NCBI GenBank assembly: GCA_003169895.1
Contig: PNAE01000010.1
Coordinates: forward strand, 1 to 64,000
From: Gemmatimonadota bacterium
GTDB taxonomy: Bacteria; Gemmatimonadota; Gemmatimonadetes; Gemmatimonadales; GWC2-71-9
DNA length: 64,000 nt
Direction of reading: 5' to 3'
This document shows positions 1 through 64,000 of this stretch, piece by piece. The notes beneath the pieces are model-generated. The model saw only the letters and a list, made by a program, of their open reading frames with translations, had not been told where the DNA came from and ran no database searches. Both the position numbers and the translations under genes were made by a program. How positions within the stretch are numbered: position 1 is the first letter of the stretch; each line of letters starts with the position of its first letter.

Positions 1-393
<393 letters not shown>

Positions 394-469
394 TCCCATT
401 AGTTCCAAGGTTTTCGGTGCCTTCCCCGGCACAACATCCCTCCCTTCAGTTGTTAGCGAGCCAGATAAT

Positions 470-587
470 GGCTGGCGACCAGCGCGCGGGGGCCACACCC
501 GTTCCCATTCCGAACACGGCAGTTAAGCCCCGCAGCGCCGATGGTACTTCGATCGCGAGGTCGTGGGAGAGTAGGCCGTCGTCAGCC
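470..587 (+). rRNA. rrf: 5S ribosomal RNA
   Basis: A 5S rRNA gene of about 118 nt. The ends pair (GGCTGGCGAC with GTCGTCAGCC, one G-U), and the conserved CCGAACACGG loop region lies near 510-520. It sits about 75 nt after the 23S gene, so both belong to one rrn operon. Confidence 0.95.
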
Positions 588-597
588 ACCCATTACG

Positions 598-633
598 AAA
601 CCCGCCCAGCACTTCGGTGTTGGGCGGGTTTCG
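598..633 (+). terminator. rrn operon terminator
   Basis: A strong hairpin, AAACCCGCCCAGCAC-TTCG-GTGTTGGGCGGGTTT, starts 11 nt after 5S rRNA. It has a near-perfect stem, a UUCG tetraloop and a T run on the descending arm, so it is an intrinsic terminator for the rRNA operon. From here to the next gene at 868 nothing further is recognised. Confidence 0.87.
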
Positions 634-867
634 TGTATTCGCCACTCATCGCCATTCAGAGCATCTGCTGTGCATCACGCAACCGATTGTCAATCAATGA
701 CTTCTGATTTGTCATCTCACGTTCAATGCGAAGTGCGCCTCGGCTGGCCCACCGCCGCACTGAGTACCGCGCAATGACTCGCCCCAGCTACCCAGCTACA
801 GTTGGTGAAGTCTAGCGTTGACCCGTCCGGCCTGAGACCAGGTTTCCTCGAGGACTATCTTCATTGC

Positions 868-1740
868 ATGCCCCGCTTCGGTCGCATCGCCCTTGCCGGC
901 CGGCCGAACGCCGGGAAATCCTCTCTGCTCAACGCGATCCTCGGTACGCACCTGTCGCTGGTGAGTCCCAAGGCGCAGGCGACCCGCCTCCCGGTCAGCG
1001 GCATTCTGTCCGACGCGGACTCCCAGATCGTGTTCATCGACCTGCCCGGGTTGCTCGAGCCGGCCTACCTCCTGCAGACCCGCATGCGCCAGCTCGCCCT
1101 CGGCGGGCTGCGCACCGCCGACGTCGTCCTCTTCCTGCACCCAGCGCCCGAAGCTCCGGCACCGCCGTTGGCCCAGCTCATCCCCGACGCCCCACCGTTT
1201 ACCGCCGACGTGATCACCGTCTACACCAAGGGTGATCTCGTCACGGCTGGACGCCGTCAGGAACTCGAGGCAACCGGAGCTGTCACGTCGGTCACGAGCC
1301 AGCGCTCGATTGACGCCCTCGTCGTACGGCTCCGGGCTGGGCTGCGCCCCGGTGAGTTCCAGTTCCCGGCCGACGACCTCGCCACCCAGCCGATGAAGTT
1401 CTTCGTCACGGAATACCTCCGTGAAGCGGCGTTCGACGCCCTTGAGGACGAGTTGCCGTACGCGTTCATCGCCGAGGTCGATGAGTACCGCGAGGAACGC
1501 AAGCCGGTATACATTCGGGCGACATTGTACGTCGAACGCGAGTCACAGAAGGGAATCGTGATCGGACATCGAGGCGCCACGCTGCGCAAGATTGGCACCC
1601 ACGCCCGGGTCAGGCTCGAAGCGCTGCTGGGTGAGCAGGTCTATCTGGAGACCTGGGTCAAGGTGCTGCCCGGCTGGCGGCGTAGCGCGGCGGCCCTCGC
1701 CCGGTTTGGATTTCCGGTCACCGCTGACGAGGGCGACTGA
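868..1740 (+). CDS. era: GTPase Era
   Basis: Ribosome-assembly GTPase that binds the 3' end of 16S rRNA during 30S maturation. The protein is 290 aa from the ATG at 868; the frame is open further upstream from a TTG at 802, but the conserved start is [20 protein letters not shown]1 is GRPNAGKSS near residue 11. G3 is DLPG instead of the usual DTPG, and G4 is TKGD instead of NKxD; TKxD is also used by other TRAFAC GTPases. The C-terminal KH domain shows the GxxG motif in [13 protein letters not shown]. The stop overlaps the start of the next gene by one base, suggesting a common transcript. Confidence 0.93.
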
Positions 1741-1913
1741 TGCCAGTCTTGCCAGAGTTGCTTGAGATCCTGGTCTGTCCCAAGTGCAAGGGCGACCTCG
1801 AATACCGGACCGAGCCCGCCGAAGCGCTGGTGTGCCACGCGTGCCGCCTGGTCTACCTGGTCGAAGACGACATTCCCATCATGCTCATCGACGAAGCCAA
1901 GCCGCTCGACTGA
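1740..1913 (+). CDS. Trm112/YcaR-family small zinc-binding-type protein
   Basis: A 57-aa protein beginning [18 protein letters not shown], whose ATG shares its A with the TGA of era. The [12 protein letters not shown] start, the later C-x-x-C pair (CHAC) and the IPIML segment match the Trm112 family (UPF0434/YcaR in bacteria). In eukaryotes and archaea Trm112 activates methyltransferases; the bacterial role is less clear. The overlap with era indicates co-translation. Confidence 0.85.
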
Positions 1914-1924
1914 CCTCTCCGCCG

Positions 1925-3559
1925 ATGACCACTCTCGATCAGCTTCGTGCCGCCGCCGCCGAGGAAGCCGCCGCGCTCGGCTCCGGCTTTGTCGGCTCCG
2001 AACACCTGTTTCTCGCGTGGCTCGGCGCTGCGACCGGCCCCGCCCGCGAGGCGAGCGCCGCCGCCGGCCTTACCGCCGAGGCGTTCCGCTCGCTGCTCGG
2101 CGTGCGAAAGGATCCGGTCAAGCGCGGTGCCGGTACCGGCGACGGCGGCCTGTCGTCGCACGCTCAACGCGCGCTCACGTCGGCACAGGAGATCGCCCAG
2201 GCCGACGGGCGCGACGCCGCGACTGCTGACGATGTGTTGCTCGCCTTGATCCGCGAGCCGCGCGGTGCCATCGCGCGGGCGCTGACCGAGGCCACCCTCA
2301 AACCGAGTCAGTTGAAGGCGATGATTCGCCCGGGCCCGGCGAGGCCGAGCGCTGCCGCCCGGCGGAACGCACCGCCCGCAGCCCCCGCAGCCGAGCGCAT
2401 CACGCCGGCACGCCCGCGGCGCGACCCTGAAATCGACGACATCCCCGAAGCCCGTCCGCCGGCGCGGCCCCGGCTCACCCCGGCGCCAAAGCCCGTCCGG
2501 CCACCACGACCCCGCCGGAGATGGTCACTGCTGTGGGTCCTGTATGTTGCCGTGCCCGTGTCGGTGTGGCTTCACTCCACCGGCGGCAGTCCCTCCGCGC
2601 TGTTCGTCGCCGCGTGCTTCGCCATCGTCCCGCTTGCCGCGCTGATTGCGAACGCCACCGAACAGATCGCTGCACGGAGCGGCCCGATGCTGGGCGCGCT
2701 GCTCAACGCGACATTCGGCAACGCCACTGAGGTGATCGTCGCGATCGCCGCGCTCAACGCCGGGTACATCGAACTCGTCAAGGCAACGCTCACCGGATCG
2801 ATCCTCAGCAACCTGCTGCTGATTCTGGGCCTCGCACTCTTCACGGGCGGGCTGCGCCAGCACACGCTCAAGTTCAGCAGGACGGCGGCGGGGATGAGTG
2901 CGGCGATGCTGGCGCTTGCGGTCGCGGGGCTGATGTTGCCGTCGCTGCTCAACGGCACGCCCGGCGCGCACAGCGTCTATGAACTCTCGCAGATTGTCGC
3001 CGGGGTCCTGGCGGTCACCTATGTCGGTTCGCTGGTCTTCACCATGCGCACGCACAAGCGCCTCTTCGCGGGCGGCGACCATGCCACCGTCGACGGCAAG
3101 CCGTGGCCGCTGGTCGGGGCGATCGTCGCCTTGGGCCTGGCCGCAGCCGTCGTAGCTGTCGAATCCGGATTTCTCGTCGACACTATTGGATCAGCGACGC
3201 AGTCGCTGCACTTGTCCCATGTGTTCCTTGGCCTGATCGTGATCCCGATCGTGGGAAATGCAGCGGAACATGTCAGCGCGATTGTGGCCGCACGGAAGGG
3301 AAGAACGGAACTTGCTGTCCAGATTGCAGTGGGATCGGCCACGCAAGTCGCCTTGCTGGTCGCACCGCTGCTCGTGCTCGCCGGCGTGGCGATGGGACAG
3401 GACGTGACCCTGGTCTTCCCGCCGTTCCAGGTGGCCGCGCTCGGGATCGCGGTGATCGTTTCCGCCGTGGTGACGCTGGACGGCGAGTCCCATTGGCTCG
3501 AAGGCGCGCAGTTGCTGGCGCTGTACGCCATGATCGCCGCGGCCGCCTGGTTCATTTGA
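1925..3559 (+). CDS. ClpN-domain / calcium-proton antiporter fusion
   Basis: A 544-aa protein that appears to fuse two unrelated modules. Residues 1-140 resemble the Clp N-terminal (Clp_N) double repeat, with an FVGSEHLFLAWL segment like the second repeat of the ClpC encoded at 11521. A Pro/Ala/Arg-rich linker follows (about 140-198). Residues 200-544 are a multi-helix CAX-type Ca2+/H+ exchanger with both signature motifs, GNATEV near 264 and GNAAEH near 443. There is no stop or credible internal start between the parts. CAX proteins export cytosolic Ca2+ in exchange for protons; the Clp_N part would be cytosolic and could bind a partner, which is inference. The start is the ATG at 1925, 11 nt after the previous stop. 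Confidence 0.85.
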   Translation: MTTLDQLRAAAAEEAAALGSGFVGSEHLFLAWLGAATGPAREASAAAGLTAEAFRSLLGVRKDPVKRGAGTGDGGLSSHAQRALTSAQEIAQADGRDAATADDVLLALIREPRGAIARALTEATLKPSQLKAMIRPGPARPSAAARRNAPPAAPAAERITPARPRRDPEIDDIPEARPPARPRLTPAPKPVRPPRPRRRWSLLWVLYVAVPVSVWLHSTGGSPSALFVAACFAIVPLAALIANATEQIAARSGPMLGALLNATFGNATEVIVAIAALNAGYIELVKATLTGSILSNLLLILGLALFTGGLRQHTLKFSRTAAGMSAAMLALAVAGLMLPSLLNGTPGAHSVYELSQIVAGVLAVTYVGSLVFTMRTHKRLFAGGDHATVDGKPWPLVGAIVALGLAAAVVAVESGFLVDTIGSATQSLHLSHVFLGLIVIPIVGNAAEHVSAIVAARKGRTELAVQIAVGSATQVALLVAPLLVLAGVAMGQDVTLVFPPFQVAALGIAVIVSAVVTLDGESHWLEGAQLLALYAMIAAAAWFI

Positions 3560-3616
3560 CCGCCACCCTCGGCGCGCCTACGTTGCGATTCTCGATCTTC
3601 CGCCCGGAGTAACGGT

Positions 3617-4606
3617 GTGCCTCATCAGCGACGCATCATCCTGTATTGCGGCGCCGCTGACCGGCCGCCTCCCGGGCTGATCAGTCGGTGGGCCGAGTCC
3701 CGCAACCTGGGGCTGGAGGTCCACCCCGATCCCGAAGAAGTCGCGACCCTGGTGCTGCGGGGACGGGGGGCGCTTGTCTTCATGGACGAGCGCTCCCGTC
3801 ACCGCGATGGCGTGGCGCTGGTAGGGCGGCTCAAGGCCGACCCCTCCACTGCGATCGTGCCGGTGACGATCCTCACGGACAGGCACGACGCGGCCGCGAT
3901 CGTCGAATGGTACGAAGCCGGTGCCGACGAGGTGCTTTCACCGCTCGTCGACCCGGCCGAGCAACGGGCTCGGCTCGACGCGCTGATCGTGCGAACCGAG
4001 CGGGACGTCGCGGTTCATCCTTCGACGCGGCTTCCCGGCACCAATGAGATCGAACGGGAGATTCGGCGCCGGCTCGACGGCGGCGTGGCGTTCGCGGTCT
4101 GCTACGCCGACCTCGATCACTTCAAGGAGTTCAACGATCGGTACAGCTATTACGACGGCGATCGGGTCATTTACATATTGTCGCGTGTGCTGCACGACGT
4201 CGTGCGCGGGCTGCTGGGGTCGGAGGGATTCGTGGGGCACATCGGCGGCGATGACTTCATCTTCATCACATCGCTGAGCGATTTCGCCCCGGTCTGCACT
4301 GAAATACTGTCGGTGTTCGACGAACTCATCCCGCTCCAGTATAGCGAGCAGGACCGGCGGGCAGGGTATTTTTTCGGGAAGGACCGGCGTGGCCAGTTGC
4401 ACCGGGTGCCATTGATGACGCTGTCCATCGGCGTGGTGACGAATCAGCATCATCGATTCACCCATCCGGCGCAGGTGAGTGAGCTGGCAACCGAGATGAA
4501 GAGTTACGCCAAGACATTGCCGGGCTCCGTTTTCGTGGTCGACCGCCGCCGCGGCGACATGGAGATTCGCAGCGGGCCCGGCGGGCGCGACGCCCGCACC
4601 GCGTGA
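3617..4606 (+). CDS. GGDEF-domain protein with receiver-like N-terminus
   Basis: A 329-aa soluble protein with a GTG start. Residues 1-125 look like a degenerate response-regulator receiver (alternating beta-alpha, a LTDRHD strand end, EAGADEVLSPL like the last helix). Residues 145-310 are a GGDEF domain with the signature GGDDF (within HIGGDDFIFI) and an upstream DLDHFKEFND metal/substrate loop, compatible with diguanylate cyclase activity making c-di-GMP. No RxxD inhibitory site is visible just before GGDDF. It lies 8 nt before the zinc-ribbon gene, so the two are probably co-transcribed. Confidence 0.85.
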   Translation: MPHQRRIILYCGAADRPPPGLISRWAESRNLGLEVHPDPEEVATLVLRGRGALVFMDERSRHRDGVALVGRLKADPSTAIVPVTILTDRHDAAAIVEWYEAGADEVLSPLVDPAEQRARLDALIVRTERDVAVHPSTRLPGTNEIEREIRRRLDGGVAFAVCYADLDHFKEFNDRYSYYDGDRVIYILSRVLHDVVRGLLGSEGFVGHIGGDDFIFITSLSDFAPVCTEILSVFDELIPLQYSEQDRRAGYFFGKDRRGQLHRVPLMTLSIGVVTNQHHRFTHPAQVSELATEMKSYAKTLPGSVFVVDRRRGDMEIRSGPGGRDARTA

Positions 4607-4613
4607 GGGGAAG

Positions 4614-5276
4614 ATGAACGTTACCTGTCCGCAATGCTCCACCGTGTTCCGGGTCGATCCCGCGAAGGTCCCCGAGCAGGGCGTACGCGCCCGATGCTCG
4701 GTGTGCAGCGGATTGATCGCGGTACGGCGGCCACCAGTTGCCGTGCCGGCCGTCGCGCCGTTTTCGGTCGCTCCGTCGGTCGAAGCCCCGATCGTCCGCA
4801 GCACGCCGCACCCGCCGCCAGTCGCGCCACCGCCGGCGCCGGCGCCGGCGCGAGTGACGCCAGAGCCGCCGCCACGGCCACCCGAGCAGCCAGTGCGGCC
4901 GCCGGCAGCCACCGTGGCTCCGGTACTACCGGCTCTGCATCCGGAGCCTCGGGCGCCAGCGGCCGAGCCGCTTGGCGCACCGCCGCCGGTCACGCCGGCG
5001 CCGGCCCGCTTCAACAACCCATTCCTCCAGCAGGACCCATCTACCCGGGCGCGGCGGCTCGCCAGGGCACTGGTGTCGGATCTGGTTGTCTACTACCCGG
5101 AGAAACGACGCCGCGGCCTGGCCGAAGGCAACCTCAAGGAGTTGTTCGGCGAAGAGATCCGCAAGAGCTGGGAGGAGTACACCGAACAGGTCGGCGAGGA
5201 GATCGCTTCGAACACGCCCTACTTCACGGAGGCGCTCAACGAGATCCTCGCCGAAGGGAGATCGTTGTTCGGCTGA
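4614..5276 (+). CDS. Zinc-ribbon (MJ0042-type) domain protein
   Basis: A 220-aa protein. The N-terminus MNVTCPQCSTVFRVDP with the later CSVCSG gives two CxxC pairs typical of MJ0042/zinc_ribbon_5 domains. Residues 40-140 are a low-complexity Pro/Ala linker. The C-terminal 75 residues (ARRLARALVSDLVVYYPEKR onwards) form a conserved-looking helical domain rich in Glu and Arg. No transmembrane segment is seen. The function is unknown; the architecture suggests a regulatory or scaffold protein. The start ATG is preceded by GAGGGGAAG. Confidence 0.75.
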   Translation: MNVTCPQCSTVFRVDPAKVPEQGVRARCSVCSGLIAVRRPPVAVPAVAPFSVAPSVEAPIVRSTPHPPPVAPPPAPAPARVTPEPPPRPPEQPVRPPAATVAPVLPALHPEPRAPAAEPLGAPPPVTPAPARFNNPFLQQDPSTRARRLARALVSDLVVYYPEKRRRGLAEGNLKELFGEEIRKSWEEYTEQVGEEIASNTPYFTEALNEILAEGRSLFG

Positions 5277-5330
5277 GGGTCGGCAGGACGCGGTCGTGGC
5301 TATCTTTCCCGTCCTCCCAAGGACGGACTC

Positions 5331-6435
5331 ATGACAGATCTGGCCGACCGCGTCACCGAACTGAAGCAGCGCGTCTCCGAACTCCGAGACTTTCTTTGAC
5401 CTGGATCGCAAGCTAGGGCGGCTCCGGGATCTCGAGGCACGGCAGGCGGAGGCGGCATTCTGGGCCGACGGCCCGCGAGCCCGCGAGCAGGTCGAGGAAA
5501 TCCGGACGCTCAAAGGATGGATCACTCCCTACCAGCAGCTGGTGAATCGACTCGAAGATGCCGGCGGCCTGGTCGAGCTGCTGCGCGCGGAGCCGGACGA
5601 GGCCCTGACGGCGGAACTCGACTCCGAGCTGGCTCGGGCCAACGAGTCGCTGGAGGCCTTTGAGCTGCAGACGATGCTGCAGGGACCCGACGACGGTCGT
5701 GGCGCGATCCTGACGATCCACCCTGGTGCCGGCGGCACTGAGTCACAGGACTGGGCCGACATGCTGATGCGCATGTACGTCCGGTGGGCGGAGCGGAAAG
5801 GGTTCACCGTCTCGATCCTCGACCTGATGCCAGGGGAAGAGGCGGGGATCAAGTCCGTATCGATCGAGATCAAGGGACAGTATGCCTACGGCTTTCTCAA
5901 GGCCGAAAAGGGCGTGCACCGGCTGGTGCGCATCTCGCCCTTCGACAGCCAGGCGCGGCGCCACACATCGTTCGCGTCGGTCTTCGTCTATCCCGATATC
6001 GATGACACGATCGAGATCGACCTCCGCGAGGAAGACATCAAGATGGACGTGTTCCGGGCCTCCGGCGCCGGCGGCCAGCACGTCAACAAGACGTCGTCCG
6101 CCGTGCGTTTGACCCACGTGCCGACGGGCCTCGTTGTCTCGTGCCAGCAGGAGCGGAGCCAGTTCAAGAATCGGGACGTCGCCATGAAGATGCTGCGAGC
6201 CGCGATGTATCAACGGAAGCTCGAGGAGCAGGAAGCGGCGAAGGCCCTGGTCGAGGCGACCAAGACCGATAACTCGTGGGGCAATCAGATCCGGTCCTAC
6301 GTGTTTCAACCCTATACCATGGTCAATGACCATCGTACCGAACTCAAGGTCACCGATGTGCAACGCGTCATGGACGGCGACCTGGATGGGTTCATGGAAG
6401 CGTATCTGAAGCGATTCGGCGCGAAGGCCGCGTGA
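5331..6435 (+). CDS. prfB: Peptide chain release factor 2 (programmed +1 frameshift)
   Basis: RF2 recognises UAA and UGA and hydrolyses peptidyl-tRNA. The first 22 codons (5331-5396) end at an in-frame TGA (5397-5399) inside CTT-TGA-C. Translation must shift +1 so that GAC at 5398 follows CTT, giving a 367-aa product. The SPF anticodon-like tripeptide (RISPFDSQ) and the catalytic GGQ (SGAGGQHVNK) are both present in the second frame. The stop overlaps the GTG start of lysS by 4 nt. Confidence 0.96.
5394..5400 (+). promoter_or_regulatory. prfB autoregulatory frameshift site
   Basis: CTTTGAC, the classical RF2 slip site: CUU in the P site slips onto UUU when the poor-context UGA C is read slowly, so low RF2 raises its own synthesis. 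Only a weak GAG, five bases before CTT, could act as the Shine-Dalgarno stimulator that is strong in E. coli. Confidence 0.93.
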
Positions 6436-7979
6436 CCGATCCCGGCGAGCGGACCTACGTCGAGGAGGCCCGGCGCGACAAGCGTGCCCGGCTTGAAGCG
6501 ATCGCCATCACTCCGTTCGCATACCGCTATGCGCGGACGCATCTCGCGGCCGAGGCGCTGCTCGCTTGGGACGATGCACTGGGTGATCACGGACCAACGG
6601 TCAGCGTTGCCGGGCGACTTGCCGCGCTCCGCAGCCAGGGCAAGACCGTGTTCGCGCACCTCGAGGACGTGTCCGGTCGGATCCAGCTCTACTTCAAGCG
6701 CGACGTGCTGGCCGCGGCCTGGTCCCTCGTTGAACTGCTGGACCTCGACGACCACGTCGGGGTGAGCGGCCGGCTGTTCCGGACGCGGGCCGGTGAGGTG
6801 ACGATCTGGGTCGAGCGCGTCGAGCTGCTCACCAAATCGCTGCGCCCGCTGCCGCGGGGCAAGACGGAAACGCTGCCGGACGGGCGCACCGTGCTGCACG
6901 GTGGTCTCACCGATCCCGAACTGCGCTACCGGCAGCGCTATGCCGACTTTGCGGTGCATCCGGAGCTGCGTCAGATCTTCCGGATTCGTGCCAGGGTCAT
7001 CGCCTTTGCGCGCCGGTTTCTCGACGATCGCGGCTTCCTCGAGGTCGAGACGCCCGTCCTCCAGCCGCTCTACGGCGGCGCGGCCGCCCGGCCATTCACC
7101 ACGCGTCACCGGGCGCTCGACATGCCGCTGTACCTGCGGATCGCCGACGAGCTGTATCTCAAGCGGCTGATCGTCGGTGGGTTCGAGCGGGTGTACGAAA
7201 TTGGCCATGATTTTCGCAACGAGGGCATGGATCGCACGCACAATCCCGAGTTCACCATGCTGGAGTGGTATCAGGCGTACGCCGACTACATCGACGTCCT
7301 GGAAATGGTGCAGGAGCTGCTGAGCGGCATGGTGCAGGAGTGCCTTGGCGGGCTGCAGCACGAACGCCACGGCGTCCGGCTTGACTTCACGCCGCCGTAT
7401 CGGCGGGTGTCGTTCGTGGCTGGCATTCGCGAGGTGTGCGGGCTGGACGTTCTCACGGCGAGCGAGGATGTTCTCCGGAGCTTCCTGACCGGGCGAGGCG
7501 AGCCACCGGACGCCGTGCGCGCGCTGTCCGGTGGGCGGTTGCTCGACGAGGTCTTCAAGCACTCGCTCGAGCCAACGCTGGTGCAGCCGACCTTCGTGCT
7601 CGATTATCCCAAGGCGCTGTCGCCGCTGGCCAAGCCGCACCGCGACGACGCCCGGCTCACGGAGCGCTTCGAGTTGTTTGTCAACGGGACCGAGCTGGCG
7701 AACGCCTTCAGCGAGCTGAACGATCCCGACGATCAGCGGGCGCGCTTCGAGGACCAGGTCCGCCAGCGTGACGCCGGTGATGAAGAGGCCCATCAGCTCG
7801 ACGCCGACTACGTGCGGGCGCTCGAGTATGGCATGCCGCCCACCGGCGGCGTCGGGATCGGTGTCGACCGGCTGGTCATGCTGCTCACCGATCAGTCGTC
7901 GATCCGCGACGTGATCCTCTTTCCGGCCATGCGCCCGGAAGGCGACCGCCACCGCGCGACGGCCGCCGACGAGGGGTGA
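6432..7979 (+). CDS. lysS: Lysyl-tRNA synthetase, class II
   Basis: A 515-aa enzyme charging tRNA-Lys with lysine. An N-terminal OB-fold anticodon-binding domain (about residues 55-150) precedes a class II core with motif 2 ([19 protein letters not shown]) and motif 3 ([14 protein letters not shown]) followed by the usual [12 protein letters not shown] end. The length matches bacterial LysS. The GTG start lies inside the prfB stop region, and the TGA stop shares its A with the ATG of the next gene, so prfB-lysS-lolC are translationally coupled. Confidence 0.95.
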
Positions 7980-9240
7980 TGAGTCGCTGGTGGCCCACCG
8001 CGCTTGAGCGGCGCATCGCCCTTCGCTACCTGCGCGGCCAGCGCGGCACGCGCAACGCATCACTCCAGACCGTGATCGCCATCGGCAGCATCACGCTCGG
8101 CGTGAGTGCCCTGGTGGTGGTGCTGGGCGTCATGAACGGCTTGCGCAACGACCTGCGCGACCGGATCCTCACCGCCTCGCCACACATGCGGGTGCTGAGT
8201 TATGGCCCCAACCTCCGCATCGACGACTGGCGCAGGCAGCTCAAGCTGATCGAGAAGGATCCCGAGGTGGTCGCCGCGGCCCCGGAAGTCGCGTCGCAGT
8301 CGCTGGTGCAGAACTCCGCGGGGTATCCCGAAGGGGTGTTCGTTTCGGGCCTCGAACCGGGTGCTGGAACCAACGTGGTCGTTCACCTGGACAGCGCGAT
8401 CAAGCAGGGCGATCTGCGCTTCAAACCGAAACTGGCCGACGTGGACGGGGCGGTGGTCATCGGCTCGCGACTGGCGGAGCACCTGTCCGCGTACCCGGGC
8501 GACGTGATCTACATGTACGCGCCGACCGCGGCCCGCGTGAGTCGCATCACCGGCACGTTGAATCCGCCGCGCCGCTGGGCGATGGAGGTTACCGGCATCT
8601 TCGAGACCGGGATGTATATCTACGACAACCAGTACGTCATGATGAGTCTCGAAACGGCGCAGCACTTCGCCGGGCTGGATACGGCGGTCTCCGCAATCGC
8701 CGTGCGCCTCAAGGACAGCTGGCGGGTGCGCCCGGTCGCCGAGCGACTGCAGGCGGCGCTCGGCTATCCGTACTTTACCGAGACCTGGCAGTCCAAGAAC
8801 ACCACGTTGTTTTCCGCGCTCCAGCTCGAAAAGCTGGCAATGGCTGTGGTCATTTTCTTCATCATGATTGTCGCCGCGTTCAACATCGTCGGCACGCTCA
8901 CGATGGTCGTGGCGTTCAAGACCCGGGAGATCGGTATCCTGCAGGCAATGGGGCTGCCGGCCCGCGGCGTGGCGCGGGTCTTTCTCGCCCAGGGCGCCGT
9001 GGTCGGCCTGCTGGGAACGGGGATTGGGCTCGGGCTCGGCCTGGTGATCGCCTCGGTGGTGGACAAGCGCATCCACATCAATCCCGAGATCTATTTCATC
9101 GACCGGCTGCCGGTACACGTGGAGGCACTGGATGTGCTCATCGTGGCGGTGGCGAGTGTCGCCGTCGCAGTGCTCGCCACGATCCCGTCGTCGCGCCGCG
9201 CCTCCCGGCTCGTGCCGGTCGACGCAATTCGGGCCGAGTG

Positions 9241-9241
<1 letters not shown>
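7979..9241 (+). CDS. Lipoprotein-releasing ABC transporter permease LolC/LolE
   Basis: A 420-aa inner-membrane permease with the LolC/E layout: one N-terminal membrane helix after the RRIALRYLRGQRG segment, a large periplasmic domain (about 50-270) and three C-terminal helices in the FtsX-like domain, starting near MAVVIFFIMIVAAFNIVGT. It works with the ATPase encoded next to it to release lipoproteins from the inner membrane towards LolA. Only one permease gene is present, so it may act as a homodimer. Starts are possible at GTG 7976 or ATG 7979; ATG is chosen. Confidence 0.88.
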
Positions 9242-9935
<694 letters not shown>

Positions 9936-9939
<4 letters not shown>

Positions 9940-10451
9940 ACGAGTGCCAGTCATGCCACGAGCGCGAGGCGGTCGTGCAGCTCACCCAGATTGTGGGCGA
10001 TGAGGTCACCACCCTCCATCTCTGCACCAAGTGTGCTGCCGAGCGCGGCATCGACACCGAAGCCGGCGTCGCAGAGACACCGCTGGGGGCGTTTCTGGCC
10101 GCAATGGGGAAGGGCGGGGCGCCCATCGCAGCGGCTGCGGCCGCCGGCGGGACCTGCCCCATGTGCGGCGCCACGCTGTACGACTTCCGTGCGTCGGGCC
10201 GGGTCGGCTGTGCACAGTGCTGGGTCACGTTCGAGCGACCGCTACGCGACCTGCTCCGGCGCCTGCACGGAGCGACCCGCCACACCGGCAAGCCGTACCG
10301 GCCGGTCGATCCCGGCGGGCTTTCCGCGTCCGAGTCGCGGTTGCGGTCGCAGGCCGGCCTGCGGGACGAGCTCCGGATCGCGATCGAAGCCGAGCAGTTC
10401 GAGCGCGCCGCAGAACTTCGCGACCAGCTGCGCGTACTAGAGACATCATGA
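9936..10451 (+). CDS. mcsA: McsA-like activator of protein-arginine kinase
   Basis: A 171-aa protein with two zinc-finger-like pairs at the N-terminus (CQSC...CTKC), a second set in the middle (CPMC...CAQC) and a C-terminal UVR motif (EAEQFERAAELRDQLRVLE). This is the McsA architecture; in Bacillus McsA activates the arginine kinase McsB. The ATGA overlap with mcsB and the following clpC reproduce the Firmicutes order, but no ctsR precedes it. Confidence 0.9.
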
Positions 10452-11524
10452 CTGACGGCACGCTGGTCCCGGACGGCGGAATGCCCTGGCTCGATGCCAG
10501 CGGACCGCAGCCTCATCTGGTGTTGTCCACCCGGGTTCGGCTGGCGCGCAACGTCGCCGGACAGCCGTTCTGGGGCCGGAACACCCCCGAGCAGCGTGAG
10601 AGCATCGTGTCGACGGTGGCAGAGGCCGCGCGTGCGGTGCCGGCGCTCGCCGACGCGACACTATACCGCCTGGACGCGGTGCCGGTCGCGACGCGCCGGT
10701 GGCTGAACGAGCGCCAGCTGGTGTCGCGCGATCTGGCCGGCTTGGACGCGTCCGGGCGGGTGCGCAGCGGCGCGGCATTGCTCCTTGGCCGCTCCGCCAG
10801 CGCGATGATCAATGAGGAAGACCACGTGCGGCTCCAGGGGCTCCGATCCGGCTTCGCACTTGACGCAGCCTACGCCGGCACCGACCGTGTGGACCAGGAG
10901 CTCGGGGTACGGGTTTCCTTCGCCTTCCACCCCGAGTTTGGCTATCTTACGGCGTGTCCGACCAACGTCGGTACCGGCTTGCGCGCATCAGTTCTCATCC
11001 ACCTGCCGGGCCTGGTGCTGACCAAGGAAATCACCAAGGTCCTGCAGGGTCTGGCGCAGGTCGGACTGACCTATCGTGGGCTATTCGGCGAAGGCAGTGA
11101 CGTGCTCGGGCACTTGTTCCAGCTGTCCAACCAGACGACACTCGGGAAATCAGAGCCCGAGCTGCTGGATCACCTTGGCCGGATGGTGCGTCAGGTCATG
11201 GCATACGAGGAGCGGGCGCGGGAGGTCCTCCGTCGGGACGCGCCGGCGGCACTCGAGGACAAGGTCTGGCGGGCATGGGCGCTGTTACGGCACGCGCGCA
11301 CGCTGTCCTTCGATGAAACCGTGAATCTCCTGAGCGGCGTCCGGCTTGGCGTCGGAATGCGGATCCTGCCGGACGTCCCGCTCTATACGTTGAACCGGCT
11401 GCTGGTGCTGGCGCAGACGGCTCACGTGGCACAGGCGGCCGGCACGGGTCTCGACGACGAGGCATTGCCGGAGCACCGCGCCACCTTCGTGCGCCGGATG
11501 TTTGAGGGGGTAGATCGCCCATGA
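10448..11524 (+). CDS. mcsB: Protein-arginine kinase McsB
   Basis: A 358-aa phosphagen-kinase-fold enzyme that phosphorylates arginines on proteins, marking them for ClpC-ClpP. Visible signatures are the N-terminal nucleotide-binding STRVRLARN, the active-site loop NEEDHVRLQ and CPTNVGTGLRASV. The length matches Bacillus McsB. It overlaps clpC by 4 nt, so kinase and unfoldase are made together. The frame is open further upstream, but the ATG at 10448 overlapping the mcsA stop is clearly the start. Confidence 0.95.
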   Translation: MTDGTLVPDGGMPWLDASGPQPHLVLSTRVRLARNVAGQPFWGRNTPEQRESIVSTVAEAARAVPALADATLYRLDAVPVATRRWLNERQLVSRDLAGLDASGRVRSGAALLLGRSASAMINEEDHVRLQGLRSGFALDAAYAGTDRVDQELGVRVSFAFHPEFGYLTACPTNVGTGLRASVLIHLPGLVLTKEITKVLQGLAQVGLTYRGLFGEGSDVLGHLFQLSNQTTLGKSEPELLDHLGRMVRQVMAYEERAREVLRRDAPAALEDKVWRAWALLRHARTLSFDETVNLLSGVRLGVGMRILPDVPLYTLNRLLVLAQTAHVAQAAGTGLDDEALPEHRATFVRRMFEGVDRP

Positions 11525-14001
11525 ATGGTTACAACTTTACCGACCGCGTACGCAAAGTGTTGCAGATGGCGCGCGAGGAAGCTGCGCGCCTGCATCACGA
11601 GTACGTCGGCACCGAGCACATCCTGCTGGGACTCATCCGCGAAGGGGAGGGGGTCGCCGCCGCGGTGCTGACCAACCTGGGGGTCGAGCTCGAGGAGATC
11701 CAGCAAAAAATCGAGGAGACAGTCAAGAAGGGGAAGGCCGCCGCGGCTGCGGGGCCGGAACTGCCCTATACGTCACGCGCGAAGAAGGTGCTCGAGTTGG
11801 CGATGATGGAAGCGCGCGAGTTGAATCACTCCTACGTCGGCACGGAGCATCTGTTGCTCGGGTTGCTGCGTGAGGAAAAAGGCATCGCGGCACAGGTGCT
11901 CACCGACGCCGGCGTCACGCTGGAACAGTCCCGGGCCGAAACGTTGCGCCTGCTCGGCAGCGACCTGCCGCAGGGCCAGCCGAGTGGTGCCCCGGCCGCC
12001 AGCGGCCCGCAGGCCGTCCCGCCGAAGACCGAGAAGAAATCCAAGACGCCCGCGCTCGATCACTTCTGTCGCGACCTGACGGTGCTCGCCGCCGAGGGCG
12101 AGCTTGATCCCACGATCGGTCGCGCCAAGGAAATCGAGCGCGTGATGGAAATCCTCGCCCGGCGCAAGAAGAACAATCCGGTGCTGATCGGTGAGCCGGG
12201 CGTGGGCAAGACGGCGATCGTCGAGGGCCTCGCGCTGTTGATTGCCAACGGGCAATGCCCCGACGTGCTGCGCGACCATCGGGTCCTGTCGCTGGACATG
12301 GCCGCCGTCATTGCCGGAACGAAGTATCGCGGCCAGTTCGAGGAGCGTCTCAAGGCGGTGATGAACGAGATCGCGCAGAGCAAGAACGTGATCCTGTTCA
12401 TCGACGAATTGCACACGTTGGTCGGCGCGGGTGCCGCCGAAGGCGCGATCGACGCGTCCAACATGCTCAAGCCGGCGCTCGCGCGCGGGGAACTGCAATG
12501 CGTCGGCGCCTCGACCCTCAACGAGTATCGCAAGTACATCGAAAAGGATGGCGCGCTGGAACGGCGCTTCCAGACCGTCGTGGTCGATCCGCCGTCGGTC
12601 CTGGAGACGATCGAGATCCTCAAGGGTCTGCGCAAGAAATATGAGGATCATCATCGGGTCACCATTCCCGACGCCACCCTCAAGGTGGCCGCCGAGCTGG
12701 CGGACCGTTACATCACGGACCGGTTCCTGCCGGACAAGGCGATCGACGTCATCGACGAGGCGGGCGCACGCGCGCGGCTGGCATCACAGCATCCGCCTGC
12801 CGAAATCGGCGAGCTCAAGACGCAGCTGGAACTGGTGACCGCCGAAAAGGAAGAGTCGGTCCGCGACCAGAATTTCGAAAAGGCGGCGGCGCTGCGGGAT
12901 CGCGAACGCGACCTGCAGGCCCAAATCCGCCAGGTGCAGATCGAGTGGGAGGCCGAACGTCAGACCAAACGGCCGGTGATCGACGAAGAGGCAATCGCGT
13001 TCATCGTGGGCCGCTGGACCGGGATTCCGGTCACTCGCATTCAGGAGGCGGAAGCGTCGCGGCTCCTGCGCATGGAAGACGAGATTCACGTCTCCGTAAT
13101 CGGCCAGGACGAGGCGATCCATGCCGTATCGCGCGCCATCCGGCGGTCGCGTGCCGGGCTCAAGGACCCCAACCGTCCGATCGGATCGTTCATCTTCTCC
13201 GGACCCACCGGCGTGGGCAAGACCGAACTGGCGCGGGCACTGGCGCGGTTCCTGTTCAATGACCCCAGCGCGCTGATCCGGGTTGACATGTCCGAGTACA
13301 TGGAGAAGTTCTCGGTGTCGCGCCTGATCGGCGCACCGCCGGGCTACGTCGGGTACGAGGACTCCGGTACGCTGACCAAGGCGGTGCGCCGCAAGCCGTA
13401 CTCCGTTGTGCTGCTCGACGAGATCGAGAAGGCACACCCGGACGTATTCAATATCCTGCTGCAGGTACTCGACGAGGGCCACCTCACCGACAACTACGGC
13501 CGGGTGATTGACTTCAAGAACACCGTGGTCATCATGACCTCGAACGTGGGCGCGCGCGACATCCTGAAGGGGAGCTCGCTGGGGTTCCATGCCGGCGACG
13601 CGAAGCACACGTTCGAGAAGATGGCCGAGGTGGTCAAGGACGAGATCGGCAAGGTGTTCAACCCCGAGTTCCTCAACCGACTCGACGACGTAATCGTCTT
13701 CCATCCACTCACGCGCGAGCATATCGCGCTGATCGTCACCGTGCTGCTGCGCGATGTGACCCGTCGCGTGGGCGATGACGTCAAGCTGACGCAGGCGGCG
13801 CTGGACTTCCTGGTCGATCACGGCTTCGATCAGAACTACGGCGCCCGACCACTGCGTCGCGCCATCCAGCGCTATGTCGAGGACCCGCTCAGCGAGCGGA
13901 TCCTGAGCGGCGACTTCACGGCAGGCGACGAGATCGAGGTGGATGTCGCGCCCGAGCGAGACAAGCTGGTGTTCCGCGCCCTGACGGGTACCGGCGCCTG
14001 A
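11521..14001 (+). CDS. clpC: ATP-dependent Clp protease ATP-binding subunit ClpC
   Basis: An 826-aa AAA+ unfoldase. It has two Clp_N repeats (residues 1-150, each with YVGTEH), the first AAA module (Walker A GEPGVGKT near 222), a middle domain with a UVR motif ([18 protein letters not shown]) and the second AAA module (Walker A GPTGVGKT near 562, [14 protein letters not shown] sensor region). The UVR-containing middle domain distinguishes ClpC from ClpB. It is expected to dock on ClpP and degrade arginine-phosphorylated proteins. ATG overlaps the mcsB stop. Confidence 0.96.
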
Positions 14002-14021
14002 CCACAGCTCGTCCGCACCCA

Positions 14022-16433
14022 GTGGCGTTCGTCCGGTCCTGGACCGCCGCAATTGGGCTCGGCGTCGCCGCCCAGCTCGCGGGCGTAGCCGCACCGCTCG
14101 CCGGGCAGAATCCTGCCACCGCTGGTGCGCCGCCCATCGACAGCATCACCGTCGAGGGCAACGCCCGCAACCAGGCCGACCAGATCGTGCTCGTATCGGG
14201 CCTCCTGCTCCACTCGACGCCGAGCTACCGCGACATCCAGAAGGTCATCGACAATCTGTACAATACGGGTCAGTTCGACGACGTCCGCGTCCAGCAGCGA
14301 GTCGTCACCGGCCATTTCGTCATCGCGATCGTCGTCAAGGAGCGCCCGTTACTCCTCGACTGGACGATCACCGGCGTGGCGAAGCTGCCCCGCCACGAGA
14401 TCGAAGACTTCGTCCGGCTGGTGAAGGCCCGGCCGATCGACCGCGCGGCAGTGGCTCACGCCCGGTTCCAGATCGACTCGACGTACCGCAAGGCCGGCTA
14501 CTACACCGCGCACACCACGGTGTCGGAAACGGCGAGCAAGGAGGGCGTCAAGCTCGCCTTCGACGTGACCGAGGGCGGTCGGGTGACGATCTCACAGGTC
14601 GAGATCCAGGGCAACGATCACTTCAATGCCGCCCAACTCGTCAAGGTGATGGACTCCAAGCCGGAGGGATTCCTCTGGTTTCGGTCCGGTGAGTATGATG
14701 AGCGCAAGGTCGATCGCGACATCCGCGATCACTTGCCGGCGTGGTACGGGCAGCATGGCCTGATCGACATGCAGGTCACCAAGGACACGCTGGTCGCCGA
14801 CGAGAGCACCGGCAAGGCGACCCTGAGGATGACCCTCGAGGAAGGCCAGGTCTACCGGGTCGGCACCATCAGTATTTTCGGGAATCGTCGCTTTTCTGCC
14901 GAGGAGCTGGGCGCGCTGATTCCGTTCGGCACTCCGGACGCGATCGGTAGCGGCAAGACGATTGGCGGCATGTTCGACCGCACGGCATGGGAAAACGCCA
15001 CGACCAAGGCCGGCGAGTTGTACGCCAACAACGGGTACATCGGCGGCAACATTATCACGGCCGAGCAATCGCGGCGGACACTGCCCGACGGCACGCCGGT
15101 ACTCGACCTGCGCTGGCGCGTCGTGGAGGGCCAGCCGGCGACGATCAACAAGATCAACATCGTCGGCAACGAGGTCACCCACGAGCGGATCATCCGCGAA
15201 GCCATCGTGCTCCTGCCGGGTGAACTCTTCAATCGCGAACGGCTGATCCGCTCGTACCAGAACATCGCCAACCTCGGCTTCTTCCAGCAGCCGATGCCGA
15301 ACCCGGACATGAGCGCGGCGCCCAACGGCGTCGATGTCGACATCACGTTCCGGGTCGAGGAGAAGCACACCGGCAACATCAACTTCGGGGCGTCGGTGGG
15401 GCAGGGCACTGGACTCGGCGGGTTCCTCGGGCTCGAGGAGCCCAACCTGTTCGGGCGCGGCAAGCATGGCAAGCTGCAGTGGCAGTTTGGCCAGAATATC
15501 ACCGATTTCCAGCTGAGTTACACCGATCCCACGCTGTTCGACAGCCGGATGTCCGGAACCGCGACACTGTACGATTCGCAGTTACGCTACGTGGTCGGCG
15601 ACCTCGGCCAGCAGCATTCGACGGGCGGGTCGTTGCAGGTCGGGTTGCCGTTCCTCGGGTCGCGCTATTCCCGGGTGTTTGCCAGCTACGGCCTGCAGCA
15701 CATCCGGTACTCCGGCGGGTCCGCCGACCTTCAGTCCGCCTTCCAGTGCGCCCCGTGTACCCGGTCGACGCTCGGCGTCTCGTTCCTGCGTGACACTCGC
15801 ATCGGGCTGCCATTCCCGGTGGCCGGCAACATGCTGACTGTGAGCGCCGAGCAGAATGGCGGACTGATCGGCGGCGACGCCAACTACCAGAAGCTCAACT
15901 TCGACACGCGCTGGTTTGCGCCGCTGGGTACCATGGGCAGTGGCAAGCGTGGATCGGTTGGTGGCGGCGTGCAGTTCACGCTGGGAATCACCGCCAAGTC
16001 GGGGTTCATCTTCGGCAACACCGGCAACTTCTTCACCGAGCTGTACAGCATGGGCGGCGTGCAGTACGGCATTCCGCTCCGCGGATACGACGAGTTCTCG
16101 ATCACCCCGAACGGATTCAATCCCAACGCGTCGTCGACGAGCGCCTCGCAATCGTCCTTCGGCAAGGCCTACGCATCGTTCACAACGGAGGCGGGCGCCC
16201 GGTTGTCCCAGGCGATCTACGTCGACGCGTTCTTCGACGCCGGCAACGTCTACCGCACCGTGAGCCAGTACAATCCGACCCGCCTGTTCCGCGGCGTCGG
16301 CATCGGTGCCGCATTAGTTTCTCCGCTGGGCCCGATCGGCGTCGATCTGGGCTATGGACTCGACCGGACCGACCTCCTCGGCCATCCCGCACCGGGGTGG
16401 AAGGTGCACTTCCGGCTGGGCAACTTCTTCTGA
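14022..16433 (+). CDS. bamA: Outer membrane protein assembly factor BamA
   Basis: An 803-aa Omp85 protein with a GTG start and a signal peptide (MAFVRSWTAAIGLGVAAQLA...). Five POTRA repeats lie in roughly residues 40-440, followed by a 16-strand barrel domain. The last residue is Phe (VHFRLGNFF), the usual outer-membrane beta-signal. BamA inserts beta-barrel proteins into the outer membrane. The following chaperone gene is the standard neighbour. Confidence 0.95.
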   Translation: MAFVRSWTAAIGLGVAAQLAGVAAPLAGQNPATAGAPPIDSITVEGNARNQADQIVLVSGLLLHSTPSYRDIQKVIDNLYNTGQFDDVRVQQRVVTGHFVIAIVVKERPLLLDWTITGVAKLPRHEIEDFVRLVKARPIDRAAVAHARFQIDSTYRKAGYYTAHTTVSETASKEGVKLAFDVTEGGRVTISQVEIQGNDHFNAAQLVKVMDSKPEGFLWFRSGEYDERKVDRDIRDHLPAWYGQHGLIDMQVTKDTLVADESTGKATLRMTLEEGQVYRVGTISIFGNRRFSAEELGALIPFGTPDAIGSGKTIGGMFDRTAWENATTKAGELYANNGYIGGNIITAEQSRRTLPDGTPVLDLRWRVVEGQPATINKINIVGNEVTHERIIREAIVLLPGELFNRERLIRSYQNIANLGFFQQPMPNPDMSAAPNGVDVDITFRVEEKHTGNINFGASVGQGTGLGGFLGLEEPNLFGRGKHGKLQWQFGQNITDFQLSYTDPTLFDSRMSGTATLYDSQLRYVVGDLGQQHSTGGSLQVGLPFLGSRYSRVFASYGLQHIRYSGGSADLQSAFQCAPCTRSTLGVSFLRDTRIGLPFPVAGNMLTVSAEQNGGLIGGDANYQKLNFDTRWFAPLGTMGSGKRGSVGGGVQFTLGITAKSGFIFGNTGNFFTELYSMGGVQYGIPLRGYDEFSITPNGFNPNASSTSASQSSFGKAYASFTTEAGARLSQAIYVDAFFDAGNVYRTVSQYNPTRLFRGVGIGAALVSPLGPIGVDLGYGLDRTDLLGHPAPGWKVHFRLGNFF

Positions 16434-16478
16434 TTGGCCACGACGGCCGCCACCACCGGTTACGACAAGGATCGCACG

Positions 16479-17102
16479 ATGATGCGTCGAGACGTTCTGA
16501 TGATGACCGCCGCTGCTGCGGCGCTGCTGCTCGCCCCCGGAATAGCGCACGCGCAGGGTTCTCCATGTGCCTTGGGTAAGGTCGCCATCGTGCAGGGTGC
16601 CAAGATCCTCAACAGCATGCCGAAGTACATCCAGGCAGAATCGCTGCTCGTAAAGGACCAGGACGCGTACAAGGTCGAGATCGCCAAGCTGCAAGGGGCG
16701 CTCGACTCCGCCGGCGCCCAGTTCCAGGACAAGTCTGCGTTGCTGTCGGCTACCGCCAAGGCGGCCGAGACCAAGAAGCTCCAGGACCAGTACCTGCAAT
16801 TGCAACAGCACACGGCCGAGCTGGAGCAGAAGTTCGCGCAGCAGCGCGCGGAGCTGACGGGGCCGATCGAGCAACGGGTCCAGGATGTGATCGACGGCAT
16901 GCGCGCCGAGTACGGCTGCGCCATCATCTTCGACGCCAACGCGCAGGGCGGCAACATCGCCTCGGTCGACAAGTCGATCGATCTCACCCAGCGGGTGATC
17001 GACCGCCTCAAGGCAGCCGGCGACACGCCGCCCGCGCCGCCTACCACGAAGGTACCGACGGGCATCAAGCCGCCGGCTGCCTCGACGCCGCGCAAGCCCT
17101 GA
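16479..17102 (+). CDS. skp: OmpH/Skp family periplasmic chaperone
   Basis: A 207-aa protein with a clear signal peptide (MMRRDVLMMTAAAAALLLAP, cleavage after AHA) and then a GKVAIVQGAKILNSMPKY strand typical of OmpH, followed by long coiled-coil helices (about 60-150). It would hold unfolded outer-membrane proteins for BamA. ATG 16479 (or 16482) is chosen because AAGGA lies 8 nt upstream; the longer TTG start at 16434 would leave no proper signal peptide. The C-terminus is Pro/Thr-rich. Confidence 0.9.
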   Translation: MMRRDVLMMTAAAAALLLAPGIAHAQGSPCALGKVAIVQGAKILNSMPKYIQAESLLVKDQDAYKVEIAKLQGALDSAGAQFQDKSALLSATAKAAETKKLQDQYLQLQQHTAELEQKFAQQRAELTGPIEQRVQDVIDGMRAEYGCAIIFDANAQGGNIASVDKSIDLTQRVIDRLKAAGDTPPAPPTTKVPTGIKPPAASTPRKP

Positions 17103-17107
17103 GTTCA

Positions 17108-18136
17108 GTGGTGGCTGATCCATTGACAGCACAGGCGGTCGCCGACCTTGTCGGCGGCCGCTTGTCCGGTCCGGGGGACGTCGTGCTGCGCCGCGTACGG
17201 TCGCTTGACCTGGCGGGCGCCGACGCACTCGCCATGTGCACCGGGCGCAAGTACGCCGCCGCGATGGCGGAATCGCGGGCCGGCGCCGTACTGGTTCCCG
17301 CCGCGCTCGCGGCGGCGGGGGGACCGGCCACCCGGATTGTGGTGGCGGACCCGCCGCGCGCGATGTTCGTTGCCGCCCGCGCGCTGCATCCGGAACCGCC
17401 GACTGCGCCGGCGATCGCCCCGACCGCGCAGATCGGGCGTGGTGTTCAGCTGGGTGAGGATGTGTCGATCGGGGCGTGCAGCGTGATCGGCGACGGCGCG
17501 CGAATAGGGGCCCGCGCCCGGATTGGCGCGCACGTCGTCGTCGGCGACGGCGTTGCCCTCGGTGACGACGTCCGGCTCGATCCCCACGTCGTCGTGTACG
17601 CCGGCGCGACGCTCGGAGACCGGGTGTGGTGCAAGGCCGCGGCGGTGATCGGCGGGGCCGGCTTCGGTTTCGCGCCGGATGGGTCGGGACATACCCGGAT
17701 TCCGCACGTGGGCGGCTGCATCCTGGATGACGACGTCGAGGTTGGCTCGCACAGCTGCATCGACCGAGGTTCCCTGGATGATACGCGAATCGGTCGCGGC
17801 ACCAAGATCGACAACCACGTGCACATCGCGCACAATGTGCATATCGGAGCGGACTGCCTGATCATGGCGTGTGTCGGTATCGCCGGCAGCGCCGTGCTTG
17901 GCAATCGTGTGGTACTCGCCGGGCAGGTCGGAGTAGTCGATCACATCGTGCTGGGTGACGACGTCACGGTCGGTGCCCGGGGCGCGGTGATGTCGAACCT
18001 TGCCGACGGCTCCGTCGTGATCGGGTCGCCGGCGCGTCCGCACCGGGAGTACCTGCGTGCGATCGCCACGATGTACAAGCTGGCGCCGCACGGCAACACC
18101 CTGGAATCGTTGGCCAAGGAGCGCGAGGATGCCTAG
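17108..18136 (+). CDS. lpxD: UDP-3-O-acylglucosamine N-acyltransferase LpxD
   Basis: A 342-aa left-handed beta-helix acyltransferase that adds the second (N-linked) acyl chain in lipid A synthesis. An N-terminal uridine-binding domain (1-105) precedes hexapeptide repeats; GFGFAPD and the catalytic His region KIDNHVHIAHNVHIG are visible. It has a GTG start 6 nt after skp. It overlaps lpxC-fabZ by 8 nt. Confidence 0.95.
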   Translation: MVADPLTAQAVADLVGGRLSGPGDVVLRRVRSLDLAGADALAMCTGRKYAAAMAESRAGAVLVPAALAAAGGPATRIVVADPPRAMFVAARALHPEPPTAPAIAPTAQIGRGVQLGEDVSIGACSVIGDGARIGARARIGAHVVVGDGVALGDDVRLDPHVVVYAGATLGDRVWCKAAAVIGGAGFGFAPDGSGHTRIPHVGGCILDDDVEVGSHSCIDRGSLDDTRIGRGTKIDNHVHIAHNVHIGADCLIMACVGIAGSAVLGNRVVLAGQVGVVDHIVLGDDVTVGARGAVMSNLADGSVVIGSPARPHREYLRAIATMYKLAPHGNTLESLAKEREDA

Positions 18137-19403
18137 GCGCACGCTTGCCGGCACCGAGGAGTTACGGGGCATTGGCTTGCACACCGGTGCGTGCAGCGTG
18201 GTGCGTCTGAGCCCGGCTCCGCCCGGGTCCGGCATCGTGTTCCGGCGCAGCGACCTGCCGGGCGAGCCGGTGATCCGCGCCAGCATCAGCCAGGTCGAGG
18301 CCACGGAGCGGCGCACCGGTCTGGCCAACGGTCCCGCCACGGTCGATACGGTCGAGCACCTGCTCGCCGCAGCGCACGCCTGGCATCTCGACGATGTGCT
18401 GATCGTGATTGAGGGCCCGGAACCACCGATGCTCGATGGTTCGTTCCTCCCGTGGTTCGAGGCATTCGAGCGAGCCGGCATTGCCGAGCACGAAGGCGAT
18501 CCGGCGGTGCTGCGCGTTACCACGCCGTTCACGGTGCAGGAGGGCGACGCCAGTTACATCGCTGCGCCGGGCAAGGGCCTGCAGCTCACTGCGACGATTC
18601 AATGGGACAACCCGATCATCGGGCGGCAGTCGGCAAGCTTCATGGTGACGCCCGACGTATTCAAGCACGACATCGCGCCCGCCCGGACATTCGGGTTCAT
18701 CGATGAAGTCGAGGGACTGCAGCAGCGCGGCCTGCTCAAGGGTGCGTCGCCGGAGATGGCCGTGGTCCTTTCCGACACCGGTCTCGCGTCAGGCTCGCTG
18801 CGCTGGCCCGATGAATTCGTCCGCCACAAGCTCGGCGACATTCTTGGCGACCTCGCCTTGCTCGGCGCGCGCATCGAAGGGCGCATCATCGCCGAACGGC
18901 CGAGTCACCAGGGCAATATCGCCCTGGCACGCGCGCTGGCCCGCCAGGGGCACCGCACTGATCCTTCCCGGATGGATATCGCCAGCATCCAACGGGTGCT
19001 GCCGCACCGCTATCCATTCCTGCTGGTAGACCGGATCGTCGAGATCGAGCCGGGCGTGCGGATCGTCGGCATCAAGAACGTCACGATCAACGAGCCGTTC
19101 TTTCAAGGGCATTTTCCCGGCCACCCGATCATGCCCGGGGTGTTGATCGTCGAGGCGATGGCCCAGGTCGGCGGGATGCTGCTGATGGGCAGCGTCGACA
19201 ATCCGGACTCGAAGGTCGTGTACTTTACCGGACTTGACGGCGTACGCTTCCGCCGGCCGGTCCTGCCGGGCGATCAGCTCCGATTCGAGATCGAGGTGGT
19301 GCAGGTGCGCGGCCGGACGTTCCGCACGCGCGGCCAGGCCTTCGTCGACGGTCAGGTGGTCTGCGAGGTAGAGAACATGATGGCAAGGATGGTGGATCGA
19401 TGA
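18129..19403 (+). CDS. lpxC: LpxC-FabZ bifunctional fusion protein
   Basis: A 424-aa bifunctional enzyme. Residues 1-275 are LpxC, the zinc-dependent UDP-3-O-acyl-GlcNAc deacetylase that commits flux to lipid A; the metal ligands appear in TVEHLLAA and FVRHKLGDILGD, and the general-base His in PSHQGN. Residues 285-424 are FabZ, the beta-hydroxyacyl-ACP dehydratase of fatty acid synthesis, with LPHRYPFLLVDRI and GHFPGHPIMPGVLIVEAMAQ. The fusion is known from Bacteroidetes and some other diderms. It couples use of hydroxyacyl chains for lipid A and phospholipids. ATG 18129 lies inside the end of lpxD. Confidence 0.95.
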   Translation: MPRRTLAGTEELRGIGLHTGACSVVRLSPAPPGSGIVFRRSDLPGEPVIRASISQVEATERRTGLANGPATVDTVEHLLAAAHAWHLDDVLIVIEGPEPPMLDGSFLPWFEAFERAGIAEHEGDPAVLRVTTPFTVQEGDASYIAAPGKGLQLTATIQWDNPIIGRQSASFMVTPDVFKHDIAPARTFGFIDEVEGLQQRGLLKGASPEMAVVLSDTGLASGSLRWPDEFVRHKLGDILGDLALLGARIEGRIIAERPSHQGNIALARALARQGHRTDPSRMDIASIQRVLPHRYPFLLVDRIVEIEPGVRIVGIKNVTINEPFFQGHFPGHPIMPGVLIVEAMAQVGGMLLMGSVDNPDSKVVYFTGLDGVRFRRPVLPGDQLRFEIEVVQVRGRTFRTRGQAFVDGQVVCEVENMMARMVDR

Positions 19404-20176
19404 GCCAGCGCATCCATGCCACGGCACTGATCGATTCCTCCGCGAGCATCGCGGACGAGGTGGACATCGGACCGTTCGCGATTGTCGGGCCCGATGTCAC
19501 TGTCGGGCGCGGCTGCCACATCGCCGCGCGCGTCACCCTCGAGCAGAATGTCCGGCTCGGCGACAGAGTTCACGTCGGCACCGGGTCGATTCTTGGCGGG
19601 CCGCCGCAGGACCTCAAGTATGCCGGTGAGCCGACGTGGGTCGACATCGGCGAAGGCACCCGCATCCGCGAGTTCACCACGATCAACCGGGCCACCGATC
19701 CGTCACGGCCGACCGCAGTCGGTCGCGACTGCTTCATCATGACGTATGTCCATCTGGCGCACGATTGCCACGTCGGCGATGGCGTGATCATGGCCAACGG
19801 GACGCAGCTGGCCGGGCACGTCACCGTGGAGGACTATGTGGTCATCTCGGGATTGGTTGCCGTACATCAGTTCACCCGGATCGGCGAGTACGCCTTCATC
19901 GGCGGCATGACGCGCGTGAGCCAGGATATCCCGCCGTTTGTGAAGGCGGTCGGCAACCCGGTCGAGCTTTACGGGCTCAATACCATCGGTCTGCAGCGGC
20001 ACAATTTTCCGGCCGCAACGGTCGCGACGCTCAAGCGGGCCTATCGGCTGTGCTTCAATTCCGACCTCAATCTCGGCCAGGCGCTCGAACGGGTGCGGAC
20101 CGATCTGCCTGCGACACCCGAGGTCGACCGGTTCCTGGACTTCGTCTCGTCGTCGCAGCGCGGCGTCCCCGCGTGA
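19400..20176 (+). CDS. lpxA: UDP-N-acetylglucosamine acyltransferase LpxA
   Basis: A 258-aa hexapeptide-repeat enzyme, first step of lipid A synthesis. The active-site His lies in YVHLAHDCHVGD, and the ends IHATALID and GLQRHNFP (LpxA C-terminal helix start) are typical. ATGA overlaps with lpxC-fabZ and the next gene show one translational unit. Confidence 0.96.
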   Translation: MSQRIHATALIDSSASIADEVDIGPFAIVGPDVTVGRGCHIAARVTLEQNVRLGDRVHVGTGSILGGPPQDLKYAGEPTWVDIGEGTRIREFTTINRATDPSRPTAVGRDCFIMTYVHLAHDCHVGDGVIMANGTQLAGHVTVEDYVVISGLVAVHQFTRIGEYAFIGGMTRVSQDIPPFVKAVGNPVELYGLNTIGLQRHNFPAATVATLKRAYRLCFNSDLNLGQALERVRTDLPATPEVDRFLDFVSSSQRGVPA

Positions 20177-21150
20177 CCCAGCCGCTTCCCGTGGGCGTTG
20201 TGGGAGTGGGAGCGCTCGGCCGGCACCACGCGCGCCATCTTGCCGCGATGCACGGCGTCAAGCTGGTCGGCGTGTTCGACACCGACGTCGTGCGCGCGGC
20301 CGAGGCCGCTGCCGCGTTCGGCTGCCGGGCGTTCACCAGTTGCGACGAGCTCTTACGCAACGTGGAGGCGGTGACGGTCGCCGTGCCGACGCCGAGCCAC
20401 CATGACGTGGGGCTTGACTGCCTCGACCATGGCGTGGCCGTGCTGATGGAGAAACCGCTGGCGGTGAGCCTGGCCGAAGCGGACAGCCTGTTGGCAGCCG
20501 CGGCGCGCAACGGCGTGGTACTCGCCGTGGGTCATGTCGAGCGGTTCAATCGCGCAGTACGTGCCGCTGGCAACGTGCTCGACCGTCCGGCGTTCATCGA
20601 GGGCATTCGACTGGCGCCATTTCAGCCACGCGGGACGGACGTGGCCGTTGTGCTCGACCTGATGATCCATGACCTCGACCTGGCGATTCATGTGGTCGGT
20701 GGCGCGCCGGCGATCGAGGTGCGCGCCAGCGGCGTGTCGATCGTCTCACCGCACCTCGATATCGTCAACGCCCGGGTCGAATTTGCCGGCGGCGCGGTGG
20801 CGTCGATGACGAGTTCACGGGTCGCGCGCGAGCGCATGCGTCGATTGCGGATTTTTCAGCCGTCGGGCTACATCTCGCTCGATCTCGCGACCGGTGAGGC
20901 GACGTTCATGCGGCTGCGCGACGGGTGGCGCCAGGGCACCGGCACCAGCCTCGCGGAAATCGTCGAGACGGTGACCCTGACGGCGCCGGAAGCGGATGCG
21001 CTTGGCCTGGAACTGGCCGCGTTCGTGGCGGCGGTCCGCGGCGATCCCGCCGAGATTGTCAGCGCGGCAGAGGGGCGCGCGGCGCTGGCGCTCGCGCTCG
21101 AAGTCGGCAACGCGGTGCAGCGGGTGCCCCGCCCGGCGCTGGGCCAGTGA
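20173..21150 (+). CDS. Gfo/Idh/MocA family oxidoreductase in the lpx operon
   Basis: A 325-aa NAD(P)-dependent sugar oxidoreductase. The N-terminal Rossmann motif is GVVGVGALGRHHARHL, the family EKP signature is MEKPLAV near residue 97, and a MIHDLDLAIH motif lies in the catalytic domain. It has a GTG start overlapping lpxA by 4 nt and overlaps lpxB by 4 nt. The position suggests action on a UDP-sugar of lipid A. One option is a GnnA-like UDP-GlcNAc 3-dehydrogenase, but no GnnB aminotransferase is in the window, so this is only inference. Confidence 0.85.
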   Translation: MTQPLPVGVVGVGALGRHHARHLAAMHGVKLVGVFDTDVVRAAEAAAAFGCRAFTSCDELLRNVEAVTVAVPTPSHHDVGLDCLDHGVAVLMEKPLAVSLAEADSLLAAAARNGVVLAVGHVERFNRAVRAAGNVLDRPAFIEGIRLAPFQPRGTDVAVVLDLMIHDLDLAIHVVGGAPAIEVRASGVSIVSPHLDIVNARVEFAGGAVASMTSSRVARERMRRLRIFQPSGYISLDLATGEATFMRLRDGWRQGTGTSLAEIVETVTLTAPEADALGLELAAFVAAVRGDPAEIVSAAEGRAALALALEVGNAVQRVPRPALGQ

Positions 21151-22259
21151 CCGTGCGCATTCTCGTCACGGCGGGCGAGCCGTCGGGCGACCTTCATGGT
21201 GCGCGCGTCGTGACGGCGTTGCGACAGCGATTCCCGGGGGCGTCGATCGAGGCCGTCGGAGGTCCGAGGATGGCTGCCGCCGGCGCGGTGGTGCGACGAT
21301 CGATCGACGGACTCTCCGCCATGGGACTGATCGAGGTTCTTGGAAAGATCCCTGCGCATTGGCGGCTTGAGCGCGAACTGATCCGGGATCTTCGTGCCCG
21401 CCGCTACGATCTCATCATTCCCATCGACTATCCCGGCTTCCACCTGCGTCTGGCGCGCGCGGCAAAACGTCACGGGATTCCCGTGTTGTGGTACATCGCT
21501 CCGCAAATGTGGGCGTGGCGACCCGGCCGCGCGGCCCGATTCGCTCGAGCCGTCGACCGACTGGCGGTGGTGCTGCCGTTCGAGCCGGCGTTCTTCGAGC
21601 AACACGGCGTTCCGGCCGTGTTTGTCGGTCATCCACTGCTTGACAGCGAGCCGGCGCCAGACCGGCGGGCGGCGCGTGCCGCGCTCGGCGTGCCGCCGGA
21701 GGCGCGTGTGCTCGCCATCTTTCCGGGCTCCCGACGGAGTGAGGTTGCGCGGCACTGGCCGGTGATGCGCGACGCCGCGCTGCAACTGCTGCACGATGGC
21801 CGGTGCACTCATGTGCTTGTGGCCGGTACGGAGTGGGGCGCTTACCCCAACGAGGCCGCGTTCTCCGTCGTACGAGACGACGCTGCTCGCGTGCTCGCGG
21901 CCGCGGATGCAACGATCGCGAAGTCGGGCACGACGACGCTGCAGGCGGCCCTCGCCGATGTACCGATGGCGGTCGCGTATTCCGTCAACGCGTTGTCCGC
22001 GAAACTCGTGCGCCGCCTCGCGACGGTCCGCTGGGTCGCGCTGCCCAACCTGATCGCGGGGCGCGAGATCGTGCCCGAGCTGTTGCAGGGGGACTTCAAC
22101 ACGAGTGCGCTCGTCGCCGCCGTTGCGCCACTGCTCGATCCAGCATCGCCAGCAGCGCGACGGCAGCGCGACGCGCTCGCAGAGGTGCGGCAACAGCTGG
22201 GCGGCCCGGGCGCAAGTCAGCGAGTGGCAGAACTGGCCGCGGAGCTGCTGGCCGCGTGA
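21147..22259 (+). CDS. lpxB: Lipid-A-disaccharide synthase LpxB
   Basis: A 370-aa GT-B glycosyltransferase joining UDP-diacylglucosamine and lipid X. The N-terminal VTAGEPSGDLHGA, the middle APQMWAWRPGRA and the IFPGSRRSEV segment are diagnostic. GTG 21147 overlaps the preceding stop; GTG 21153 is an alternative. Confidence 0.94.
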   Translation: MTVRILVTAGEPSGDLHGARVVTALRQRFPGASIEAVGGPRMAAAGAVVRRSIDGLSAMGLIEVLGKIPAHWRLERELIRDLRARRYDLIIPIDYPGFHLRLARAAKRHGIPVLWYIAPQMWAWRPGRAARFARAVDRLAVVLPFEPAFFEQHGVPAVFVGHPLLDSEPAPDRRAARAALGVPPEARVLAIFPGSRRSEVARHWPVMRDAALQLLHDGRCTHVLVAGTEWGAYPNEAAFSVVRDDAARVLAAADATIAKSGTTTLQAALADVPMAVAYSVNALSAKLVRRLATVRWVALPNLIAGREIVPELLQGDFNTSALVAAVAPLLDPASPAARRQRDALAEVRQQLGGPGASQRVAELAAELLAA

Positions 22260-22888
22260 GTGTCCACTTGTCACCCGCAACGGTGCAACTCATGGGACGG
22301 GCATTCATCGATCCCCTGGCCCGCTCGTGGCGGTTCCGGACGCGAAACCATCACCGCTGGCGGCAATTGGTGGAAAACCGGCAACGGTTCATTTTTCTCC
22401 TCTGGCACGAGGCCTGGCTCCCGCTGCTGTGGCGGCACCGCCGCCAGGATGTCGCCATCGTGGTCAGCGAAGCACGTGAGGGCCAATACCTTGCGGATTA
22501 CGCCCAGCGAATCGGCTATCATCTGGTGCCGGGTTCATCCACCCGAGGCGGAGCCCGCGCGCTGCTCGGCGCCATCCGCGCGCTCGATGACGGCTTCACC
22601 CTGGCGATTACGCCGGACGGTCCGCGCGGGCCGCGGCGAGACGTGAAGCCCGGCGTAGTCCGGGCCGCGCAGCGCGCCGGCGCGATGATCCTGCCGCTGC
22701 ACGCGGCGACGCATTCGGCTTGGTGCCTGGGGTCGTGGGATCGCATGATTGTGCCGAAGCCGTTCGCCCGCGTCGAGGTGGCGTACGGCGAGCCCTTCTC
22801 GGTTGCGCCCGGCCCAGCGGGGCTGGAGGCGGGGCGAGCGCAGTGCGCGGCCGCGCTGGCGTGCGTAGAGCGGGAGCTGACCGGCTGA
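22256..22888 (+). CDS. Lysophospholipid acyltransferase family protein (DUF374-like)
   Basis: A 210-aa membrane-associated acyltransferase-like protein. FLLWHEAWLP has the catalytic-type His; SSTRGGARALL and ITPDGPRGPRRDVKPGVV match DUF374/LPLAT motifs. It probably transfers an acyl chain to a lipid A precursor or lysophospholipid; the substrate cannot be told from sequence. GTG start overlaps lpxB by 4 nt, and lpxK follows after 32 nt. Confidence 0.85.
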   Translation: MSVHLSPATVQLMGRAFIDPLARSWRFRTRNHHRWRQLVENRQRFIFLLWHEAWLPLLWRHRRQDVAIVVSEAREGQYLADYAQRIGYHLVPGSSTRGGARALLGAIRALDDGFTLAITPDGPRGPRRDVKPGVVRAAQRAGAMILPLHAATHSAWCLGSWDRMIVPKPFARVEVAYGEPFSVAPGPAGLEAGRAQCAAALACVERELTG

Positions 22889-22920
22889 AGCCGCGGCGAC
22901 GAGGGGATGCCCACCGCGTC

Positions 22921-23925
22921 ATGCGCTGGCTGTGGACCAGCCGCCGCCTGGACGCCCGCATCGTGCGGACCTTGCTGCTCCCCGCGAGCGCGCTCTGGCG
23001 GATCGCGCTGGGGACCCGCGCCTGGGCCTATCAGCGCGGGTGGGCGACGGTTCAGCGGCTCCCGCTGGCGAGCGTGGCCATCGGCAACCTGAGTGTGGGC
23101 GGGTCGGGGAAGACACCGTTGGCTGCATGGGTCGCGGCACACTTCGTGACGCGGGGTGTGCGACCGGGAATCCTGCTGCGGGGTGTCGGCGGCGATGAGG
23201 CGCAGGTTCATCGCGAATTGGTGCCCGGCGCGATCGTAGTTGCCGACCCGGATCGCCGGGCCGGGGCCGTACGCGCAATGGCGGAGGGCGCGCGGGTGCT
23301 GGTGCTGGACGATGCATATCAGCGATTGGACATCGCGCGCGATCTGAACATCTGCCTGATCAGCGCGGAGTCATCGCAGGCAGTCCGCTGGCCGTTGCCG
23401 GCGGGCCCGTGGCGGGAAGGCATTGCAGCCTTGAAGCGGGCCGATCTGGTGGTCGTCACGCGGAAGCGCGCGGACTACCGGACGGCGCAGGAACTCGCAT
23501 CCGAGCTGCAGCGGTCAGCTGGCCGGCCTGTTGCGATAGCCCGACTCGACCTCTCGCTCTTGCGCGGGCTGGTGAGCGGCAAGGAATATCCGGTTACCGT
23601 CATCGCGGGCCAGCGGATCGTCGCGGCCAGCGCGATCGCGGATCCGGGGGCGTTCGTAGCGCAGCTCAAGCGGATTGGCGCGCAGGTTCAGGTGGCCACG
23701 TGGAAAGACCATCATCTCTTCCGCGATGAGGATATCGCCTGGCTGGCGCACGCCGCGCGCCGCGCGGATCACGTGGTGATCACCGCGAAGGATGCCGTCA
23801 AGCTCCGTGATCGCTGGCCGTCGAGCGTTCCGGAGCCGCTGGTCGCAATGCTGGAGGTCAGGTTCGAAGCCGGTGAAGCCGAGTTGCGGGACGCGCTGGA
23901 CCGGGTAGTCACGCGCGACGTGTAG
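22921..23925 (+). CDS. lpxK: Tetraacyldisaccharide 4'-kinase LpxK
   Basis: A 334-aa P-loop kinase adding the 4'-phosphate to the lipid A precursor. The N-terminal membrane-associated helix and the Walker A-type VGGSGKTPL (residues 59-67) are conserved, as is the VLDDAYQRLDIARDLN segment containing the usual D-D-x-x-Q. ATG 22921 is chosen; the frame remains open upstream. Confidence 0.92.
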   Translation: MRWLWTSRRLDARIVRTLLLPASALWRIALGTRAWAYQRGWATVQRLPLASVAIGNLSVGGSGKTPLAAWVAAHFVTRGVRPGILLRGVGGDEAQVHRELVPGAIVVADPDRRAGAVRAMAEGARVLVLDDAYQRLDIARDLNICLISAESSQAVRWPLPAGPWREGIAALKRADLVVVTRKRADYRTAQELASELQRSAGRPVAIARLDLSLLRGLVSGKEYPVTVIAGQRIVAASAIADPGAFVAQLKRIGAQVQVATWKDHHLFRDEDIAWLAHAARRADHVVITAKDAVKLRDRWPSSVPEPLVAMLEVRFEAGEAELRDALDRVVTRDV

Positions 23926-23967
23926 GTCCACCAATACCTGTGTCACCGAGGACCGGAGAGCATCAAC

Positions 23968-25277
<1,310 letters not shown>

Positions 25278-25278
<1 letters not shown>

Positions 25279-25745
25279 TGCAGTGGTCGCTGGTCGCCGT
25301 CGGCAAGTTGCGACCGCCGCTGCGAGCGGTATGTGACGACTATCTTCGGCGACTCGCCAGGTTCGCGACCCTCGACGAACGCGAGGTGCGAGAGGCGGGT
25401 CGCGCCGCAAGCGAACGGTTGCAACGCGAGATGGAAGGCAAGCACCTCCTGGAGGCAGTTCCGCGCACGGCGCAGATCGTTCTACTCGATGTGGACGGCG
25501 AGCGGTGGTCCAGCGAACAACTTGCCGGGCAGCTTGACGCGTGGCGCCTCGATGGCCGGGATCGCGCCCTGATCATTGGCGGCGCCGTGGGCGTCGCACC
25601 CGCCGTGCGCGAGCGAGCCGGGACGGTGTGGAGCCTGGGGGCGCTCACGTTGCCGCACGAGCTCGCGCGCGTCGTCGTGGTGGAACAACTGTATCGCGCC
25701 AGCACGATCCTGCGCGGCGAGCCGTACCACAAGGGAGTTCGCTGA
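25278..25745 (+). CDS. rlmH: 23S rRNA (pseudouridine-1915-N3)-methyltransferase RlmH
   Basis: A 155-aa SPOUT methyltransferase. LIIGGAVGVAP is the AdoMet-binding knot loop, and the C-terminus ILRGEPYHKG is the usual YHK end. The N-terminal VGKLRPPLRAVCDDYLRRL is typical. ATG overlaps the preceding stop (ATGA). Confidence 0.94.
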
Positions 25746-25746
25746 A

Positions 25747-27246
25747 ATGTTGCGCGTCGTCTCCCATCCCCTGGGCCCCCTGCCGGCCGTGGCACCTCGC
25801 CCGGCGGTGTGGAACAGGGATCTCGATGCGGCGTTGGTCGCCGTTCCGGGGAGCGACGCCGCGATCGAGCGATTGCATGGGCCGGGCGCCCTGGTCGTCA
25901 CCACCGGACAGCAGCCGGGGCTGTTCACCGGACCGCTGTATGCCGTACACAAGGCGCTCTCCGCGGCCGCGCTGGCTCGAGTCCTCGAACAGCGGTGGCA
26001 ACGTCCGGTCGTCCCGATGTTCTGGGTCGCTGGCGACGACCACGACTTTACCGAAGCCAGCACTGCCACCTGGGCCGATGCCTCGGGGGCGGTGGTCGAC
26101 TGGAGCCTTCCGCCTCGGCCCCTGACTGCGCCGCAATTGCCGATGTCGGCGGAGCGATTGCCGGTCGACGTGCTGGACGGACTGCAACTGCTCGAGCAGA
26201 GTCTTCCGGCGGGCCAGTTGCGCGATGACACGCTGGCGTGGCTGCGAAAGCACTATGTCCCCGGCACCACAATGCATGCTGCCTACGCCGGCGCGGTGGC
26301 CGAGCTAGTCGCACCGTTCGGCGTGGTGTGTTTCGATCCGACCCGCGCGGCGGCAAAGCACGCGCAGGTGCCGCTGATACGCGCTGCGCTGCACCGGGCG
26401 ATGGAGCTCGACGCCGCGCTGGCTGCCCTGCCGGACGCCGGTACCGGTATTACGGCCGGGGAAGGCGCGACACTGGTCTTCCTCACGACGCCGGCAGGCC
26501 GTGATCGGCTGGTTGTCGACGGCGAACGATTTCGCACCCGCCGTTCGGGCGAAGGGTTTACCCGCATCCAGCTCGACGCCTTGCTCGATCACGAGCCAGA
26601 ACGGTTTTCCGCGAACGTGCTGTTGCGCCCGGTCGTGGAGAGCGCGCTGTTGCCAACGGTCGCCTATGTCGCGGGTCCCGGGGAGCTGCGGTATCTCACT
26701 GGACAGTCTGCGGCGCTCTATCCGCTGCTTGATGTGCCGCGGCAGACGCCGGTGCCACGGTGGTCGGGTACGGTGATCCCACGGTGGGCGGAACGGTTGC
26801 TCTCCCGGCTGCACCTCAACGCCGACGCCGTGCTCGAGGACGACGGCACCGTGGCGCGGGCCGTCCTCGAGCGGGATTTCCCCGGTGATGCGCGCCAGGC
26901 CATCGATGCATTGCGCCGGCAGTTGGGCCGGAGTGGTGGCGTGCTGGCGGCCGCGGGCCATCGAATCGATGCCGTGCTCGATCGCGCGGTGAAGGGTCGC
27001 ATGCTGCGGCTGGAACAGGTGACGAACGACCTGGAGAAGCTTCTGCTGCGCCACCTGCGCAAGCGCGACGACATCGCGCACGCGCAGTTCGTGCGCCTCG
27101 CGCGGGGCCTGCGCCCCCATGGCAAGCCGCAAGAGCGCGTCTTCACGGCGGCGACGTTCCTGGGCCGCTACGGCGATGCGTGGCTCAACGGCGTGTTTGA
27201 ATCGGTCGCTGCCTGGGCCGAAGGCGTTCCGCGGGACACGCCGTGA
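25747..27246 (+). CDS. bshC: Bacillithiol biosynthesis cysteine-adding enzyme BshC
   Basis: A 499-aa protein. VVTTGQQPGLFTGPLYAVHK and PMFWVAGDDHDFTEA are the BshC Rossmann-core signatures, and a long C-terminal coiled coil follows (about 390-450). BshC is the enzyme assigned to adding cysteine to GlcN-malate, giving bacillithiol. bshA and bshB are not in this window. It starts 1 nt after rlmH and overlaps murJ by 4 nt. Confidence 0.92.
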   Translation: MLRVVSHPLGPLPAVAPRPAVWNRDLDAALVAVPGSDAAIERLHGPGALVVTTGQQPGLFTGPLYAVHKALSAAALARVLEQRWQRPVVPMFWVAGDDHDFTEASTATWADASGAVVDWSLPPRPLTAPQLPMSAERLPVDVLDGLQLLEQSLPAGQLRDDTLAWLRKHYVPGTTMHAAYAGAVAELVAPFGVVCFDPTRAAAKHAQVPLIRAALHRAMELDAALAALPDAGTGITAGEGATLVFLTTPAGRDRLVVDGERFRTRRSGEGFTRIQLDALLDHEPERFSANVLLRPVVESALLPTVAYVAGPGELRYLTGQSAALYPLLDVPRQTPVPRWSGTVIPRWAERLLSRLHLNADAVLEDDGTVARAVLERDFPGDARQAIDALRRQLGRSGGVLAAAGHRIDAVLDRAVKGRMLRLEQVTNDLEKLLLRHLRKRDDIAHAQFVRLARGLRPHGKPQERVFTAATFLGRYGDAWLNGVFESVAAWAEGVPRDTP

Positions 27247-28829
27247 GCCGCCGCGGCTCGGTCTTCGTCGCCGCTGGCATCCTCATGAGCCGGGCCTTCG
27301 GCCTCGTGCGCCAGCGGGTGCTGGCCCATTACCTTGGCCTCCAGACCGACCAGGCCGATGCGCTCGCCGCCGCGTTCCGGATCCCGAACTTCCTGCAGAA
27401 TCTGCTCGGTGAGGGCGCGCTGTCGGCGTCGTTCATTCCCAGCTATTCGCGACTGCTTGGTGACGGCGATGAAGACGAGGCCCGCTTGCTGGCCGGCGCG
27501 CTGCTCGCACTCCTTGCCGGTGCAATCGCCGTCATCGTGCTGGCCGGTGAACTCGCGACGCCATGGCTGATGGACCTGCTGGTTTCGCATGACTGGTCCG
27601 ACTCCAAGCGGGCGCTGACGGAGCACCTGGTGCGGGTGCTGTTCCCGGGCGCCGGGCTGCTCGTCATCTCGGCATGGTGCCTGGGCGTCCTCAACTCGCA
27701 CCGCCGTTTCCTGCTGTCCTATGCGTCGCCGGTCGTCTGGAACATCGCGATCATTGCCGCGGCGCTGCTCGTTGCCCGGCACCAGGATCGCAGCAGCTTC
27801 GTCGTCACGGTCGCATGGGCCTCCGTGCTGGGCAGCCTACTGCAGATCGCCGTGCAGTGGCCGGCGGTGCGGGCCGTCGGCGGCGCCATTCGCCCCATTG
27901 CCTGGCGGCGCGTGCCGGAAGTCCGGACGGTGATCGCCGCCTTCCTCCCCAACCTCGTCTCGCGCGGCGCGAACCAGATCTCGGCCTTCATCGACCTGTA
28001 CATTGCCAGCATGGTGCCGATGGTCGGCGCGGTTGCCGCCATGACGAATGCCCAGGTGCTGTACACGCTGCCGGTCTCGTTATTCGGCATGGCGGTGTCG
28101 GCCGCCGAGCTGCCGGAGATGTCGCGCGAGCGCGGCGACGCGGCGACCGTCGCCGCCGCGTTGCGCGTGAGGCTCACTGGTGCGACCCAGCGACTGGCGT
28201 ACTACATCGTCCCCTCGGCGCTCGGCTTCCTCACGCTGGGCGGGGTCATTGCGGGAGCCGTCTTCCAGACCGGCGCGTTCAAGAGAAATGACAGCGAGTT
28301 CGTCTGGATCGTGCTGGCGGGATCGGCCACGGGGTTGCTTGCGTCAACGCTGGGGCGGCTGTATGCGTCGGCGTTCTATGCGCTCAACGACACCAGAACG
28401 CCGCTCCGATGCGGAATCGTGCGCGTGGTGCTGACCGGGGCACTCGGTATCGGCGCAGCGCTGGTGCTGCCGCCTGCCCTCGGACTCGCCCCGAAGTGGG
28501 GCGTGGCGGGCCTGAGCGCGTCGGCCGGCATCGCGGGCTGGGTCGAGTTCGCCCTGTTGCGGCGTGGACTCTGCCGACGCGTGGGCCGCTTCAGCCTGCA
28601 GGGCGGCGAGCTGGTCAAGCTCTGGATCGCCGTCCTAGCGGCGGGCGCCGTCGGAACGGCGGCGCGACTCGCCGGCGCCCACCTGCCGCCGATCCCGCTC
28701 GCCCTGGTGGCCGTTCCGCTGTATGCCATCACCTATCTCGCGATTACCTACTGGTGGGACGTCCCCGAAGCCGCCGTGCTCACTGGCACCATCCGGCGCG
28801 CGCTGACCGGAGGAGTCCGAGCGGTATGA
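27243..28829 (+). CDS. murJ: Lipid II flippase MurJ (MviN family)
   Basis: A 528-aa polytopic membrane protein with about 14 helices. The N-terminus AAGILMSRAFGLVRQRVLAH and LLGEGALSASFIP are MurJ signatures. It flips lipid II for peptidoglycan synthesis. The GTG start overlaps bshC (GTGA), and the stop overlaps uvrC by 4 nt. Confidence 0.94.
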   Translation: MSRRGSVFVAAGILMSRAFGLVRQRVLAHYLGLQTDQADALAAAFRIPNFLQNLLGEGALSASFIPSYSRLLGDGDEDEARLLAGALLALLAGAIAVIVLAGELATPWLMDLLVSHDWSDSKRALTEHLVRVLFPGAGLLVISAWCLGVLNSHRRFLLSYASPVVWNIAIIAAALLVARHQDRSSFVVTVAWASVLGSLLQIAVQWPAVRAVGGAIRPIAWRRVPEVRTVIAAFLPNLVSRGANQISAFIDLYIASMVPMVGAVAAMTNAQVLYTLPVSLFGMAVSAAELPEMSRERGDAATVAAALRVRLTGATQRLAYYIVPSALGFLTLGGVIAGAVFQTGAFKRNDSEFVWIVLAGSATGLLASTLGRLYASAFYALNDTRTPLRCGIVRVVLTGALGIGAALVLPPALGLAPKWGVAGLSASAGIAGWVEFALLRRGLCRRVGRFSLQGGELVKLWIAVLAAGAVGTAARLAGAHLPPIPLALVAVPLYAITYLAITYWWDVPEAAVLTGTIRRALTGGVRAV

Positions 28830-30628
28830 ACGAGGGGCTGCGGCGCAAGCTCGACACGCTGCCCGACGGCCCCGGGGTGTACCTGTGGAAGGATGCCGCC
28901 GGCGGCGTGCTGTATGTCGGCAAGGCGGCGAATCTCCGCAGCCGCGTCCGGTCGTACTTTGCCGCGGACTTCCCGGACTCGCCGACCCGGCAGTTGTTTC
29001 GCGACCGGATCGCCGACGTCGAAACCATCGTCGTACCGAACGAGACACAGTCGCTGCTGCTCGAAAACAACCTGATCAAGGAATACCAGCCCCGCTTCAA
29101 TGTCCGTCTCAAGGATGACAAGAGCTATCCCTCTATCGCCGTGACGCTGGGCGAGGCATTTCCCCGCGTGCTGGTGACCCGGCGGCGCAACATTCCGGGC
29201 GCCCGGTACTTCGGGCCGTATACCGACGTCGGCGAGATGCGGCGCACACTGAACCTGATCCGCCGGATGTTCACGGTGCGCTCGTGCAGCGACGACCTGC
29301 CGACGACGCACCGCGACCGGCCCTGTCTGGATTACCACATCGGCCGCTGCCGCGCGCCATGCGTGAGCTGGCAGGACGCCCCGGCGTACCAGCGGATGAT
29401 CGCCGAGGTGGTCGACTTCCTCGAAGGCCGCACCGTCGATCTCAAGGCCCGCATCCGGGCGCTCATGCTCGCCGCGAGCCAGCGGCAGGACTTCGAGCGG
29501 GCCCGGGATTTCCGCGACGCGCTCAAATGGCTCGAGCAGGTGGAGGCGCCGGCGGCGGTCGAGGCTATTGGCGCCGGTGACGCCGACGTGATCGGGTACG
29601 CGCGCGATGACGACGATGCGGTCGCCGTTGTCTTTCGCGTGCGTGACGGACGCGTCATCAGCCGCGACCACCGGTTTCTCGAGAACGTCGAGCAGGAAAC
29701 CGACGCGGACGTACTGAGCGCTTTTCTTGTCCGGTGGTACCTGCCGACCGACGGCAAGGTCACGCGGATCGTCTTGCCGTTTGCGCCAAGCGGGTTCGCG
29801 GCACTGACGGAACTCCTCGCGCAACATCGGCTGAGCGTGCCCCAGCGCGGCGTGGCGGCGCGATGGGCGGAACTGGCGGAACAGAACGCGCGCCACTTGC
29901 TCGAGAGCCTCCGCCTGGAAACATTCGAAACCGAGGAGCGAGCGGAGGATCCGGTCTACGTGCTCGGCCGCGAGTTGGGGCTGACCATCGTGCCGCGGCT
30001 GTTCATCTGCGTCGATATCTCCACCAATCAAGGCCGCGACACCGTGGGCTCGCTGGTCACGTTCGAAGCTGGCCGGCCGCGGAAGGCTGAATACCGGAAG
30101 TTCCGGATCAAGGGCGTGGCACAGCAGGACGACTTCGCCGCGATCCATGAGGTGATCATCCGCTACTTTCGCCGGCGCCTGGACGAAGCGAAGCCGCTGC
30201 CTGATCTTGTCGTGATCGACGGCGGCAAGGGCCAGCTCGGCGCGGCGCTCGATGCGATGGTGGCGCTGAACGTGGCCCAGATTCCGGTGATTTCCCTCGC
30301 CAAGCGTGAGGAAGAGATCTATCTTCCGGGCCGCGCCGACCCGTTGCGGCTGCCCCGGCGCAGCGCGGCGCTCCGCCTGCTGCAGCGGGCCCGTGACGAG
30401 GCGCACCGGTTCGGGGTGGTGTACAATCGCACCCGTCGCAGCCAACGGATCATCACCTCGGCGCTTCTGGATATTCCTGGTATTGGGGCAAGTCGCCGGC
30501 GGACGCTGCTGCAGGCGTTCGGTTCGCTGGCCGGCGTACGGACGGCATCGGTGGCGGACGTCACGGCGCTACCCGGCTTCTCCAACGCCCTGGCGAACCG
30601 CATACTCGACTATCTCAAGGCCCACTGA
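28826..30628 (+). CDS. uvrC: Excinuclease ABC subunit C
   Basis: A 600-aa nucleotide excision repair endonuclease. The GIY-YIG domain is N-terminal (GPGVYLWKD...LYVGKA), a UVR motif is in the middle (RQDFERARDFRDALKWLE), the RNase H-like nuclease domain shows CVDISTNQG and VIDGGKGQ, and two C-terminal HhH motifs end the protein. A strong AGGAG lies 10-15 nt before ATG 28826. The frame is open further upstream inside murJ, but that start is not credible. Confidence 0.96.
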   Translation: MNEGLRRKLDTLPDGPGVYLWKDAAGGVLYVGKAANLRSRVRSYFAADFPDSPTRQLFRDRIADVETIVVPNETQSLLLENNLIKEYQPRFNVRLKDDKSYPSIAVTLGEAFPRVLVTRRRNIPGARYFGPYTDVGEMRRTLNLIRRMFTVRSCSDDLPTTHRDRPCLDYHIGRCRAPCVSWQDAPAYQRMIAEVVDFLEGRTVDLKARIRALMLAASQRQDFERARDFRDALKWLEQVEAPAAVEAIGAGDADVIGYARDDDDAVAVVFRVRDGRVISRDHRFLENVEQETDADVLSAFLVRWYLPTDGKVTRIVLPFAPSGFAALTELLAQHRLSVPQRGVAARWAELAEQNARHLLESLRLETFETEERAEDPVYVLGRELGLTIVPRLFICVDISTNQGRDTVGSLVTFEAGRPRKAEYRKFRIKGVAQQDDFAAIHEVIIRYFRRRLDEAKPLPDLVVIDGGKGQLGAALDAMVALNVAQIPVISLAKREEEIYLPGRADPLRLPRRSAALRLLQRARDEAHRFGVVYNRTRRSQRIITSALLDIPGIGASRRRTLLQAFGSLAGVRTASVADVTALPGFSNALANRILDYLKAH

Positions 30629-31798
30629 ATGGACTGGCATCTCGAGTGCTCCGACTGCGGTGCGACCGCCTCACCGGAGGGACTGCCGACAGTTTGCGCC
30701 CGATGTGCTCGCCCACTCCTGGTGCGCTATCCTGGGCGCGCTCATCCGGTCACGGAACGAGCCGAGGTCCGGCGCCGCCGGGGGATGTGGCGGTTTCGCT
30801 CGTTCCTGCCGCTCGAGTCGGATGAGGAGCCCATCACGCTCGGGGAAGGTGATACGCCGCTGCTCGCAGTTCCGCGTCTTGCCGCCGCGCTCGCGCTGGG
30901 CGATGTCTGGATCAAGGATGAAGCCTGCAACCCCACCGGGTCCTTCAAGGCGCGCGGCCTGAGTACCGCGATCACTCGCGCGGTTCGGGCGGGCGCCGAT
31001 CGCTTTGTCGTGCCGACGGCCGGCAACGCCGGTGTGGCGAGTTCCGCCTATGCCGCACGCGCCGGCGTGAGTGTCCGGGTGTACGCACCGCGCACGACGC
31101 CGCGTACCATCCTGTCGCAGATCGTGAGCTTTGGCGGCGATCTCGTACTGCTCGACGGGCACATCGGCGACTGCGGCAAGGCAGCGCGAGCGTACGCCGC
31201 AGAAACCGGGGCAATGGACCTGAGCACGCTCCGTGAGCCCTATCGAATCGAAGGGAAGAAGACGCTGGGCCTCGAAATCGCCATGCAGTTCGACTGGACG
31301 CTGCCCGACGTCATCATCTATCCCACCGGCGGCGGCACCGGGCTGATCGGGATGTGGAAGGCCTTTCTCGAACTGCGCCATGCCGGCTGGGTTAGCAGCG
31401 AGATGCCGCGGCTCTATACAGTGCAGAGCACCGGGTGCGCGCCGATCGTGAAGGCATTCGCCGCCGGCGCCCTGCAAGCTGAGCCGTGGCCGGATCCCCA
31501 GACATTGGCCAGCGGGCTCCGGGTGCCGGGACCGCTGGGCGACAAGCTCATGCTGCGAATCCTCCGGGAAACCAGGGGCGGTGCCATCGCGGTTTCGGAT
31601 GAAGCGATGAGCGATCTGGCCCGCTTGGGGACCCGGCAGGAAGGGATAGATTTCTCGCCCGAGGGCGGCGCCTCGATCGCCGCGGCGGTCGAGCTGCAGC
31701 GCCAAGGCGCCATCGGGCCAACCGATCGGATGGTGCTGTTCAACACCGGTGCGGGTTGGTTGTACCGTGAGCCCGAGCATTTGCTCGCCGGCACGTGA
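30629..31798 (+). CDS. thrC: Threonine synthase
   Basis: A 389-aa PLP enzyme of fold type II. An N-terminal zinc-ribbon-like segment (CSDCG...CARC) precedes the PLP-lysine motif PTGSFKARG and the phosphate-binding GGGTG loop. It converts O-phosphohomoserine to threonine. The length and zinc ribbon match the short archaeal/bacterial class rather than the long E. coli class. It starts immediately after the uvrC stop. Confidence 0.9.
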   Translation: MDWHLECSDCGATASPEGLPTVCARCARPLLVRYPGRAHPVTERAEVRRRRGMWRFRSFLPLESDEEPITLGEGDTPLLAVPRLAAALALGDVWIKDEACNPTGSFKARGLSTAITRAVRAGADRFVVPTAGNAGVASSAYAARAGVSVRVYAPRTTPRTILSQIVSFGGDLVLLDGHIGDCGKAARAYAAETGAMDLSTLREPYRIEGKKTLGLEIAMQFDWTLPDVIIYPTGGGTGLIGMWKAFLELRHAGWVSSEMPRLYTVQSTGCAPIVKAFAAGALQAEPWPDPQTLASGLRVPGPLGDKLMLRILRETRGGAIAVSDEAMSDLARLGTRQEGIDFSPEGGASIAAAVELQRQGAIGPTDRMVLFNTGAGWLYREPEHLLAGT

Positions 31799-31920
31799 TT
31801 GGGGATATTTATCGCCTCTCGGACGCGGAGCGTCCGCCTGGTTCCAACCCGATACCTGTGCAACACGTATCTTCCAGCGGCACCACTGGGGCGGGCAACG
31901 ACTGACTTCGAGGAGTGATG

Positions 31921-33369
31921 ATGAGGAATACCGCGATCGGAGTGCTGGCATGCGTGGGCGCATTGGCGGTTCCGCTCGGGGCGCAGACCCAATACAACGT
32001 GCGGGTGGCGGTCGCGTTGGCGCCACGGGGGAAGTATGAGGTGCCCCTCTGTCCGCTCAAGGGCGGCGACTATCGCACAGCGAGCGCCGGCCTGTACCTG
32101 AAGACCGCGGCGGAAGGAATGACCGATGACCTGACCCACCAAAGGAGCCAGGTCGATTCAAAGAAATACACCGACATCGTCAACAAGGCGATCAAGGCAG
32201 CGACCGACGCCATCGCCGCGAACCCGCAGAGCGCCGCCGCTTGGTACTACCTCGGGCGCGGCGACCTGCAGCTGGGTGATCTCCGTGGGGCCGATTCGGC
32301 CTTCACGCGGGTCGAGACGCTGTCGCCCGATTGCGCAATAGAAATCAAGGGATTGCGGCAGAGGGCGTGGCTGGTGCTGGTCCAACCGAGCACCGAGTTC
32401 ATGCGTGCCGGCCAGCTCGACTCCTCCCTGGCGGTGCTGCGCGACGCGATGATCATCGCACGGTACTATCCGCAGGGCTTCTACAACCTCGCCGGTACGT
32501 TCGCGAACATGAAGCCGCAGCCCATGATCGACAGCGCCATCTTCTATTTCAAGATCGCGCAGGAAAAGTCGGCCACCGACACGCAGTTCGCGAGCACGCT
32601 CAAGAACGCCACCTACAACATGGCGTACCTCTACCAGTCGGCCGGCGACAACCAGAACGCGATCGTACAGTACCGCAAGTACCTGGCGATTGATCCCAAC
32701 GACGTCGACGTCAAGCGGGCATTGGCCTCCACGCTGCGGCTCACGGGGAGCCCGGCCGAAGCCGCGCAGCTCGAGCAACAGCTGATGTCGTCCGGGTCGA
32801 TGACCACCGGCGAGCTCGCCACCATGGGCGTGCAGTACTTCGCCGACAAGAACTATGCTGCCGCCGCCGACGCATTCCAGAAGATCCTTGCGACCGATCC
32901 CGTGAACCACGACGCACTGTACAACCTCGCCAACAGCTACTTCGCGATGGGCGACGCGAAGAAGCTGATCGAGACCTCACAGAAGCTGCTCGACATCGAT
33001 CCTCTCGGGAGCTCCAATCTGAAGCTCCTCGCCAATGGGTACCGGCTCGCCGCCGATACCAACAAGCAGATTGAAGTCGTGATGCGCCTGCAGGCGATCC
33101 CCGTGGAAGTCAGCATCGATACCTTCCGGACGAGGAAGGACGGCGCAAAGATCGCCGGCACGGTGACGGGCAAAGAGGCTGAGAACGCCAGCGGGAAGAC
33201 GATTCCACCCGCGCCCATGGTCCTGGTGTTCGAATTCACCAACGCTCAGGGTGCGGTCGTGGCGACCCAGGAGGCCCCGATTCCGGTATTGGCGCCGAAT
33301 GCCACCCGGGCGTTCGGCCTCGAAGCTCTGGGGGCCGGGATCGTCGCCTGGCGATACCACCCGAAGTAG
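31921..33369 (+). CDS. Exported TPR-repeat protein
   Basis: A 482-aa secreted protein with a signal peptide (ATAIGV-like hydrophobic stretch, cleavage near LGAQ). At least five tetratricopeptide-like repeats span residues 60-380 (for example AAAWYYLGRGDLQLGDLRGA and HDALYNLANSYFAMGDAKK). The C-terminus (about 390-482) is beta-rich and ends in an FxxxN... domain often seen after periplasmic TPR arrays. AGGAG at 31911-31915 favours ATG 31921 over ATG 31918 or GTG 31915. It probably scaffolds an envelope complex; the exact role is unknown. Confidence 0.8.
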   Translation: MRNTAIGVLACVGALAVPLGAQTQYNVRVAVALAPRGKYEVPLCPLKGGDYRTASAGLYLKTAAEGMTDDLTHQRSQVDSKKYTDIVNKAIKAATDAIAANPQSAAAWYYLGRGDLQLGDLRGADSAFTRVETLSPDCAIEIKGLRQRAWLVLVQPSTEFMRAGQLDSSLAVLRDAMIIARYYPQGFYNLAGTFANMKPQPMIDSAIFYFKIAQEKSATDTQFASTLKNATYNMAYLYQSAGDNQNAIVQYRKYLAIDPNDVDVKRALASTLRLTGSPAEAAQLEQQLMSSGSMTTGELATMGVQYFADKNYAAAADAFQKILATDPVNHDALYNLANSYFAMGDAKKLIETSQKLLDIDPLGSSNLKLLANGYRLAADTNKQIEVVMRLQAIPVEVSIDTFRTRKDGAKIAGTVTGKEAENASGKTIPPAPMVLVFEFTNAQGAVVATQEAPIPVLAPNATRAFGLEALGAGIVAWRYHPK

Positions 33370-33430
33370 CGCCGTGCGGGAGGGGAGGGGCGTTGATTGG
33401 CCGCTCCGCGCGAGCTAGCTTCTTATCGAC

Positions 33431-33503
33431 GCGGGTGTAGCTCAGTTGGTAGAGCATCAGCTTCCCAAGCTGAGGGTCGCGGGTTCGAACCCCGTCGCCC
33501 GCT
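33431..33503 (+). tRNA. tRNA-Gly (CCC)
   Basis: A complete cloverleaf. The acceptor GCGGGTG pairs with CGCCCGC, the anticodon stem is CAGC/GCTG with loop TTCCCAA (anticodon CCC), and the T-loop is GTTCGAAC. CCA is not encoded. Its 3' part is the integration target for the island that follows. Confidence 0.97.
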
Positions 33504-33504
33504 T
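33462..33504 (+). repeat. att core copy 1 (attL, inside tRNA-Gly)
   Basis: A 43-bp sequence starting TTCCCAAGCTGAGGGTCGCG in the anticodon loop and running through the tRNA 3' end plus one base. The same 43 bp recur at 47673, 49590 and 52609. Integrases that target tRNA genes commonly use such a core and restore the tRNA. Confidence 0.92.
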
Positions 33505-33577
33505 ACGATCTAAGTGATTGATCTGCAAGGACAACGGCCATTGGATCACGGTGGCCGTTTCGAATTTCTGGAAGGTT

Positions 33578-33599
33578 GGTGTCCGTTCCGGTGTCCGTT
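33578..33599 (+). repeat. Candidate integrase arm sites, left end of unit A
   Basis: A direct repeat GGTGTCCGTT at 33578 and 33590, spaced 12 bp. The same pair recurs at 52725 and, with slight changes, at 47545 near the right end. The position, 75-100 bp from the att core, is what arm-type binding sites of a tyrosine integrase would show. Confidence 0.65.
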
Positions 33600-33601
33600 G
33601 G

Positions 33602-34747
33602 TCACCCTTCCAGCACGCGACGCCCAGCTTGTGCAGCACGCATCGCGTCTTCGCTGGGGCGCTGGTAGCACTTCACCACGGTGGTGGGATCTTTCCACCC
33701 CCCGAGATCCATGAGGTCCCGGAGGCCAACGTGGCGAAGCTCCGAGGCGAAGTTGCGGCGGAATGCATGCCATCCTCGCCCCGACTCCAATGTCAGTCCC
33801 GCCCGAACCTGGGCTCGCTGCATCCAATCCCGCGCGAGGTACGCACCGATGGGCTTCGCGGGGTTCGTCACGCCCGGTAACACTGGTGCTTCTCCTACGC
33901 CCGGCGCATGGTGACGCGCGTTGTCGAGAGCTTGCCGCGCTGCCGCCGTGAGCGGCGTCACGTGTTCGTATCCCATCTTGTCGGCCTCGCCGCGCCAAGT
34001 CACGCGGTCGCGTGTCAGGTCGACGTCCCGCCATTGCAACGACAGGATAGCGCTCAAGCGGTGCCCGGATTCATGGGCGAGCAGCAACAGACACCCGAAT
34101 TGCCATGGGTAGAACTCCGCCACCTCCAACAGCGCGCGGTACTGCGTTTCCGTGAATACCGGGCGGCGCGGCGTGCCGCCATCCTCCACCTTGTATCCGG
34201 TGAGCGGATTGTGGTCCAGCAATCCGGCGCCAACGCCCCAGATCAAAACTGACTTGAGCAGTCGGAGATCGTAGGCGATGGTCCGGGATGAGAGCGGCGG
34301 CAGTGGCTTGTCAGCCGATGCGCGCTGCCTTCGTTGACTGCCTTCTCGGCGGCGTTCGACCTCGTAGCGCGCTGCATCGCGAAAGGTGAGGTTAGCCGCG
34401 CGACGCGAAGCACCGAACACGCGCCGGAACCGTTCGATGGTCGATCGGTCATGATACCGGCATCCGCGCGACTTCGTGCATGAGACGTGTGTTTCATAGC
34501 TGTCAAAGAGCTGGCCGAGGGATACGGCCTCGCGGCGTTCAGGTTGGCGCAGTGCGACCGCAAGTTCCTCGGCCTCCTGCTTCGCCCGCTCGCGGTCGCT
34601 GTGGCCCAGCGACTGCCGGACCTTGTGACCGTCTCGCCGATACTCCGCGAACAGCTTGCCGGTGGGGTGGACGAACACCCTCACCCTGTTCGCTCCCTTT
34701 TCCCCACAGAGGTAATTCCATGGGTCCTGCTTCCGAGCGCGGGGCAT
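33602..34747 (-). CDS. int: Tyrosine recombinase/integrase (unit A)
   Basis: A 381-aa phage-type integrase. The N-terminal arm-binding region (about 15-75) is followed by a SAM-like core-binding domain (75-180) and a catalytic domain with Arg in HESGHRLSAIL, the HxxR box in GWHAFRRNFASEL and the nucleophile Tyr in TTVVKCYQRP. It lies directly beside the tRNA and points towards it, as usual for elements using a tRNA 3' end. The start overlaps the upstream gene stop (TAATG), with AGGAGG just before. The copy at 52749 is same-length and nearly identical. Confidence 0.94.
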   Translation of the reverse strand: MPRARKQDPWNYLCGEKGANRVRVFVHPTGKLFAEYRRDGHKVRQSLGHSDRERAKQEAEELAVALRQPERREAVSLGQLFDSYETHVSCTKSRGCRYHDRSTIERFRRVFGASRRAANLTFRDAARYEVERRREGSQRRQRASADKPLPPLSSRTIAYDLRLLKSVLIWGVGAGLLDHNPLTGYKVEDGGTPRRPVFTETQYRALLEVAEFYPWQFGCLLLLAHESGHRLSAILSLQWRDVDLTRDRVTWRGEADKMGYEHVTPLTAAARQALDNARHHAPGVGEAPVLPGVTNPAKPIGAYLARDWMQRAQVRAGLTLESGRGWHAFRRNFASELRHVGLRDLMDLGGWKDPTTVVKCYQRPSEDAMRAAQAGRRVLEG

Positions 34748-35118
34748 TACTCGCCTCCTTTAGGCGTCAGTCGTGACGCCCGCGCTGTCTGCCGGGAAGC
34801 AGGTCGAACATGCAGGGGTCGGGCAGGGTACCGCAATGGTTTGCGGGGCAGCTCAGCAGCCCGGACCCGTGGGGAGTTCTTCCGGCCTCGGTTTGTGAGC
34901 TTGCCTGTCCTTACCATTCTGCCGAGCGAATCGGCACTGTAGCCGCTCCGGATGGCGGCTTGTGTGAGCGTGAGCAGTTCGGCACCCTCGTCCCGAGCTA
35001 CCGAGTCGAGGTCGGCCAAGACCTCATCAAGCAGTGGGCCAGCGGGCGCCGAAATGCCCCGCCGCGACCATTCATCGCGGCGGCCTTCCCACTTCTGCCG
35101 GAATCCCTGGCGCGTCAT
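34747..35118 (-). CDS. Small HTH-like protein upstream of integrase (unit A)
   Basis: A 123-aa protein starting MTRQGFRQKWEGRRDEWSRR; the frame is open for 23 more codons upstream, but the paralogue at 53914 supports this start. Middle residues LLTLTQAAIRSGYSADSLGRMVRTGKL look like an excisionase-type winged-helix/HTH motif, followed by a basic RKNSPRVRAAELPRKP tail. Co-translated with int (TAATG overlap). It is probably a directionality factor or regulator; function inferred only from position and HTH. Confidence 0.75.
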   Translation of the reverse strand: MTRQGFRQKWEGRRDEWSRRGISAPAGPLLDEVLADLDSVARDEGAELLTLTQAAIRSGYSADSLGRMVRTGKLTNRGRKNSPRVRAAELPRKPLRYPARPLHVRPASRQTARASRLTPKGGE

Positions 35119-35261
35119 TCGGACCGCCTCAGAGATCCATGCCGAACAGATGGAGGGCCATCGTCTCGGTGCTGCGCGACCCCACATTCGCCGTCATTGC
35201 CGATTGCCGGGAAAACTCCGAAATCCCCGAATCTCGACCGGGCAATTCGGCATCTTTGCCC

Positions 35262-36236
35262 TTACCAGTCGTCGCCATCATTGTCATCATCATCATCTTC
35301 CTCATCCCCGCCATCGTCGTCCGCGAACTCATCGTCATCCATTTCATCATCGACATCATCGCCGTCTTCCGATTCGTCATCATCCTCATCGAGCCACTGG
35401 TCCAGCACGTCCTGCGCGACCGCGTTCGCGTCAGTCTGGTCCATCCCGGGTTGATACTCGTCGGCTACTGCCCGGCGGCATTCCCGCTCGAACGCGCTTC
35501 TCATGCTGGTGTCCCAATCAGCGGGCATCTGTTGCATTGCATGCACCGTCGCCGTGAGGATCGTCAGCTCGCGCACCTTGGGTTCACGCGCTGCGCGTGC
35601 CGCTGCTGCCTGTCGTTCGCGCCATGGCGCGAGACAGCGGTCGACCTCGGCCTTGAGCAGCGCATACGCGTTCGCGTTGGACAGGCTTCGCGGATACCTG
35701 GCCGAGGTGATGGTCTGCTCGATCTCGTGGGCGACTTGGGCCCGGACATCGGCTGGAACGTCATACGTCACGTACCACGCGAGCGCCTGCGTCTTGAGCT
35801 GGCGTAACCGGGCCTCTTCGCTCGCCTGCAATTGGCGATCTGCTGCCGCGCGCTCGCGTGCCACCTGTCGTTCCGCACGAGCTTCTTGGAGCCGGTCTTT
35901 CTTGTCGTCGAGGCCGAGCACCTCGACGTCCGCCTGGGCTTCGCGCACGCGGCGCCTCCACGGCGGCATGGCCTCCCAACTCTGGCGGTGCGCGGCGTGG
36001 GGCGCTGGCGCATCCGGTTCCGGTGGCGCGTCGTCCGCCGGTTCCTCGTCGGCAGGTTGCTCGGGCGGCGCTGCTGCGTTCGCCGCCAGTCGTTCCACGT
36101 CCCCCCGATCGACGCGAAGATGACCGCCCGGCGTCCGCATCGTGGTCAGCGATCCATCGCGAGCGAGTTGTGCGACGCGGTCCGGTCCGACGCCCAGGAG
36201 CGCCCCGGCCGCAGCGGGAGAGAGCCAGTCACTCAC
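35262..36236 (-). CDS. Excisionase-like HTH, coiled-coil, acidic-tail protein (unit A)
   Basis: A 324-aa protein. Residues 1-55 are a MerR/excisionase-like HTH (WLSPAAAGALLGVGPDRVAQ ... TMRTPGGHLRVDRGDVERL). A Pro/Glu/Asp linker, a charged helical/coiled-coil segment (about 95-170) and a conserved helical domain follow. The last 45 residues are almost all Asp/Glu, encoded by the GAT/GAC-rich tract at 35265-35400. GTG 36236 is chosen because it overlaps the upstream stop and aligns with the ATG of the paralogue at 55368; the frame extends 11 codons further. No known family is recognised beyond the HTH. Confidence 0.75.
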   Translation of the reverse strand: MSDWLSPAAAGALLGVGPDRVAQLARDGSLTTMRTPGGHLRVDRGDVERLAANAAAPPEQPADEEPADDAPPEPDAPAPHAAHRQSWEAMPPWRRRVREAQADVEVLGLDDKKDRLQEARAERQVARERAAADRQLQASEEARLRQLKTQALAWYVTYDVPADVRAQVAHEIEQTITSARYPRSLSNANAYALLKAEVDRCLAPWRERQAAAARAAREPKVRELTILTATVHAMQQMPADWDTSMRSAFERECRRAVADEYQPGMDQTDANAVAQDVLDQWLDEDDDESEDGDDVDDEMDDDEFADDDGGDEEDDDDDNDGDDW

Positions 36237-36435
36237 CGTCGGGCTCGTCGTCGAGCGCGTCAGTTTCATCGCTTAGCTCGGGATCTGATTCGCCGGCCGG
36301 ATCGTCCTCGGCCTCTTCGTCAAGCTCGGCGTCCTCATCGCTGAGGAGGCTATCCAAGGAGTCCCGCATGTCCTCCAGTTCCCTGTAGATGGCAAGGTTT
36401 TCGGATTCCAGCTCGTCACGGCTTCGGCGGCCCAT
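36229..36435 (-). CDS. Small acidic coiled-coil protein (unit A)
   Basis: A 68-aa protein, MGRRSRDELESENLAIYREL followed by a Leu-heptad helix and an Asp/Glu-rich tail. A GAGGGGG ribosome site precedes the ATG. It overlaps the next gene by 8 nt. The paralogue at 55596 shares MxRRxRxELExEN but is shorter. A role as a partner or mimic for a DNA-binding protein is possible but unproven. Confidence 0.7.
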   Translation of the reverse strand: MGRRSRDELESENLAIYRELEDMRDSLDSLLSDEDAELDEEAEDDPAGESDPELSDETDALDDEPDGE

Positions 36436-36474
36436 CGTTTCCCCCTCGGTTGCTGTCGTCGTTGAAACACAAAG

Positions 36475-36502
36475 GGGCCCCGGACCCTTTGGTCCGGGGC
36501 CC
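36475..36502 (-). terminator. Hairpin between acidic gene and upstream gene (unit A)
   Basis: A perfect 12-bp inverted repeat GGGCCCCGGACC-CTTT-GGTCCGGGGCCC. Read on the minus strand, it is followed by CTTTGTGTTTCA. It lies between the 457-aa gene and the acidic protein gene; a hairpin of similar form and 3' flank is at 55802. It is most likely a terminator of the upstream gene or an attenuator for the backbone genes. Confidence 0.65.
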
Positions 36503-36532
36503 TAAGTAGGGGCGTTCAAACGACCTGATCGT

Positions 36533-37906
36533 CTAATTCATTGCGGCTCTTAGCTTTGCAAGAATGTGGCGCCAGACATTTTTCGTATCCGACAGGTGCA
36601 TCCGGTAGCGGCTGCCGCGTTGCTGCGCCCACGACGGAAGCGAGAGCCCTTTGGAGCGGGCGAAGAGCAGGTCGCGTTCGACCTCGGTGAGGCCGGCTTT
36701 CGTTGCCAGGACCTCCAGTTCGTCGGTTGGACTGGTAACGGGGTCGCTCCCTACCTCGGGCTGGCGCGTCGCAAGCTCGCTTATCCTGGCGCTTCTTGGC
36801 TCACCGTCAGCTGCGCCATTTGCGGTACGGCCCGGCGCATCGAGAGCGATGCGTCGTGACGGCCAGATAGGGAAGCGGGACCGGTAATCTCGTCCCAGAA
36901 ACCTTGCGCAGACCCTGTCACCCATACCGTCACGAATATCGGCGTTCAGTGCGTCCACAATCGGGGGCAGCTCGCGCTTGATTCGACTCAACGGCGCCCC
37001 GGCCCAGTTGCGGGCGCGGATCGAAAGGGTCTCTAGGAATCCGGGCATGAGGTTGGCAGCTGTGGCTTTCAACGCGTCGACCTTGGCGGATCGAATCACG
37101 CTGGGACCGCTACGATTCTGGGTCCGACCGTGGACGTCAGTTGCGGTGCGCAGGGAAGCTTTGCGTTCGCGCGGAATCGCCCGACGATACCGCGCTGCCA
37201 CAAGGCGACGCGTAGCTTGCTCACGCTCAGCTTCGACGAGTCGTGTGGTCTCCGCGGTGGTGAAGAATTCGCCCTTCTCCTGATTCCATGCCTGCGCCCG
37301 TCCCATCGCGGCGAATCGAGAGGTTGCATCAGTTCCGGCAACCAGTTCGAGATCGCTTATCACGGCCCGGGCTAGAGCGGTTGTCCTCGCTAGTTCGAGC
37401 GCGTCCAGGTCGATCACGATTAGCGTCCGACGACCACGTAGAATCGCGGCATGTCCGTCCGGCCAACCAGGTGTATCACCTTCCACGAACTCCCGGAAGG
37501 CTAGCATTGACCCGCCGCCGCTGCTAATCAACGGCATCGACTCGGGGAAGAGCGGTGAGAGTGTATCGGCAAGGGGCGTTCCTGCTTCGCGGCGGTACTC
37601 GGTCGAAGGCGAGCGAAGTTGCGGCGCAAACTGAAAGCCACCGAACGGGCTGACGGCGCGGAGAGCATCGCGGAGTTCGTTGCGCTCCTCGGGCCTGACG
37701 GGCAAGACCCGGACAGCGGCGGCGCCTTGCCATACTGCGCCATATCCCTCGGCTTCCAATCGAAGCACCTCCACGTAATGCGCGTCGGATGATCTGCGTC
37801 CGATCCCCAGGATGTAGGCCGTCGGCCGCCCTGCATCCCTTTGAAGCGGTGCGAGAAAGACCCGACAAGAATCCAACGTGACCTCTGTGCCGATGGTGCC
37901 AGTCAT
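36533..37906 (-). CDS. Unrecognised 457-aa protein (unit A)
   Basis: A soluble protein without signal peptide or membrane helices. No family is recognised. The first 240 residues look mixed alpha/beta; residues 210-300 are Arg-rich and helical. The C-terminal 55 residues (LTEVERDLLFARSKGLSLPS and following, with a basic stretch) resemble a sigma-region-4-like HTH. The gene occupies the same position as the 364-aa gene in unit D, which has a similar C-terminal pattern but otherwise does not align by eye. ATG is preceded by AAGG. Confidence 0.65.
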   Translation of the reverse strand: MTGTIGTEVTLDSCRVFLAPLQRDAGRPTAYILGIGRRSSDAHYVEVLRLEAEGYGAVWQGAAAVRVLPVRPEERNELRDALRAVSPFGGFQFAPQLRSPSTEYRREAGTPLADTLSPLFPESMPLISSGGGSMLAFREFVEGDTPGWPDGHAAILRGRRTLIVIDLDALELARTTALARAVISDLELVAGTDATSRFAAMGRAQAWNQEKGEFFTTAETTRLVEAEREQATRRLVAARYRRAIPRERKASLRTATDVHGRTQNRSGPSVIRSAKVDALKATAANLMPGFLETLSIRARNWAGAPLSRIKRELPPIVDALNADIRDGMGDRVCARFLGRDYRSRFPIWPSRRIALDAPGRTANGAADGEPRSARISELATRQPEVGSDPVTSPTDELEVLATKAGLTEVERDLLFARSKGLSLPSWAQQRGSRYRMHLSDTKNVWRHILAKLRAAMN

Positions 37907-37975
37907 ACTTGCCTTTCGCGTTCAATGTTTTCTCAGGAAGAAGAACTCTGTTGTGACTGCCGCTCGGAAGAGACG

Positions 37976-38443
37976 TCAGACGAGCCACCTGCCGCGCGGT
38001 CTCAGGTTGATCGCATTCCTCTTTGCAAAGCTGAGAATTTCGGCAACGATGATTCGTGACGTTCCGAGAATCTTCTTGTCCTTTAGATTTCCGCCCCGGA
38101 CCCATCGGTTCACTTGCATTCGACTCACTCGCAGGAACGTCGCCGCCTGAGCCTGGGATAGGTGGTCATCCTCGTCGAGGCGCTGCCAATGCCACCTTCC
38201 TCGAACCTGCCGGTGTAGCGTGATTCCGTCGTTCGGGTCCGGCGGATTGGGTAGGTAGATCCGCTCCGTCGTCGGGAAGACGCCCTCCTGACCGGAGCTC
38301 GGCGGACGACCGAAAACCACCCGCAGTCGAGGATCGGGACGATATGGTCTCGGGATAGCTGACTCCGTTCCGACGGTCCTGTTGATACGATATGTAACTA
38401 CGACCACATCGACTCGCAAGGGCGATGCGCGCCTGAGTAACAC
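37976..38443 (-). CDS. HTH-domain protein (unit A)
   Basis: A 155-aa open frame. The C-terminal half has an excisionase/XRE-like HTH (LSQAQAATFLRVSRMQVNRW VRGG split by a turn) followed by a beta-hairpin-like KILGTSRIIV. The N-terminus (MLLRRAS...) is uncertain and the real start may be one of the GTG codons 10-15 residues in. It lies 69 nt upstream of the 457-aa gene on the same strand and could regulate it. Confidence 0.6.
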   Translation of the reverse strand: MLLRRASPLRVDVVVVTYRINRTVGTESAIPRPYRPDPRLRVVFGRPPSSGQEGVFPTTERIYLPNPPDPNDGITLHRQVRGRWHWQRLDEDDHLSQAQAATFLRVSRMQVNRWVRGGNLKDKKILGTSRIIVAEILSFAKRNAINLRPRGRWLV

Positions 38444-38511
38444 TTCGGGACGCCTTCGGCATTCTCCTTGCCCATCCCGGCCCGTTCACAGATCATCGCT
38501 AGACTTTCGGG

Positions 38512-38850
38512 GTGCATGTTGGAGCTGCTAGGCGGAAGTCCCGCTTCACCGGGGCGCAGACTATCGCCGACGTCGACGACGCCGGGCTGCTAGTCGCAGC
38601 GGTGCGGCGCAAGCACAACATCAGCCGCCCGATCTCTTACAGTTGGGGATCGCAGTACATAGTGCATGACCGTGGCGTGGCCGCGTGCTATACGACGGCG
38701 GACGATATCGAGCGGGTGTCTGCGGCTTTCGAGCGGCTGCTCCAGGAGCCCGGCATCGAACCAGCGGTACATCGTCGAACGGCCGACGCCAGCGCGTCGG
38801 GGGGCCTCGCGGCGGGAACCGCCGGCCTTTGCGAGCAAATGTCGGAGTAA
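38512..38850 (+). pseudogene. Decayed IS3-family OrfA fragment, copy 1
   Basis: The frame starts MHVGAARRKSRFTGAQTIAD, matching the IS3 OrfA start RKSRFTEAQIVAVL but with drift, then RRKHNISRP. After about 45 residues it leaves the transposase pattern. A sister copy lies at 41650. On the opposite strand a Fis-like HTH pattern is visible (AGVGRSTMYRWFDAGLLEQ), so the locus is probably a patchwork of remnants. Confidence 0.6.
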
Positions 38851-39338
38851 CACGCGGTCTGGGACTCCGTGCATGCTGGGCTCCGCACTCGGTGGAGCCC
38901 AAAGGTCAGGACACAGAGGGCGATCGAGCCACCCTCGGGATGTGTCCCATTTTCAATCGCTACGGATGTCCAATATTCAACCGGCGCCTACAACTGTCGA
39001 AGGTGCTACTCCGCTTACCGTCCTCCACGCTGACGGCTCCTTCTGTGCGAGCATCCCAGCGCGGCCCAGCAACTCGGCAGTGTTGTCCAACGGTCTCTTC
39101 CGTCGTGCGGTTGGCGCTACTAATTGGACTTCTGACATTCGCCCATGAGTGCCCCAGTTCAGCCCGAACCGCAAAAGCGGCGCGATTGATGCCATGAAGA
39201 CGGCTGCCTCGATGGACACGGCAGAAAGACAACAGCCCCGGCGCGGAGGATGCACCGGGGCTGTATCCCCTCCTGCGAGTGGCTTGGTGCAACTGAATCG
39301 CGGGCAAATGGTCGCTTGTCACTTACGAGTGGCGCGTG
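38851..39338 (+). other. Non-coding stretch
   Basis: No gene, RNA or repeat is recognised here. It holds drifting sequence between an IS3 remnant and the 3' end of the leftward lipoprotein gene; the ORFs present have no family resemblance or ribosome sites. Confidence 0.5.
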
Positions 39339-40583
39339 TCAGCTACAAACGTGTTCAAGCACCGGCACCGTGTAGAGCGCAACGGCTTGAGACATGAGAA
39401 AATCAGTCACCGTCACCCGAAGCAGGCTTCCCGACATGGTCCAACAGATCGATTGGGTCGAGTATCCCACGTCGTGCCAGCCGTGCTCCACTGTAAACGG
39501 ACTGCCGCCGCCAACCGGTGCCAGCGGCGCATCGGAGCCGCAATCAATCGCACACCATTCCCAGTGGTACGAAGACGAATACGGCGTCACACCACCGCTG
39601 GCATGCGCGGTATAAATCGACGTGGCCGTATCGCCGGTGATCCAGTCGGACAGCGCGGTGTAATCGTGATAGAGCCGCACAGTCGCAGCCGTCGATACGA
39701 CGTTGAACTGACATGATGGACTCGGGCTGGGGTAGTAGTGGGCGGCCCAGATCGGTGATTGCAGCAAAGAGTTGCGGTCACGGATAGCGAGCCCCGAATA
39801 CCAGATCCCGGAGACCGGGTACTGGCTGCACGAAGTCAAACCATACACTTCCACCGCGCCACCAGTCGCCCACGAATAGCTGTCGTTGTCATCGATCGTG
39901 TAGTCGGATCGTGTGCTATGCGTCACGTCCACGGTGCTCATCGTCCAAGTGCAGACGTTGTTGATGCAGGAAGTCCCCGTTGCGGTACCTACAACCGAGT
40001 CGCCAGGATAGATTGCAATCGGCGTCCCGTGCTTGCAATTCGGGCCTAAATCACAATGCCAGGACGCAGCGGTCCAGAACGAGCCACCATAATCACCGTT
40101 GTATCCGTATTGGATGACGGGCTGGATGATATAGGTAGCGTTTTCCATGCCGGGGAAAGAGTAGTAAAGGTTCCTCCCAGAATAAGTGCCTGCCGGCGCT
40201 GCCGGCACCCGCCAGCCTGCGGTGATCGAGCGGAAACTGCCGGTGCCAGTCTGATAGCTGGCAAATTCCATCCAGCCACTGTCTACCGGCGCCGAGGCTG
40301 TATTCGATATGCACTTGGCAATCTGAAACGTCGTGCCGTCGAGACGTCTGACTAGTCCGGCATTCGAGACGTGCGCACCGTTCGGGATTTCCGTCACGCA
40401 AGCCTTTGGACGCCATCCCGCAGGCGTCGCCACCGAATCACCGATGCCTGGTGAGACAAGCATCTCGCTTGGCCGTTTGGCTGCGGTAGCGGCGGGGGTC
40501 ACGTCGTTGGAATTGCAGGCGACGAAACCGAGCACCGACAAAGCCACTAGGAGTGTGGACGCAACCCTGACTCGAACAGGCAT
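39339..40583 (-). CDS. Secreted lipoprotein with QPVIQYG-type beta-rich domain
   Basis: A 414-aa protein from ATG 40583, preceded by GGAGGG. The signal sequence (MPVRVRVASTLLVALSVLGF) ends in a lipobox-like VAC. The body contains GWRVPAAP, YIIQPVIQYG, FWTAASW, and IAIYPGDSVVGTATG in the order seen in secreted beta-rich proteins of actinobacteria and fungi that have an ILQPVLQWG...ASW...PGD pattern. The pattern is reminiscent of G1-peptidase folds, but no catalytic pair is assigned. Cys pairs suggest disulfides. The function is unknown. Confidence 0.75.
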   Translation of the reverse strand: MPVRVRVASTLLVALSVLGFVACNSNDVTPAATAAKRPSEMLVSPGIGDSVATPAGWRPKACVTEIPNGAHVSNAGLVRRLDGTTFQIAKCISNTASAPVDSGWMEFASYQTGTGSFRSITAGWRVPAAPAGTYSGRNLYYSFPGMENATYIIQPVIQYGYNGDYGGSFWTAASWHCDLGPNCKHGTPIAIYPGDSVVGTATGTSCINNVCTWTMSTVDVTHSTRSDYTIDDNDSYSWATGGAVEVYGLTSCSQYPVSGIWYSGLAIRDRNSLLQSPIWAAHYYPSPSPSCQFNVVSTAATVRLYHDYTALSDWITGDTATSIYTAHASGGVTPYSSSYHWEWCAIDCGSDAPLAPVGGGSPFTVEHGWHDVGYSTQSICWTMSGSLLRVTVTDFLMSQAVALYTVPVLEHVCS

Positions 40584-40677
40584 ATTCCCTCCGGGAATTG
40601 GATTCTGATGACAACGGCGGTACATAGACCTGCATTGCTACCGCGATCAGCGGTGGCATTTCGGCTCCGATAACAGC

Positions 40678-41235
40678 CTACGGTGTACAGCTCGCCACTT
40701 TCATGATGGTGCCATCAAACGCCGGCGCACTGGGAAAAGCGACCGCCCATCCAGGAGCGGAAACTGGAACGAAAATGCTCGTCTCGCCCACCGCCGGGCC
40801 GATCCCGTCATACGGATAGATGGCAAGGAGGGTACTGTCGATGCCGGCCTGTGTGGGGTGCCCATACCAGAGGGCACTGTCGATCGCCGTGAGCGATATG
40901 CCGGAGGAGTCTGTCCACCGGTAGACTGTGGTGTCGATTCGTCCCGTCAGGTTCGGTCCGATAACGGTTAGTGACATGGTATCCGGAAGGACAATGCACC
41001 GCCGGCCAGGGCCGACTTCCGCAAGCACCCTGGACCCCCAAGGCAGTTGCGGGACCAGGAATGTCGTAACGAACGCACGCACCTCGATAGTCATGCAGTG
41101 CCCCGCCTGACACGTCGCGTTGGTGACAACGAGGGTAGAACGTGGGCGGGGCGGTGGTGCAGATCCAAGGTCGGCCTGGCACGCAGGAAGCGACAGAACC
41201 AGCGCGAAGGCGAGTAACAATCGGGACATCGGCAT
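40678..41235 (-). CDS. Predicted lipoprotein of unknown function
   Basis: A 185-aa protein. The start MPMSRLLLAFALVLSLPACQ has a clear lipoprotein signal (LPAC). The remainder is beta-rich with Thr/Ser and four further Cys. AGAGGA precedes ATG 41235. It lies 94 nt upstream of the 414-aa lipoprotein gene on the same strand, so the two are probably co-transcribed. No family is recognised. Confidence 0.7.
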   Translation of the reverse strand: MPMSRLLLAFALVLSLPACQADLGSAPPPRPRSTLVVTNATCQAGHCMTIEVRAFVTTFLVPQLPWGSRVLAEVGPGRRCIVLPDTMSLTVIGPNLTGRIDTTVYRWTDSSGISLTAIDSALWYGHPTQAGIDSTLLAIYPYDGIGPAVGETSIFVPVSAPGWAVAFPSAPAFDGTIMKVASCTP

Positions 41236-41432
41236 AATCCTCTCAGAGGAACGCAGACATCGAAGGGCGACTGTCACATAGGGGAGATTGACGGAGTCTG
41301 CGGAGCCGGACAGCAGCCGGCCAAGGGTACTGGCGCCACTTCCAAAAGCTCTTTTCGAGCCGACAAGATTCGCATCGCTCTAGATCCTTCCAGCAAGGTC
41401 AGGACAGGATACGTCTCAAATCGGAAGCGGGC

Positions 41433-41479
41433 AACTAGGGAAAGCCCTAGTTGACAGGGCTCTGGCCGGGTGGTATGGG
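41433..41479 (+). promoter_or_regulatory. Promoter with CTAGGG palindrome
   Basis: A perfect inverted repeat AACTAGGG-AAAG-CCCTAGTT (41433-41452) runs into TTGACA (41451-41456), with a 17-bp spacer and TATGGG (41474). A matching arrangement is at 58703-58747. The palindrome overlaps the -35 box, as an operator would. The nearest intact rightward gene is the TylF-like methyltransferase at 41914. Confidence 0.6.
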
Positions 41480-41649
41480 GAGCTTCCGGAGGTGCCTGGC
41501 GGTGGAGAGCGGCCCAGCCTTCATCCCAGCCGGAGTCCCACCATGGAAAACTCAGTAGATCGTTCATGCGGGAGACGATAGCGACCTAGCGTCAACGCGT
41601 AGCCCTCCCCAATCGGTAGACAGATTTATAGCTAGACTTTCGGGGTGCA

Positions 41650-41883
41650 TTTGGAGGCACCATACGGAAGTCCCGATTTACCGAAGCACAGATTGTCGCC
41701 GTTCTCCACGAGGCCGAAGCCGGCCTGCCGCTCGCCGACGTGCTCCGCAAGCACAACGTCAGTCGCCCGATCTCTTACGGTTGGGGATCGCCGTACGTGG
41801 CGCACGACCATGGCGTGGCCGCGTACAATAGGACGGCGGACGATATCGAGCGGGTGTCTGCGGCCGTCGAGCGGCCGGCGTAA
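41650..41883 (+). pseudogene. Decayed IS3-family OrfA fragment, copy 2
   Basis: The frame through 41665-41883 reads RKSRFTEAQIVAVLHEAEAG then LPLADVLRKHNVSRP, a clear IS3 OrfA N-terminus. It continues into non-transposase sequence shared with copy 1 at 38512 and then stops. The shared junction shows that the two copies derive from one already rearranged fragment. No OrfB and no terminal repeats are seen. Confidence 0.7.
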
Positions 41884-41913
41884 TCGTAGAACGATCACCG
41901 GAGGCGCTTCGCG

Positions 41914-42609
41914 ATGAAGAATCTTCTCAAAACGATGCTGATACGTGTCGGGCTTTATGGATTGGACAAACGACTCAAGAAGCTTCTCCGGATCCCAAAA
42001 TACCAGATGAGTTGCCCGCCATATGATCGGACGACACAGCGGAGGATTCGTGCGTCGATCGATGTGGTCCGATATGCGTCCATCGCACTGGCGATTCATC
42101 GCCTGCGAACGGATGGAGTTTCCGGTGCGTTTGCCGAGGTGGGCGTGTACCAGGGAGAGTTGAGTAGTTTCATCGTATCGGTTGCTCCGGAGACGACGCT
42201 GCATCTGTTCGACACGTTCTCGGGATTTCCCAGGCAGGACCACGAATCCGGCGAGCCGATCGAGGATCGATTTACCGATACGAGTGTTGGCCGCGTGAGG
42301 CGTGCGATCGGCAACTGCGAGAATGTCGTCTTCCACGAGGGGTATTTTCCGGGCACGGCTGCGCCGGTACTCCACGAGATGTTCGCCTTCGTAATGCTAG
42401 ATCTGGACAAGTACAAGCCGACGCTTGCGGGGCTCGAAGTCTTCTATCACCGCATGAATCGCGGGGGCTACATTTTCGTCCACGACTACAACCGGCTGGA
42501 GTCCGACTACGGAGTGTCGAAGGCCGTGGACGACTTCCTTCGGGACAAGGCCGAACAACTAGTGGAGCTGCCGGACGCTGGCGGGTCCGTGGTGATCCGG
42601 AAGGTCTAG
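41914..42609 (+). CDS. TylF/MycF-like SAM methyltransferase
   Basis: A 231-aa protein. FAEVGVYQGELSSFI is the AdoMet loop; LFDTFSGFPRQD, the VFHEGYFPGT segment, FVMLDLDKYKPT and GGYIFVHDY match the TylF (macrocin O-methyltransferase) family, in which Asp residues of the last motifs bind Mg2+. Family members methylate sugar hydroxyls of glycans or macrolides. GGAGG lies 10-15 nt before ATG 41914. No glycosyltransferases or polyketide genes are nearby, so the substrate is open. Confidence 0.85.
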   Translation: MKNLLKTMLIRVGLYGLDKRLKKLLRIPKYQMSCPPYDRTTQRRIRASIDVVRYASIALAIHRLRTDGVSGAFAEVGVYQGELSSFIVSVAPETTLHLFDTFSGFPRQDHESGEPIEDRFTDTSVGRVRRAIGNCENVVFHEGYFPGTAAPVLHEMFAFVMLDLDKYKPTLAGLEVFYHRMNRGGYIFVHDYNRLESDYGVSKAVDDFLRDKAEQLVELPDAGGSVVIRKV

Positions 42610-43018
42610 CGCCTCAGGTCGCGCCCGCCGTCAGTCGCCGCATTGGATAGCAACGCCGACATGTTGGACCACCAATCGGCGCAACCATTGAGCAACAAGA
42701 ATGCCGGCAAAAGTGGGGAAGTGTGGCCACGACCAGCGCCGTGGCGATCCGATCCGCCTTCGCCACGGCAGCGCAACAGGCGGTTGCGACCGGCGCGCTG
42801 GTAGTAGTGGACGTACATTAGGTCGCAACACTTCCCGACTAGTTCGGGTGGCCCGTAAGAGGTTCCGACGGGCCGCCGTCGTGTGCGCCCTTGCGTACGA
42901 TCTCCGACGAGAAAGTTTGCCGGCGGATGCGGCCTGCGAGGGTAAGCCCACGCGTTCGGTCGAAGGGTGGCCTTCGAGCGAGCGTTGGCCCGTCCGACGG
43001 ACTAGAACTCTTGGGTGC
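42610..43018 (+). other. Non-coding stretch
   Basis: No convincing gene or RNA is seen. A longer rightward open frame crosses it into the antisense of the XRE gene, but it has no domain signal or ribosome site. Confidence 0.5.
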
Positions 43019-43264
43019 CTAGACCTTGGGAAGAAAGAACGAAACCGGCTTTCGGTACAGCTTTGCGAATCGGGCAAGGTCAATCGGATCGAGCCGTCGC
43101 TCGCCAAGTTCGCATTTTGTGACATAGGACTGGTGTCGCCGCAGTGCTTTGGCGACCTGGTCCTGCGTCAGTCCGCGAGCCTTACGAGCCTGGCGAAGCC
43201 GCTTCAGCAAGTGCTGATATTCGGGCGTGTGAATCCCGCCCCGGGACGGTTTGGCGTGCTCCAT
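43019..43264 (-). CDS. XRE-family HTH transcriptional regulator
   Basis: An 81-aa protein with a Cro/CI-type HTH: LLKRLRQARKARGLTQDQVA, ALRRHQSYVTKCELGERRLD and DLARFAKLYRKPVSFFL. It is essentially one DNA-binding domain. It is divergent from the clostripain-like gene, with about 190 bp between the starts, so it may control that gene and itself. Confidence 0.85.
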   Translation of the reverse strand: MEHAKPSRGGIHTPEYQHLLKRLRQARKARGLTQDQVAKALRRHQSYVTKCELGERRLDPIDLARFAKLYRKPVSFFLPKV

Positions 43265-43457
43265 AAGTGCAGCACGCTCTATCCTTTGTCAGGATACCCC
43301 AAACTGGGATAATTTGGCTCCCCGTCATTGGCTCAGTTCTTGCCTTTGCAGGCCACCGGCGAAGGGAGTGCCAAGCCGGTCAAGTACTTACGCGACGTTG
43401 GCCTCTTTGCGTTTGGCAGGCAAAAAGCCTCGACGAGGTCAATTGGAGGAGCGACAA

Positions 43458-45764
43458 GTGCAAGAAAGCGTTCGGTTCACACCGCGCCGCGTGGCTTCGA
43501 TCGTTCTGAGCGTTGCGGTTCTTGGGTGCAGTAGTAGCAGTCCAACCAGCCCCACGCCACCCCCGCCCCCGGCAACGGTGCCGATGGTCACGTCGGTGAC
43601 AATTAGCTCCGGGAATGGGCAGACGGCGCGGATCGGTACGGCGGTGCCAACGGCGCCTGCCGTGACCGTACGCGACCAGAATGGTTCACCCATGCCCGGT
43701 GTAACGGTCACGTTCACTGTGACTGGTGGCGGTGGCTCAGTCACAGGGCCAATATCTGGCACGAACGCATCCGGCGTGGCGACGGTTGGTGGCTGGCTGG
43801 TTGGCAGAACGGCGGGCGCCAATACGCTCATAGCGCAAGCAGTGGGGGGCTCGAACCCCTCCGTTGCTTTGAGCGCCACCGCACGGCCGCCGCTCTGGAC
43901 GGTGATGGTCTACATGGCTGCCGACAACAGCCTCGCGCCCGAAGGGCGCGCGGATCTGCAGCAGATGGCGGCAGCCGGCGTGAACCCCGAGGTGCAGGTC
44001 GTCGTTCAGGCAGAGTTCAGCCCCACACAGTTTGCGCAAGCCGGACTCACACCGGCGTCGGTCGATCGGACGAACTACAACACCTTCAGGTACGTCATGG
44101 ATGGCTCCGTGAGTGGTCCGCCGAACCATGTTCTCTTCGGTCCTGCTACCGACATCGGCAATGTCAATATGACGGACCCGGCACAATTGAGAGCGTTCGT
44201 CCAGTGGGCCGAGCAGACAGCACCATCGTTGCACACGGTGCTTGTCCTCTGGAACCACGGCAATCAGTCCCAAGGGTTGATCGAGGACGACACGTCTGCC
44301 CCGAACATCTTGATGTCGATGTCACAACTCACGAGTGCCCTGAGCGGCCTTCCGACATTCGACGTCATCGACTTCCAGATGTGCTTGATGGCAGGCTACG
44401 AACCGCTGTCGGCGGTGCGCGGCTTGACACAGACGGCCGTGGCGAGCGAGCAAGAGGAATTAGTTACGCTGGATGGAACGCTTGGATGGAACTTCACCCG
44501 TTTCCTCCAGGTCTTGTACAACGGCCCCACGGCGTCCGCCACGAGTATCGCCGTTGGGCTCGCCAACGCGTTCGATGCCGGTTACGTTGGGCAAAGCTCC
44601 TGGGGGACGATCTCGGCCTTCAACATGAGTGGGTTTGCCGCAGTCGATGGCGCCGTCTCGCAGCTCGCCAACTCCCTAGCGAACACATCCGCAGCGAACG
44701 TTGCGGGTGTGTCCACTGCGTCGGCGTCGGCCCAACGGTACGGGCTTCCGTGGATCGTGGACCTGGTCGATCTCTCGGACAGTCTCCGCGCGCATGTGAG
44801 CGATCCGTCGGTGACGTCGGCGGCTGCCGCAGTCCGGCAAGCCATCACGTCGCCAAGCTTCCTCTTGGCGAATCATGTTCACTCAGGGTCCGCCGACGTC
44901 AACAACGTGATTACCTATGATGACGTTTCGCGCTCGCATGGACTCCAGATTGTGATGCCCGCGGGCGCAGCGACGGCGATGCCAAATGGCGGCCAAGGCA
45001 GCCTCTTGGATTATCAGCAACAGTTCGCGAGCACCGCGTGGAATAGCTTCCTGCAGCGATGGGCTCCGCTGGTCCAGGGTCTCCGGCCCTTCGTTGATGT
45101 AGGCATAAACACAACCACGGTGTGGGAGGCGTGGGACTCCGCGTTTGTAAGCCGCGGCAATATGGAAATGCTCCTGCTCGAACCGGACGGGACGCTATAC
45201 GGCCCGATCCTGGGCACAGTGAGCGTGAGCGGAGACTTTTCGGCCGACGCCCGCGACGCCAACACCTACTATGAGGGATGGGCGTCCCACCGGTTCGTTG
45301 AGTCTGGGACCTTCTACTTCCTGGCGTGGCTGGTCTCCGACCCATCCAACTATCAACCGCTTGTGAACGTCGCTTATCAGCAGGGAACCGAACCAGTGGT
45401 CCAACTCTACCATCCGGGAACCTACCCACAACTTTCTATGCAGCGGAGCTTCCGACAGGATCCCACGCCGACGAACGCTCGGATTTTAGGGAACTACTAC
45501 ACTGACCTCCAAGTGGTGTCGACGTGGACAACCGGGTCAGGCAGCCTCGTCGATGCTGTGGCGTCGATGCCCGCGGCGGGTGGCGGCTCGGCTAGCATAA
45601 GAGCATCAGCGCCCGTCCTCTCGGTCGGACAAATCAACACCCTACGGCGCGTGCTTACTCAGGGCGTTCCGGCCCAGCTGCGATCACCGGGGCTGGACCC
45701 GGAAGCCATTCGTCGCAGCATCCAGCAGGTGCTCGCGAACGCCCCAGGTCGCGTACCTAGGTGA
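43458..45764 (+). CDS. Clostripain-like (C11) cysteine protease lipoprotein with Ig-like domain
   Basis: A 768-aa exported protein. The lipoprotein signal ends in VAVLGC near residue 25, followed by a Ser/Pro linker. Residues 40-145 are a bacterial Ig-like (Big_1) domain. The peptidase C11 domain starts at WTVMVYMAADNSL; the catalytic His lies in VLWNHGNQS and the Cys in DFQMCLMAGYE. C-terminal beta-rich domains (about 530-690) resemble pre-peptidase-type modules. GTG 43458 is chosen because GGAGGAG is 8 nt upstream and it gives a proper signal; the frame extends 69 codons further upstream. It probably cleaves after Arg at the cell surface, by analogy with clostripain. Confidence 0.87.
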   Translation: MQESVRFTPRRVASIVLSVAVLGCSSSSPTSPTPPPPPATVPMVTSVTISSGNGQTARIGTAVPTAPAVTVRDQNGSPMPGVTVTFTVTGGGGSVTGPISGTNASGVATVGGWLVGRTAGANTLIAQAVGGSNPSVALSATARPPLWTVMVYMAADNSLAPEGRADLQQMAAAGVNPEVQVVVQAEFSPTQFAQAGLTPASVDRTNYNTFRYVMDGSVSGPPNHVLFGPATDIGNVNMTDPAQLRAFVQWAEQTAPSLHTVLVLWNHGNQSQGLIEDDTSAPNILMSMSQLTSALSGLPTFDVIDFQMCLMAGYEPLSAVRGLTQTAVASEQEELVTLDGTLGWNFTRFLQVLYNGPTASATSIAVGLANAFDAGYVGQSSWGTISAFNMSGFAAVDGAVSQLANSLANTSAANVAGVSTASASAQRYGLPWIVDLVDLSDSLRAHVSDPSVTSAAAAVRQAITSPSFLLANHVHSGSADVNNVITYDDVSRSHGLQIVMPAGAATAMPNGGQGSLLDYQQQFASTAWNSFLQRWAPLVQGLRPFVDVGINTTTVWEAWDSAFVSRGNMEMLLLEPDGTLYGPILGTVSVSGDFSADARDANTYYEGWASHRFVESGTFYFLAWLVSDPSNYQPLVNVAYQQGTEPVVQLYHPGTYPQLSMQRSFRQDPTPTNARILGNYYTDLQVVSTWTTGSGSLVDAVASMPAAGGGSASIRASAPVLSVGQINTLRRVLTQGVPAQLRSPGLDPEAIRRSIQQVLANAPGRVPR

Positions 45765-45881
45765 CGCGCCCCACGCGGCTGGCTCAAGTGTGCGACGCTG
45801 AGTGATCGCCGGGGTACCTGACACGCAGTTTCATCGTCGCGCAGCCCTTGTCGTCATACGGCCGGTTATGAGGAGGCGAAC

Positions 45882-47519
45882 ATGCGTCATGCAACCCTGA
45901 CGATTGTACTGGCGGCAATCCTAGCAGGTGCCGGTGATTGCTCTGCGCAAAATGCCCCAACCTACATGCCTAGCGAGGCCTGGCAGCTAGCTGTCCGCAA
46001 TGGCACCTACGGAGGCATCACCCTCCGAGACGGTGAGCACAAGGAGACTAGCAGCATGCTCTATATTGATCGCTTGGCCGTTGGCGATCTTGACGGTGAC
46101 GGTGTGGAGGATGCTGCCGTCGTCCTTGTTTCGTGGAGCGGTGGCACCGGCTGGTTTTACAGTCTCACCGCTGTTCGCAACGATCATGGTCGGCCGGTGG
46201 TGACCGCGGACGTGCAACTTGGAGACCGAATCAAAGTCCAACGCCTGACCGTTCACTCCGGCCAGATCACCGTTTCGTATCTGACGCAGGGCCCAAATGA
46301 CGGGATGTGCTGCGCCAGCCAGCCTGTCGAGTCGACCTTCACTTTGCGCGGAGGGAGACTCGAACGCACCGACACGTCGCCGCGAAGCGCCGGTGCGGTC
46401 ACTGCGCCACCAACGGTAACAGTGCCGTCTGGCAGTTTTCTGCTGCGGTTCGGCCAAACACAGCCCGTGCATGCAGCGTGGCGAGCATGGGCGGAAGCGA
46501 CGCCGCTCCTACGTCAGCATCTGGCTTGGCTTAGCGCGCAGCTGATGCTCCCGCAAGACATTCCCGTCATCTTTGCGTCGTGCGGTACAGCGAACGCCTT
46601 TTATGATCCGCGTACGCGAAGCATCACCATGTGCTACGAGTGGATTACGAAGCGCGAGGCTCTCGTACGCAGCAGCTTCACTATGCCGACTCCGGCGGCG
46701 ATTACGGATGCTGTAACCCGATCAACGGTCTATGTACTTGACCACGAGACAGGCCACGCCCTGATCGACCTGTTCAGCGTCCCGGTTCTCGGCCGCGAAG
46801 AGGATGCGGCCGACGGCTTCAGCGCATTCATAACGCTTGAACGGGGATCACCGGCAGATGCCTATTCGGTGCTTCAAGGAGCGCTCAGCAACGGTCAACG
46901 GCACTTCTTCGACGGCGGTGACAAGGCCGATGTCCACTCGCTCAACGACCAGCGGTTTTACAACATGCTATGCTGGCTTCTCGGCAGCGATTCTTCTCGT
47001 TTCGCCGGCACCGCTCGGCAAGCCGGGTTGCCAGCATTTCGCGAGAAGAGCTGTTCTCACGAATGGTCTCAGCTTCGTTTGAGCTGGATCAAGGTCTTGG
47101 GACCGCAGCTCAAGGGTACCGCGCGAGCGCTGACCGCGGCGTCGGTGACAGGTGACGGCGCCCCGGTTACTCTGGTCGATAACCAAACTGTCAGCGTTGC
47201 GCAGGGACGGTTCTGGGCGTCGGGCTTTCGGACTCAGGCAGGAAAGTGTCGAGTGCGGCTCAACGTCGCGGGTACACAGGGCGGGAAGCTCGATTTCATC
47301 GCCTACATTTTCGACATGTACAATTACAACAGCTGGGCCAGCGGTGCGAGGACAGCCGCCAATATGGCACAGCCATTGTTTCAGAGCGGCCAAGTGACGC
47401 AACTAGCTACCGAAGTTCAAATACGAGGACCGGGTGAGTTTGTCGTGGTCGTCAGCAACCAGTTCTCTCTGCTGACTCCCAAGTTTGCGCGCGTCTCGGT
47501 CACGGTGGTTTGCCCGTAA
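45882..47519 (+). CDS. Exported DUF4344-type putative metallopeptidase
   Basis: A 545-aa protein with signal peptide (MRHATLTIVLAAILAGAG, cleavage near CSAQ). The N-terminal 140 residues contain LAVGDLDGDGVEDAAVV, an FG-GAP-like acidic calcium motif. The central domain matches DUF4344, with VLDHETGHALIDLF (HExxH-like, here HETGH) and the downstream GREEDAADGFSAF. The C-terminal 120 residues are a beta-sandwich-like region. GAGGAGG precedes the ATG. It is the last cargo gene before the right att core of unit A. Confidence 0.8.
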   Translation: MRHATLTIVLAAILAGAGDCSAQNAPTYMPSEAWQLAVRNGTYGGITLRDGEHKETSSMLYIDRLAVGDLDGDGVEDAAVVLVSWSGGTGWFYSLTAVRNDHGRPVVTADVQLGDRIKVQRLTVHSGQITVSYLTQGPNDGMCCASQPVESTFTLRGGRLERTDTSPRSAGAVTAPPTVTVPSGSFLLRFGQTQPVHAAWRAWAEATPLLRQHLAWLSAQLMLPQDIPVIFASCGTANAFYDPRTRSITMCYEWITKREALVRSSFTMPTPAAITDAVTRSTVYVLDHETGHALIDLFSVPVLGREEDAADGFSAFITLERGSPADAYSVLQGALSNGQRHFFDGGDKADVHSLNDQRFYNMLCWLLGSDSSRFAGTARQAGLPAFREKSCSHEWSQLRLSWIKVLGPQLKGTARALTAASVTGDGAPVTLVDNQTVSVAQGRFWASGFRTQAGKCRVRLNVAGTQGGKLDFIAYIFDMYNYNSWASGARTAANMAQPLFQSGQVTQLATEVQIRGPGEFVVVVSNQFSLLTPKFARVSVTVVCP

Positions 47520-47544
47520 ATGGCAATCGGGCGCTCGTGCCTTA

Positions 47545-47566
47545 GGAGTCCGTTCAGGTGTCCATT
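47545..47566 (+). repeat. Candidate integrase arm sites, right end of unit A
   Basis: GGAGTCCGTT at 47545 and GGTGTCCATT at 47557, again 12 bp apart and in the same orientation as the left-end pair at 33578. They lie about 105 bp before the att core at 47673. Confidence 0.6.
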
Positions 47567-47672
47567 CAGGTACGTCCCGATGCCAAAGTGAGCAAACCGC
47601 CTCCCGGCAGACAGGCGGGCTTTCTCAGGAAACTCCGGCATTTCAACGGGATTGGACGTCAGGGCGGACCGC

Positions 47673-47715
47673 TTCCCAAGCTGAGGGTCGCGGGTTCGAA
47701 CCCCGTCGCCCGCTT
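47673..47715 (+). repeat. att core copy 2
   Basis: Identical to the 43-bp 3' portion of tRNA-Gly at 33462, without the 5' half of the tRNA. It is the junction between units A and B. Confidence 0.92.
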
Positions 47716-47730
47716 ACTGTAACTCGAAGC

Positions 47731-47759
47731 CCCGCAATGCTTAGTGCGTTGCGGGTTTG
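47731..47759 (+). terminator. Hairpin after att core 2
   Basis: CCCGCAATGC-TTAGT-GCGTTGCGGG followed by TTTGT, a 10-bp stem with one G-U pair. A closely related hairpin follows att core 3 at 49647. It is terminator-like; it could insulate the cassette gene from tRNA transcription. Confidence 0.65.
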
Positions 47760-47897
47760 TCGCGTCAAGATGTCAATTCAGGCCACTAGTGCGAAATGGG
47801 AGCGGCCGTGCGCCGTCTATGCTGCCGCTTGCGGCATAATTGAGAGTTAGAGCGTCGCCGCAGTATAGTTATGTGAGCTGCGAGCGGAGGACTGTCT

Positions 47898-49385
47898 ATG
47901 ATCGTCGTCATGCGGATCAAACCTCGATGCGGCCCACCTCCGGAGAGTTGCGTAGTTCCACCGCGAGCCTTTCCGATCGGCGTGGCCGGCCTCGGCTCGA
48001 GGCCGGTGCAGGTCGCTCTCATCGTTTGCGCGGTTCTCTGGCTCGCCGCTGGCTGTCGCAGTTCCGAACCAACCACGATCCTGGCACCGGGCACGCTTCG
48101 CGTGGTGACAACCACCACCGGCAGCGATCTCGATCCAGATGGGTATATGCTCCAAGTTGGCGACCTGTCTCAACGGCCCATCGGTGCCAATGGCTCACCG
48201 CAGGAGTTTCACACTGCGCCCGGGCCATATCGGGTTGTACTCGCCGGACTGGCGCCGAATTGTCTGCTGACTGGTGACGTGCCGACGGTGACTGTAACGT
48301 CGGGCGCAACATCGGATGTGTCACTCATCGTCCAATGCAGCGCGCTTCCAGGGAATCTGCGTGTCACGGTGACCACTGGTGGGGAGGATCTCGATCTCGG
48401 CGGCTATCTGGTTTCCCTCGATGGCACGGGCTCCAGCCGGATCGGTCCGAATGCCAGCGTGGAGTTCACGTCGCTCCCAGCAGGCGTTCACCGGGTCACC
48501 GTCGGTGAAGTGGCCAGCAATTGTTCCTCCGGGGCACTCGCGATTGACGTTGACGTTCGGCACGCCACAGACGCCACGGCATCCTTTCCCCTGACTTGCG
48601 TACACACCGCCAAGATTGCGTATGAGAGCAGGGGCACGATCTATACAATGAATCAGGACGGTACTGGAGTGTTCGCGACCGACTCCGCGCTCAGCGGCGT
48701 GACCCCGGTGCTCTCGCCAGACGCGACGCAACTTGCGATCGCCAAGTTTGGTCGCGACTCGATTTATCTTGTAAACGCAGACGGTACCAATCCGCGGGCG
48801 ATCGCCAATCTGGGAACCAATGCGAGCGATCCTGCCTGGTCGCCGACCGGCCTGCAACTCGCCGTAATGGTCCGGCCGGCCACGGCATCCAGCTACATCG
48901 TGACCTGTAACCTCAATGGCACAGGGCTTACCCAACTCACGTCGGGCGCATTCCGTGACCAGCAACCCGCCTGGTCGCCATCGGGTGATCGAATCGTATT
49001 CGTGCGGGAGGATTATGCGACCTCGGTCCGCCGCCTGTTCATCATCAACACCAATGGTACTGGACTGACGCAGTTGACGGTTGGCATCGATGACCGCGAG
49101 CCTGCATGGTCGCCGGACGGATCCATGATCGCTTTCACGGGTCAGGGCCCGACCGGCGAACGGCGAGTCTATCTGATTCAAGCGGACGGGAGTGCCCGCC
49201 AATCCCTCATCTCGACGGCGACCCGCACGTGGGGCTACAGTCCAAACTGGATGGGAAACGCCACGGTGCTTGCCTCGGATGGCGACCGACTGTACGCCGT
49301 GAGCCTGGCCACTCGTGCCGAATTGTGGTCATTGCCGATCGGCGTGCCGTTGTACGGCGTTCAAAGCATCAGCTGGCGCCCCTGA
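47898..49385 (+). CDS. PD40 (TolB-like) beta-propeller lipoprotein
   Basis: A 495-aa open frame. A lipobox-like LAAGC is at residues 49-53 after a hydrophobic stretch (QVALIVCAVLWLAAGC), so the real start may be a later codon, such as the GTG at 47979 or 48006. Two PEGA-like beta domains (about 65-235) precede WD40-like PD40 repeats with the DGTG/WSPDG pattern (for example DREPAWSPDGSMIAF). Such propellers bind proteins or glycans at the outer membrane and are abundant in this type of bacterium. It is the only gene of unit B. Confidence 0.8.
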   Translation: MIVVMRIKPRCGPPPESCVVPPRAFPIGVAGLGSRPVQVALIVCAVLWLAAGCRSSEPTTILAPGTLRVVTTTTGSDLDPDGYMLQVGDLSQRPIGANGSPQEFHTAPGPYRVVLAGLAPNCLLTGDVPTVTVTSGATSDVSLIVQCSALPGNLRVTVTTGGEDLDLGGYLVSLDGTGSSRIGPNASVEFTSLPAGVHRVTVGEVASNCSSGALAIDVDVRHATDATASFPLTCVHTAKIAYESRGTIYTMNQDGTGVFATDSALSGVTPVLSPDATQLAIAKFGRDSIYLVNADGTNPRAIANLGTNASDPAWSPTGLQLAVMVRPATASSYIVTCNLNGTGLTQLTSGAFRDQQPAWSPSGDRIVFVREDYATSVRRLFIINTNGTGLTQLTVGIDDREPAWSPDGSMIAFTGQGPTGERRVYLIQADGSARQSLISTATRTWGYSPNWMGNATVLASDGDRLYAVSLATRAELWSLPIGVPLYGVQSISWRP

Positions 49386-49396
49386 TTGCTAGTTGT

Positions 49397-49632
49397 GAGC
49401 GGCCGGAGAGATAGGTAACAAAGAGACCGGAATCGGCGCGACAATAAACCGCGGTGGTGGACGACCGCGCCACGGTGCAGCGAGGTAGTGCAGAAAGTAG
49501 TGCAACTCCCACGAGCGCTGGTGAGCGCCCACGAGCGCTGAACACCCGAAACCGCGCTCGCTGGCGCTCGTGGGCGCTCGCGGGGCAGGTTCCCAAGCTG
49601 AGGGTCGCGGGTTCGAACCCCGTCGCCCGCTT
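49397..49632 (+). repeat. 236-bp right-end repeat, copy 1 (end of unit B)
   Basis: A near-identical sequence occurs at 52418-52651, with a decayed partial copy at 50635-50763. It contains GTAGTGCA twice with a 12-bp period (49485 and 49497), a perfect 16-bp inverted repeat GAGCGCCCACGAGCGC (49523-49538 with 49564-49579), and the att core at the right edge. The arrangement fits a right attachment site with arm-type sites plus a hairpin. Confidence 0.85.
49590..49632 (+). repeat. att core copy 3
   Basis: A third identical 43-bp copy of the tRNA-Gly 3' part, at the junction between units B and C. Confidence 0.92.
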
Positions 49633-49646
49633 CAGGTAAGTCAAAG

Positions 49647-49673
49647 CCCCGCAATGCGTAGTGCGCTGCGGGG
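49647..49673 (+). terminator. Hairpin after att core 3
   Basis: CCCCGCAATGC-GTAGT-GCGCTGCGGGG followed by TTTATC, equivalent in place and sequence to the hairpin at 47731. Terminator-like. Confidence 0.65.
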
Positions 49674-49777
49674 TTTATCGCGTCGATGGGTCATTCCAGA
49701 CCAGTAGTGCGAAGTGAGAGCGACCTGCCCGCCAATGCGCGGCATAATGCTATGACAGGTACTGGGGGGATTCCGGC

Positions 49778-50137
49778 ATGACGACATTCTGGCGAGCCAT
49801 CCGAACGGGATCGGTCGCGAAAGCAGTGCTCGCGGGTTCGGCGTCGGTCCAGCGAGCGTCTGGCCCCCGACTCGGTCTGTCGCAATCTGCGGTTCCCGGC
49901 GGGCGAGGATTCGAGCGACCGTTTGCCCGGGATTCTGTACTACCAAGCCAATGGAAGAAGGGCATGATTATCGGCGGCGTTGTCGGGGCTGCGGTGGGGG
50001 TCGCGGTGAACAGCTTTGAGAAGAGCATGAGCGGTGACCCGTACCGTCGGTTCAGCTACGCAGCGCTATTTCTATCAATGTTTATCTTCGCCGTCGTCGG
50101 CGGGCTCATCGGTTCAGGAATCCATAAAAATCAGTAG
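49778..50137 (+). CDS. Small membrane protein with glycine-zipper-like segment
   Basis: A 119-aa protein of unknown function. Residues 63-80 (IIGGVVGAAVGVAVN) and 93-115 (LFLSMFIFAVVGGLIGSGI) are two membrane segments with small-residue spacing. The N-terminal 60 residues are basic and Ser/Arg-rich. It lies 26 nt before the next small gene, which also has two Gly-rich segments, so the pair may work together. Confidence 0.55.
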   Translation: MTTFWRAIRTGSVAKAVLAGSASVQRASGPRLGLSQSAVPGGRGFERPFARDSVLPSQWKKGMIIGGVVGAAVGVAVNSFEKSMSGDPYRRFSYAALFLSMFIFAVVGGLIGSGIHKNQ

Positions 50138-50163
50138 CGCCGCCAATTGCCAGGGAAGGGAAT

Positions 50164-50550
50164 GTGCCCAAGTCTTCAACGAGGATACTGCTGCTGATCT
50201 CGATCGCCTCGGCGCAAGGCCTCGGTGCACAGGCCGCATCGGGACTTCGCGTGGGGCTAGCGAGCATTGCTCCGGCTCGGGTCGATGTCACTCGCCCGCT
50301 TCTGGTCCTGGCTCGCTCGTCCATCAATTCGAGCGCCCGGGTTGTTGATTCGACTGCCAAGCGATCCGGGAAGAGTTCAAACGCCCCGTTGCTCGGCGCG
50401 GTGATCGGGGCGTTTGTGGGCGGCGTCTCGTTCCGTCTCCTCGCAGATAACCATGTGGACGAACCAGGTCATTACGCAACCTTCGGGGCCATCGTCGGAG
50501 GTGGCCTCGGGCTCCTGATTGGGCTAAGCTGGAAGTCGATGCACCAATGA
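50164..50550 (+). CDS. Small exported protein with two glycine-rich membrane segments
   Basis: A 128-aa protein with GTG start and GGGAAGGG upstream. A signal peptide (ILLLISIASAQGLGAQA) is followed by a polar stretch and two hydrophobic Gly-rich segments, LLGAVIGAFVGGVSFRLL and ATFGAIVGGGLGLLIGL. The arrangement resembles glycine-zipper envelope proteins. No family is recognised. Confidence 0.55.
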   Translation: MPKSSTRILLLISIASAQGLGAQAASGLRVGLASIAPARVDVTRPLLVLARSSINSSARVVDSTAKRSGKSSNAPLLGAVIGAFVGGVSFRLLADNHVDEPGHYATFGAIVGGGLGLLIGLSWKSMHQ

Positions 50551-50634
50551 CGAACAGATCAACCACCCGGCGCGCTCGCCGCCTGCCGGCAGAACGAGGC
50601 GGAACAAGCGTAAGCTCGCCGACCATCGCCGCCC

Positions 50635-50763
50635 AGCCGCAACCAGTAGTGCCGAAAGTAGTGCATCGCCCACGAGTGCGGGTGAGCGCCCAGGAGCGGT
50701 GAATACCGGAAACACCGCATACTGGCGCTCGTGGGCACTCACGGGGCAGGTTCCCAAGCTGAG
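50635..50763 (+). repeat. Decayed copy of the right-end repeat
   Basis: Similar to the repeats ending at 49632 and 52651: arm-like GTAGTGCC/GTAGTGCA at 50646 and 50658 (12-bp period), an imperfect GAGCGCCCA inverted repeat, then GGCAGGTTCCCAAGCTGAG at 50745-50763, after which the tRNA-like core is lost. This marks an old junction that can probably no longer recombine. Confidence 0.75.
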
Positions 50764-50771
50764 CGCCGTGG

Positions 50772-51040
50772 GTGCGGGGTGGGATGGAAGTGGCGGCGCG
50801 CTTTCTGCCTCAGGCGGAACGGTACAACCTCATGCCGGCCATCGATCGCTGGGTGGTTCGCGAGACCATCGCGCTGCTTGGTGCGTGGCGGCGCGCACAT
50901 CCGGGCGCCGAGCTGCCGGTCTGCTCGATCAACCTCGGCGCCTCCGCACCGGGCGAAGGCGACCTGGTGCCGATGGTCGCCTAACAGCTCGCCCACCACG
51001 ACGTGCCGGCGGCGGCACTCTGTTTCGCTGTAGCGCTACC
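50772..51040 (+). pseudogene. EAL-domain (c-di-GMP phosphodiesterase) fragment
   Basis: The frame reads FLPQAERYNLMPAIDRWVVR, then VCSINLGASAPGEGDLVPMV, a stop (50982), and in the same frame QLAHHDVPAAALCF. This is the middle of an EAL domain (AERYGLMPAIDRWV...SINLSG...LCFEITE). The EAL motif itself and both ends are missing, so it cannot be functional. It begins right after the broken att copy. Confidence 0.75.
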
Positions 51041-51189
51041 CGTTGCGCCGAAAGCCCTCTCAGACAAGGTGACGAGGTGATGGCCGTTGATAGTCCGGAA
51101 TGATGTATGTTGAGGTCGAGGCCGTCGGCGGGGAACGTCCGGGCGGCTGTTCCGCGTTCCCGTCAACACTCGCCAAACGGAGGACAGCG

Positions 51190-52173
51190 ATGCGTGAAAC
51201 CACCTGCCTGAGAAACGGTGCCTTCGCGCTCTGCTGCATGTTGCTTTGGGTTCCGATCGCCTCGGGACAGCAAACCTCGGCAACCGGTACACCCGCAGGA
51301 AATCTGGCCGCTGCCGGAAGCACCGCTCAGACGACTTCGACCGGCACACCGCAGCCGTACCAACAGGCGCAACCGTACATTTGCTCATTCTATTACGCGG
51401 ACCGCAACACCTTCTACCGCACGGGTGTGTTTCAGACCGCTGCGAACCTCCGGAACCTCCACGATGCATGGTGGAACTACCTCACGAAGACCTATCACGT
51501 GTCCGGTGCAGCGGTCGCCCATTGCGATCAAGCCCAGGCAGACCTGGCCGGGCAGCAGTATACCCTGACGTTGCTGGACCAGCGGGCGCAGGCGGCGAAG
51601 GCGGTGATGGTGGTGGCGGATTGGAAGTACACGCCTGATCAGGCCGGCTCCACTGCACAGGCCGCACCAGCTGCGCGCGCCGCCGCGAGCACCCCGCAGG
51701 GCGTCCCCACGACAGTGGACCAGATCCCCGAGCCCTTCCGCCCGGCGGCGCTTGCGGAAGTGTCCACCTCCAAGGGGTACTGCCTGAACAACGTGTTGAT
51801 ATCCGGACTCATCGACTGCGACTGTTTTTCCAGGATCGTGCTCAGTTACCGTATCGCGCACGCGAAGGAATACCGTGGGACCCTCCCGGGATCCGAACCC
51901 GACGCCAGGACGGGCTGGCTGCCCCTCACGACGCTTCTGCTCGGGCCGCTGAACTGTTCCGAGTGTATCTCCGACGAGAGAATCTCCAACTGGGCCGCGG
52001 CCCGGGAGCTGAAGGGACTAATCGGCGATTGGGCCGATGCCGACAAGAAATTCCTGACTACGTGTGTTGCCAAGAGCTTCCTCGCGAGTTTTCGCGCAAC
52101 GCCGAGTTTGGGTCTCGCGCCAGCCCTCTTCAACGAAGCGGGGTCGTCCTGTCGGAAACAGCTAGGACACTGA
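51190..52173 (+). CDS. Exported cysteine-containing protein of unknown function
   Basis: A 327-aa protein from ATG 51190 with GGAGGA 6-11 nt upstream; the frame extends 30 codons further. A signal peptide (GAFALCCMLLWVPIASGQ) is followed by a Thr/Gln/Ala-rich region and a helical domain with about ten Cys (for example CSFYYADRNTFYRTG and CLNNVLISGLIDCDCFSRIV). No known family is recognised. Confidence 0.65.
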   Translation: MRETTCLRNGAFALCCMLLWVPIASGQQTSATGTPAGNLAAAGSTAQTTSTGTPQPYQQAQPYICSFYYADRNTFYRTGVFQTAANLRNLHDAWWNYLTKTYHVSGAAVAHCDQAQADLAGQQYTLTLLDQRAQAAKAVMVVADWKYTPDQAGSTAQAAPAARAAASTPQGVPTTVDQIPEPFRPAALAEVSTSKGYCLNNVLISGLIDCDCFSRIVLSYRIAHAKEYRGTLPGSEPDARTGWLPLTTLLLGPLNCSECISDERISNWAAARELKGLIGDWADADKKFLTTCVAKSFLASFRATPSLGLAPALFNEAGSSCRKQLGH

Positions 52174-52417
52174 GGGTCTAGGGGATGAAGGTTGGCCGGA
52201 TCTGGCTCACGCGCTGTTCCCCCCATGCTTCGTCGATCAGCTCTGCCCGGGTGTCGCGATCGCCGCGCGCCCGACGAGGCGCGCGTGTGGAGGTGCGTCA
52301 CATCTGATCAATCACCGCCGTCTGGGTGCTGAACGCGAGGATCCGCATGGTCCCGTGGCAGCGCGGGCTGTCATCAGGGTATTGCGTCGCAGGCTATTCT
52401 GACGCAACGTCCGTGTT

Positions 52418-52651
52418 GAGCGGCCGGAGAGATAGGTAACAAAGAGACCGGATTCGGTGCGCCACCGGACCGAGGAGGGCGCTACCGCGTCACCGGGCAC
52501 GAGGTAGTGCAGAAAGTAGTGCATCGCCCACGAGCGCTGGTGAGCGCCCACGAGCGCTAAACACCCGAAACAGCGCTCGCTGGCGCTCGTGGGCGCTCGC
52601 GGGGCAGGTTCCCAAGCTGAGGGTCGCGGGTTCGAACCCCGTCGCCCGCTT
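52418..52651 (+). repeat. 234-bp right-end repeat, copy 2 (end of unit C)
   Basis: Nearly identical to 49397-49632. GTAGTGCA arm-like sites lie at 52504 and 52516, the 16-bp inverted repeat is at 52542-52557 and 52583-52598, and the att core is at the right edge. The stretch 52174-52417 before it holds no recognised gene. Confidence 0.85.
52609..52651 (+). repeat. att core copy 4
   Basis: A fourth identical 43-bp tRNA-Gly 3' copy. The flank after it (TTACGATCTAAGTGATTGAT) is the same as after the real tRNA at 33504, showing that unit D has the same left end as unit A. Confidence 0.92.
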
Positions 52652-52724
52652 ACGATCTAAGTGATTGATCTGCAATGAGAACGGCCATCGGATCGCGGTG
52701 GCCGTTTCGCATTTCTGGAAGGTT

Positions 52725-52746
52725 GGTGTCCGTTCCGGTGTCCATT
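52725..52746 (+). repeat. Candidate integrase arm sites, left end of unit D
   Basis: GGTGTCCGTT at 52725 and GGTGTCCATT at 52737, 12 bp apart, in the same place relative to core and integrase as in unit A. Confidence 0.65.
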
Positions 52747-52748
52747 GC

Positions 52749-53894
52749 TCACCCTTCCAGCACGCGACGCCCAGCTTGTGCAGCCCGCATGGCATCCTCG
52801 TTGGGCCGCTGATAACACTTCACCACCGTGGTCGGGTCCTTCCACCCTCCGAGATCCATGAGGTCGCGGAGGCCAACGTGGCGAAGCTCCGAAGCGAAGT
52901 TGCGCCGGAACGCGTGCCACCCTCGGCCCGACTCCAACGTCAGTCCAGCCTGAACCTGGGCTCGCTGCATCCAATCCCGCGCAAGGTACGGACCGATAGG
53001 TTTCGCGGGGTTGGTCACGCCGGGCAACACTGGTGCTTCCCCTACGCCCGGCGCATGGTGACGCGCGTTGTCGAGAGCTTGCCGCGCTGTCGCTGTCAGC
53101 GGCGTCACATGTTCGTATCCCATCTTGTCGGCCTCGCCGCGCCAAGTCACCCGGTCGTGGGTCAGGTCGATGTCTCGCCATTGCAGCGACAGGATAGCAC
53201 TCAGGCGATGCCCGGTTTCATGGGCAAGCAGTAACAGACACCCAAATTGCCAGGGGAAAAACCTCGCGGCTTCCAATAGCGCACGGTACTGCGTTTCGGT
53301 GAATATCGGACGGTGCGGCGTGCCGCCATCCTCCACCTTGTAGCCCGTGAGCGGATTGCGTTCGAGCAACCCGGCACCAACGCCCCAGATCAAGACTGAC
53401 TTGAGGAGTCGGAGATCGTAAGCGATGGTCCGAGCTGAGAGAGGCGGTAGCGGCTTCGCAGCCGACGCGCGCTGCATTCGCTGACTACCTTCTCGTCGGC
53501 GTTCGACCTCATACCGCGCTGCATCACGGAAGGTGAGATCATCCGCGCGACGTGAAGCACCGAACACGCGCCCGAACCGCTCAATAGTCGACCGGTCGTG
53601 ATACTGGCACCCGCGTGACTTCGTGCATGAGACGTGTCTTTCGTAGTTCTCAAAGAGCTGGCCGAGCGATACGGCCTCGCGGCGTTCGGGGTGACGCAGT
53701 GCGACCGCAAGCTCATCGGCCTCCTGCTTCGCCCGTTGTCGATCACTGTGACCTAGCGATTGCCGGACCTTGTGACCGTCTCGCCGATACTCCGCGAACA
53801 GCTTGCCGGTGGGGTGGATGAACACCCTCACCCTGTTCGCGCCCTTCTCACCACAGATGTAATTCCACTGGTCCTGCTTCCGAGCGCGGGGCAT
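52749..53894 (-). CDS. int: Tyrosine recombinase/integrase (unit D)
   Basis: A 381-aa integrase nearly identical to the one at 33602, with Arg in HETGHRLSAIL, HxxR in GWHAFRRNFASEL and Tyr in TTVVKCYQRP. ATG 53894 (MPRARKQDQWNYICGEK) matches the unit A start; the frame is open another 66 codons upstream, but that part is out of register with the neighbouring gene. GGAGG lies just before the ATG. Both copies look intact. Confidence 0.94.
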   Translation of the reverse strand: MPRARKQDQWNYICGEKGANRVRVFIHPTGKLFAEYRRDGHKVRQSLGHSDRQRAKQEADELAVALRHPERREAVSLGQLFENYERHVSCTKSRGCQYHDRSTIERFGRVFGASRRADDLTFRDAARYEVERRREGSQRMQRASAAKPLPPLSARTIAYDLRLLKSVLIWGVGAGLLERNPLTGYKVEDGGTPHRPIFTETQYRALLEAARFFPWQFGCLLLLAHETGHRLSAILSLQWRDIDLTHDRVTWRGEADKMGYEHVTPLTATARQALDNARHHAPGVGEAPVLPGVTNPAKPIGPYLARDWMQRAQVQAGLTLESGRGWHAFRRNFASELRHVGLRDLMDLGGWKDPTTVVKCYQRPNEDAMRAAQAGRRVLEG

Positions 53895-53913
53895 TACTTG
53901 CCTCCTCTTGGCG

Positions 53914-54264
53914 TCATTCGTGACGCCCGCGCTGTCTACCGGGAGCAGATCGAACATGCAGGGGTCGGGCAGGGTACCGCAATGGTTTGCGGGGTAGGTC
54001 AGCAGCGCGGACCCGTGGAGCGTTCTTTCGGCCCCGGTTGGTGAGCTGGCCTGTTCTGACCATCCTGCCAAGGGAATCGGCGCTGTAGCCACTCCGGATG
54101 GCGGCTTGCGTGAGGGTCAAGAGTTCGGTCCCCTCGTCTCTGGTCACGGAGTCGAGGTCGGTCAGCACCTCGTCCAGCAGGGGGCCAACGGGCGCGGAAA
54201 TGCCACGCCGGGACCATTCATCGCGGCGTGCTTCCCACTTCTGCCGGAATTCCAAGCGGGTCAT
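53914..54264 (-). CDS. Small HTH-like protein upstream of integrase (unit D)
   Basis: A 116-aa paralogue of the 34747 gene; MTRLEFRQKWEARRDEWSRR and LLTLTQAAIRSGYSADSLGR are nearly the same. The C-terminus is shorter, and here the gene ends 19 nt before int instead of overlapping it. Confidence 0.75.
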   Translation of the reverse strand: MTRLEFRQKWEARRDEWSRRGISAPVGPLLDEVLTDLDSVTRDEGTELLTLTQAAIRSGYSADSLGRMVRTGQLTNRGRKNAPRVRAADLPRKPLRYPARPLHVRSAPGRQRGRHE

Positions 54265-54361
54265 CCGGCGGCCTCCGGTGTCCAAATCGAGAGATCACGG
54301 CGCATCGGTTCGGTGCTGCGGGACCCGAAATTCAGCGTGGTTCCTGATTGCCGAGAAACTT

Positions 54362-54402
54362 CCGAAATCCCCGAATTTCGGCCGCGAAGTTCGGGATTTC
54401 GG
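54362..54402 (-). terminator. Bulged hairpin downstream of acidic-tail gene (unit D)
   Basis: CCGAAATCCCCGAA pairs with TTCGGGATTTCGG (one bulged C). It lies between the stop of the acidic-tail gene and the small HTH-like gene. The left arm is conserved in unit A (35215-35230), but the right arm has drifted there. It could be a terminator, or a protein-binding site. Confidence 0.5.
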
Positions 54403-54405
54403 CCC

Positions 54406-55368
54406 CTACCAGTCGTCGCCATCATCGTCTTCCTCGTCGTCGGCATCATCATCCGCGACATCATCGTCATCCAGATCGTCATCCAGCTCGTCGGCATCTT
54501 CCAACTCGTCGTCATCCTCATCGAGCCACTGGTCCAGCACGTCCTGCGCGACCGCGTTCGCGTCAGCCTGGTCCATTCCGGGTTGATAGTCTCCGGCGAC
54601 TGCCCGGCGGCATTCCCGCTCGAACGCGCTTCTCATGCTGGTGTCCCAATCCGCGGGCATCTGCTGCATCGCGTACACAACCGCGGTGAGGATCGTCAGC
54701 TTGCGCAACTTGGGTTCACGCGCTGCGCGCGCCGCGGCTGCCTGTCGTTCGCGCCATGGGGCGAGACAGCGGTCGACCTCCGCCTTGAGTAGCGCATACG
54801 CGTTCACGTTGGACAGGCTTCGCGGATACCGGGCCGAGGTGATGGTCTGCTCGATCTCGTGGGCGACCTGGGCCCGGACATCGGCGGGAACGTCATACGT
54901 CACGTACCACGTGAGCGCCTGCGTCTTGAGCTGACGTAACCGGGCCTCTTCGCTCGTCTGCAATTGGCGATCTGCTTCAGCGCGCTCGCGTGCCACCTGT
55001 CGTTCCGCACGAGCTTCCTGGAGCCGGTCCTTCTTGTCGTCGAGGCCGAGCACCTCGACGTCCGCTTGGGCTTCCCGCACGCGGCGCCTCCACGGCGGCA
55101 TGGCCTCCCAACCCGGGCGGTGTGCGGCGCGGGGCCCTGGCGCATCCGGGTCCGGTGGCGCGTCGTCCGCGGGTTCCTCTTCGGCAGGTTGCTCGGGCGG
55201 CGGTTCTGCGTTCGCGGCCAGTCGTTCCACGTCCGTCCGGTCGACGCGAAGATGGCCGCCGGGTGTCCGCATCATGTTCAGCGATCCGTCACGAGCGAGC
55301 TGTGCAACGCGGTCCGGTCCGACGCCGAGGAGCGCCCCGGCCGCAGCGGGAGAGAGCCAATCAGTCAT
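54406..55368 (-). CDS. Excisionase-like HTH, coiled-coil, acidic-tail protein (unit D)
   Basis: A 320-aa paralogue of the 35262 gene, about 90% alike by eye. The N-terminal HTH is MTDWLSPAAAGALLGVGPDR ... MRTPGGHLRVDRTDVERL, and the C-terminus is a tail of about 45 Asp/Glu residues ending DGDDW. ATG 55368 lies inside the upstream stop (ATGACTGA), so translation is coupled; the open frame continues 34 codons further. Confidence 0.75.
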   Translation of the reverse strand: MTDWLSPAAAGALLGVGPDRVAQLARDGSLNMMRTPGGHLRVDRTDVERLAANAEPPPEQPAEEEPADDAPPDPDAPGPRAAHRPGWEAMPPWRRRVREAQADVEVLGLDDKKDRLQEARAERQVARERAEADRQLQTSEEARLRQLKTQALTWYVTYDVPADVRAQVAHEIEQTITSARYPRSLSNVNAYALLKAEVDRCLAPWRERQAAAARAAREPKLRKLTILTAVVYAMQQMPADWDTSMRSAFERECRRAVAGDYQPGMDQADANAVAQDVLDQWLDEDDDELEDADELDDDLDDDDVADDDADDEEDDDGDDW

Positions 55369-55630
55369 TGTCGCCACCATCGAGCGGCAGGCGACGTCCT
55401 TCGTCATGGTTGCGTTCACCGTGAGCGAGCCGTAGCCGTCGGACGGCGGTGTGCACGTCTCCTCGCTCATTCGCGGCGAGCGTACCGAACTCCAACGCGT
55501 TCTCCAGCGAGTGGATCGCCGTTCGAAGGCGGTCGTTAAGCGTGTCGTGACTCTCGCCCGGGTGGGTTAGTCCGAAGAGAACACGCCGGACCCGACTACT
55601 CGTCGTCCGCAGGATCCGTCTCGGTTTCAT
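55361..55630 (-). CDS. Small basic protein between acidic genes (unit D only)
   Basis: An 89-aa frame starting MKPRRILRTTSSRVRRVLFG, overlapping the previous gene end by about 35 nt and the next gene start by 8 nt. It is rich in Arg and His with a central helix (DTLNDRLRTAIHSLENALEF). Unit A has no counterpart. It could start later than shown. No family is recognised. Confidence 0.5.
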   Translation of the reverse strand: MKPRRILRTTSSRVRRVLFGLTHPGESHDTLNDRLRTAIHSLENALEFGTLAANERGDVHTAVRRLRLAHGERNHDEGRRLPLDGGDND

Positions 55631-55751
55631 CGTCGCCACTGGTACCCTCCTCCTCTTCGAGAAGTTCATCAATTCGATCTCTGATCTCTTCGAGTTCCTT
55701 CAGCAGAACGCGGTTTTCTGCTTCCAACTCCACGCGTGTTCGTCGGGACAT
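55596..55751 (-). CDS. Small acidic coiled-coil protein (unit D)
   Basis: A 51-aa protein, MSRRTRVELEAENRVLLKEL then an acidic tail, with AAGGGAG before the ATG. Counterpart of 36229. The Leu/Glu heptads predict a coiled coil. The frame extends upstream, but the ribosome site and paralogy fix this start. Confidence 0.7.
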   Translation of the reverse strand: MSRRTRVELEAENRVLLKELEEIRDRIDELLEEEEGTSGDDETETDPADDE

Positions 55752-55801
55752 GAGCCGTTCTCCCTTCTCGGTGTCGAGCCGTCGGTATGAGTGAAATACG
55801 A

Positions 55802-55830
55802 AGGGCCCGACCGATTCCGGTCGAGCCCCT
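55802..55830 (-). terminator. Hairpin between acidic gene and upstream gene (unit D)
   Basis: AGGGCCCGACCG-ATTC-CGGTCGAGCCCCT, followed on the minus strand by TTCGTATTTCAC. It occupies the same position and has the same 3' flank pattern as the unit A hairpin at 36475, although the stem sequence differs, which implies the structure is kept. Confidence 0.65.
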
Positions 55831-55860
55831 CTACCCAACGCCCACCCAATGGGCAAAAGG

Positions 55861-56955
55861 TTACAGATCCCCCTCGTCTGGCACATTCCTGAGTCGCTTC
55901 CGAGCCCGGCTGAGGTGGACCTTACGCCGCTTGGCGTCCGCGCCGTCCAGGGGAGCGATCCCCCACGATTTGGCCATTACGGCGGACATTTGGTCCGGCG
56001 TAAGGCGGGCTCTTGCTAACCGGTGCAGGGCACCCAGCCTTCGGTTTCGCTGCGGCCGGCCGACGCGGTCGAACACCAGTTCGCTTTTTGAACCGGGCCA
56101 CGCAAGCAGCTCCGGCGTGAACACCTCGCGGTTGCCGCGGGGTATGCGTCGGAGATCTACCAGATCGTCTTCAATGGTGGGGAACAACTTTGCGACGACC
56201 TCGTCGGCAAGCAGATGACAGGCGTGTGGGACCAGATCCAGGTCATCAGAGTCAGGGAGCGATCTAAGAATACTCGGCAGCGCGTCGAGCATCGCCAGGT
56301 ACAATACAGTTTGACGCAGGCGTACACTCGACTCGCTGAACCTGTCGCGAACATCGGCCCAGCGCGGCAGAACACGGTCGAGAGCCGCGTCGCCTTTCAC
56401 CTTGTCTCTGAACCACATCCATTCCGGGTCATGAAATGCCGATGCGATCAATCCCACCATAAGAGCAAGCAACGCTGAGCTTGATTGCTCAAGCGCCGCC
56501 TTGTAGACCTCAACACGGAAGAACACGCCGAAGCTGGACGTGCCGACGAACTTGTTACTCGGAGAGAGCAACACGATGTTTGGCCCGCCGTCCGATTCCG
56601 CGAGTGATACCGGCGGCACTTTCTTCAACTGAATACGAAGCGGCGGTGGAAGCGTGTCCATGTAGCGGTCAAATGGCTTCCCGATGCCATCGCAACCAAA
56701 GCTGATTCCGGGGGCGTGGAGGAACGCACGCTGTGGTTTGCGCCGCTTCGTCAGGATCAGTTCGAGACGCCGCTGCATCGCCGGCGTTGCATAAATTGCG
56801 AATCCGGGGGCATGGATCACCTCGAACGGGAGGAGAAGGAAGCCATCCTGCGTGATGCGGTGATATGCGGCCGCACGTGGGCTACCGGGCGCGACCGCGC
56901 GAAGGAAGACCCAAGAAGCGCCGCTGGAACCGCGTTGACACCAAGTGTCCGTCAT
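55861..56955 (-). CDS. Unrecognised 364-aa protein (unit D)
   Basis: A soluble protein in the position held by the 457-aa gene in unit A. Residues 1-140 look alpha/beta, and residues 140-280 are helical. The last 60 residues (RLTPDQMSAVMAKSWGIAPL then a Lys/Arg-rich helix) again resemble a sigma-like HTH. No known family is recognised. GGCGGAG lies upstream of the ATG. Confidence 0.65.
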   Translation of the reverse strand: MTDTWCQRGSSGASWVFLRAVAPGSPRAAAYHRITQDGFLLLPFEVIHAPGFAIYATPAMQRRLELILTKRRKPQRAFLHAPGISFGCDGIGKPFDRYMDTLPPPLRIQLKKVPPVSLAESDGGPNIVLLSPSNKFVGTSSFGVFFRVEVYKAALEQSSSALLALMVGLIASAFHDPEWMWFRDKVKGDAALDRVLPRWADVRDRFSESSVRLRQTVLYLAMLDALPSILRSLPDSDDLDLVPHACHLLADEVVAKLFPTIEDDLVDLRRIPRGNREVFTPELLAWPGSKSELVFDRVGRPQRNRRLGALHRLARARLTPDQMSAVMAKSWGIAPLDGADAKRRKVHLSRARKRLRNVPDEGDL

Positions 56956-57310
56956 CGCATCGTACTCCGCCTATTCGTCGGCCGATCATCCGCTACCGAT
57001 CCGGCGCCCGCTGGTAACGGCTTGCGTCCCTGGCGCGGAGCAGCCCGGAAACCGTGAGACGGGACGGCTAGGGAATCCCCGTGTCCCACGGTCTTCGGGC
57101 CCGCCTGGTTATCGTTCGGCTCGCGGTCGGCCCCGGCCCGGCCCTGACCGTTGGTGTTCAACGGGCAACGACCGCCGGGGCTGTGAAGGATAGTGTAGCG
57201 GGACGCAAGAACTCCGCCTAGTATGACCGCACCGAGATGTACGTGCGCGAACCAAGCGATCATACCGTCGGCGTCGCGCAAATGGGCGGTTGACTCATGG
57301 AAACGACCGA
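56956..57310 (+). other. Non-coding stretch
   Basis: GC-rich sequence without a recognisable gene, RNA or att core. The right end of unit D may have been here, but no repeat supports it. Confidence 0.45.
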
Positions 57311-57780
57311 GTGAGAAGATTTCCGGTATTGCTGCTGCCATCCCGCGTGGCCGCCTGCTGGTTCGTCAGCACGATCGCCATGCAGCCGGTGGCGGGACAG
57401 GTCGTCGACACCGCACCCGGTTATACGCTGCTGGCGCGCCGCACGGTCGCGTCACAGTTCACCGACACGCTCGTCCTCGACCTGCACAAGCACGGGCAAT
57501 ACCGCATCGCTGTTTGACCGTCGGCAACCCAGGTCCACGTCGCGCCGTGGCGGCATCCGGCGCAGCCGGATTTCGCACCGCGGGCCCGCGAGGGTTCAGC
57601 GTCGCGGGCCACCACGATCGAACTTTACCCGCAGGAGGATGGGCCTCACCTGATCACCGCGTCGCCGCCTGCCGGCACCGACTCGACCGTTATCTGGGTC
57701 TGGGAAGACTGTGCGGCGGAGGTCGCCGCGCACGTTCGGAGTGAACGCCGATGGGGCGTCGGACTCACGGTCGCCGACGG
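57311..57780 (+). pseudogene. Exported protein gene with in-frame stop
   Basis: The frame starts at GTG 57311 with a signal peptide (MRRFPVLLLPSRVAACWFVS ... VAGQ) and runs to TGA at 57515-57517. The same frame then continues for about 85 codons with normal protein composition (PSATQVHVAPWRHPAQPDFA, later TIELYPQEDGPHLITASPP) before losing sense. A single TGG-to-TGA change would explain it. No family is recognised. Confidence 0.55.
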
Positions 57781-58214
57781 AATCGTTTCCGGATACTCGA
57801 TCGCGGAGGCCAACCCGACCGTTGCGTCGAGCTACGCCGAGGCAGGCACCGACGGCGGTCAGAAGCAGCGACAACGAGACACCGATTAGAACGGCGGGAT
57901 CGCGTGGCAATGTGCGGTAGAGCATGGACTCGACGAGGCGTCCAGCGGCGAGCGCCGAGGGCCACGCGCACGCCGATTTCGTGGGTACGCTGGCTGAACG
58001 TGTAGCTGATCGTGCTGTAGATCCCGACGATCGCGACGAGGAGGCCGGCCGCGGAAAACAGCACGGCCCCGGTGCGCCAAGGGCGCAGCTCGTGCGCCAG
58101 ATAGTCCGTTATCACGTTGACGATCGGTTCAGCCAAACCGCCAAAGGCGTCGCGCAGCTTGGCCCGGAACCCCTCAACCACGATCAGCGCCTGACCCGCA
58201 GTGTTGCACCACAA
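57780..58214 (-). pseudogene. ADOP/MacB-type ABC permease C-terminal remnant
   Basis: One frame (58214 down to about 57941) reads HELRPWRTGAVLFSAAGLLV ... YTFSQRTHEIGVRVALGAR, the FtsX-domain hallmark of ADOP permeases. A second frame (from 57925) gives DPAVLIGVSLSLLLTAVGAC ... RRNGRVGLRDRVS, the usual end of such proteins. The roughly 45 residues between them are missing and the frame is shifted. The gene lacks its 5' part. Confidence 0.8.
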
Positions 58215-58373
58215 ACTTGATATCGGGCACCCGACCGCCAGAGGGACTTCAGTGGCGCGCCGGCCTCGTTCGGAAACCGTCGAGGCCAGACCGCTCCCGT
58301 CTGACGGTCGATGACCGCCCCGGCCATCTGGCTGCTATCGGCCACGAACTTCGCAATCCAGCGGGCGCCCGCA

Positions 58374-58530
58374 CGAGACGTCGATGTCGAACTCGGTTTC
58401 CATCTGGAAGAGCGGGTTGCCGGCTTGATCGCAAGCGGAACTCCGCCAGAAAGAGCGGGAGCGCAGGCTGTGGCGGAGTTTGGCGACGTGGCGACCGTGC
58501 GGGCCGCCGAATCACCTCCCCGATTCGTTG
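58374..58530 (+). pseudogene. ADOP permease N-terminal helical domain fragment
   Basis: The frame reads RDVDVELGFHLEERVAGLIA then ERAGAQAVAEFGDVATVRAA, matching the N-terminal helical domain found before ADOP permeases (EL-FHLE...G...EA...FG). The membrane domain does not follow. It is on the opposite strand to the C-terminal remnant at 57780. Confidence 0.75.
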
Positions 58531-58675
58531 CCGAGTGGTATCGGCGAGGTGACCGCGAGCGTGCTTCCGGTGGCGAAGTTCTTCGCGGAACGAGGTAGGG
58601 CGAAACAGATAGTGCAAATCGTGTTTACGGCCAGCTGCCGAAGACGCGACCACCTCACCACATATCCGCTCCAGC

Positions 58676-58747
58676 ACTAGGGTTTCCCCTAGTCTTTGCC
58701 GCCTAGGGTTTTTCCTAGTTGACAGGGCCCGGGCCAATTGGTAGATC
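58676..58747 (+). promoter_or_regulatory. Promoter with two CTAGGG palindromes
   Basis: ACTAGGG-TTTC-CCCTAGT at 58676-58693 and CTAGGG-TTTT-TCCTAG at 58703-58718. The second abuts TTGACA (58719-58724), followed by a 17-bp spacer and TAGATC (58742). The layout equals that at 41433. It probably drives the LuxR-type HTH gene at 58883. Confidence 0.65.
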
Positions 58748-58882
58748 AGCAAATCCCCGAAAGCGTAAGACGCCCCCACCCGCGGAGGTTTGTGGGGATG
58801 CCGATGCAAGCGCGACCGGTATCACGCCGCCAATACCCGGCGCATGTAGACACAGCCGCTAGGCAAACGAAGAGAACCCCGC

Positions 58883-59215
58883 ATGGCCATCGCTCGGAGA
58901 GCCGGTGTGTACCTCAAGCCTGAGCCTGCAGGCCACGTGGACGGAGGCGCCGACTTTGACAGACGGTTGGTTTGGTACGCGGAACCGTTCCTAGCTGGGC
59001 GCGGCTTCTCCGCAACCGAGCGTGCATTGGCGATGGGCATTCTCAGCGAACGAACCAACAAGGAGATCGCGGCAGGTCAGAAACTGACGGAGAACACCGT
59101 TGAGAGCTATCTCAAGGCACCCGGCGGACATCTCGGTCGGTGTCCGCGTAGGAAGCTGCATCGCGACTTCCTAACATATCTGTTTGATCGGCTGGATGTG
59201 CACCAGCCAAGGTAA
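58883..59215 (+). CDS. LuxR-type HTH protein
   Basis: A 110-aa protein. Residues 40-95 fit a GerE/LuxR DNA-binding domain: GFSATERALAMGILSERTNK, EIAAGQKLTENTVESYLKAP, then a drifted last helix (GGHLGRCPRRKLHRDF, compare KLGVRSRAEL). The 40-residue N-terminus is too short for a receiver domain. It may be functional or a shortened relic. CTAGGG palindromes upstream could be its own operator, which is inference. Confidence 0.65.
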   Translation: MAIARRAGVYLKPEPAGHVDGGADFDRRLVWYAEPFLAGRGFSATERALAMGILSERTNKEIAAGQKLTENTVESYLKAPGGHLGRCPRRKLHRDFLTYLFDRLDVHQPR

Positions 59216-60166
59216 GTCGAGCAAACCCAAACTCCAGCAGCTGTCTCCATGTTACGCCCCCCCAGCTTGACAATCGCTTACACGCCGTGCTCATCGCCAA
59301 CGCTTCCGGGGGTACCGGCGGAACCCTAACGGCGGGGATCGCTTGCGCTAAGAGTCCGGTCACCGGTAGGTCTTCGCTTCCCACCTGCGCTCACTCGGTG
59401 AACGCGGATGTCCAGGCCATGCTGCTACGTAACCGCAACTAAGCTCGCTACGGCCGGTTTCCCGAGTATCTCACCGCGCCCTGAATGCCATGCACGCCTG
59501 TATGACTGATTGCCAGAATCTGGGCGCAATTCGCGGCAGGAATCGCCACGTTCACTGGCAGCGCGAGCCTTCCCCACGGACTCGTTTCCTCATGTAGAAC
59601 AGGCCAACCGCGCGCTCGGCTAAGAATGCTGCGCAGGTTCGGGGTAGGAATCCATCTGACGACGCTACCGAGTACCTGCGTGCGGTGGTTTCAGGCTTTC
59701 TTCAACAACTCCCGCCGACTCGCCGCGCCTCGTTCAACGCTGGCCCTTGAACGCAGGCGGGGAGGCGCATCAAGCGCAAGCGCAACCTGGCGTCGCAGCC
59801 GCCCTGATAGTTGTCTCGGGATTGGAATCGCTACGTGCCAGCAGCAACACCTGATCGGCGCAAGCCGCAGTCATGAAGAGGTCATCGCGACCGTCGTACT
59901 CGTGCTGGACCGGCTAGGTGGTTACGAGAAGCGCAAGAACTCGGACAGCTTCCCGCCGGATATTGTGCTGGCGTGCGAAGGCCCGGCATCAATGCTGCGA
60001 GTCCGGGCGCCCAGAACGATGGGCGGCGTGAGGTGATTCGGCGGAACGAGGGAACTCAATTCCAAAGGTGGGTGTCCCATCCCCAAAGCGGCGAGCGATC
60101 TCAATGCGTGCCGCGCCGAGATCCCTCAGCTGTGGCGCTCCGTTGGGATAACCGCGCGCCCGACGG
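59216..60166 (+). other. Non-coding or decayed stretch
   Basis: 950 bp with no recognised gene, RNA, repeat or att core. The longest rightward open frame (59626-60036) has no domain pattern and no ribosome site. Confidence 0.5.
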
Positions 60167-62758
60167 TTACTTCACAATTGTGAGCCACGCCGTCGAGCTG
60201 GTCTCAGCGCCGTTATTGGAGACCGTGAGCTTCACCCGGTACCGGCCGGGATTAAGGTGCTGCAGGCCAAGTGTGCGCGCAACTTCGACTCGGGCCTGGG
60301 TCGTAGCCTCTGTGAACGACAACGCCAGGCGCGGCGGGCGCTTCGGGTCATCGTCGGCGCGAAACAATTCAAACGTGATGCGATAGGTGGTGCCCGGTTG
60401 CAGGCCTGACAGTTGGAAGTAGACCTCAGCCTGGCCACCGGCGGGATAGGTGTTCAGTGGATTGAGCGGAACGTCCGCGGTGCCGGAGTTCCAATGGACG
60501 CCACTATTGGCGCGGCCGAGGACGATGTCACTGGCGTTAAGGTCGGCGTTCCCGCCCGGCACGGCAACGGCATGCAGATATGCGATCGCGCCGTGACCGT
60601 CGGCCTGGGTGAACACGACACTGACCGCATACTGCCCGGCGGGCACCAGCACCTCAAGGAGGCCGCCAAGGAACTGCCCGTTCGCCGCAGGCCCGTTGGT
60701 GCTGAATTGGCGCATCGTATCCACGCTGCTCCGGACACCAGTGCGCTCGCTCGCCGCGATTACCTGCATCCGTACAGGATAGACCACGCGTCCGCTGCTG
60801 GAATCGCGTTTGACGTATCCCAAATCCCCGCCCGGTAGCGCGAAGGCGACCACCAACCGCGGCTCGCCGCCATCGGTACGATCGAGTCCGTAGACCTCGA
60901 CTACCGGGTGGATGGCCTTGGCGAAATCACGATGGTACGTGTCGGTCGTCGTGGCAAGATCGATTTGTTCGCGGCCAGTTGCCCGCGCACGGACGATCGC
61001 GGCGGTGTTGAGCAGGTTTCCCTCAGCGTAGACCTGGCGCTCGAGCACGCGAGCCATCGGATCTCGGCAACGCTCGTTCAATGCGGAAACGGACTGATCA
61101 AACCGTGACCGGCGCACCGGCAGGTGAGTGACCGGGTCAACCGGCGGTGGGCAGCCCTTGCACGCCACCAGATTGGTTGGTGGCGGAAACAGTAGTGTGT
61201 CTCCTGGTTCGAGCGGGCGTGCGACGGCTAACATGGAGCACAGTGACGTCTCGATGTCGCATATCTGGTTCCGGACGCCTGGCGAAATCGTGAGCAAGGA
61301 CGGGACGAGCACGGCCGCGCCGCTGGTGCCTTCGAAGTCTGCGGCGCGGAACTGCAGGACGAGTGGTCCCTCGGGCCGCTCATAGCGCCAAATCTCCACC
61401 GTCTCGCCGCCAACGCTCTGTTTGATCCTGGTTGGCGGACCGTGTCTGATCCAGACCATGCCTCGATCGTCAACGAGATCCTGCACCGGCTGGTAGTAGC
61501 GTGACGGGGCGTCCGCGCCAAGCGATCTCGCGTCGTTCGCAAAGCGGGCCGCTTCGGGGCAAAGGTCGGGGTTTCGCAGCGCGTAGGCGAGCCCCCGCTG
61601 CTCCTTGGCGTACTCTCCAGGTACGCTGAAGGTCAGGGACCGCTGCCGCCCGGTTTCCGGCAGCGCGATTCGAAAGTGGGTCATCGCGTAGTCGATGCGC
61701 CGGTAGTGTTCGATCAGTCTCTCGCCGTCCTGACGCCCTTCGGCGACATCCCGGATCGCCCAGAACCTCGTCAGCCAGAGCGACCGCTCGCCCGGGGCGA
61801 CGGCATCCCATTCGCTCAGTTCCTTCGGCGTGGCGACCCAGGACAGTTCTGACCGATACGCCTCCCGACTCGACTCGGTGGCAATCGTGGCGCCACGAAT
61901 CAGCGCGTCGCGTCCGTCATTGGGATGATCGGTCCGGTACAAATCGCGCGCGAGCGATAGGAGAACGACGCCGCTGTCCACCTTCCCGGTGGACAACGCG
62001 CGGCGTTCCAGCGCGATCGCCGAATCAACGGACCCGGCGTCGCGCTCCACGATGGCGCTGGCGGTGAGTGCGGCGGGTGAAAGCAGCGCTCGTGCACGGC
62101 GAAGAGCCTGCAGTCGGTCTCTTAGCGCGGCCGTGCCCTCGCGCGGTTCGGGCGTGAGCGCAAGGGCATCGGCAGCGGCGGCGAATGTCGCGTCGAAGTC
62201 CAGGGCCTGCATGAAGGCGTTCGCAGCGCCCACCGCGTTGCTGGCCCCCACCGGCAACTCAGGGCCCTCCCGTGATAAGGCCGTGTCGCTGGCGAGCTGC
62301 AACCGGACGAGTCCGAGGACCCACCATCCGTACGGCCACTTGCCCTGGTCGAGCACGGCGCGCACCGCCGCGTCACTCGCTGCGATCACCAGATCCCGTT
62401 GACCATCGAGTTGACCGCGCCGTAACAGCAGCGCGCTCGTGCAGATCCGAGCGACATCGACGTCGCGCCCGTCGCATCGGGACACCGCAGGCACCTCGGC
62501 GACGGACCGGGCCGCCTGCGCGCCTGCAACAACGGAATCGAGGAAGCGGCGATCCGCCGGTGCCTGTGCTGGCAGCGCGGATGCGAGCGCGAGCAGCGTA
62601 AAAGCTGGCAGCAGCGCCCGCAGATTTGCCCGGTTCGCCTTCCGCACCGGTCCCTGCGCGCCGCGCCGACGACATCGCCAGCAGCGATCACATAGGGCGT
62701 CGCAGCGCCGCGTCGCGGCCGTTGCCGAGGGTGACGCGACTCGCCTTGAGTTCGGCAT
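60167..62758 (-). CDS. Exported GWxTD-domain-type protein
   Basis: An 863-aa protein. The hydrophobic signal (LRALLPAFTLLALASALPAQ) lies 45 residues in. ATG 62758 has a good GAGAGGG site, but GTG 62647 would give a normal signal peptide. Residues 100-290 are helical and TPR-like. Residues 300-460 carry a GWxTD-like domain, with ERSLWLTRFWAIRDVAEGRQ and DDRGMVWIRHGPPTRI...EIWRYE. The C-terminal 200 residues are beta-sandwich. GWxTD proteins are poorly characterised envelope proteins. It lies 26 nt downstream of the next leftward gene, so they are co-transcribed. Confidence 0.8.
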   Translation of the reverse strand: MPNSRRVASPSATAATRRCDALCDRCWRCRRRGAQGPVRKANRANLRALLPAFTLLALASALPAQAPADRRFLDSVVAGAQAARSVAEVPAVSRCDGRDVDVARICTSALLLRRGQLDGQRDLVIAASDAAVRAVLDQGKWPYGWWVLGLVRLQLASDTALSREGPELPVGASNAVGAANAFMQALDFDATFAAAADALALTPEPREGTAALRDRLQALRRARALLSPAALTASAIVERDAGSVDSAIALERRALSTGKVDSGVVLLSLARDLYRTDHPNDGRDALIRGATIATESSREAYRSELSWVATPKELSEWDAVAPGERSLWLTRFWAIRDVAEGRQDGERLIEHYRRIDYAMTHFRIALPETGRQRSLTFSVPGEYAKEQRGLAYALRNPDLCPEAARFANDARSLGADAPSRYYQPVQDLVDDRGMVWIRHGPPTRIKQSVGGETVEIWRYERPEGPLVLQFRAADFEGTSGAAVLVPSLLTISPGVRNQICDIETSLCSMLAVARPLEPGDTLLFPPPTNLVACKGCPPPVDPVTHLPVRRSRFDQSVSALNERCRDPMARVLERQVYAEGNLLNTAAIVRARATGREQIDLATTTDTYHRDFAKAIHPVVEVYGLDRTDGGEPRLVVAFALPGGDLGYVKRDSSSGRVVYPVRMQVIAASERTGVRSSVDTMRQFSTNGPAANGQFLGGLLEVLVPAGQYAVSVVFTQADGHGAIAYLHAVAVPGGNADLNASDIVLGRANSGVHWNSGTADVPLNPLNTYPAGGQAEVYFQLSGLQPGTTYRITFELFRADDDPKRPPRLALSFTEATTQARVEVARTLGLQHLNPGRYRVKLTVSNNGAETSSTAWLTIVK

Positions 62759-62784
62759 TGGCCCTCTCTCTCCCGCGGGACGCG

Positions 62785-63783
62785 CTAATGCCGCAACGTG
62801 GCCAGATAGAGCCCGCGCCGGGTGGCGATCATCGTCACGCCGCTTCCTTGCCCCATGACATCGGGGTCAAGGTCTGCCACGCGCTTGCCATCGACGACAA
62901 ATCTAACGGGATGCTCGGAGTTCGTTGTTGGGTCTACACTGACGACGGTGCCGACACCAATGGGAAACGCGCTACGCAGCAAGATCAGCGTGGAATCGAA
63001 TGTGCCGAGGATTTCGAATGGCACGATGGGAAAATCTAACTTGGGCTGATTGCGCTTGATTCTAGCATAGAATGGGGAAGCCGCAGCTGCGATGCGCGTC
63101 CGCACTGGGTTCGGAAGACAGGCGAGCAGCGCTGCCACCCCGCGAGTGAGGTCGATTCGGATGAGGCACCCGTCGATGTCACGATACGCAAAGGCGACCG
63201 TTCCGCCAAGCTGCACAAGCTGGCGCGGTGCCTGCGTCGTACGCCATACCAGACCTGTCGAGACGTAGTGGACGCTATCACTGGAGTTCCACCAGCGAAA
63301 TTCCGCCGTACGTTGCTTTGATACCAACCTTAGCACGTTGCCGTTCTCGCCGAGCGCAGCTGCCCCGATCATCGGGTACGGTAATGACCGCTCCCCGATG
63401 AAGCGACCGGATCGTTCCAATAGCAGCACGGTGGACCGATAGAGGTCGAGGACGAGAATCGAGTCGCCTCGCGCCTCGAGTGCGATGGGCATGCTCAGTT
63501 CGCCGCGCCGTGCCCCACGCCGGACCACAGCCATCGCACCGGTTGGTGTCACCAACGTCAACGCCGTAGCGAATGACGCGCTGACCATGGCGTGCCGTCC
63601 GTCGGAGTCAGTAGGTGCAAGCGCGAGAGGGCGACTTTGCATCGCGTCCCAGTCACCTGTTCGGACGGATGTTAACTCAACGACGAGAGTATCACCGGTC
63701 GCCAACTCGCGCACGCTCGCTGGCCAACGGCCTCCGCAACCCAAAGATGCTGCAACGACCAAGAGCGCCGTGGCATGTTTCAA
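62785..63783 (-). CDS. Predicted lipoprotein, propeller-like
   Basis: A 332-aa protein if it starts at TTG 63783, which gives a normal lipoprotein signal (MKHATALLVVAASLGC). The open frame reaches ATG 63942, but those 53 residues are Arg/Ser-rich and implausible. The body repeats strand patterns such as DSILVLDLYRSTVLLLERSG, as in 6-bladed (NHL/YncE-like) propellers. It precedes the GWxTD gene and probably acts in the same envelope process. Confidence 0.65.
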   Translation of the reverse strand: MKHATALLVVAASLGCGGRWPASVRELATGDTLVVELTSVRTGDWDAMQSRPLALAPTDSDGRHAMVSASFATALTLVTPTGAMAVVRRGARRGELSMPIALEARGDSILVLDLYRSTVLLLERSGRFIGERSLPYPMIGAAALGENGNVLRLVSKQRTAEFRWWNSSDSVHYVSTGLVWRTTQAPRQLVQLGGTVAFAYRDIDGCLIRIDLTRGVAALLACLPNPVRTRIAAAASPFYARIKRNQPKLDFPIVPFEILGTFDSTLILLRSAFPIGVGTVVSVDPTTNSEHPVRFVVDGKRVADLDPDVMGQGSGVTMIATRRGLYLATLRH

Positions 63784-63886
63784 CTGGAGGCCGTCGATTC
63801 CCCTCGAGCGTAGATCCGGCGGAGTCCGCCTGACCGCGCACTCCTGATCGGTTCGATTACGGTCAGCGAGAGCGCGCGCGGACCGG

Positions 63887-64000
63887 TCAATACTGGTACA
63901 CACATCCGATCGAGATATAGTTTTCCTGGTCAGGCCCGTCATAGTAACCAGTATTTTCGAAGTAGTAGGCGAAGGTGTAATTGAACCGACCGCAGTCTTC
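63887..64000 (-). CDS. C-terminal end of an unidentified protein (partial)
   Basis: A 37-residue end read leftwards from the window edge, EDCGRFNYTFAYYFENTGYY then ...ENYISIGCVYQY, with stop TGA at 63887-63889. It is Tyr-rich with two Cys. The remainder lies outside the window and no family can be assigned. Confidence 0.5.
   Translation of the reverse strand, partial: EDCGRFNYTFAYYFENTGYYDGPDQENYISIGCVYQY

Follow-up and report, generated by a model that had tools for sequence, protein, structure and literature searches.

A ClpC-type Clp_N domain fused to a CAX-type exchanger in one family of Gemmatimonadota

Two described systems come closest to the gene reported here, the CAX exchangers and the N-terminal (Clp_N) domain of ClpC. 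In plant CAX1, all residues before the first transmembrane helix (TM1) inhibit the exchanger, while Bacillus subtilis YfkE has none there (PMC9310016); signalling in plants by a CAX1 module deficient in transport has also been reported (PMC12366789). Ligands of the ClpC N-domain are unfolded segments, adaptors and phosphoarginine (PMC12583610). Within this domain, residue E32 is a determinant of the pArg2 pocket, while E106 lies in pArg1, the pocket that matters most when phosphoarginine activates ClpC; K85 serves as the anchor of the N-domain on AAA1 and is contacted by all the cyclic peptides (PMC12583610). Both parts of the gene belong to known families; their combination, its conservation and the pseudo-exchanger case described below are, as far as could be checked, undescribed in the open-licence literature, in which we found no paper on the Clp_N and CAX domain pair. 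The gene lies in a 64,000-nucleotide stretch of a Gemmatimonadota contig (the window), and its features are collected in Table 1.

Table 1. Features of the fusion gene and its surroundings, in coordinates of the window
Feature	Position	Strand	Basis and remarks
era GTPase gene, upstream neighbour	802-1740	+	MMR_HSR1 and KH_2; slot marker in relatives
Trm112-like small zinc-ribbon gene	1741-1914	+	CPKC/CHAC pattern; conserved neighbour; ends 10 nt before the fusion
Clp_N-CAX fusion gene	1925-3559	+	544 aa plus stop; single open frame; Pfam Clp_N and Na_Ca_ex; TIGR00378
Clp_N domain, two four-helix repeats	1931-2326	+	residues ~3-134; AlphaFold2 mean pLDDT 85; PDB matches at TM ~0.7
GSEHLF motif, repeat 1	1994-2011	+	E26 at the position of ClpC E32 (pArg2 pocket)
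Disordered Pro/Arg/Ala-rich linker	2327-2524	+	residues 135-200; pLDDT ~48; 19 Pro and 16 Arg in 66 residues
CAX Ca2+/H+ exchanger core	2528-3556	+	residues ~202-544; pLDDT ~95; matches Vcx1, Arabidopsis CAX1 and YfkE
First ion-binding motif, GNATE	2717-2731	+	residues 265-269; translation, alignment
Second ion-binding motif, GNAAEH	3254-3271	+	residues 444-449; translation, alignment
Receiver-GGDEF gene, downstream neighbour	3617-4606	+	Pfam, synteny; conserved in the slot
mcsA, mcsB and clpC	9936-14001	+	mcsA 9936-10451, mcsB ~10469-11524, clpC 11521-14001; order conserved with or without the fusion

The fusion protein and its two halves

The translation runs without interruption from the ATG at 1925 to the stop at 3557-3559, which bears out the first-pass annotation in that a continuous frame joins a Clp_N part to an entire CAX exchanger that has both GNA-E motifs. 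What that annotation had called a ClpC-like N-terminal repeat is indeed ClpC-like in sequence, but it is a complete two-repeat domain rather than a single repeat. Pfam finds Clp_N in two stretches of the whole protein (E 4.7e-11; PF02861 at 43.1 bits against a gathering cut-off of 20.7), and the match sharpens to E 3.8e-12 when residues 1-200 are searched alone. The only other Pfam match is Na_Ca_ex (E 3.7e-37); AAA+ modules are absent, and the protein is therefore no ClpC ATPase.

An AlphaFold2 model of residues 1-142 (mean pLDDT 85) comprises eight helices in two repeats, the first formed by residues 4-17, 25-35, 39-46 and 51-58 and the second by residues 78-93, 101-108, 115-122 and 127-134. 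Its closest PDB structures, 5HBN and the MecA complex 2Y1R among them, are all ClpC N-domains (TM ~0.7), a fold support that is not fully independent, considering that the small alignments behind the models held one ClpC row. The first-pass annotation had named failure of the structural comparison as a result that would overturn its reading, and the model instead matches ClpC N-domain structures. By sequence, too, the N-terminal part finds solved ClpC N-domains (top E 2.1e-8), at about 25-35% identity between the Clp_N of the fusion and ClpC. In the full-length model, a confident Clp_N domain is followed by disorder from about residue 135 to 200 and then by a confident exchanger.

The exchanger half scores 311 bits against the NCBIfam equivalog model TIGR00378 'cax', for which the curated cut-off is 211. 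By sequence, the core matches Vcx1 (E 2.3e-66), YfkE (8e-57) and CAX1 (6e-54), and its predicted fold aligns with those of the same three proteins at TMt 0.78-0.95. Both ion-binding motifs are present in the source protein, which is not the case for one orthologue discussed below (G061). From these matches, we assign this half to the CAX-type Ca2+/H+ exchangers and predict that it acts in the cytoplasmic membrane. In all 23 fused proteins found, the 25 residues before TM1 contain 2-9 Arg or Lys, against 0-1 in the loop between TM1 and TM2. Since an Arg-rich stretch precedes TM1 and the loop carries few or no charges, the positive-inside rule places the N-terminus, with Clp_N, probably in the cytosol. 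In other words, sequence and model describe a membrane calcium/proton exchanger, as predicted, that bears a ClpC-type substrate-recognition domain on a flexible tether.

Distribution, gene order and origin

Searching for the domain pair across genomes, as the first-pass annotation had proposed, we found the Clp_N-CAX architecture in 23 genomes from 12 genera, all within one Gemmatimonadota family and at the same locus wherever this was checked. In the source genus, it is complete (54-76% identity) in every genome except those where a contig end truncates the gene (G002 and G006) or a frameshift interrupts it (G003); Clp_N is still detectable in G006 and G003. The frameshift in G003 (L059; G003:C374:2208-3720) splits the fusion between linker and exchanger and reflects either assembly error or decay. 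A Clp_N profile partly built from fused sequences, with about ten fused proteins outside it, separated the proteins bimodally and without overlap, at E <= 8.3e-19 for those with the fusion and a best E of 2.3 for those without. Beyond the family, the genomes sampled from elsewhere in the order, the class and the phylum yielded no fusion, and neither did the exchangers fetched from other phyla. A scan of one genome per species over 84,980 species, which seeds on short exact patterns and could let distant independent fusions escape, has at least two fusions among the matches listed (L004 and L005), both in Gemmatimonadota and with the sequences already known from G009 and G001. Independent assemblies carry the fusion, which rules out a sequencing artefact; the objection raised in the first-pass annotation, that a sequencing or assembly error had joined two genes, is accordingly rejected.

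Three other Clp_N proteins were encountered in these genomes. One, in a genome of the family that lacks the CAX fusion (L094:6131-7087 (+), G019:C82), joins a Clp_N close to that of ClpC to an apparent GntR-type winged-helix regulator; it is reminiscent of the repressor ClpC2 and represents another reuse of Clp_N outside the ATPase. The source genome encodes a small protein of at most 86 aa with a single Clp_N repeat (L105:6715-6972 (-), around G000:C8:309744-309884), and in another family of the order one genome encodes a Clp_N-like protein that stands alone, reaches at most 175 aa and has a degenerate first repeat (L095:5748-6272 (-), G045:C25).

In the fused genomes examined, the gene occupies a conserved slot in the order era - Trm112-like - exchanger - receiver-GGDEF - zinc-ribbon - prfB - lysS - lolC - lolD - mcsA - mcsB - clpC. 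The Trm112-like gene is named by its CPKC/CHAC pattern and gave no Pfam match at E<=1, and the receiver-like part of the GGDEF protein scores below the Pfam cut-off; the latter gene adjoins the exchanger whether fused or unfused. The mcsA-mcsB-clpC genes had been placed 8 kb downstream, a distance that holds from the start of the fusion gene to mcsA (8.0 kb) but shrinks to 6.4 kb when measured from its end. The same proximity had been read as a sign of functional linkage, and this reading does not stand. Unfused CAX genes occupy the slot, about 9 kb upstream of clpC, in two genomes of the same family as the source (G013 and G024) and in three that belong to the order but to other families (G039, G041 and G042), and three further genomes have the slot without any exchanger (G015, G028 and G036). 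The gene order near clpC therefore predates the fusion, and, being ancestral, the 8-9 kb distance to clpC is silent on what the fusion does.

A maximum-likelihood tree of the exchanger core, from which G061 and G047 were left out as two very long branches placed unreliably, implies two state changes, for which the simplest account is a single gain within the family plus a single loss, in G013. The data do not reject placing every fused row in one clade (p-AU 0.125), and the tree thus fits a single origin of the fusion. The domain may have arisen as a copy of the 5' end of the neighbouring clpC, a proposal to which the Clp_N tree, based on 150 residues and too weakly resolved to identify a donor, lends no support either way.

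Pocket residues, constraint and the possible role of the Clp_N domain

The fused proteins were aligned to ClpC using a B. subtilis row that we take to be correct and that agrees with the PDB chain wherever both are shown. The Glu-His pair of repeat 1 (ClpC E32-H33) is invariant in the 22 proteins that cover the site; the T81 position is Ser or Thr in 22 of 23 and the K86 position Arg or Lys in all 23, and the repeat-2 motifs S/T-x-x-A-x-R and P-R/K-G are nearly invariant. The pArg1 glutamate, E106, is retained in 8 of 23 (it is Asp in the source protein), K85 in a single one, with Q, R, E or another residue in the remaining 22, and T7 and R9 are lost in the source genus. With E106 and K85 not conserved, the fused Clp_N is no faithful copy of the ClpC head: the pair of pocket glutamates that would mark a ClpC-type phosphoarginine reader, E32 and E106, is not kept, and at most one of the two pockets may survive. 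An EH motif belongs to the general Clp_N consensus and is present in ClpA too, which is why E26 was rejected as proof of phosphoarginine binding; the motif could be structural only.

We next consider how the two halves have evolved. For Clp_N, the three closest pairs give dN/dS values of 0.085, 0.087 and 0.17; in the same pairs the linker spans 0.15-0.56 and the exchanger 0.05-0.18. These figures are rough, as dS exceeds 0.5 and is often greater than 1. Clp_N changes more quickly than the exchanger, yet it is clearly constrained. In one lineage, this relation is reversed. The G061 orthologue (L093:9340-11163 (-), G061:C2:286339-288162), on a 358-kb contig of a 95% complete genome, sits at the same slot and is open throughout its 608 aa from the ATG, but the first GNA-E motif reads GNTAT, with Thr in place of Glu, and the second has changed from GNAAEH to AALPER, in which Gly-Asn has become Ala-Ala and Glu is kept. 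Its genus-mates G093 and G095 have Glu and Asn intact at both motifs, and are 52% identical to each other in Clp_N and 75% in the exchanger, whereas G061 is 54-56% identical to them in Clp_N and only 37-38% in the exchanger. The exchanger half of G061 is no longer constrained while its Clp_N still is, in one genome and one event, and the protein is likely a pseudo-exchanger. The gene could alternatively be in early decay, against which its open frame and conserved Clp_N argue. The retention of Clp_N after loss of the exchanger motifs suggests a role beyond the gating of transport, that is, a function independent of ion transport that, to judge from this one genome, might need only a membrane anchor. 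In G013, on the other hand, an intact CAX occupies the slot without Clp_N, so Clp_N is not needed for transport; taking both genomes together, the two halves are separable.

Our leading proposal, to which we would give somewhat less than an even chance, is that the fused Clp_N mimics the ClpC N-domain from a membrane tether on the cytosolic side, binding ClpC-type ligands and thereby controlling the exchanger. It combines the N-terminal inhibition of plant CAX with ligand binding by the ClpC N-domain. Held at the presumably cytosolic N-terminus by its flexible Pro/Arg-rich linker, the domain would act as a tethered module for unfolded segments, adaptors or, via the one retained pocket, phosphoarginine. 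Occupancy would change exchanger activity, similar to the N-terminal regulatory region of plant CAX1, and the domain might also enrich such ligands near the membrane; we favour less the idea that it recruits ClpC directly. We count for the proposal the complete fold, the conservation in 23 genomes, the low Clp_N dN/dS (0.085-0.17), the probably cytosolic N-terminus, the invariant E32-H33 with the well-kept T81 and K86 positions, the plant CAX1 precedent and the Clp_N kept in G061, and against it the losses of E106, K85, T7 and R9, an EH motif that may be no more than structural, the roughness of dN/dS at high dS and the intact CAX without Clp_N in G013. A pure gating model also leaves the G061 case, with its implied transport-free function, unexplained.

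Among the alternatives, the one that survives best, although rather unlikely, is that Clp_N was adopted as a helical module, either to oligomerise or to dock some partner with no relation to ClpC. This would suit a domain that has drifted far from ClpC, with one ligand pocket not conserved, and that is reused elsewhere in the family, as with the regulator in G019; mycobacterial ClpC2, moreover, dimerises via its own N-terminal domain (PMC10030653). The near-invariance of the EH, S/T-x-x-A-x-R and P-R/K-G motifs, however, exceeds what a generic helical spacer needs.

It is less probable still that Clp_N brings ClpCP or its adaptors to the membrane, whether to have the exchanger degraded under stress or to provide the protease with a membrane station. 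Genes for ClpC, McsA and McsB do share the conserved cluster with the fusion, but that neighbourhood is older than the fusion. Proteins consisting of Clp_N only are known in the form of ClpT. ClpT1 is an accessory (adaptor) protein that attaches to the plastid Clp protease (PMC4243950), and N-domains touch M-domains in the ClpC resting state (PMC12583610); the contact residues are nevertheless poorly kept in the fusion, where K85 is replaced and, in the source genus, T7 and R9 are gone.

We regard as improbable a third explanation, in which Clp_N serves as a membrane-bound decoy for peptides or natural products that target the ClpC N-domain. The precedent is mycobacterial ClpC2, a partial homologue of ClpC1 that binds cyclomarin and protects against it (PMC10030653), and the retention of Clp_N in G061 while the transporter decays is what would be expected of a decoy. 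However, the shared peptide contact K85 (PMC12583610) is not conserved, and a membrane exchanger makes an odd carrier for a sponge, all the more as it is under strong constraint in other lineages. Finally, that the extra domain is functionless and persists by chance is very improbable: the fast-evolving linker (dN/dS up to 0.56 in close pairs) and the one loss of Clp_N would agree with it, but the fusion is intact across 12 genera, its Clp_N is constrained in the closest pairs, and in G061 the exchanger has lost ion-binding residues while Clp_N persists.

Returning to the ligand-binding proposal, its furthest extension would be that Clp_N reads the load of damaged or phosphoarginine-marked protein and sets calcium efflux accordingly, and that at least one lineage has turned the protein into a pseudo-transporter that anchors Clp_N. 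In this full form we consider it unlikely, although the architecture does suggest that a sensor of protein damage may be coupled to a calcium transporter, and calcium export may be linked to protein quality control as put forward in the first-pass annotation. The fusion would give bacteria a CAX with a folded N-terminal domain of its own, one of a kind known from a protease whose N-domain is currently pursued as a drug target, and it would permit a direct test of coupling between protein damage and calcium in bacteria. The clade offers natural controls in the form of relatives without Clp_N at the same locus and of one with Clp_N and a degenerate exchanger.

Comparison with known systems

The exchanger core, with its predicted fold and both GNA-E motifs, is like those of Vcx1, YfkE and Arabidopsis CAX1. 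Unlike YfkE, which has nothing there, the fusion places about 200 residues with a folded Clp_N before TM1, whereas the corresponding part of plant CAX1 is a short regulatory region without Clp_N. The likeness to the plant N-terminal region is one of position, as it comprises everything before TM1 and is regulatory in plants (PMC9310016); there is no sequence relation, and the plant region is probably disordered, whereas the fusion carries a folded domain on a disordered tether. The Clp_N domain shares its two-repeat, eight-helix fold (TM ~0.7) and E32-H33 with the N-domains of ClpC from B. subtilis and Staphylococcus aureus and of Mycobacterium tuberculosis ClpC1. Unlike ClpC, the fusion lacks AAA+ modules, is attached to a transporter and does not conserve the pArg1 glutamate or K85. 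Mycobacterial ClpC2 likewise uses Clp_N outside the ClpC ATPase, but it binds DNA and represses its own gene (PMC10030653), whereas the fusion is predicted to be a membrane exchanger.
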